This document shows, one piece after another, positions 1-27,682 of a stretch of DNA of 27,682 nt (positions within the stretch are counted from its first letter, which is position 1; the number at the start of each line of letters is the position of its first letter). The stretch lies in the IMG/VR virus record IMGVR_UViG_3300033064_000176, positions 1 through 27,682 of that record; one strand, written 5' to 3'. Under the pieces are notes generated by a model. It made no database searches, was not told the DNA's origin, and was given only the letters and a program-made list of their open reading frames with translations. Position numbers and translations under genes: made by a program. This DNA is from a virus.

Positions 1-284
1 AAACGGCTAGTGCCATTAGTAGAGATGGCTACTTGGTCTGCACCAGGGCTGTAGATGCCGGTGTTGGGGTCGCCAGTGAACTTGAGGCTTGGGGTTGCGG
101 CGGAAGCAAGGGCTAGGGCAGCGTTGCTGCCATTCTCACGCATTAGTGGATAACCACCAGCAAGAGCATTATCATGAACAACAAGGGTGTCTTTGTCAGT
201 GTCAACAGTGACCTCACGAAGAGCACCAGTAAAAGTAGCAGTTTGGGCGGTGGTGCCACCGCGCAGTTGAAGTTGATCAGCCAT
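1..284 (-). CDS. Fibre or tropism-type tail protein, N-terminal part (cut by window edge)
   Basis: The gene starts with ATG at 284-282 and runs off the left edge; 94 codons are visible. Residues 1-40 carry an LRGGTTAQTATFTG stretch followed by EVTVDTDKDTLVVHD. This resembles the short N-terminal module of many cyanophage tail proteins and of the major tropism determinant (Mtd_N-like). It is followed by a TGDPNTGIYSPGADQ segment, typical of phage fibre and spike proteins just before the receptor-binding region. The gene lies 27 bp after the gp17-like fibre, so it probably encodes a second fibre or receptor-binding component. The module assignment rests on remembered motifs. The C-terminal part, which would decide function, is outside the window. 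Confidence 0.75.
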   Translation of the reverse strand, partial: MADQLQLRGGTTAQTATFTGALREVTVDTDKDTLVVHDNALAGGYPLMRENGSNAALALASAATPSLKFTGDPNTGIYSPGADQVAISTNGTSR

Positions 285-311
285 GGTTAGTTACCTAATG
301 AAAAAAGAAAA

Positions 312-1580
312 TCAAACAGAACCAAGTGAAAAGACGCTACATCCTAAGGCGCAAGTAAAACTGCGTCCACCACCACTTTCTCCAGTGAAAAAGTCAAGGG
401 CACAACCAGTAGTTAAGTCCCCTAGGTCCATAATCTTGGAACCAATAGCACCAGCGGTGGTGTTGTAAAGATCTCCAAAGGATTTCGATCCTAAGTTAAG
501 TGCCTGATCAGCCTTAACAATCGCAGCATTGGCTGCTGTGGTTGCCGCAGTAGCAGTAGCAGCTGCCGCATCAGCAGTGACAACAGCTGCACTTGCATTG
601 GTGTTGGCAGTGTTGGACGTACTATTGGCAGTATTGGCCGTGGTAACGGCATTGCTAGCATTGGTACTGGCCGTATTAGCCGTACTAACAGCATTACTTG
701 CGTTGCTGCTGGCCGTGTTAGCGGTACTTACCGCAGAGTTAGCCGAACTAACCGCAGCAGCTGCGGCACTGCTAGCACTGTTGGCCGTAGCCACAGCAGC
801 ACTTGCATTGGTGTCGGCAGTATTAGCCGTAGCAGAAGCAGCATTAGCTACCCCCACAGCATTGCTGGCATTCGTGCTAGCTGTGTTGGCCGTACTGTTG
901 GCAGCATTGGCCGTACTAACAGCCGCAGAGGCGTTGGAACTGGCCGTGTTGGCTGTGCTAACAGCAGTTGAGGCGTTGCTGCTGGCTGTGTTTGCTGTGC
1001 TTACTGCGGCACTGGCACTACTGCTAGCAGCGTTTGCCGTAACCACAGCAGCATTGGCCGTTGTGATGGCCGTACTTGCATTGGCACTAGCTGTGTTAGC
1101 AGTAGTAACAGCATTACTAGCATTGGTGCTAGCGGTGTTAGCCGTGCTGACCGCAGCAGACGCATTGCTGTTGGCTGTGTTGGCCGTACTAATAGCAGCT
1201 GTGGAGTTACTTAAGGCTGTGTTAGCAGTGGCGGTAGCAGAGGTAGCCGTGGTCGTAGCTGTGTTAGCTGCGTTGGTGGTCTCCTGAGCAATGAACAGAA
1301 CCTGATCAAAGTCACTATTCAGATCACTGGCCTTAATGGACGACCCTGGAAAGAAGGTTGCCTGAAGATTGGTATCGTCCGTGCTACGCTTAAGCAGCAC
1401 AGTAGCCCCGTTGGCAGGGGCTGTGACAAACTCAATGGTAGTAGCGTTGGCAAATGAATATGCAGTTTGGAGGGTTCCATTGAGGTAGACATCTACATCA
1501 GTGGTTTCAAGATATGGGAAGGTGATGGAAAACAGCTTATTACTGCCGTTTCCCGAATAGGTATTCTGTGTGGTTGCCAT
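312..1580 (-). CDS. 17: Tail fibre protein, T7 gp17-like N-terminus with long Ala-rich heptad-repeat shaft
   Basis: A 422-residue fibre protein. Residues 1-105 match the T7 gp17 N-terminal tail-attachment domain: an early TYSGNG stretch, then ITFPYLETTDVDVYLNG, then FFPGSSIKASDLNSDF. Residues about 106-357 are a nearly uninterrupted series of seven-residue units such as STANTAS and SNASAAV, often in 14-residue pairs. They form an Ala/Ser/Thr/Asn-rich heptad array best read as a trimeric coiled-coil shaft. Residues 358-422 form a short tip with Gly-rich and Cys-containing segments. The start ATG (1580-1578) lies 21 bp after the gp16-like stop. T7 gp17 is longer (553 residues) and ends in a globular receptor-binding tip. 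Here the tip is small, so adhesion may depend on the next gene. The attachment role is family knowledge; the shaft geometry is inferred. Confidence 0.9.
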   Translation of the reverse strand: MATTQNTYSGNGSNKLFSITFPYLETTDVDVYLNGTLQTAYSFANATTIEFVTAPANGATVLLKRSTDDTNLQATFFPGSSIKASDLNSDFDQVLFIAQETTNAANTATTTATSATATANTALSNSTAAISTANTANSNASAAVSTANTASTNASNAVTTANTASANASTAITTANAAVVTANAASSSASAAVSTANTASSNASTAVSTANTASSNASAAVSTANAANSTANTASTNASNAVGVANAASATANTADTNASAAVATANSASSAAAAAVSSANSAVSTANTASSNASNAVSTANTASTNASNAVTTANTANSTSNTANTNASAAVVTADAAAATATAATTAANAAIVKADQALNLGSKSFGDLYNTTAGAIGSKIMDLGDLTTGCALDFFTGESGGGRSFTCALGCSVFSLGSV

Positions 1581-1601
1581 AGCTAAGAACTCATGTGATT
1601 G

Positions 1602-4600
1602 TTACTGTTTAGCAAACTGCTTGAGTTGCTCAAGGTTGGATGGACGGAAGTCCCCTTGGTAGGCTCTGATCTCCTGGTCTCTGGTTTGGAATACCTGAGC
1701 ACGATAGGTAGGATCCTCTTGGAACAGGACTGCCAAGGCTTGATTCTTGTAAGCAGACACAAACTCTTTCACTTTTTTGATGTGAGGAGGTGCATCTTCT
1801 TTCTCTCCAAGGACCATTTCAGAAGTAATGGGACGACCTTTCCACTGCTTTGCCATGGCTTGCCATGCCTTATCATGGAATAGGGTATCCAGTTTCTTGT
1901 TCAGACCACTCTTAAAAAGAAGTTGTGCAAGTCTTTCGCGTTGTTCTGGTTCAAGTTGGATGCCATTCTGACCAGTCTTCAAGATCGCATTTGACGGAAA
2001 CTTGATGTCAGTCATTGTCTTAACAACAAAGTTGTCATTGACATCATACAAACGGATAGGGGAAACAGCATTCCAAACACCACCACCGATGCTATTCAGT
2101 TTCTGACCTGTGATCCAACTGGTAACAGAAGGGACATCTTTGCCATAACCAGGCAACGCTGCAACCAAGACCCGATCAAGTTCACTACGGGTTTCCTTAA
2201 GGTACGGTTCCAGGGAATTAGATAATGCCCTGCGAGCACCAGCATAGGGAAGGAAGTTGTTAGTCGTATTCCAAGCAAGGTTCATCATGCCTGGATCGTT
2301 CATATTCTTTGGATCCAGCAGTTGACCAATGGATGAAAGACCAGCAAGAAAGCTCTTGTCTGTGTAGCCAGCAGTGATTGAATACGCCAGCTGCCTCATG
2401 ATGTTACTAGCAGCATCAGCACCACCAATCTTCACCAACCTCATTGCATCAGCAACAATGCTGAGCATACTGTTGACGGGTTCCAGTGCTGCGTAAGATA
2501 CCCACTTGTTACCAATCTTAATGGACATAGCAGGTCGTCCTTCCTCTTTCCATGCTTGGCGTTCCAACTTATCATAAGGGACATTGCCAGTGATGTCAGT
2601 CATCATGGCCATAGTGACCATGCTACCAACCAACATAGCACCGGTTGCTTGCCGTCCCTTGATCTCTGCCACAAGAAGGAGGTCACCACTTTTTTCAGCA
2701 GCTTCCAGCGTATCTCCAAGGCTCCTCATGACCTTATGGATACCAGGCACATGTTCCAGACCATAGCCAAGAAGGTTGGCAGGGGTACGAACAAAGGGGA
2801 TGAAGAGTTTCCCCACACCACCAGGAGACTGATCAATGGCATTAGCAATGGTGCTAATGAATGACCCTGGATCCTGTTGGAAGGTGATGCGTTCAGCATA
2901 GGCAAGCAGGTCTGGATCATTGATACGACCTGTTTGTGGATCAATGCCTTTTGAATACTGCTTGAGATACATATCAAACAAATCTTTCTCCGAAGCTTCA
3001 TCCACGCTGTGAAGCTTGGCTTCATACATTGCCTTACTGTTCATCCGATACCGAGCAGCCAAGGACTTGAAGAAGTCATCGCCTGCCATCAGGGAACGGC
3101 TGGGCCAGCTAAGCCATGGGTTGTTCTGGAAGTTGTAGCTGTTTTCAAGGAATCCAGCAGCCATCTTTTCCGAATCGGTCCTAGCTGCTAGGTTCATTTG
3201 TTCCAGCATGGCCCTGGTTTCAAAATCATCAACAACAAACTTATGGTTGAAGTTGACAGAATCACCAGTCTTCAAGGTGGTAAGTGCTACCTTCCAGGCA
3301 TCTTGGAAGCCGGTAACAATGCCATGCATACCAGCAACAGCAGAAGCTTTGACAGCCTTATCACCAACAACAAACGCTGAGAAGGGACGTTCAATCAGTG
3401 AGTAGGTGTTACCAAAAATGTTGCGAAGGTGAGTGATGGGACCAGACAGCATTGACTGGTACATCCCATTGATTGCTTGTTTGAATCCGATGCTACGAGC
3501 ATTCCCCCAGAACGTGACCATTTTGGTTGGATCACCACCAGCAAGAACCATAGCCCGAATCATGGCATCAAGTTCGTCTGCTGCTTTTGGATCGCTGGAG
3601 CGTTGTAGCCTCTTGATGCGTAGTGCCCAATCACGAATCTCTTTGGTGGTGAGTTCATTCTTAGCAGCACCCTTTGCTTCATCAAGAACATCATCCCCAA
3701 GACCAACAACCCTTTGGAAGATCTGAAGGGTACTACCAGTCTTGTAGGCTGTGTATTTGTGGAAATCAAGGAGGGTAACCATACGATCAACCAACCGATC
3801 AATGCTGTTACCAGGCAGTTGTCCTGCTTCTCGCAAAGCAACGGCATTGGTAGCAAGATCATTGATCTGTAATGCCGTATCACGAATCAGGGCCTTGGTG
3901 ACAAGGATACCCTTCTTTGATAGCAGCCGACCTGTGGTGTTCTCAGGGTCAATGAGTTCTGCCTGCTTCATCATGCTGAGCATGTTCTGCTCATTGATGT
4001 CACCACCAAGGGCAGATCGGAAGTTATCAAGCTCTTCAGCAGCAGACCTGATAATACCATCAACCGAATCACGAGCAGCAGCAGCAGCTTGTTGAAGATC
4101 AAATCGGCTACTGATGTTGCGAACTACTTCTTGTGCGTTACCGGTGATGTTTTGGATGCGATACTGAGCATCCGTCATCATGTGGGTAGCACCCCTCACA
4201 GCAGCAGTTGGCATCGTATCACCAAACCCACCAATCTTCCCAGTGTTACCACTGAAGGATTCATGTTGATCAGCAATCGCTCTGACTGGATCTCCTTCCT
4301 TCACGTTTGCCGAAGCATCCTGTGGGAGGTGTGACTTGGCATCACCAGGATCATACCCATTGACAATACGCTCATCAAGTTCTGCTTGATTCATGCGAAC
4401 GTCAGAAAGGGCTTCACGGACAGCAATGACCTGTGGATCCGTATCAGAAAGGTTTGCAGCGCGGTAGGCTTCTTCCTGACTGATCAGGCGAGACTCCATC
4501 TTGCTGAGTTCTTCAATTTCCAGCTGATGAACCTCACCCCAACGAGTTGCTTCTTTTGTCACATCAGAGGAATAGGCTTTGTCAGCAGCCTTCATTGCTG

Positions 4601-5513
4601 TGTTGCTGGCTGTTAGTCCTTGGACCAGAGCCTCTTCTTTGGTGGCTCCAGCCTTCAAGGCTGCCTGTGCTGCCTTACGACCAAACATCATCCATACCAA
4701 ACCATCACTGACAGAGTTAAAAACTCCACCCTCAAGGGTTCCTTTGATCTTTGCAGTGAAGACATCATCATTCCGATCAGTGGCAAGACCAAATAGGAAT
4801 GAGTTGTGAAGGGGGTTGTCTTCTGGTACGAGGTTTTGAACCATTTCCGAGAAGTTACCATCCGTTGGTTTGGTGAGGATGAAGTCTGCCACAGCCCCTG
4901 GAACAAGTCCAGAAGCCACTGCACCACGTACTCCAACGCCTTTGGTACCCAGCTGCACAAACGCCTTCGGAAGGGCCTTGCTGGCCGCCCTGGTGAGGAC
5001 TATGAGCTGCCCTAGTTTGGCTGCGGTTTGACCAAGTTGTGTCTTAGGCTTATCCACACCAAAAGAATAAGCAGCAGCCGTGTAACGATTGTTCCAAGGA
5101 TCCTCAGTAGGAGCCACGGGTTTTCCAACAACCTTGGATGCACCTACCTTCAGAATGTCTCCAACAAGATCAGCCGTGTTAAGGGTGTCTTCGGCTATGC
5201 CAACAAGCGATGTGGCTGAGACCCTATTCTGTTCAGTGATTGCTTCTGATACACCTTTGAGTCCTAAGGCATCAGCAGCCATTTTAATTGGCTTTGTGAT
5301 AGGATTCACTGCCTCAATAATGCTCTTACCAACCACACCCTTGCCAAGGTCAGCTACTGCTTTGATTGGGTTAACACTTTTTGGGGTGTTCAGCTTTTGC
5401 TGTGCCTGTTGTTCAACAACTGCTTGTTGGGCTGCTTGTTCCTTTTCGTAAGTGTCGTTGGTGTAGTATGGATCCAGAGGTCCAGGTCCCACAGGACCAG
5501 AGAATTGTGGCAT
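1602..5513 (-). CDS. 16: Large internal virion (ejection core) protein, T7 gp16-like
   Basis: This 1303-residue protein matches T7 gp16 (1318 residues) in size and position, directly before the fibre gene. In T7-like phages this core protein is ejected first and helps form a channel across the cell envelope for DNA entry. Visible features are an Ala/Gln-rich N-terminal helix, long polar helical segments, a central region with MLSGPITHLRNIFGN, and FIPFVRTPANLLGYGLEHVPG-like sequence, a pattern I recognise from gp16-type proteins. A hydrophobic Met/Ala-rich stretch lies near residues 950-975. The T7 gp16 N-terminal transglycosylase domain is absent; it is found in the preceding gene instead. 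I chose ATG at 5513-5511. The frame also allows a TTG at 5537, which lacks a better ribosome site. A hairpin lies just upstream (5549-5578). Confidence 0.87.
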   Translation of the reverse strand: MPQFSGPVGPGPLDPYYTNDTYEKEQAAQQAVVEQQAQQKLNTPKSVNPIKAVADLGKGVVGKSIIEAVNPITKPIKMAADALGLKGVSEAITEQNRVSATSLVGIAEDTLNTADLVGDILKVGASKVVGKPVAPTEDPWNNRYTAAAYSFGVDKPKTQLGQTAAKLGQLIVLTRAASKALPKAFVQLGTKGVGVRGAVASGLVPGAVADFILTKPTDGNFSEMVQNLVPEDNPLHNSFLFGLATDRNDDVFTAKIKGTLEGGVFNSVSDGLVWMMFGRKAAQAALKAGATKEEALVQGLTASNTAMKAADKAYSSDVTKEATRWGEVHQLEIEELSKMESRLISQEEAYRAANLSDTDPQVIAVREALSDVRMNQAELDERIVNGYDPGDAKSHLPQDASANVKEGDPVRAIADQHESFSGNTGKIGGFGDTMPTAAVRGATHMMTDAQYRIQNITGNAQEVVRNISSRFDLQQAAAAARDSVDGIIRSAAEELDNFRSALGGDINEQNMLSMMKQAELIDPENTTGRLLSKKGILVTKALIRDTALQINDLATNAVALREAGQLPGNSIDRLVDRMVTLLDFHKYTAYKTGSTLQIFQRVVGLGDDVLDEAKGAAKNELTTKEIRDWALRIKRLQRSSDPKAADELDAMIRAMVLAGGDPTKMVTFWGNARSIGFKQAINGMYQSMLSGPITHLRNIFGNTYSLIERPFSAFVVGDKAVKASAVAGMHGIVTGFQDAWKVALTTLKTGDSVNFNHKFVVDDFETRAMLEQMNLAARTDSEKMAAGFLENSYNFQNNPWLSWPSRSLMAGDDFFKSLAARYRMNSKAMYEAKLHSVDEASEKDLFDMYLKQYSKGIDPQTGRINDPDLLAYAERITFQQDPGSFISTIANAIDQSPGGVGKLFIPFVRTPANLLGYGLEHVPGIHKVMRSLGDTLEAAEKSGDLLLVAEIKGRQATGAMLVGSMVTMAMMTDITGNVPYDKLERQAWKEEGRPAMSIKIGNKWVSYAALEPVNSMLSIVADAMRLVKIGGADAASNIMRQLAYSITAGYTDKSFLAGLSSIGQLLDPKNMNDPGMMNLAWNTTNNFLPYAGARRALSNSLEPYLKETRSELDRVLVAALPGYGKDVPSVTSWITGQKLNSIGGGVWNAVSPIRLYDVNDNFVVKTMTDIKFPSNAILKTGQNGIQLEPEQRERLAQLLFKSGLNKKLDTLFHDKAWQAMAKQWKGRPITSEMVLGEKEDAPPHIKKVKEFVSAYKNQALAVLFQEDPTYRAQVFQTRDQEIRAYQGDFRPSNLEQLKQFAKQ

Positions 5514-5548
5514 GGTAGTTGTGAGCCCGCAGGCCAAAGAAAGGGAAG

Positions 5549-5578
5549 AAAAGGAAACCAGCGCACCAGTTTCCTTTT
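5549..5578 (-). terminator. Terminator-like hairpin between gp15-like and gp16-like genes
   Basis: In the 70-bp gap between the gp15-like stop and the gp16-like ATG there is a perfect 10-bp inverted repeat, AAAAGGAAAC (5549-5558) and GTTTCCTTTT (5569-5578), with a 10-nt loop. On the minus strand the stem is followed by a pyrimidine-rich run, CTTCCCTTTCTTT. It could act as a partial terminator or as an RNA-processing or mRNA-stability element lowering gp16 expression relative to gp15. On the plus strand the stem also ends in T-rich sequence, so it could work in both directions. The stem is A-T rich, so termination is probably incomplete. The structure is visible; the function is inferred. Confidence 0.55.
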
Positions 5579-5583
5579 GTTAA

Positions 5584-8148
5584 TCAAAGTTCACGTTTCA
5601 GTTCCGCATAGGCCCTACGAGCCTCGGGAAGGTATTGGCGATGAGTACCGCTGCGAAAAACACTCCAAGCATTAAGGCCTTGGGAAGCCAAAATCATCTT
5701 CATACCACGAGCATTGACATTGGGATCTTTGAGTTGCTCATAATCCTTAATACCAAGTGCTCGGGCCCGTTCAGGTCCAAGCTTATCAATCATATTGATT
5801 TGCCAAAGACCAAACGAATTGTCACCAGTGCTTCGGTTTGGATTGTGTGCACCAGGACGACCACCAGATTCACCAAGAGCAATAGCAGCCATCACGATAG
5901 CTTTCTCAGGATCAAGACCTTGCGACATTCCAAGACGGATCAGATCTTTGGTGCTGGTAGTTGGACCATCTTTCACAGAAACCGGAGCACCACCACCTTG
6001 CATCCTTGTTGCACGATTCTGTGCCTCCACAATCCGTTGCAAGTTCAACATCTGTTGCAGGTAGTTCCCGCCAGAAGCATTAAGACGTTGGGTCGCCCAT
6101 GGTGCTACCGCTGCGTACTGCGCTTGTTGTTTGGCTTGTGGACTATTTTGGATTGGGGTAGGATCAATGCCTAGGTGCTGTGCTTGTTGTGTTAACAGGC
6201 TTACGGCACCACCAGTAGTAGTATCAGCAAACTGCTGTGCCCTACGGGTAAGGGGTTGGTTGTTGGTAAACCGATTGATGTTATCAGTTATCTCTTCCTT
6301 GCTGAGCAACACAGAACTACCAGAGTTCATGCTTCTCAGTTGGATGGTTCTTGGATTGAATCCAGAAGCCTCTATGACGGATCCTTTGAGGGCACTTTTA
6401 ATGCGATTAGGAGTCAAAGCTGGATTTGTACTAATAGGTTTAGTAGTCCAAGATCCTTCAGCTTTATTGTATGTGAAATAGTTACCGATGGTTCGTGGCA
6501 ACTCATTAAGAACAAATTGATTGATGTCATTATCATCAGGAGTCTGCCCCTTAGCAAGTTGGGATTTTCTCCAAAGATAAACATTCCTAACCAAATCATT
6601 AGTTATCTGTTCAACGTGAAGGACGTTTGTTTCAGGAAGATTAAACGGATTAAGAGTAATAGCACCAGCTTCTTTCAACTTAGCCTTAACCGCATCAGAA
6701 ATACTAGAACCAAACTGTTTCTTAAATGCTCCTTCATCTGAAGTCGTAGCAGACACACCAAGTTCTCTTCCCATCTCCTGAGAGAGTTTTCCAGATTGAA
6801 CATCTCTGTTCAACTGTTCTTGGGTAGGACGTTTGCCTTGGGCAATGCCTTCTCGGTACTGACGATACAGTGTGTAATCAATGTTGATTGGATCAGACAG
6901 GATCTGTGTGCGGTACTTCAAAGCCTCTGAGCTGCCCTTGTCGGCCAAGGTACCCAACACACTGATGGTTTGCTTACGTAGGTTCTGGAGGTCTCCAGGA
7001 GACATGGTAGCGTCTTGCTGTGCCTTCGTTAGGATTCCCCACGCTTGCTCAGCTTGTTTGCCCATCTCCCTTTCAGCCTTGGCTGCTTGCTGCTCAACAC
7101 GACCTTCAATGACATCAATGACCTTACTGAACTCTTCAGGATAAGCAGCACCCAATGTGATGCTGTTAGGATCATTGGCAATCTTCCTAACCTGAAGAAG
7201 TTTGGCTACTTGTGCTTTGGCAGTCATTTCATCCAAAGAAGAGATGGAGGCAAGGGCTTCCCTCATTACCAAATCATTAGCAGCACCTTTGCTAAGATCA
7301 CCTTTGATTACCAGATCACTGACATTTCGTTGGTATGATTCAGACATACCAGAAACATCCAAGTTGCTGTTGTTGAACTCACTACGAATGAATCCACTCG
7401 TATCAGAGATGGCAGTTTCCTTTGCCTTCCTTACTTCCGAAGAGAGTTTGTTAGCAAACATCTGACCCTTCACCGCCTGAATGCTGGGGGCAAGATGCTC
7501 AGCAAGGATGGTAGGGTTAATGCGACCGATGTTGCTTTGACCAATTAACCTTTGTTGGCCAAATTCAAGAGCAGCTTGGATTTCCAATGGGGTGCTTGCT
7601 TCTGCTGGAGAAATCATCCTACCATCAGCAGTAGGAATCACCTTGTCCTTGGTGTTCTCCATCCAGGTCATGAAGAATGCTTGGGAATCAGTGGCTGCTT
7701 GTTTGGCCATACCAACGGCCTGACCGTAGGAACGCCAGCCAGAGATTGCTTTGCTTTCTGCCTTGAACTGTTGGGACACATCAAGGCTGCCAGCATCTGC
7801 CAGATCCTTAGCAACCTGACCATCAACCTCAGCCGCAGTCCTTAGCAAGCTCACATTAACTTGGTTTTGCTGTGTCTGTTCTGGCGTAGGTGTCCTGACC
7901 CCATTCAAAACATCAGCAACACCTAGGTTGTATTCTTCTTCGTTTTTCTTCTTGGCTTTGTCGGTAAGGAAAGATGTTAGGGTGTTACTGAACTGGGAAA
8001 AGGCAGTAAGATCCTGTTCTGATTGTTGCAGCATCTGCCGCGACGGATCAAAAGGCGTAACAGCAACCTGCCGTGGGGCAAAGCTTGGTGCTGTTGTGGA
8101 ACCAGACAGACCAATTTGCTGGCCAGCGGAGTCATAAGTAATGGCCAT
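5584..8148 (-). CDS. 15: Internal virion protein, T7 gp15-like, with C-terminal lytic transglycosylase domain
   Basis: This 854-residue protein sits between the gp14-like and gp16-like genes, so by position it matches T7 gp15 (747 residues), a component of the ejectable core. The first ~700 residues are polar, Gln/Ala-rich and mostly helical in character, with no domain I can name. The last ~120 residues form a lysozyme-like transglycosylase (SLT) domain: IALGESGG with probable catalytic Glu760, then SFGLWQIN at about 778-785, and near the end AWSVFRSGTHRQYL, a typical SLT closing motif. This domain should open peptidoglycan during DNA entry. In T7 it is at the N-terminus of gp16, so either a domain shuffle or a shifted gene boundary has occurred. 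The start ATG lies 2 bp after the gp14-like stop (TAACCATG). Confidence 0.87.
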   Translation of the reverse strand: MAITYDSAGQQIGLSGSTTAPSFAPRQVAVTPFDPSRQMLQQSEQDLTAFSQFSNTLTSFLTDKAKKKNEEEYNLGVADVLNGVRTPTPEQTQQNQVNVSLLRTAAEVDGQVAKDLADAGSLDVSQQFKAESKAISGWRSYGQAVGMAKQAATDSQAFFMTWMENTKDKVIPTADGRMISPAEASTPLEIQAALEFGQQRLIGQSNIGRINPTILAEHLAPSIQAVKGQMFANKLSSEVRKAKETAISDTSGFIRSEFNNSNLDVSGMSESYQRNVSDLVIKGDLSKGAANDLVMREALASISSLDEMTAKAQVAKLLQVRKIANDPNSITLGAAYPEEFSKVIDVIEGRVEQQAAKAEREMGKQAEQAWGILTKAQQDATMSPGDLQNLRKQTISVLGTLADKGSSEALKYRTQILSDPINIDYTLYRQYREGIAQGKRPTQEQLNRDVQSGKLSQEMGRELGVSATTSDEGAFKKQFGSSISDAVKAKLKEAGAITLNPFNLPETNVLHVEQITNDLVRNVYLWRKSQLAKGQTPDDNDINQFVLNELPRTIGNYFTYNKAEGSWTTKPISTNPALTPNRIKSALKGSVIEASGFNPRTIQLRSMNSGSSVLLSKEEITDNINRFTNNQPLTRRAQQFADTTTGGAVSLLTQQAQHLGIDPTPIQNSPQAKQQAQYAAVAPWATQRLNASGGNYLQQMLNLQRIVEAQNRATRMQGGGAPVSVKDGPTTSTKDLIRLGMSQGLDPEKAIVMAAIALGESGGRPGAHNPNRSTGDNSFGLWQINMIDKLGPERARALGIKDYEQLKDPNVNARGMKMILASQGLNAWSVFRSGTHRQYLPEARRAYAELKREL

Positions 8149-8150
8149 GG

Positions 8151-8732
8151 TTATGTAGTTGCTTTTGGTGCTTTCAAACTAGTGTAGGTTCCAAATCCAG
8201 ACAACGCAGCCCCACCAAGACCAAGAGCCAAAGACCCAGCACTTGGAGCAGCAAGACGGTTGGCTGCGGCCTGATTGATGTTGCTGGTTGCTGCTGCATT
8301 AACACCAACCTGCTGATCAAAGATGCTTTCCATACCAAACCCATAGTCCTGTTGGGCATAGGCCAGGTTCAAACCAAGGTTAGCAAGATCCTTGCCTTCT
8401 GTGCGTTGAGCATCACTCAGGAGGCCCCCTACGCTCTGTCCGGTACGACCTGAGGCCAGGACTGTGCCTTGGGACTGAAGACGCTGTGAGAGGAGCTGCT
8501 CGGCCTTCTGGGAGGCCTGGTCATATTCGCCCTTGAGTTTGAGCTGTGTCTGCTGGTAGGCCTTGTTGGCTGCCAGTTGGTTCTGACTGAGTTGGGCCTC
8601 ATAAGCCTGTCGTTGTTGCTGATAAGCCTGTTCGGAGGCTGCGGCTGCTGCGCCTTGGGATTGGTAGCTTGCAATGGATTGCACTGCCCCCATCGCAAAC
8701 GTAGCAATACCCATTACAATAGGTGTGCACAT
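8151..8732 (-). CDS. 14: Internal virion protein, T7 gp14-like
   Basis: A 193-residue protein in the gp14 position. It begins with MCTPIVMGIATFAMGAVQSI, a hydrophobic N-terminal helix like that of T7 gp14, which sits in the ejection core and inserts into the outer membrane. Residues about 30-85 are a Gln/Ala-rich helix (repeated AYQQQ, YEAQLSQNQ), probably coiled coil. A GRTGQSVGGLLSD segment and a Gly/Ala-rich C-terminal helix (GSLALGLGGAALSG) follow. T7 gp14 is similar in length (196 residues). The ATG follows the gp13-like stop by 2 bp (TAGCCATG). The gene assignment relies on position, length and the N-terminal pattern; no catalytic motif is expected. Confidence 0.85.
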   Translation of the reverse strand: MCTPIVMGIATFAMGAVQSIASYQSQGAAAAASEQAYQQQRQAYEAQLSQNQLAANKAYQQTQLKLKGEYDQASQKAEQLLSQRLQSQGTVLASGRTGQSVGGLLSDAQRTEGKDLANLGLNLAYAQQDYGFGMESIFDQQVGVNAAATSNINQAAANRLAAPSAGSLALGLGGAALSGFGTYTSLKAPKATT

Positions 8733-8734
8733 GG

Positions 8735-9193
8735 CTAGGTTAGCTTAGCGAATTGGACGTAGGTTCTTTGACTAGGAGCCACCACATAAGACAATCGCTT
8801 GAACCCAAGAAGATGAAGAAGCTTCATGTGCATCTTGTTTCGTGGGTCAGCAATGTTATGGAGTACCTCATACTCGGTCTGTGAGGCTACCCATTTGCGG
8901 GCCTCCGAAAGAAACAACTTGGGGTAGGATCGGACATAGGGTGTGGTAAGCATCCAAATGGCTCCGCAATGGGCATCTGTTCTGGATACCCCCGCTACCC
9001 CGCAGATCATCCCCCTGGGGTTCCAGAAGGTCACAGGGTGGTCTGAGAGGAGGACAGACATAGTTACCGCATGGGTAAGGTCAGTGTGACCCAGCCCAAG
9101 CAGTTCCTGTTTGTCGTCCTCCTGAAGGTTGTTGGCCACCCAGATTGCATCCAGGTGACCTGCCTTGTTAATCAGTTTCTTGCAAATACGCAT
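8735..9193 (-). CDS. 13: T7 gp13-like internal/assembly protein with acetyltransferase-like fold (DUF2833-type)
   Basis: A 152-residue protein between tubular protein B and the gp14-like gene. The pattern GVAGVSRTDAHCGAIWMLTT, then HNIADPRNKMHMKLLHLLGF, resembles DUF2833 phage proteins related to T7 gp13, whose fold recalls GNAT acetyltransferases. T7 gp13 is needed for correct assembly of the internal core and is not thought to be an enzyme. I place the start at ATG 9193-9191 (MRICKKL), 5 bp after the gp12-like stop. An in-frame TTG at 9202 overlaps that stop and would add three residues, but an ATG is preferred. Whether the protein stays in the mature particle cannot be told from sequence. 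Confidence 0.8.
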   Translation of the reverse strand: MRICKKLINKAGHLDAIWVANNLQEDDKQELLGLGHTDLTHAVTMSVLLSDHPVTFWNPRGMICGVAGVSRTDAHCGAIWMLTTPYVRSYPKLFLSEARKWVASQTEYEVLHNIADPRNKMHMKLLHLLGFKRLSYVVAPSQRTYVQFAKLT

Positions 9194-9198
9194 AGGTG

Positions 9199-12183
9199 TC
9201 AAACACGGCTAATGCCTTTGGTGTTGTAGGTTCCTTCCCACGTCACAGACGTGAAGGCAGTAGGGAAGGGACTGTCAGCAATCAATTCAAACTCAAACTG
9301 TGTTCCCTTTGCAAGAATAGGAACAACACTTTGAGCATTACGAATGATTGGAATGTTGTTTGCCTTGTAGTAGTCGGCACTGATCTGGGGAAGTGCTAAG
9401 GAAAACTCATTCCTTCCCTGGGCACGTACCACAGCCCGATAAGGACCGGAGTTGTAACTATCAATACGGAGACGAGACACATAGGGGACATTCACCGTAT
9501 CTTTCTTTTCACCTGCGGCGGCGCTGTCAGAGTAGTAGAAAGCTGGCAGTTGTGCTAATGCCTCGTACTTGTAACCAAGAGCAAACAGTGATGTGGTTTG
9601 GTTGCCCTCAACAGTAAGGAAGTACCGCTGACCCACAGCCTTGCTCATGTCCACCGTAATGGTCTGCTCTTCAAAGTATCCAGCAACATCTGGATTAAGA
9701 TACATCAGTACGGCCTGTTCATTGGTGTCTTCAAAGCCATCCTTGAAACACACATGCGTCAGATCAGTACCAGCATCATAGGCCAGTGTTGGTGAATAGT
9801 CAAACAAGTCCAGACGAACGTCAAGGTATTCACCCTCAAACAGCAAAGACTCAGCTGGTGTCTCAGTAATCAGAGACAGCACACTCAGGACATAGTTACT
9901 ACCATGTTTGGTAATGACATACATCAGGTCCTGATCAAAGTCAAAGTGTTCAATGGTGCCCGGCATGTTCCAACGGAACCACCCTGAGATTCGTGACTCA
10001 CCCAGCATGAAGAACCGATAAAGGTACAACGAGCTGGGTTCTTGCTTGCTTAGTAGTGCAAGGGTGTTGGATGCTTGTGATGCTTTGAATGCCGTGATTA
10101 CTGCTGGAACATAGGAAGGGATGGGTCTGGTAAGTTCAATAACCACAGGCTTCCCGCCAATGTTGTCACCAATGTTCATTTCAAACACCGAGGTTGCCTT
10201 CAAGCCCTCCTCCACAAACACAAAGCTAGGACCTATGTCAACAGGAGATACCTTATCAGACTGGCTGTAGGAAGACAGTAGGTTAATCTCAGCAGTCTTT
10301 GCCGAGAAGGATTCTGTGGTGGTCTCCAGGATGTACTGTGCATTGTCCCCAAACAAGATCAATCCTCTCGGAGCAGGCACTACCTGCTTCAATCTGATTG
10401 GTTTTCGGCTGCTTGCACTGATGTCAATAGGATCACTATCAACTACGGTGATGACCGTGCTGGCAAAGAAGTTGAAGTAGTCCCCTGCCTGTGAGCAGAT
10501 TGCATTCTGACGAGACGTGAAGACAATACGGTTCTTGTAAAAAGAAATACTGTCCAGGGCAAATCCAACAAAAGATGGGAATGGGTTTGAAGTGTTATCA
10601 CCAACAACACGAGGTTTCCAGTATTGGAGGCGAGCCTCATCACCCTCCAAGTTCTGGGTATTCACACTGGTGATGGTAAAACTGTCCCCGGAAGGAATGC
10701 TTACCACGTTGGTTGCGGCATACCCCTGCCCTGGCTGAGCAATACTGATACCATCAATGATGCCAAAGGTGGTTTGAGTACTGGTAATACCGGCCCGTAG
10801 TTCGTTGCTGATGTTTTGAAAGGAGCTGTTGATGAAATAACTGGTATTACCAATCACCAATGGACTGGCATCTGATGTTACACCAATCTGAGAACCATTA
10901 AGATACCAATAGTATGTAACGGTTGTTGTGATAATATCAGGATTTTGAAAACTTTGATCTCCTTCGTGTCTGTAACCACCATACTCTGACGTTGTTGTTA
11001 CAATTTGCCGCACATAACTACTACTGTTAGCCGCAAAAGAACTGGTTACAATATTAGATCGAATCTTATCAACCTTAATTCGGAGGTTCTTTCCTGCTCC
11101 TCCTGTGGCTTCAAATTGTTCTCCAATAACATGTCCAGCGGAATAAGCATTGGTGATGCTGACGGCGGTTGGAATGCCCGTAACAACACTTGTCCCCGCA
11201 CTTGCAATGGCAGATGCCTCGTCAAGCTTACGATAGGTAAACGTACCATTAGCCTCTCGGATGAGCACATGAGGCATGGTCTCTTCATTAAAACCAAGAA
11301 CCGTGCTAGGAGCTACGGTTTCATCCCAACGTCCAATGCCAGCACCACTATTGTCATCGGTGCGAAACACAACCCAATAGTCATCTTCGGCAACCGACTC
11401 CGTGCCACCAACCTTGATCTTGAGGTTATTGAGGAACTGGGTAGGTAAGTTAGCAGGAGAGGTTACCACACCCTTGTAGGCGTTAATGGCTGTGCCTGTG
11501 CTACCACCCTTTGCTTCAATGGTGAAGTCAACGTTTGTGTTACGACGAATGTGGATGCTGTTACCAATAGCAGTAGCAACCCAACTAGCATTACCATTGA
11601 TGGCAGAAGCTAGGCCACCAACAATGTCAGACACGTTGAGTTGTACGGTGCCCGTGGTGGGGGTTGCGTAGGAAAATGCTGTGCCGTTCAACGTAATGAT
11701 GTAGGTGGAGGAATACGCAATCGTAGCAATAGTTACAAATGCGTACGGGGTCTGTGCCGCGCTGGTTGCCCCTGCCTGTGCTACCTTGATATTCCGGTTC
11801 AGAACAAAGATGTAATCGTTGACCTGAAGGGTAGTAAGGTCATCAAAGGAATCATGAACAGCATAGGCAGTTGCTTCAGCTGCAACCGCATTCACTGTTT
11901 GCTGAATACCATTGTTGGCACTCCATACCTTCAAAGCACCTGCCTTGCTGAACTGGACAAGATACTTCTCCTTATCATCTCGGAAGATGGTGAACCACGT
12001 ACCATCACTTACAGCATTGGCTAACTTACTGACTCCTCTCATTCCTGGACGTTTGGTAAGACCAAGTGTCACATCAGGATAGTAGTTATCACAAACACGA
12101 AGCTGTGTGCTTAGCTTAATTGAATCTGGTTGTTGAGAAACACCACCAATTAGGTTAGGGATTTTCTGGGAGATGGCAGCCAT
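9199..12183 (-). CDS. 12: Tail tubular protein B, T7 gp12-like nozzle
   Basis: A 994-residue protein. Its N-terminus, ISQKIPNLIGGVSQQPD followed by LTKRPGMR, matches the T7 gp12 signature (ISQSIKNLKGGISQQPD, then GLQKRPP). The rest is beta-rich, as expected for the nozzle that closes the tail tube, with a recognisable middle segment (QVVPAPRGLILFGDNAQYIL) and several aromatic-rich strands near the C-terminus. T7 gp12 has 794 residues, so this homologue is about 200 residues longer, in line with the enlarged versions I recall in cyanopodoviruses. Its ATG overlaps the stop of the gp11-like gene by one base (TAATG), so translation is probably coupled and the two tail-tube parts made together. 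Confidence 0.93.
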   Translation of the reverse strand: MAAISQKIPNLIGGVSQQPDSIKLSTQLRVCDNYYPDVTLGLTKRPGMRGVSKLANAVSDGTWFTIFRDDKEKYLVQFSKAGALKVWSANNGIQQTVNAVAAEATAYAVHDSFDDLTTLQVNDYIFVLNRNIKVAQAGATSAAQTPYAFVTIATIAYSSTYIITLNGTAFSYATPTTGTVQLNVSDIVGGLASAINGNASWVATAIGNSIHIRRNTNVDFTIEAKGGSTGTAINAYKGVVTSPANLPTQFLNNLKIKVGGTESVAEDDYWVVFRTDDNSGAGIGRWDETVAPSTVLGFNEETMPHVLIREANGTFTYRKLDEASAIASAGTSVVTGIPTAVSITNAYSAGHVIGEQFEATGGAGKNLRIKVDKIRSNIVTSSFAANSSSYVRQIVTTTSEYGGYRHEGDQSFQNPDIITTTVTYYWYLNGSQIGVTSDASPLVIGNTSYFINSSFQNISNELRAGITSTQTTFGIIDGISIAQPGQGYAATNVVSIPSGDSFTITSVNTQNLEGDEARLQYWKPRVVGDNTSNPFPSFVGFALDSISFYKNRIVFTSRQNAICSQAGDYFNFFASTVITVVDSDPIDISASSRKPIRLKQVVPAPRGLILFGDNAQYILETTTESFSAKTAEINLLSSYSQSDKVSPVDIGPSFVFVEEGLKATSVFEMNIGDNIGGKPVVIELTRPIPSYVPAVITAFKASQASNTLALLSKQEPSSLYLYRFFMLGESRISGWFRWNMPGTIEHFDFDQDLMYVITKHGSNYVLSVLSLITETPAESLLFEGEYLDVRLDLFDYSPTLAYDAGTDLTHVCFKDGFEDTNEQAVLMYLNPDVAGYFEEQTITVDMSKAVGQRYFLTVEGNQTTSLFALGYKYEALAQLPAFYYSDSAAAGEKKDTVNVPYVSRLRIDSYNSGPYRAVVRAQGRNEFSLALPQISADYYKANNIPIIRNAQSVVPILAKGTQFEFELIADSPFPTAFTSVTWEGTYNTKGISRV

Positions 12184-12782
12184 TATCGTGCAATAGTACG
12201 GAACGGTGTGTAAGAAACGTAGTAGTTCTGACCACTCTCAACGCCAAAGATACTTACCGCAGAGGTGTTGGTATCATAGGCCAAGCAGTTGGAACGTAGG
12301 ATAGTTTCATCCTGGGCATTGAACTGGAACATCTCCTTGGATCCTACCACGCTGCCCGCAAAGACACGAGCTGCTCGTCTGGCAATGTAGTCCTGGAAGA
12401 CCTGGGGAAGATCCTCAAATTCAAAGAGAATTACAATGTCACAAAGAAGTGGGTCAGCAGTTGGAAAGGTGAAGCTATGAGAAATCTTATCGTAGAGTTT
12501 GCCGTTTCTCAATACGGTCTGGTATTTTTGCACATTGCTATTCTTGTTGTCTGAAATCTGAAGGATACCATTGGGAACAGTAATTGTCCCATCAATGTCA
12601 GGAGTGAAGGGGTAGTTAATCTCAGTATTGAAATTCCATCCTTCTCCTTGGACCTCTCGGTTCACAGACTCAATGATGCTCAGTGCTGTGGCAATCTCTG
12701 GGTTGGCGATGTCGAGCGACACCACTGGTGCCTGCCCGATGCCAACCAACATCTGGTTAATGGCTTGAAGTTGGGTAGTCAT
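12183..12782 (-). CDS. 11: Tail tubular protein A, T7 gp11-like adaptor (gatekeeper)
   Basis: A 199-residue protein, close to T7 gp11 (196 residues). The N-terminal helix AINQMLVGIGQAPV followed by an EVQGEGWNFNTE segment is the usual family signature. The C-terminal half carries DLPQVFQDYIARRAARVFAGS, also typical. In T7 the protein forms a dodecameric ring that joins the portal to the gp12 nozzle and provides the fibre docking site. It is the first gene after the terminator that follows the capsid gene, as gene 11 is in T7. The ATG lies about 20 bp downstream of that terminator's U-run, with no clear purine-rich ribosome site. The stop TAA overlaps the next ATG by one base. Confidence 0.92.
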   Translation of the reverse strand: MTTQLQAINQMLVGIGQAPVVSLDIANPEIATALSIIESVNREVQGEGWNFNTEINYPFTPDIDGTITVPNGILQISDNKNSNVQKYQTVLRNGKLYDKISHSFTFPTADPLLCDIVILFEFEDLPQVFQDYIARRAARVFAGSVVGSKEMFQFNAQDETILRSNCLAYDTNTSAVSIFGVESGQNYYVSYTPFRTIAR

Positions 12783-12802
12783 GTTTCGGACAGGTAGGTA
12801 TT

Positions 12803-12839
12803 AAAAAAAAGGACCCAACCCATAATAGGTCAGGCCCTT
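12803..12839 (-). terminator. Rho-independent terminator after the capsid gene (T7 Tphi analogue)
   Basis: On the minus strand the transcript carries AAGGGCCTGACC (12839-12828), a 7-nt loop, and GGTTGGGTCCTT (12820-12809). This makes a 12-bp stem with three G-U wobbles and no mismatch, whose base runs into eight consecutive U (12810-12803). It lies 19 bp after the capsid stop and before the gp11-like gene, exactly where T7 has its late terminator Tphi. It should end most transcripts after the capsid gene, letting capsid mRNA outnumber tail mRNA. Because the stem relies on G-U pairs, the plus strand would form a weaker hairpin, so it is directional. Confidence 0.88.
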
Positions 12840-12858
12840 ATGAAAGGATCACAAAGGA

Positions 12859-13857
12859 TCAGACGTTACGGAAAGCACCAGCAACGCCAACGCGCACAGC
12901 GCCAGCACCATAGGCCAGACGGCCCACGATCACGTCGCCTTGATAAATCACCTTGGTGTCAGCACCAGTGGTCTGAACCGAAGGACCGATGGCTTCCACA
13001 ACGCCGGCAGCGTCACGATGGAAGATCAGGCCGCAGGAGTTGGTGAAGTTGGAAGCAATGCCGTAGGAGTTGTTCTCACCGGTCACAGCAGCAGCATCAA
13101 TGGCAGCGCCAGTGGCGGAACCATACTTGCCCAGGAAGGGGATGTTGTTGCTCTTCTTGATGCTGATACCAGCGATCTCATAGAGACCATCGCCGGAGCT
13201 AAGGTTACCACCAGAGGCACCATAGTCGCGGTTCAGGATGTTGGTGTCAACCTGGCTGATCAGGGCGTAGTACTGACGGGGGGACAGTACGGCCACACGA
13301 CCATCCTTAGGAGCAGCCACTTCATCAAGACGGGCAGCAGCTTCAAAGAAGCCGTCAACCAGGGCTTGGGCATCATACTCCTTGGAGGCACCCAGGTTGA
13401 TCTGGAAACCACCAGGCTCGCCGGTTACGGCAGCGGTAGCAGAGGAGGCCTTGTCCAGAACGCGGAAGATGCGACGATCATAGAACTCAGCAAGGCTCTG
13501 GCCGATCTGACGGGCGATAGGGCCACGGATGTCATACTGGCTCATCACCTCATCAAGGCTGTCCACAAAGGCACTGGCGATCAGCAGATCGTCCATTGCG
13601 ATGGTGGTCTCAGCAGCAGGAGGATTGCCAGCACCCAGGATGGGCACACCAGCAACGTGGTAACCAGCCGAGATACGACCGGTGTGAATGAACTGGGCTT
13701 GCTTACCACCACGGAGGGTCCGGTTCATGACCAGATCCTTAGCAATGGTGCTGTTACGGAAGGCTTCGTAGACTTCGCCAGTGAACAGCTTCAGGAAAAG
13801 AGCGGTAGTACTGCCAGCTTTGTTAGCCTGGCCAAGATAGGTAGGTGTTGCAGACAT
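12859..13857 (-). CDS. 10: Major capsid protein, T7 gp10-like (HK97 fold)
   Basis: A 332-residue protein in the gp10 position, after the scaffold and before tubular A. T7 gp10A has 345 residues. Family features are the N-terminal helix FLKLFTGEVYEAF, then GGKQAQFIHTGRISAGYHVAG (E-loop region), IAMDDLLIASAFVDSLDE, and the C-terminal HRDAAGVVEAIGP and YQGDVIVGRLAYGAGAVRVG strands. It should adopt the HK97 fold and form the icosahedral shell. The gene stands alone between a 200-bp structured leader and a strong terminator, as expected for the most highly expressed gene. Codons are strikingly uniform and GC-ending compared with its neighbours (many GCC, ACC, ATC), in line with high expression. 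No T7-like gp10B frameshift extension is evident, because the terminator follows directly. Confidence 0.95.
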   Translation of the reverse strand: MSATPTYLGQANKAGSTTALFLKLFTGEVYEAFRNSTIAKDLVMNRTLRGGKQAQFIHTGRISAGYHVAGVPILGAGNPPAAETTIAMDDLLIASAFVDSLDEVMSQYDIRGPIARQIGQSLAEFYDRRIFRVLDKASSATAAVTGEPGGFQINLGASKEYDAQALVDGFFEAAARLDEVAAPKDGRVAVLSPRQYYALISQVDTNILNRDYGASGGNLSSGDGLYEIAGISIKKSNNIPFLGKYGSATGAAIDAAAVTGENNSYGIASNFTNSCGLIFHRDAAGVVEAIGPSVQTTGADTKVIYQGDVIVGRLAYGAGAVRVGVAGAFRNV

Positions 13858-14057
13858 GAGTCTTAGTAGGTAAGAGTGTTATGACAGTTCCCAAACGTTT
13901 GGTTTTTCCTAGGAGGTAGTATTCGGTTGTTAGGCAATAGTCCCGTCATATTGGGTGTCCACCGCAGCGGGCCAATACTCCAGCTAGCTGGGTTTTTTAA
14001 TGAGGTCCCGACCTCAAGAGAAAGGGGGTCCGACACTGAGGTGCCCCCAATCTGTTC
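13858..14057 (-). promoter_or_regulatory. Structured leader between scaffold and capsid genes, likely late promoter region
   Basis: This 200-bp stretch holds no credible gene. It contains five inverted repeats: a GGGGG/CCCCC stem at 14024-14048; TGAGGTC-CC-GACCTCA at 14001-14016; the 12-bp palindrome CCAGCTAGCTGG at 13980-13991; arms TATTGG/CCAATA at 13949-13977 enclosing CCGCAGCGG; and the 12-bp palindrome CCAAACGTTTGG at 13891-13902. Position, just before the capsid gene, matches T7 promoter phi10, so a phage-polymerase promoter is expected here. One candidate is ATTGGGGGCACC, reading on the minus strand from 14051. No purine-rich ribosome site is evident within 15 bp of the capsid ATG. The promoter role is inferred. 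Confidence 0.6.
14024..14048 (-). terminator. Possible weak terminator or attenuator after the scaffold gene
   Basis: On the minus strand GGGGG (14048-14044) can pair with CCCCC (14028-14024) across a 15-nt loop that holds a further CAC/GTG pairing. The 3' arm is followed by TTTCTCTT. This is 9 bp after the scaffold stop. The uridine run is interrupted and the stem short, so termination would be partial; it could equally be a 5'-end mRNA structure of the late capsid transcript. Confidence 0.35.
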
Positions 14058-14912
14058 TTACATCAAATCGTTGCTGTTTGCAAGCTTCTGCTCTACGTCA
14101 TAGCGATAGGCAGGGTCATTGCGGTAGCGTGGATCTGAAATAGCTCGTGCAAGTTCAGCCTGGCTACGGAAACCCGGTTCTGGGCGAGGTGCGCGATTGC
14201 CACTGACACGCTTACCTTCAAAGCCCACAGCATCCTTGAAACGATTGTTAAGGGCCTGCACAGCAAAGAAGATAGCATCTTTGTTGCCACTGTTCACCAC
14301 ATTGTCATAGGCTGCGACCTCCTCAGGTTTGAGGTTATCAGCAGCCCATGCAAGGGTATCATTGTAAGCATCTTGCCCGCCCACGGATGTGACGATGGAC
14401 TGGGCATCAGTATCAGACAAAGGTTGTGCCTTTGCCACTGGGTTACTCTTTTGGAGTTCCAGGTAAGCATCAATGAGTTGCTCTGATGGCATCTCCTTCA
14501 GCTTCTGGATGGTCTCCGGTTTCAGAGCATTATCATTGGAGTAGTATTCCTCCGAAGCATCCTTCAGAAATTGAACTCTTTCAGTAACCGGTGATTCGGT
14601 TTCTGATTCAGTTTCTTCAGAAGATTCTTCGGTAGTCTCCTCTGTTGATTCCTCATCTGTTGGTTCAGATTCCTTGGATCCAAGCTTTTTCTGTAGTTCC
14701 AGATAAGCCTTTTCAAGGTCTTCAGCAGACTTGAACTTTCCAGCATACTGACCAGCATCCTCGGAATCAGTTTGACTTCGACGATACTTTTCTTCATTTG
14801 CTGCTTCTTGGGCCTCAATAATCTTGCTACCAGTCTCCAGGTTCTTTGTTTCTGTTGCCTCACGGGCAGCAGTCACATCTGGATCAGTACCATCAAAAAT
14901 GATTTCAGACAT
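14058..14912 (-). CDS. 9: Capsid assembly scaffolding protein, T7 gp9-like
   Basis: A 284-residue, strongly acidic protein located between the portal and capsid genes like T7 gp9 (307 residues). A disordered Glu/Ser/Thr-rich block (ESEPTDEESTEETTEESS-like) lies around residues 79-108. Helical segments follow, with LKEMPSEQLIDAYLELQ. The conserved C-terminus has FRSQAELARAISDPRYRNDPAYR, then DVEQKLANS, a pattern I recognise from T7-like scaffolds, where the C-terminal helix-turn-helix binds capsid protein. The protein guides procapsid assembly and leaves before DNA packaging. Its ATG follows the preceding small gene's stop by 6 bp, and its own stop opens the long capsid leader. Confidence 0.9.
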   Translation of the reverse strand: MSEIIFDGTDPDVTAAREATETKNLETGSKIIEAQEAANEEKYRRSQTDSEDAGQYAGKFKSAEDLEKAYLELQKKLGSKESEPTDEESTEETTEESSEETESETESPVTERVQFLKDASEEYYSNDNALKPETIQKLKEMPSEQLIDAYLELQKSNPVAKAQPLSDTDAQSIVTSVGGQDAYNDTLAWAADNLKPEEVAAYDNVVNSGNKDAIFFAVQALNNRFKDAVGFEGKRVSGNRAPRPEPGFRSQAELARAISDPRYRNDPAYRYDVEQKLANSNDLM

Positions 14913-14918
14913 TGAGAG

Positions 14919-15131
14919 TTAGTGGATGACAATAGAAACACAACCAACACCAGGGGCAGTTACCTTGGCATCACCATACTTGAACTGTTCCTTAGGACCA
15001 GACGGGGATGGGATGCTTACTGGTGTGGGAATTGCAGAAGGCAACTCATTACTGCTGTTGGGGTCGGGCAGGGGGTCCTGCTGCTGGGGCAGCTTGACCA
15101 CTGCCTGCTTGTTGCGAGGTGTTAACGACAT
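14919..15131 (-). CDS. Small Pro-rich protein of unknown function overlapping the portal 3' end
   Basis: A 70-residue protein beginning MSLTPRNKQAVVKLPQQQD. Its first 83 bp are read out of frame from the end of the portal gene. Residues 13-45 are rich in Pro, Ser and Gln and look disordered. The C-terminus (FKYGDAKVTAPGVGCVSIVIH) is more structured, with a likely beta-strand end. No in-frame ATG exists after the portal stop, so the overlap is required if the gene is real. A GTG at 15152 could lengthen it by seven residues. A gene at this place, ending six bases before the scaffold ATG, fits the tight gene packing. I do not recognise a family; a minor head or connector-related protein is a guess from position only. 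Confidence 0.65.
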   Translation of the reverse strand: MSLTPRNKQAVVKLPQQQDPLPDPNSSNELPSAIPTPVSIPSPSGPKEQFKYGDAKVTAPGVGCVSIVIH

Positions 15132-16716
15132 TTTGAAGGGCTTCAAGAGCACCAGGGTTTTTGGTGGGGTCCATCATAGGAGCCTTAGCCAGTTGTCCGG
15201 CCTGTCCCATAATGCTATTGGACATGTTCATCTGCTGCATCTTCTGCATTTCTGCATTGCGTTCATCAGCAGTCTTGACCAGTTTCAAGGTATCAATGCC
15301 CTGAGCAGCAGCAAGTCGCTTCACTGCTTCCTCAGGGTCAATGTATTTGGCCATTGCCTCGGGGCCAAGAGCTTGTGAGATTGTGGATAGGAACATCATG
15401 AGAGACTCACGATCCTGTCCACGACCAATACCCTCAAGGCCAGCAATGATGGTGGGGAAGACCACACCCTTAGGAAGGTTTGGTATTTCCTTGGAGCGTT
15501 GGAGCATGAAGAGTTTTCGTGCCAAGTACGGACGAACCAACTCCACAGCCAGGTTGCCATAGATTCCACCAAGCTGCTCATTAAGCTCTTGTTGGGTGGC
15601 TCTGATTTCCTCAGCAGTGGTCCTCTCAGATTGACGCACAGACATCACCAGGAAGGCCTCAGAGAGGCGTTGGGTGAGTGACTGGATCATCTGGTAGGCA
15701 CTACTGAAATCAGCCTGCTTGTTGACCTGAACAGCGGTCACATCATCAGCCCTGCCCATGATGATAGCACCATTCCCTGCCTTGGCAAGGGTACTGGGCT
15801 TCACCGTAGCAGAAGGACTGACAAGGAAGACAACCTTAGCAGCAGCTGCTGAGCCTTCCACCATGGCTTGCATGAGGCCCTCCAGGGACTTCAGGTCTCC
15901 TAGGTACTCCTCAATACGACCACGACCATAGTCCTCACCATCCACCACGTTGAACCGTAGGGGCAGCCAGGGGGTTGTGTTCTTAGGGGCCTTACCAAAG
16001 GAATCAGGAAGGATGGTTCCTTCCACTTCTTGTTTCCATCGCCATTGTCCATCCGTAAGCTTAGCCCAGGTGAACACAGCAACTTCTGATTCCCCAACAC
16101 TCACGTCTGTGCTAGGAGCACTGGTGTTGTCAGAGACATCATTGACATTCCTGGTTGCGTTCTTTTGGAACTCAGGTGGCAGGAACTGTCGGTCAATAGC
16201 TTCAACAGTAACGATCTCGGTGGGACTACCCTCTCCATCTCGGACGACCACATAACGGTCAAGAGGGTACAACTTAACACCACTATTTCCCATGAATACC
16301 AGGGCATTCCCGGTAACAATGAGGTGCTTCATTGCCTGATGAAGGATAACACGATCCTGTGATTCGGCAATGCTTTGCATGACTACCCTCTCCATCTTGG
16401 ACAGAGAGAGGTCAATCTCCGACTTAACGGCAGCACTCATTGATGGGTCCAAGCTGAGCTTACCATCATTGATCTGAAGCTTGAAGAAAGTTGCATTCAC
16501 AGGGAACAAACTTAGCATCAGCTTTGATGCCATGACGTTAACGCCTTTGGCGCCCATACTTTGCCAAGGAGTGGTGAGCTTCTGTCCATTCACCACACCC
16601 GTAGGGGTGAGGAGATACGGAAGAGAAAGCACAGCACAGTCCCTGGCAGTATCCAAGAAGATCGTTCTGTCGCTAGCCAACCTTGCGTAACGACTTGCGG
16701 CAGATTGATTTTCCAT
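15049..16716 (-). CDS. 8: Portal (head-tail connector) protein, T7 gp8-like
   Basis: A 555-residue protein (T7 gp8: 536). The N-terminal region has RYARLASDRTIFLDTARDCA, then PYLLTPTG, then TPWQSMGAKGVNVMASKLMLSLFPVN, the recognisable start of T7-type connectors. Later segments typical of the family include HLIVTGNALVFMG, the DYGRGRIEEYLGDLKSLE segment and AEEIRATQQELNEQLGGIYG. It forms the dodecameric portal through which DNA is packaged and ejected. The C-terminus is Ala/Pro/Gln-rich and ends in three glutamines; this tail overlaps the next small gene. The ATG lies 2 bp after the stop of the preceding gene (TAACAATG). Confidence 0.94.
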   Translation of the reverse strand: MENQSAASRYARLASDRTIFLDTARDCAVLSLPYLLTPTGVVNGQKLTTPWQSMGAKGVNVMASKLMLSLFPVNATFFKLQINDGKLSLDPSMSAAVKSEIDLSLSKMERVVMQSIAESQDRVILHQAMKHLIVTGNALVFMGNSGVKLYPLDRYVVVRDGEGSPTEIVTVEAIDRQFLPPEFQKNATRNVNDVSDNTSAPSTDVSVGESEVAVFTWAKLTDGQWRWKQEVEGTILPDSFGKAPKNTTPWLPLRFNVVDGEDYGRGRIEEYLGDLKSLEGLMQAMVEGSAAAAKVVFLVSPSATVKPSTLAKAGNGAIIMGRADDVTAVQVNKQADFSSAYQMIQSLTQRLSEAFLVMSVRQSERTTAEEIRATQQELNEQLGGIYGNLAVELVRPYLARKLFMLQRSKEIPNLPKGVVFPTIIAGLEGIGRGQDRESLMMFLSTISQALGPEAMAKYIDPEEAVKRLAAAQGIDTLKLVKTADERNAEMQKMQQMNMSNSIMGQAGQLAKAPMMDPTKNPGALEALQNVVNTSQQAGSGQAAPAAGPPARPQQQ

Positions 16717-16718
16717 TG

Positions 16719-16985
16719 TTATTTACCAATACTGAAATTAGGTGAACCAGAAGACATACCACCAATGCTAAGGGGGGAAGCAGATGGGGTTGCACCACCA
16801 GTGCCAAGGGGAATGGCCAACATGCTTGTCCCTTTGCTTGCCCGTTGCATGTTCTGCCGGGTGGTCATTGCAGGCCTGATTGTGGTTGGTTTGGTTCCAG
16901 GTTCAATTACCGGAGCCGGAGGGGGTGCTGGCTTTTCCATCGGTGATGGTGCCGGAGCACTTGGCATACTAGGTGCAAGGCACAT
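16719..16985 (-). CDS. Small Pro-rich virion-type protein upstream of the portal
   Basis: An 88-residue protein starting MCLAPSMPSAPAPSPMEKPAP. The first 35 residues are mostly Pro and Ala. Around residues 47-64 is QNMQRASKGTSMLAIPLGTG, a short conserved-looking block similar to one I recall in small proteins encoded before the portal in many podoviruses, where it resembles collar or adaptor-like virion proteins. The end is Gly/Ser-rich. A longer reading frame extends 24 codons upstream from 17057, but that part lies over the preceding gene; the ATG at 16985, 2 bp after the previous stop (TAATCATG), fits the spacing of neighbouring genes. The function is uncertain. Confidence 0.7.
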   Translation of the reverse strand: MCLAPSMPSAPAPSPMEKPAPPPAPVIEPGTKPTTIRPAMTTRQNMQRASKGTSMLAIPLGTGGATPSASPLSIGGMSSGSPNFSIGK

Positions 16986-16987
16986 GA

Positions 16988-17191
16988 TTACGGATTGCGT
17001 TTTGACTTGATGTAGCGAATGACCATAAGGGCACCAGCCATTCTTCCTGATTCCCAAGATGTCATCTCATGGTCAGGATAGTTGTCTGGATACCTTTGGT
17101 CAAGATCCTCAATAAGAAGATCAAGATCCACACGTCCCCCCACCACGTCGGTGAGGGGAAGTTCGGTGGCATCAAAGTAGGCATCAACCAT
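16988..17191 (-). CDS. Hypothetical 67-residue protein between RNR beta and the late block
   Basis: The protein starts MVDAYFDATELPLTD at 17191, overlapping the end of the RNR beta gene by 8 bp (ATGGTTGA). It is acidic in the first half (DLDLLIEDLDQRYPDNYPDHE) and basic at the end (VIRYIKSKRNP), with a central ESGRMAGALMVIRYI helix. No family is recognised. The reading frame is open upstream to 17275, but that portion duplicates beta-gene sequence in another frame and is unlikely to be translated. The coupling to RNR beta suggests co-expression with the nucleotide cassette, yet it also lies just before the structural genes, so its role is open. Confidence 0.7.
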   Translation of the reverse strand: MVDAYFDATELPLTDVVGGRVDLDLLIEDLDQRYPDNYPDHEMTSWESGRMAGALMVIRYIKSKRNP

Positions 17192-17918
17192 ACTGGGGAA
17201 GATCAGTGTTACTGGCTTCAAAAAATGCAGGCATCCTTGCACGTTGCGTGTCAGAAAGGCCAGGAGCTTTGCCACGTTCGTACAGGGAATCAGACTGGCT
17301 GATCCAGAAGTCCTTGCTGAGGTACTTGTTAATGTGGTATCCGGTTAGACCATCCATCATCCATCCAACAGTAGCACGGCGTAATCGGTTAAGGCTTTGC
17401 GTTGACTTGAGGCCAAGCTCCGAGCAGACCATGCTGTGGATGGCAACGTGGGTTTGCTCATCTCGGCTGATGTCTGCTGCTGTGGTTCGGACTCCGATGT
17501 CTCCGTTGAATCGGTAGAAGGGCAGTAGGACAAAGAAAACACTCCTTTCAAGAATAGCTGCCTTAAGGATCGGATGCTCCGGTGCCTCAAGCCAAGTTTT
17601 CAGGATGTGACTTCCTTCTGCTTCTGCCTTTGGATCAGAACCATGAGCAGCGACCACATAACGGAAGGCCTGATCGTGGCGCTCTTCATCCAAGATGTTT
17701 GACCTGAGGGCTTCCACAAGACCAGCAGTCTTGGGAAGTTCCTTTTCAAGACCTTGCCGAAGGAAATCAGCGACAGGCAACTCCAGACTACGCAGAGCAA
17801 GAGCACGAAAGAAGGCATCATCGGAACCAGGAACTAGGTTACCCTTGCGAACGGCCACAGGCGTCCACTTACGCTTTCGAGAAACGACCTGATCATAGGG
17901 GGAAAGGGTTTGGGTCAT
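17184..17918 (-). CDS. nrdB: Ribonucleotide reductase beta subunit, class I-like, radical-site Tyr replaced by Phe
   Basis: A 244-residue ferritin-like diiron-type protein, much shorter than E. coli NrdB (376). Counting from ATG 17918, probable metal ligands are Glu46, Glu78 and His81 (EERH), Glu124, Glu154 and His157 (EQTH). The E78-to-E46 spacing of 32 matches the E. coli Asp84-Glu115 spacing. The residue seven after Glu78, where E. coli has radical Tyr122, is Phe85, as in metal-radical (class Ic-like) subunits. A penultimate Tyr243 in the C-terminal tail could serve in radical transfer to alpha. The ATG overlaps the alpha stop by one base (TAATG), so the two are co-translated. Class is inferred from motifs. 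A TTG at 17939 is an unlikely alternative start. Confidence 0.85.
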   Translation of the reverse strand: MTQTLSPYDQVVSRKRKWTPVAVRKGNLVPGSDDAFFRALALRSLELPVADFLRQGLEKELPKTAGLVEALRSNILDEERHDQAFRYVVAAHGSDPKAEAEGSHILKTWLEAPEHPILKAAILERSVFFVLLPFYRFNGDIGVRTTAADISRDEQTHVAIHSMVCSELGLKSTQSLNRLRRATVGWMMDGLTGYHINKYLSKDFWISQSDSLYERGKAPGLSDTQRARMPAFFEASNTDLPQYG

Positions 17919-19321
17919 TACTCGCCACAGGGAATACAACGATCATCAGACGGAGGTACTTCCTCAAGAGGATCCTCATCAAACTTGAAAAACTCATGGA
18001 ACTCTTCATCAAGAGCACCCATCGCATCATCCTTTGCAAGCACATCAGGCATCACCTGAAGGGAATAGTAAAGCGACGTTTGTGGCGAGTCCATCCACTT
18101 ATGAATGAAGTCTTTGTCGTAGGTAACTACATCACTCCAGCTGTTGTAGGAGTAGCCATGGAATAGCATGGTGTTTTGTAACAACGCTACCAATCCATCC
18201 ACCACCTTGTTGTAGTTGTCCCAGCCAACCTCAGCAGCAATCTCCATGTCAGGAGGGTAGTGGTAGGCATCAACACCAAAGGTGCCGCTGTCACGATCCA
18301 CGTTGCGTGAGATGGGTGGGGCGATCTCAGGAGCCGTTGTGTAGCCCCTCAGATCAATGTTGTTGTAGGAGCAGGAGGCAGTAGGGGCAATGGCAAAGGC
18401 ACGGACCATACCGGCCTTACGGGCGATGATGGCGGCCTTCTCAATGCCTAGTGCCAGCCGAGCCACCGTGCGGTAGGCGGCGGTGTTCGTAGGGCAATGG
18501 CCTACGTACTGTTCCAACGCAGTACCAAACTGTTCATAAGTGATCTTGTTCTGAGCAAGGAAGTTAGCCAGACCCAACACACCAAGACCAACCTGACGAT
18601 CAAGCTCAGGTGTCAGATACTCACCAGTGTCACCAACACCAGTCTTGCCGTGAAGCTCCACGAGAGATGTCATGCCCTCCTCAAAGGCTTGGACCAGGCT
18701 GCTAGCATCGCAAGCACCTAGGTTCACATGTTGGAGCAGGCAGGTGCCACGGCTTTTCAGGTAAACCTCAAGGCAGACGTTGCCATAGATCCGTTCACCC
18801 TTGCTGTCGTAGCGAATCTTGTTCAGCCAGATGTCACCACGCTTGATGCCCTCAATGGTGGCAGCAATCAGTTCAGGACTAGAATCTGTTAAGAAGTTCC
18901 AGTCAACATCCAGACAACGCTTCACCCAAGGCAGGTCAGCTCTGCTGGCATTGACAAACTCAATGGCATCAGGATGATCATAGTCCAGATGACATACCAC
19001 AGCCCCATTCTTGTAATGACCACCCCTACGAAGGGTCTCGTTGAGGGTGGAATAAATCTTGGCAAAGGAGACTGGACCGGAAGCCGTCAGGCCCTTTCCA
19101 TTCTCATCACCTTTGGGACGGAGATTGCTGAGGTGAACAGCAACACCAGCACCATTGCGGAGGGCATGGGACACAAAGCGCCAGGAAGATTCAATCCCAT
19201 CGAGGCCTTCCATGCTATCCTCCACCACGAAGACGGTACAGGATACTGGAAGACGACTGGTCGGATCATTGATCCAGTTCTGAACACGACCCGTGCGGGC
19301 GATAACATTGGGCGTTTTCAT
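17918..19321 (-). CDS. nrdA: Ribonucleotide reductase alpha subunit, compact class I-type without ATP cone
   Basis: A 467-residue catalytic subunit that reduces ribonucleotides to deoxyribonucleotides for phage DNA synthesis. Active-site residues are visible: first redox Cys28 (PVSCTVF), the NVCLE motif with Asn181, Cys183 (thiyl radical) and Glu185, second redox Cys194 six residues before NLG, phosphate-binding PTASCSYN (313-320), and a C-terminal CxxC pair Cys462/Cys465. The LYY at 417-419 matches the Tyr-Tyr pair used for radical transfer from a beta subunit, which supports class I rather than class II. There is no N-terminal ATP cone, so no overall dATP inhibition is expected. Cyanopodovirus enzymes of this type were, as I recall, first annotated as class II and later reassigned to class I. 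It follows the MazG-like gene by 2 bp. Confidence 0.92.
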   Translation of the reverse strand: MKTPNVIARTGRVQNWINDPTSRLPVSCTVFVVEDSMEGLDGIESSWRFVSHALRNGAGVAVHLSNLRPKGDENGKGLTASGPVSFAKIYSTLNETLRRGGHYKNGAVVCHLDYDHPDAIEFVNASRADLPWVKRCLDVDWNFLTDSSPELIAATIEGIKRGDIWLNKIRYDSKGERIYGNVCLEVYLKSRGTCLLQHVNLGACDASSLVQAFEEGMTSLVELHGKTGVGDTGEYLTPELDRQVGLGVLGLANFLAQNKITYEQFGTALEQYVGHCPTNTAAYRTVARLALGIEKAAIIARKAGMVRAFAIAPTASCSYNNIDLRGYTTAPEIAPPISRNVDRDSGTFGVDAYHYPPDMEIAAEVGWDNYNKVVDGLVALLQNTMLFHGYSYNSWSDVVTYDKDFIHKWMDSPQTSLYYSLQVMPDVLAKDDAMGALDEEFHEFFKFDEDPLEEVPPSDDRCIPCGE

Positions 19322-19323
19322 AA

Positions 19324-19725
19324 TCAGAGGAGATCCTCAAGGATGGGTGGTTCGTAGTTTGGCCCCTTCATAATCTTACCATCATCGCGGCGGAGGGACT
19401 TTCCGTCAACGAGTTTGCTCATGTTGGAATGGAAGACTCGGTGCATAGCAGCATCAAGGTTCCAACCACGGGCAGCGGCATACTGGTAGCAGACAAAGAC
19501 AAGATCTGCTAACTCTTTGAGTTGGTTCTCCAGGGAACCACCGTCAAGTTCGGTTTCATACTCATCGCAGAACTCACCATACTCCTCACGAATCAGTCCA
19601 AATTGAAGTTCATGGACAATTTCATCAGGTGTGGAAATGGGCTGCTCCATCGCCTGCCGGAACAGGATAGCCTGAGTGAGTAGGCTGGGCGTTGTCTTTG
19701 ATAGCTCTGATTTTTCGTTCAACAT
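19324..19725 (-). CDS. MazG-like nucleotide pyrophosphohydrolase
   Basis: A 133-residue protein of the all-alpha NTP pyrophosphohydrolase superfamily. Metal-binding residues fit EExxE...ExxD: Glu47, Glu48 and Glu51 (REEYGEF), then Glu71 and Asp74 (ELADLV). The end reads VFHSNMSKL, then GKIMKGPNYEPP, a tail I recognise from small phage and bacterial members. These proteins hydrolyse (d)NTPs to monophosphates; in cyanophages MazG proteins have been proposed to alter nucleotide pools or (p)ppGpp, and that remains debated. The start at 19725 gives a full N-terminal helix but overlaps the preceding gene by 101 bp. ATG 19650 would be a shorter alternative that loses the LLTQAILFRQAM helix. The gene heads the RNR pair. 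Confidence 0.83.
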   Translation of the reverse strand: MLNEKSELSKTTPSLLTQAILFRQAMEQPISTPDEIVHELQFGLIREEYGEFCDEYETELDGGSLENQLKELADLVFVCYQYAAARGWNLDAAMHRVFHSNMSKLVDGKSLRRDDGKIMKGPNYEPPILEDLL

Positions 19726-19894
19726 AGGCGCGGATCTTAAGCCAATCATCGAGTTCAGTTTCTTGGGGTTTGTAGCCAGCACGGCAGATGTATTTGATGA
19801 TGTTGCCAGAAAGGAAGTCAAGGTCTTGGTCAACAATGAAATCCCAAACTTGAATCTTTCCTTGCTGGTAATGAGCTGGATCGTGCTTACTCAT
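19625..19894 (-). CDS. DUF3310 protein (SaV-type, possible nucleotide kinase)
   Basis: An 89-residue protein: HYQQGKIQVWDFIVDQDLDF (residues 8-27), then LSGNIIKYICRAGYK (28-42) and a LDDWLKIRAYVERKI helix. This is the standard DUF3310 pattern, found in many phages next to DNA metabolism genes. A family member has been called a nucleotide kinase on thin evidence, so only a link to nucleotide metabolism is claimed. The ATG overlaps the exonuclease stop by 8 bp (ATGAGTAA), and the C-terminal third, Pro/Gly/His-rich, overlaps the MazG-like gene. The upstream open frame to 20020 lies over the exonuclease and is not needed. Confidence 0.85.
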   Translation of the reverse strand: MSKHDPAHYQQGKIQVWDFIVDQDLDFLSGNIIKYICRAGYKPQETELDDWLKIRAYVERKIRAIKDNAQPTHSGYPVPAGDGAAHFHT

Positions 19895-20726
19895 TGGTTG
19901 GTGGCATCCACAGGATGGGTTCTTTGGTTGTGAAGTTGTACTCATTGGGTCGAAGGATCCTGGCAAGTCTAGCATTGCGGAGGGCATCCTCCTCGGTAAG
20001 ACCTGCCTTCTCATAAGCACCTCTGATCACTTCCCACTCCTTCCCCTGTGCCTCTGCAAGCAGCTTCTCAGCACCCTTGGCACCAATACCAGGCACACCC
20101 TTGTAGCCGTCCACAGGGTCTCCTGTAAGGCACTGGGTCCAGAACCAGTAGTCGGCCTGCGCTTTGGTGGTGATGACCTCCTCCTTGCCGTTGAACAGAC
20201 GACAAGCAATCTGTTTCATGTCCTTGTCAGGACTGATCAGAACGAAATGGGATGGATCATTGTGGCAATGAATACCAAGAGCATCATCAGCCTCAAGGAG
20301 AGGTATGGTGACCGTAGGGTAATGCTGTCGGCACCAATCAAGCAACCTGCGATAGCCAACAGGCTTACGCTTTGTTCGGTTGCCTTTGTACTCGGGGTCA
20401 ACAGTCTTCCGAAAGTTCTTGGTGTCAGAGAAATACAAGGTGACATTGGTGGTGTCAAACTGTGTCCTGAGGTTGCTGATGTCCTGTTCAAAGGTTCGGA
20501 TGACTTCCTTCAGGTTGCTCACAATGGTGATAACATCCTGTCCCCAATCAAGTTCCTCCTCGTTGACCTGACAGGAACGGTAAGCGTAAAAGTCAGCATC
20601 AACCCTAAGGTCAATGGCAGTCTGCCCACGATGTCCCTTCTTTTGCTTCGGAGGCAAGGGGTACCCGGAGGTTGTAGTACTCTCCTGCTTGGACGATTGC
20701 CCATTCGAGGTTGAACTTGAAGTCAT
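19887..20726 (-). CDS. 6: 5'-3' exonuclease, T7 gp6-like (FEN family)
   Basis: From ATG 20726 the protein has 279 residues; T7 gp6 has 300. Motifs of the flap-endonuclease family are present: VDAD (Asp43, Asp45), EADD (Glu145, Asp147, Asp148), SPDKD (Asp167, Asp169), and the helix-three-turn-helix with TGDPVDGYKGVPGIGAKGAE (Asp203, Asp206). A basic arch segment (KGNRTKRKPVGYRR) is also seen. It should remove RNA primers, degrade host DNA to feed nucleotide pools and aid recombination. The true start is uncertain. The domain begins at about residue 40, while the only in-frame ATG (20726) lies 116 bp inside the polymerase gene and adds a Ser/Thr/Lys-rich tail. An ATT codon at 20615 overlaps the polymerase stop (ATTGA). 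Confidence 0.9.
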   Translation of the reverse strand: MTSSSTSNGQSSKQESTTTSGYPLPPKQKKGHRGQTAIDLRVDADFYAYRSCQVNEEELDWGQDVITIVSNLKEVIRTFEQDISNLRTQFDTTNVTLYFSDTKNFRKTVDPEYKGNRTKRKPVGYRRLLDWCRQHYPTVTIPLLEADDALGIHCHNDPSHFVLISPDKDMKQIACRLFNGKEEVITTKAQADYWFWTQCLTGDPVDGYKGVPGIGAKGAEKLLAEAQGKEWEVIRGAYEKAGLTEEDALRNARLARILRPNEYNFTTKEPILWMPPTNE

Positions 20727-22395
20727 TGACAAGATGTGGAAGGACAGCTAATTGAATTTCATCATGGATCCAACCAAGCCATTGATAATCAATGTCCCAT
20801 TGGTATCCTAGTTTGGTTAGTGACTCGTAGGCAATCACATTCCATCGCTTGCAAACGATAGCACCAGCAGACTGAAGCAAGTAGTTCAGGGCTGCGTGTT
20901 TCTTACCTTGAAGCTTAATGGGACGCTGATCCAAACCAATCAGAACATCACCCTCCGCTCGTTTCTTAACAGCAATGAGGAGATCATCAAGACCAGGAAT
21001 AGCAGCAAGGAACTTCTTACGAATGTCCTTACCAAGACTCAGGGCTTGCGTATCACCCAAACTCTTGTCCATAGTGAGCCCGATCTTTTTGTCGGAAGCA
21101 CCGTAAATGAATGCGTAAGTGAGAGACTTGACCGCTTTTCTTGAGCAGCCGACTCGATCTGCATTCTGTTGATGAATGTCACCATTAACAACAACGTCAG
21201 CGAAAGACCCCCCATCAAAATAGGCAAGGTAATGACCAAGCATCCTAAGTTCAAGGCCAGAAGCATCAGCTCCGACCTGACGCATTCCGTTTCCGGGCAA
21301 AAAAAGCGCACGACATCGTGGATCACTACTGACCTGTCCAAGGTTTGGTTTGCTGTGGGCGTTACGACCTGTGTTGGTTGCAAGCATACACTGGTGATGG
21401 ATGCGACCCTTGGGTGTTACCATCTTCAGCCATGCGTTTGCCCCATCACTGAGTTGTCCTACCCCTTTCTGGAGTTCCAAGATACGAGCAAAGGTGGTTG
21501 CCTCTGTGGTATCAATACCCATCAGGATGCCCTCGTCAATCTTAGGGGTGCCCGTGTCAGTGAACTGTTCTGGCTTCCATCCTCGCCAGGTCATGAAGGC
21601 CCAGCCAATGTGATGACGGCTTGTGGGATTGAACTCCTTGAGTTTGGTGAATGGTGCATCTTTGATGTAGCCCTTGGTCTGGTTGGGACGTTTGGGAATC
21701 ATCTGACCACCATCCACATAGGGGAAGATGTTTCTCATCCCCTCAGCCAGCTGATCCATCTCTGTTCGGAGAGTTGATTCAAGCTGCTGTCCTGCCCTCA
21801 CATCGAAGGGCCACCCTGATGCTTCTTGCTTTGCCATGATCCTGGCAAGGTCATGTTCCAGCCGAATGGAATCCGCATAGTCACTTAACTTGGGTGAGAA
21901 TAACTCAACCAGCTTGTTGCTGACGGAAACATCCTGCTCGCAGTAGTCCTCCATCTCCTGTGACCACTCAGACCAGTCTGTGGTCTTACCAAACTCACCC
22001 TTGTATTCGGTGAGACGATAGCCCCAGGCCTCCAGGCTGTGACGTCCGAAGAGCTGCCCAGGCATTGCTGCTGGGCGTTTCCGTACATCACGGGCAAGGA
22101 TGTCAGGGAAGAACATCCGAGACAGGATCAGGGTGTCAAAGGTGGTGGCCTTTGGCTGGAAGAAGGGATAAATCTGTTGAAGGGCTGGGATGTCATAACC
22201 CACAACATTGTGGCCCCACAACTCGTCTGCTTCCAGGAGAAGGGTTACCCCATCCGTCACACTGTGCTCACCACCTTGGTCATTGAAACGGAAGATCTGT
22301 TTGGTATCCAGATCCATCGCAACAATGCAATGGACAACACTGAGCTTACGAAGCAGGCCGTTGGTCTCACAGTCAAACAGTAACCTTAATCCCAT
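20611..22395 (-). CDS. 5: Family A DNA polymerase, T7 gp5-like
   Basis: A 594-residue replicative polymerase. The N-terminal 3'-5' proofreading domain has FDCETNGL (Asp8, Glu10), HNVVGYD (62-68) and YCEQD (Tyr151, Asp155). The polymerase domain has TGRNAHSKPNLGQV (342-355), motif A DASGLELR (catalytic Asp377), motif B ending in KSLTYAFIYG (Lys423, Tyr427, Tyr431) and motif C HDE (544-546, catalytic Asp545). Tyr427 corresponds to T7 Tyr526 and E. coli Pol I Phe762, a variant usually linked to virulent phages. It is about 110 residues shorter than T7 gp5 (704), probably because the thioredoxin-binding loop is absent. The ATG overlaps the zinc-ribbon gene by 10 bp. Confidence 0.96.
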   Translation of the reverse strand: MGLRLLFDCETNGLLRKLSVVHCIVAMDLDTKQIFRFNDQGGEHSVTDGVTLLLEADELWGHNVVGYDIPALQQIYPFFQPKATTFDTLILSRMFFPDILARDVRKRPAAMPGQLFGRHSLEAWGYRLTEYKGEFGKTTDWSEWSQEMEDYCEQDVSVSNKLVELFSPKLSDYADSIRLEHDLARIMAKQEASGWPFDVRAGQQLESTLRTEMDQLAEGMRNIFPYVDGGQMIPKRPNQTKGYIKDAPFTKLKEFNPTSRHHIGWAFMTWRGWKPEQFTDTGTPKIDEGILMGIDTTEATTFARILELQKGVGQLSDGANAWLKMVTPKGRIHHQCMLATNTGRNAHSKPNLGQVSSDPRCRALFLPGNGMRQVGADASGLELRMLGHYLAYFDGGSFADVVVNGDIHQQNADRVGCSRKAVKSLTYAFIYGASDKKIGLTMDKSLGDTQALSLGKDIRKKFLAAIPGLDDLLIAVKKRAEGDVLIGLDQRPIKLQGKKHAALNYLLQSAGAIVCKRWNVIAYESLTKLGYQWDIDYQWLGWIHDEIQLAVLPHLVNDFKFNLEWAIVQAGEYYNLRVPLASEAKEGTSWADCH

Positions 22396-22568
22396 GCGCC
22401 CTCCTCGGCAGCAAACTTGGTTTCGGTGATCACATCAGGGCGACCACAACTAGCGCAGAACATGCCAGTGGGAATCATCTTGCTGAAGAAGAACTCCTCA
22501 TTGTCACAAGTCAGGCACGCAACCTTGTTAGTGTAGCCTATTTGTCGCTCAGAAGTCGAGGTAGTCAT
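22386..22568 (-). CDS. Small four-cysteine zinc-ribbon protein between helicase and polymerase
   Basis: A 60-residue protein from ATG 22568, overlapping the helicase end by 20 bp and the polymerase start by 10 bp. Two CxxC knuckles (Cys18/Cys21 in ACLTCDNEE and Cys38/Cys41 in FCASCGRPD) are spaced as in a rubredoxin-like zinc ribbon, with an acidic C-terminal tail (FAAEEGAWD). The open frame extends upstream to 22685 but that part lies over the helicase in another frame. Zinc-ribbon modules often bind DNA or protein; given its place it may be a replisome accessory, which is inference from context. I do not recognise a named family. Confidence 0.8.
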   Translation of the reverse strand: MTTSTSERQIGYTNKVACLTCDNEEFFFSKMIPTGMFCASCGRPDVITETKFAAEEGAWD

Positions 22569-24168
22569 CGGGTGCTCTTGTTGTTGGAGTAAGCTTGGAT
22601 TGTTTGAAGGAAGCAGTTGCATCTTCCAACATTCGACCTGTGTCGCTGTTGTAGCTAATGAATCCAGCAGGTCCTGTCTTTCCATTGAATCGGTTCTTCA
22701 ATACAACCAGCTCTGAGTGACTCTCTCCAGCACTGAGGTTTCGTTGAATAGCGATAACCAGATCAGATAACTGGACAATGGCATGGGACCCTCGGAGTTG
22801 TCCAAGGGAAACCTTTCCTCCGTCTTCGTGTCCTTTGTCATTCTGTGGTCGGCGTAGGTGGCTGATGAGAATCATACCAATACCAGTCTCCTCAACAAAG
22901 CTGCGGAGCTTGGTCATGGTAACGTCAATCAGTTTGCGTTCATCACCAGAATCATTACCAGACAGAAGGATGCTTAGGTGATCAAGGATAACCCAGGTAA
23001 CACCCTTTGCCATGGTCATGAAGCGAATGTCACTCAGAATAGCTTCAGGATCCACGGAACCAAAGCCGTCACGAAGAAAAACGTGGCCAGAGCCAACGGA
23101 AGCATCAAACGCTTGGCGGAAATCCTCTTGTGGGATGTCATTACTGATGTGGAGTGGTTTGTTGGCCTTGACGGACATGAGACGTAAGGCGGTCCGTTGA
23201 AGGCCCTCCTCCAACCCAATGTAGCCCACATTATGGCCCTGGTCAACTAACCCCTGTGCTACCTCTCCGCAGAGGGTGCTCTTGCCCACACCTGAGCCTG
23301 CTGTGACGGTGACCAGCTCTCGCAGTCTAAGACCACCAGTAACGGCATTAAGACTGTCGAAAGGCCAATTAGCGTCCCTACCAGCCAGGGGACGACTAGC
23401 GATCTCAAAGAGATCAATTCCGTCGATGACTGTTTTGGGGGAAAACTGTCGTTTGTTCCAGATCGCCTGACGGATGGCGTCTGTGTCCTTTGCAACTAAT
23501 GCCTCATTTGCATCCTTGTATTGGTCAGTGCGGGCAATGAATACCCGCTCATGTGGAAAGAGAGAAGCACACTCGTTGGCAGCAGCCTGACCAGGACCAT
23601 CATTGTCAAAGAAGAGAACAATCTCATCAAAGCCAAGGGCCCACTTCAGTTGCTTCTCCAGTGACTTCCTGGCACCGTTGGCACCATTGGGTACGCTTAC
23701 CACAGGCCAGTTGGGACGGGCCTGCCAGACACTCATGGCGTCCTCCTCGCCCTCGGTAATGACAAGAGTCTTGCCACCACCAAATAGCTGCTGGCCAAAC
23801 AGCTGATGCTCTTCGTTCTTGCCCTTCCAAGTGATGTCCTTGGCAGCAGTCTTTTCCTTGAAGGCAATCACCTGTCCTGAGGAGTTGCAGTAAGGAAACC
23901 GAAGGGCCTGAGAAGCAGCGTCAAACCTGACATTGAACTTCTTGCAGGTATCTTCAAGGATAGCCCGCTTCCGAAGGGGAATGATGTCCCCGGAGTAGTC
24001 CATAATTGTGTGAGGCTTGTGGGAAGAGAGAACTGATCCATCACCATGTTCGTAGTACCCACAGGAAAAGCAATACGCATCGCCCGCTTGGTAACGAGCG
24101 AGCGCATCACTACTACTGCATGAGGGACAGGGTTCGTGACGAACAAACACTGACTCATCGTTTTTCAT
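22549..24168 (-). CDS. 4: Bifunctional DNA primase-helicase, T7 gp4-like
   Basis: A 539-residue protein (T7 gp4A: 566). The N-terminal zinc-binding domain has Cys14, Cys17, Cys33 and Cys36. The Toprim primase core has VITEGEEDA (Glu139) and FFDNDGPG (Asp188, Asp190). The RecA-like hexameric helicase has Walker A GSGVGKST (291-298, Lys296), Walker B VILDH (Asp396), SHLRR (His437) and the RGSHAIVQLSDLVIAIQRN segment near 459-477. It unwinds DNA 5'-3' at the fork and makes primers for the polymerase. The ATG overlaps the endonuclease I stop by four bases (ATGA), so no gp3.5-type lysozyme gene intervenes as it does in T7. The C-terminus ends acidic and aromatic (DDYLDF), like the T7 tail that contacts the polymerase. 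Confidence 0.95.
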   Translation of the reverse strand: MKNDESVFVRHEPCPSCSSSDALARYQAGDAYCFSCGYYEHGDGSVLSSHKPHTIMDYSGDIIPLRKRAILEDTCKKFNVRFDAASQALRFPYCNSSGQVIAFKEKTAAKDITWKGKNEEHQLFGQQLFGGGKTLVITEGEEDAMSVWQARPNWPVVSVPNGANGARKSLEKQLKWALGFDEIVLFFDNDGPGQAAANECASLFPHERVFIARTDQYKDANEALVAKDTDAIRQAIWNKRQFSPKTVIDGIDLFEIASRPLAGRDANWPFDSLNAVTGGLRLRELVTVTAGSGVGKSTLCGEVAQGLVDQGHNVGYIGLEEGLQRTALRLMSVKANKPLHISNDIPQEDFRQAFDASVGSGHVFLRDGFGSVDPEAILSDIRFMTMAKGVTWVILDHLSILLSGNDSGDERKLIDVTMTKLRSFVEETGIGMILISHLRRPQNDKGHEDGGKVSLGQLRGSHAIVQLSDLVIAIQRNLSAGESHSELVVLKNRFNGKTGPAGFISYNSDTGRMLEDATASFKQSKLTPTTRAPDDYLDF

Positions 24169-24521
24169 TCAATCCAAGAAAGAGGAATATCGGAAGAGGA
24201 ACACCACGTGAAATCATTCTTGTCGGCCCACATAGCATAGGTGGTTTTGCTTTCCTTGGAAAGCGTGTTGTATGGGGCCTGAAAGACAAGACGGATGTCA
24301 AGCTCAGGGTTAGCTCTCTTGACTGCTAACATCTTACGACGATCAACAGGCTTGAAGTAACCCTTTGCTTCCAGTATTACACCATTTGGAAGAATGAAGT
24401 CTGGGGTGTAATTGGCGGTGATAGTGTAAGAGAGCCTAAGAGTTTCATACTCAAACAAAACCTCATTAAGCTCCAACCACCGGGCCAACCTTTCTTCAAG
24501 GCGGCTCCGGTAGCCAGCCAT
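24165..24521 (-). CDS. 3: Endonuclease I (Holliday junction resolvase), T7 gp3-like
   Basis: A 118-residue nuclease matching T7 gp3 (149 residues). YRSRLEERLARWLEL at the N-terminus holds Glu9, equal to T7 Glu20. YTPDFILPNG holds Asp41 (T7 Asp55) and ILEAKGYF holds Glu51 and Lys53 (T7 Glu65, Lys67). The C-terminal part has NPELDIRLVFQAP and ends IPLSWIE, like T7 (IPAEWIKE). It resolves branched DNA before packaging and degrades host DNA. Start and stop overlap both neighbours (TGATG with the ssDNA-binding protein, ATGA with the primase-helicase). It is about 30 residues shorter at the N-terminus than T7 gp3, without loss of catalytic residues. Confidence 0.95.
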   Translation of the reverse strand: MAGYRSRLEERLARWLELNEVLFEYETLRLSYTITANYTPDFILPNGVILEAKGYFKPVDRRKMLAVKRANPELDIRLVFQAPYNTLSKESKTTYAMWADKNDFTWCSSSDIPLSWIE

Positions 24522-25078
24522 CAGAAGGGAAGATCGTCAGCTGTTTCCGTAGGGGAAGGTTGGAAGTTGGGACTGCCTACCTTGAACCCATCAGCAACAC
24601 CAAAGATAGCAGCCACATCATCATCACTGATGTCACCAGAGTCAGACCCATTCCCCGAGTTCAAGGAAACAATCTGAGCACCCTTGACCTTGAACGAAAG
24701 CCCGATCTTGGTGGTGTACACATAAGGCTTCAGGTCAACAATGACACGAACCTTAGTGCCCTTCCAGATCTGTGTGTTCACAGGGATAGGTTGACCATCC
24801 GTATCAACCCACGGGAACATCGGACTGTTGCTGTCACCACCATAGCTCAGCTTCACATAACCAGACTCATCCCATTTGGGAAGTTCTGTTGTGCTGCGCT
24901 TTCCCGATAGCTTGTTCTTGCCCCATTCAATGGCATTCTCATACTGCTGATCAAACTCAGGAATGAGTTCATCAGGAATACGAAAGCCAATGGAACAGTT
25001 GTTGAACTTACCGCTGGGAATCAGAGCGTTGATGTAACCTTCAAGGGTGGTGGCAAAGACGAAACGATTGTCGCTCAT
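24521..25078 (-). CDS. 2.5: Single-stranded DNA-binding protein, T7 gp2.5-like
   Basis: A 185-residue protein located before endonuclease I, as gp2.5 precedes gp3 in T7 (232 residues). The body has beta-rich segments (GTKVRVIVDLKPYVYTTKIG, LSFKVKGAQIVSLN) consistent with an OB fold. From about residue 142 the sequence becomes acidic (GSDSGDISDDD) and ends DDLPF, an acidic tip with terminal Phe like those through which T7 gp2.5 and bacterial SSB contact replication partners. It coats single strands, coordinates polymerase and helicase and promotes annealing. The ATG overlaps the preceding small gene by four bases (ATGA). Confidence 0.9.
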   Translation of the reverse strand: MSDNRFVFATTLEGYINALIPSGKFNNCSIGFRIPDELIPEFDQQYENAIEWGKNKLSGKRSTTELPKWDESGYVKLSYGGDSNSPMFPWVDTDGQPIPVNTQIWKGTKVRVIVDLKPYVYTTKIGLSFKVKGAQIVSLNSGNGSDSGDISDDDVAAIFGVADGFKVGSPNFQPSPTETADDLPF

Positions 25079-25254
25079 GTGAGGGCTAGGAGGGTGGAAA
25101 TGTTGGTGCTGGCCACAAGGTCCTCATGCTCACGGAAGAGGGCAAGGAGGCTCTCAGGGGTGTCCCCGAGGTCTTCATCATACCACCGCATGATCGCTAG
25201 GCCTTCCTCAAAGGAGAAGCCATAAGCAGCACTCATCTGTTCAAGATTGATCAC
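25075..25254 (-). CDS. Small acidic hypothetical protein, GTG start
   Basis: A 59-residue protein that fills the otherwise empty interval before the ssDNA-binding protein gene. Its GTG (25254-25252) overlaps the previous stop by four bases (GTGA), and its own stop overlaps the next ATG (ATGA), the same spacing as neighbouring real genes. The sequence reads VINLEQMSAAYGFSFEEG, then AIMRWYDEDLG, then SLLALFREHEDL and STLLALT. It is helical and acidic, with no recognised domain. A start at the internal ATG (25236, giving 53 residues) is possible. The double overlap is the main evidence that it is translated. Confidence 0.65.
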   Translation of the reverse strand: MINLEQMSAAYGFSFEEGLAIMRWYDEDLGDTPESLLALFREHEDLVASTNISTLLALT

Positions 25255-25499
25255 TCGAATGCCTCAATAATTTGCTCAGCAGCTTCGGTGCATTCCTGAA
25301 CACCACCACCAGAGGCAGCACAGCACATCCAAGCAGCTGCCGTGAACTCATCCTTGATGAACTCTTCAAAGGTCAGCTCAGGCTCGTCCTTGACGTACTC
25401 CGAGTACTGTTCAAACAGCACACCAGTAATCTCAAGGTCCAACTCGTAATCAGCAGCAACCTCTGCCACGTAGGCAAGGGACTCTTCAGAAGTGATCAT
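25251..25499 (-). CDS. Small acidic hypothetical protein after RNA polymerase
   Basis: An 82-residue, very acidic protein (MITSEESLAYVAEVAADYELD at the start, then FEQYSEYVKDEPELTFEEFIKDEF). It has a CC pair and a third Cys (WMCCAASGGGVQECTEA) and a helical end. The ATG lies 2 bp after the RNA polymerase stop (TAACAATG). No family is recognised. The charge and size recall small phage inhibitors such as T7 gp2, which inactivates host RNA polymerase, but no sequence likeness to gp2 is seen; this is only an idea from context. Confidence 0.75.
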   Translation of the reverse strand: MITSEESLAYVAEVAADYELDLEITGVLFEQYSEYVKDEPELTFEEFIKDEFTAAAWMCCAASGGGVQECTEAAEQIIEAFE

Positions 25500-25501
25500 T
25501 G

Positions 25502-27682
25502 TTAGCAGAAGAAGTAGGGGGAAGCTTGAACATCATTGATGTCCAAGGTGTTTTTCATGATGCTATCATCAAAGGTAGCACCAATCTGATCAGCCCAATT
25601 CCGAAGAACAGGCTCACTGTAAATTGACACGAACTCATTCCTGACTGCCTTAGCAATCAGATCCATGTCACAGGAACGTCCTAACACACAGTCATGGATG
25701 ACAGTGAAGGGTCCTTCCCAGTTGGCAAACACACAGTGAAGAAGAGCAGCATCCAGGGAATGGATCACGTTAGGAGCCGAAGCACTAACATGGTGATCAA
25801 TATCCACTGGTCCTGGATCTTGTTTGGCTATGTTTGCGGTGAGTGTTGTGCCAAGCAACTTGGTGGCAATACGTTCTGTTTGTGTGATCCTGAGGTTTTG
25901 AACCACAGGGAATCCAGAAGGTGTCACCCATTCAATAACCTCCTTGCCAGACTTGATCTGCTCCTTCACTGCCCCTTGGATGAAGTTCATACAAAGCACA
26001 GGACCAGAGAAGATCTCCTTAACACCGAAGTCATAGATTGCCTTGACAATCTCACTCAGTTCACCTTTCTCAAGGGTAACACCCTTAAGCTCTTGTCGGA
26101 TGTAATCACGAGCAGAGTGACGAGTAACACCATAGGGTGTGGTCATCACGGTCCTCTTGGTTACCTTCCTGGTGATGTGTTGATGAAGGTGTTCTGGTAT
26201 CTTCTCCTTGGCCTTGTTAGCCACAATCAGATAGCCATCAGATGGCTTAGCTGTTGGAACCACATTGACCATCTCAGCAGCCGTGCGGTCAAGCGTAAGG
26301 GCAGAGAGATGTTGAAGACCAGAACACGTAGCATCAACAGCAATAGGAAGACCAGAAGTCTTCTGATCACCAACAATCACACAGTGGTAATACTCAAGAC
26401 ACGAAGCCAAGAAACACCAGGGTTCCTCTGCTACTGACCACTCATTGATTGTCCCCATTGGATCATTGGCAATCATACTGATTAGGTGGTGATTGGCATA
26501 CGTCCAAGTGAGACGATCATCCATCGTAGCCTTATCCAACCCGTAGGTAGTAGCAACCTGAAAGGCTAACCACCACTGAACCACTAAGCCTTCTTCCTCA
26601 AAGAGAAACAAACTCTTTTCAAAATCAGTCCCCTGTGGGCTGAGGCTTGTGGGAATTGGATAGCATCTCCCACGGTAGTCAAACGACCATGGAATCCAAA
26701 ACGGATCATCCCGATACTTGTTCGCAACAAACAAGCACTCTATTGTTCGGTAGTTATTCTGTGCCAGAAACGAGTTCCTATCTTCGATCTCAGTACGAGC
26801 CTTCCGATAGGTTAGTTTGTCCTCCTCAGGAGCAGTCTCCCAAGGCTCTGGCTTTGGCGGTGGAGGTGTTGGATCCTCCGCTCGGAACTTACCCACACTG
26901 ATGCGGTGTTCCATACAGAAATTAGCTACGCTCAGAACAATAGGGTTGATCCGATACGGCACCCGTTGCAGGGTGTTCAGCATGGCGAGGGCCTTGCTGT
27001 TCCGTAAGACGGTAGACCCCCCATAGTCTCGGACCCGTACCAACCGACTCAGTTTGCGAATGTCGTTGGTGAGGTAGCCACCTGAGTGCTGGCCTGTCCA
27101 GTCGTTTGGCTCACACAGCATGGGCCACAGACATGCACAGTAGTTCTGAGCCTGCGCCAGGAGGGCCTCCTGTGCCCTTAGGAACTCAGGCTGGTAGGTC
27201 ATGACGGTGCTCTGCCTTTTCTGCTTGTAGGTCACCTTGGAGCCCACCCAGCCCGTTGCCCTAGCAAGACGGTCAACCAGCCACGCTCCTACCTTATGAC
27301 GGATCGTAGGGGTCCACAGCTGCCACTCAATGTCGTTCTTCCTCATGGCAGCACGATACCGCTGAACCTTGTACCCATAGCCCTTGTGGGCATGGATGTT
27401 GTCAGCAGTATTGCGAAACAAATCCTTGTTCTGTTTCTCAAAGCTGTCAAGCATCAGCTGCTGCTCAATCCTTACCCCAATCATGGTGGTGATACTGACG
27501 TAAGTAGGATCAGCAGAACCACGACACTTCCCAAGACCATCAATGAGTGTCTTGGCAGTGATGACACCTAACACGTAAGGATCTGTCTCCTTGATCAGGA
27601 TCACAGCCTCAGCATAGGCAGCAGCCTGTCCATTGTCGATGGATGTGATCTTCTCACCAATCTCCTTAGCAATGGCACCAAG
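25502..27682 (-). CDS. 1: T7-type single-subunit RNA polymerase (5' end outside window)
   Basis: 726 codons are visible and the frame is open to the right edge, so the N-terminus is missing (T7 gp1: 883 residues). A GTG at 27604 is unlikely to be the start, because the upstream codons (IAKEIGEKITSIDNGQ) still read like family sequence. Numbering from the first visible codon, catalytic residues are Asp450 (VDATCSGLQH, T7 Asp537), Lys509 and Tyr517 (KRTVMTTPYG, T7 Lys631, Tyr639), and His663/Asp664 (VIHDCV, T7 His811/Asp812). DYRGRCYPIP (335-344) matches the T7 DWRGRVYAV segment. A Pro-rich PTPPPPKPEPW linker lies near 272-282. The C-terminus ends YFFC, in place of the FAFA foot of T7. The enzyme should transcribe middle and late genes. 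Confidence 0.97.
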   Translation of the reverse strand, partial: LGAIAKEIGEKITSIDNGQAAAYAEAVILIKETDPYVLGVITAKTLIDGLGKCRGSADPTYVSITTMIGVRIEQQLMLDSFEKQNKDLFRNTADNIHAHKGYGYKVQRYRAAMRKNDIEWQLWTPTIRHKVGAWLVDRLARATGWVGSKVTYKQKRQSTVMTYQPEFLRAQEALLAQAQNYCACLWPMLCEPNDWTGQHSGGYLTNDIRKLSRLVRVRDYGGSTVLRNSKALAMLNTLQRVPYRINPIVLSVANFCMEHRISVGKFRAEDPTPPPPKPEPWETAPEEDKLTYRKARTEIEDRNSFLAQNNYRTIECLFVANKYRDDPFWIPWSFDYRGRCYPIPTSLSPQGTDFEKSLFLFEEEGLVVQWWLAFQVATTYGLDKATMDDRLTWTYANHHLISMIANDPMGTINEWSVAEEPWCFLASCLEYYHCVIVGDQKTSGLPIAVDATCSGLQHLSALTLDRTAAEMVNVVPTAKPSDGYLIVANKAKEKIPEHLHQHITRKVTKRTVMTTPYGVTRHSARDYIRQELKGVTLEKGELSEIVKAIYDFGVKEIFSGPVLCMNFIQGAVKEQIKSGKEVIEWVTPSGFPVVQNLRITQTERIATKLLGTTLTANIAKQDPGPVDIDHHVSASAPNVIHSLDAALLHCVFANWEGPFTVIHDCVLGRSCDMDLIAKAVRNEFVSIYSEPVLRNWADQIGATFDDSIMKNTLDINDVQASPYFFC

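Follow-up and report, generated by a model that had tools for sequence, protein, structure and literature searches.

Palindromic stem-loops in the capsid mRNA leader of cyanopodovirus-like T7-like phages: self-complementary loops that may allow capsid mRNAs to pair

The question raised by this locus is why the 200 bases in front of a major capsid gene should be so largely occupied by inverted repeats. The window, by which we mean the whole stretch of 27,682 nucleotides analysed (IMG/VR virus record IMGVR_UViG_3300033064_000176), carries its genes on the minus strand in a T7-like order, namely RNA polymerase (25502–27604), primase/helicase, DNA polymerase, portal, scaffold, capsid and tail proteins. 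Among the phage records searched, the nearest match to the capsid protein is that of Synechococcus phage S-CBP2 (68.7 % identity), and the host is therefore likely to be a cyanobacterium. A 14-pair terminator-like hairpin lies 3′ of the capsid gene (12839–12809, minus strand), and the interval between the scaffold and capsid genes is best read as the 5′ untranslated leader of the mRNA for the major capsid protein, in a T7-like phage of cyanopodovirus-like type. The features, in the direction of the genes, are these.

14058–14912, minus strand: scaffold gene, upstream of the capsid gene (PHROG 1052 head assembly, E-value 8.4e-63)
13858–14057, minus strand: whole capsid mRNA leader (best reading), the 200-base gap between scaffold and capsid genes; same architecture in relatives
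14024–14048, minus strand: hairpin H1, GGGGG-CACCTCAGTGTCGGA-CCCCC, with conserved loop and variable stem (by eye and by counts over 301 leaders)
14002–14015, minus strand: hairpin H2, GAGGTCGGGACCTC; GAGG/CCTC or GTGG/CCAC in relatives (alignment, by eye)
13993–13998, minus strand: run of As ahead of P1, in which five alignment columns are A in all 55 leaders
13980–13991, minus strand: P1, CCAGCTAGCTGG, perfect 12-nt palindrome; hairpin with self-complementary centre CTAG
13949–13977, minus strand: UNCG hairpin with outer helix UAUUGG/CCAAUA and inner helix CCGC-UGCG-GUGG; the internal loop, on one side only, is conserved
13907–13914, minus strand: 8-nt palindrome TCCTAGGA, between the UNCG hairpin and P3
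13891–13902, minus strand: P3, CCAAACGTTTGG, perfect 12-nt palindrome; hairpin with self-complementary centre ACGT, the centre 39 nt before the start codon
12859–13857, minus strand: major capsid protein gene, ATG at 13857–13855 (PHROG 267 major head protein, E-value 7.7e-76)

A sequence-only reading of this interval had counted five inverted repeats, two of them perfect 12-nt palindromes, and both counts hold: the palindromes are P3 and P1, and H1, H2 and the hairpin at 13949–13977 complete the five. It had also described a repeated layout of A-run, CC and palindrome, which survives in part. There is a minus-strand run of six As ahead of P1 and one of five ahead of P3, but the CC is no separate element, being the first two letters of the palindrome, and the invariance of the As before P1 is not matched at P3, where the run is absent in several relatives (by eye). 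When 20,000 Markov leaders of the same composition were generated, two 12-nt palindromes were present in 13 and one in 606. The whole window contains four 12-nt palindromes where 6.4 are expected, and such palindromes are at chance across five whole genomes plus the window; those of the leader thus reflect no genome-wide habit.

Relatives were collected with capsid-protein queries of four phage types, the best 80 loci being taken for each query out of 463, 583, 597 and 138 relatives, and 12 named cyanophages were also read. Further loci were found by scanning viral contigs with a pattern for the UNCG hairpin, and counts that draw on them apply among the matches listed. These pattern-found loci are included in the P3 position tallies, the wider test of 241 hairpins and the two control hairpin sets of the RNAcofold comparison; they are excluded from the palindrome count, the stem test of 244 leaders, the tree, the close-pair comparison, the P1 dyad tally, the wobble tally, the pairing with the start-codon tract, the H1 tally of 301 leaders and the P3 sets used for sliding the dyad and for RNAcofold. 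Six of 438 loci, having no usable start codon, were dropped from the P3 position tally, and 18 of 326 capsid-based loci, with less than 150 nt upstream, from the test of hairpins chosen by stem. The alignment rests on 74 of the 80 loci found with the window query, which gave 54 distinct leaders and, with the window, 55; left out were L003, L021, L041, L059 and L072 (too little upstream sequence) and L078 (another gene there).

A perfect palindrome of at least 10 nt is present in 240 of 246 distinct 200-nt capsid leaders, and 113 leaders have two or more. Control segments at the same loci have one in 41/239 cases inside the capsid gene (two or more in 6/239) and in 28/236 downstream (two or more in 1/236). 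The six leaders without a 10-nt palindrome are those of L078, L219, L380 (phage P60), L418, L420 and L424, and among the 12 named cyanophages the leaders of 11 contain one, P60 being the exception. The last 200 nt before the capsid gene of T7, HTVC134P, HTVC119P, CRP-125 and P-SCSP1a yielded a 10-nt palindrome in HTVC119P only, and that one is composed of A and T alone. The centre of P3 lies mostly 34–46 nt upstream of the start codon. Within the window clade, 55 of 56 distinct leaders have a P1, taken as the best dyad that follows the A-run, and nine alleles occur; other clades have equivalents of P1 and P3 elsewhere in the leader. We note that the site of the 8-nt palindrome also seems, by eye in the alignment, to be symmetric with changed letters across relatives (TCCTAGGA, ATCCGGAT, AGGATCCT, TTGCGCAA), and that L078 carries, at 148–555 and directly before its capsid gene, a gene whose motif AGLFEGEGSI suggests a homing endonuclease of LAGLIDADG type; this locus lacks the palindromic leader.

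The symmetry of the loops was examined in hairpins not selected for it. Hairpins at 30–52 nt before the start codon were picked by stem alone (at least four pairs, G·U allowed), the middle four nucleotides being ignored. Such a hairpin is found at the place of P3 in 203 of 244 distinct leaders, and the four ignored nucleotides are self-complementary in 189 of the 203; as distinct hairpins, 72 of 83 have a palindromic centre. Of the others, 41 of the 244 leaders lack a stem-chosen hairpin at that place, and in 14 more the hairpin chosen there is asymmetric at its centre; many of these leaders are P60- and Syn5-like. A wider set that includes the pattern-found loci (among the matches listed) has palindromic centres in 205/241, against 194/3041 in shuffles. 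Sliding the dyad along the same sequences, by which their relatedness is kept, gave a mean of 6.8 % and a maximum of 18 % palindromic, against the 72/83 at P3, and an internal control, the CACATG-N6-CATGTG hairpin of 29 leaders, has 15 loop sequences, none of them self-complementary. Twelve centres occur among the 72 distinct palindromic hairpins (ACGT 14, GATC 13, GCGC 13, GTAC 10, CATG, TCGA, CCGG and CGCG 4 each, CTAG 2, AGCT 2, GGCC 1 and TGCA 1), and these are every four-letter palindrome containing G and C; the four centres made of A and T only are absent at P3 in these hairpins, and one AATT occurs at P2. The Syn5-like element GGU-N6-GCC has 27 matches, of which 22 are strict palindromes (GCTAGC 15, ACCGGT 4, GCATGC 2, ACGCGT 1), four have a palindromic central four with a wobble at position 3 (GCCGGT 3, GCGCGT 1) and one is different (GGTGCT), a pattern to be expected of an RNA stem whose loop is paired.

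Neighbouring bases of a loop are unable to pair with each other in the same hairpin. Self-complementary loops are therefore not accounted for by a plain hairpin, and either the pairing partner is a second molecule or the symmetry has some other cause than pairing. Ordinary 5′ stabilising hairpins might nevertheless be all that is present if the symmetry of their loops were a by-product of template switching, which can in principle perfect palindromes. Stabilisation of mRNA by hairpins is established and the T7 capsid leader has one, and the sequence-only reading, which listed mRNA-stabilising hairpins among its suggestions, pointed in the right direction as far as mRNA hairpins are concerned while leaving the self-complementary loops unexplained. 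We consider this account unlikely, since the neighbouring hairpins keep asymmetric loops (the 15 loops of the CACATG hairpin, and the UNCG hairpin), the outer arms retain U·G pairs that copying would tend to erase, and a monomeric hairpin gives no reason for complementary adjacent loop bases in 189/203 stem-chosen hairpins when slid dyads lack the complementarity.

The centre has changed at least 52 times on a FastTree phylogeny of 189 capsid genes, a figure that is not a count of point mutations because the leaders recombine. For a closer view, leaders with flanks at least 90 % identical were compared, the partner not being selected for symmetry; this gave 1389 ordered pairs, 23 of them gapped. 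At P3 a palindrome at the homologous centre is kept in 1341 of the 1366 ungapped ordered pairs, with zero, two or four differences. The 25 exceptions trace (by eye) to 12 partners, nine of which are register shifts or misalignments of other palindromes, and the other three (L231, L237 and L254) have the odd-length palindrome TTCTAGGCTAGAA. The palindrome is kept at P2 in 72/72 ungapped pairs (77 in all) and at P1 in 866/880 (884 in all), where the exceptions shown are 12-letter against 14-letter alleles. L063 and L032 differ between H2 and the start codon only at the centres of P1 (TTCGAA against TCATGA) and P3 (GCGC against GTAC), and L309 and L333, whose capsid genes are 99.6 % identical, have AGGATCCT and AAGCGCTT respectively. 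Comparison of these sequences shows the centres staying Watson–Crick palindromic through paired changes. The same interval of relatives had been proposed as a check by the sequence-only reading, with a lack of conserved symmetry or spacing, together with a lack of transcript ends, as the outcome that would speak against it; for symmetry and position the opposite was found, the palindromes keeping both while their letters change. A higher rate of variation in the centre (0.095) than in the flanks (0.056) is not taken as proof, as 50 of the 88 differing pairs represent one swap and the figures cover leaders with palindromic centres only.

The symmetry could also serve double-stranded DNA, where a dimeric protein might bind it, a cruciform might form, a resolvase might act on it or gene modules might be joined by recombination. 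Such perfect dyads typify DNA sites, and phages that are otherwise close differ in their leaders and in the modules upstream of these (H1, a T-arm-like hairpin, tRNA), which look exchanged. The letters, however, change freely between near-identical phages and differ between P1 and P3 of one phage, and a sequence so free to change argues against a protein site; moreover the position is tied to the capsid start codon, and outside the leaders the genomes have no more 12-nt palindromes than chance would give. A further point against DNA comes from the outer arms. Among 86 distinct dyads picked by their central 8 nt only, with positions 5–8 free, U·G pairs (5′ U, 3′ G) number 4, 11 and 19 at positions 5, 6 and 7, G·U pairs 0, 1 and 1, and A·C or C·A 0, 0 and 6; the three positions together have 34 U·G, 2 G·U and 6 A·C or C·A, an excess of U·G of which a purine-rich 3′ arm may be a partial cause. 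At position 8 the excess of U·G is gone (12 against 15 A·C or C·A), and the outer arms contain further mismatches, among them A·G with 12 cases at position 6. At positions 5–7 U·G outnumbers A·C (36 against 6 with G·U counted in), which speaks for the mRNA strand, being what sense-strand RNA helices would favour, and is not predicted by DNA symmetry. P1 has wobbles too, in L042 (position 3, G·U) and in L022 (position 6, U·G), and a distant group of 11 leaders (among the pattern matches listed) has at the place of P3 the hairpin CCCGGCGTCGGG, with G·U at position 2. None of the 83 stem-chosen hairpins departs from a palindromic centre by wobble alone, the 11 that are not palindromic carrying a true mismatch. 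An earlier tally of U·G in 16/16 cases at positions 4–6 is not counted here, since the choice of hairpins had allowed only Watson–Crick and G·U pairs at those positions. On balance we regard a role as double-stranded DNA as improbable.

There is far less to be said for a promoter or operator of the phage RNA polymerase, which the sequence-only reading had suggested. The T7 phi10 promoter, before gene 10, sits at the same gene junction, and ATTGGGGGCACC at 14040–14051 resembles the Syn5 promoter ATTGGGCACCCGTAA. The G run of ATTGGGGGCACC nevertheless belongs to the H1 stem, which is variable between clades, and as a promoter this candidate was rejected, having 28 occurrences in the window (up to three mismatches) against 28.5 expected, with the exact copy inside H1. 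The 15-nt Syn5 promoter, which may not be this phage's own, has no match in the leader with up to three mismatches, the letters of the palindromes differ between near-identical phages, and Syn5 itself carries its promoter only at 4929 and 44797, with the capsid gene at 20017. Syn5 is reported to have two promoters, one of which transcribes over 37 kb (PMC3950665). Equally implausible is a terminator or roadblock for antisense transcription, also among the earlier suggestions and formed by a palindrome followed by five or six Ts on the plus strand: P1 with its T6 is listed as terminator-like on that strand and the A-run before P1 is invariant in 55 leaders, but the 13 such sites of the scanned stretch do not exceed chance (14.7 expected), the stem counted for P1 has five pairs, P3 lacks a plus-strand T-run in several relatives (by eye) and the symmetry of the loops would be left unexplained.

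The reading that we prefer, with a probability of about 0.6, is a structured RNA leader whose stem-loops have self-complementary loops through which capsid mRNAs could pair with each other. The apical loops of P1 and P3, or of their equivalents elsewhere in the leader of other clades, would be the self-complementary elements; identical loops of two capsid transcripts would pair by loop–loop kissing, possibly converting to a duplex of 12–16 bp, and capsid mRNAs would in consequence homodimerise or form chains. A four-nt loop wholly engaged in kissing is sterically tight. Kissing between P1 and P3 of one molecule was considered as a rule and rejected: their centres are identical in 3/110 leaders with exactly two palindromes, where about 4–5 would be expected from marginal frequencies (an estimate), and pairing of P1 with P3 is therefore not the rule. 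Since neither of the two Syn5 promoters is close to the capsid gene, the leader would probably work on a long transcript, through its stability, processing or translation. We infer, with less confidence than the pairing itself, that the leader acts after transcription, where it might protect and insulate the capsid part of a long late transcript, tune its translation, or both.

Folding of the single leader is unremarkable, and the case therefore rests on the relatives. The 200-nt leader alone shows no extra stability against shuffles (z −0.22 on the minus strand, −0.42 on the plus strand), and its predicted minimum-energy fold lacks the P3 hairpin. The median RNAcofold gain of a dimer over two monomers, a model energy without kissing terms, is −16.2 kcal/mol for 72 P3 segments, against −3.0 kcal/mol for 19 control hairpins and −9.3 kcal/mol for 104 UNCG hairpins (both sets taking in pattern matches among those listed). 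In some relatives, though not in the window, the 3′ arm of P3 might pair instead with the start-codon tract and so form a switch. Pairing of this arm and the letters that follow with the tract reaches a shuffle fraction of 0.05 or less in 18 of 72 distinct hairpins (6/7 of the P60 type, 6/12 S-CBP4, 3/20 window, 3/29 P-SSP7 and 0/4 other), and the P3 of the window itself shows no significant pairing with the tract in the shuffle test; significant in only these 18, the tract pairing is kept as a secondary feature.

The rest of the leader is built of recurring modules, the typical order in relatives being a module at the 5′ border, then a single palindrome or two, and a hairpin whose loop is of UNCG type. 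RNAalifold on 55 leaders placed 10 of its 13 predicted pairs in the UNCG hairpin, eight of these 10 being changed on both sides; this prediction, made on the MAFFT alignment, also recovered part of P1 but missed P3, whose copies are not in register in that alignment. No other part of the leader is as widespread as the UNCG hairpin. Its pattern precedes a same-strand capsid gene by 32–123 nt at 105 of 117 new loci (among the matches listed); the other 12 loci showed no capsid gene, 11 of them having the match no more than about 300 nt from the end of the sequence examined and one (L188) having it beside unrelated genes. With its fixed internal loop this hairpin looks like a general marker of T7-like capsid leaders. 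By eye, P-SCSP1a and phages of Pelagibacter and Roseobacter also have a UNCG-like hairpin.

The 5′ border of 301 leaders is formed by H1 in 142, by a T-arm-like motif without H1 in 126 (eight of them with a tRNA), by a tRNA alone in two and by none of these in 31; ARAGORN places a tRNA there in 10/301. These modules (the hairpin with loop CACCUCAGAGUCGGA, the tRNA T-arm-like hairpin and the tRNA) seem to be interchangeable, and they may mark RNA processing. An Rfam search gave no match in the window at the gathering threshold, the best match in the leader below it being PreQ1 (12.9 bits, E-value 3.6), and on 10 relatives (E-value up to 0.5) it gave Glutamine-II riboswitches and a tRNA upstream and nothing for the palindromes. 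The Glutamine-II riboswitches (RF01704) lie upstream of the capsid leader at L093:1120–1173, L084:1082–1146 and L089:64–120, about 250–300 and 310–375 nt from the capsid start in P-SSP7 and S-CBP4, and farther away in NATL1A-7.

The leader of T7 gene 10 (slg10), with its stabilising hairpin, is likewise a hairpin-bearing leader at the same gene junction, but it holds a promoter and has no palindrome of 10 nt or more. The guanidine-II riboswitch resembles the present stem-loops in its short kissing tetraloops; those loops, however, are fixed as ACGR, and the palindromes described here have no match in Rfam. One source (PMC7357161) names this riboswitch among dimerising RNAs, and describes the HIV-1 dimerisation initiation site as a six-nt palindrome in which compensatory changes restore dimerisation, mRNA–mRNA pairing by a palindromic kissing loop in the oskar 3′UTR, and multimerisation of phi29 prohead RNA through loop–loop pairs. 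The HIV-1 site shares the stem with a self-complementary apical loop, whereas here the element lies in the mRNA leader of a DNA phage, has a centre of four nucleotides (six in the Syn5-like form), often occurs twice in a leader and has many alleles, and the dimer is predicted from sequence. The oskar element is in a eukaryotic 3′UTR, and no sequence relation to the phage leaders is claimed; phi29 prohead RNA differs in that its loop pairs are not palindromic and that it is a separate packaging RNA and no mRNA leader. A search of open-licence PMC papers, by titles and the openings of abstracts, showed no description of such palindromic capsid leaders. Palindromic kissing loops as such are known, and what would be new is a palindromic phage capsid leader with predicted dimerisation.

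It is conceivable, if rather speculative, that the diversifying loops act as a self-tag by which only transcripts of the same phage type dimerise, and that P3, switching between a hairpin or dimer and pairing with the start-codon tract, makes capsid translation respond to the concentration of capsid mRNA. The phages concerned are related to those of abundant ocean and freshwater cyanobacteria, and the retention of loop symmetry through dozens of changes resembles a natural compensatory-mutation experiment for RNA–RNA pairing. If the dimerisation reading is right, these leaders would represent a natural mRNA homodimer in phages, tied to the major late protein of phages whose capsid gene has no promoter of its own (as checked in Syn5).
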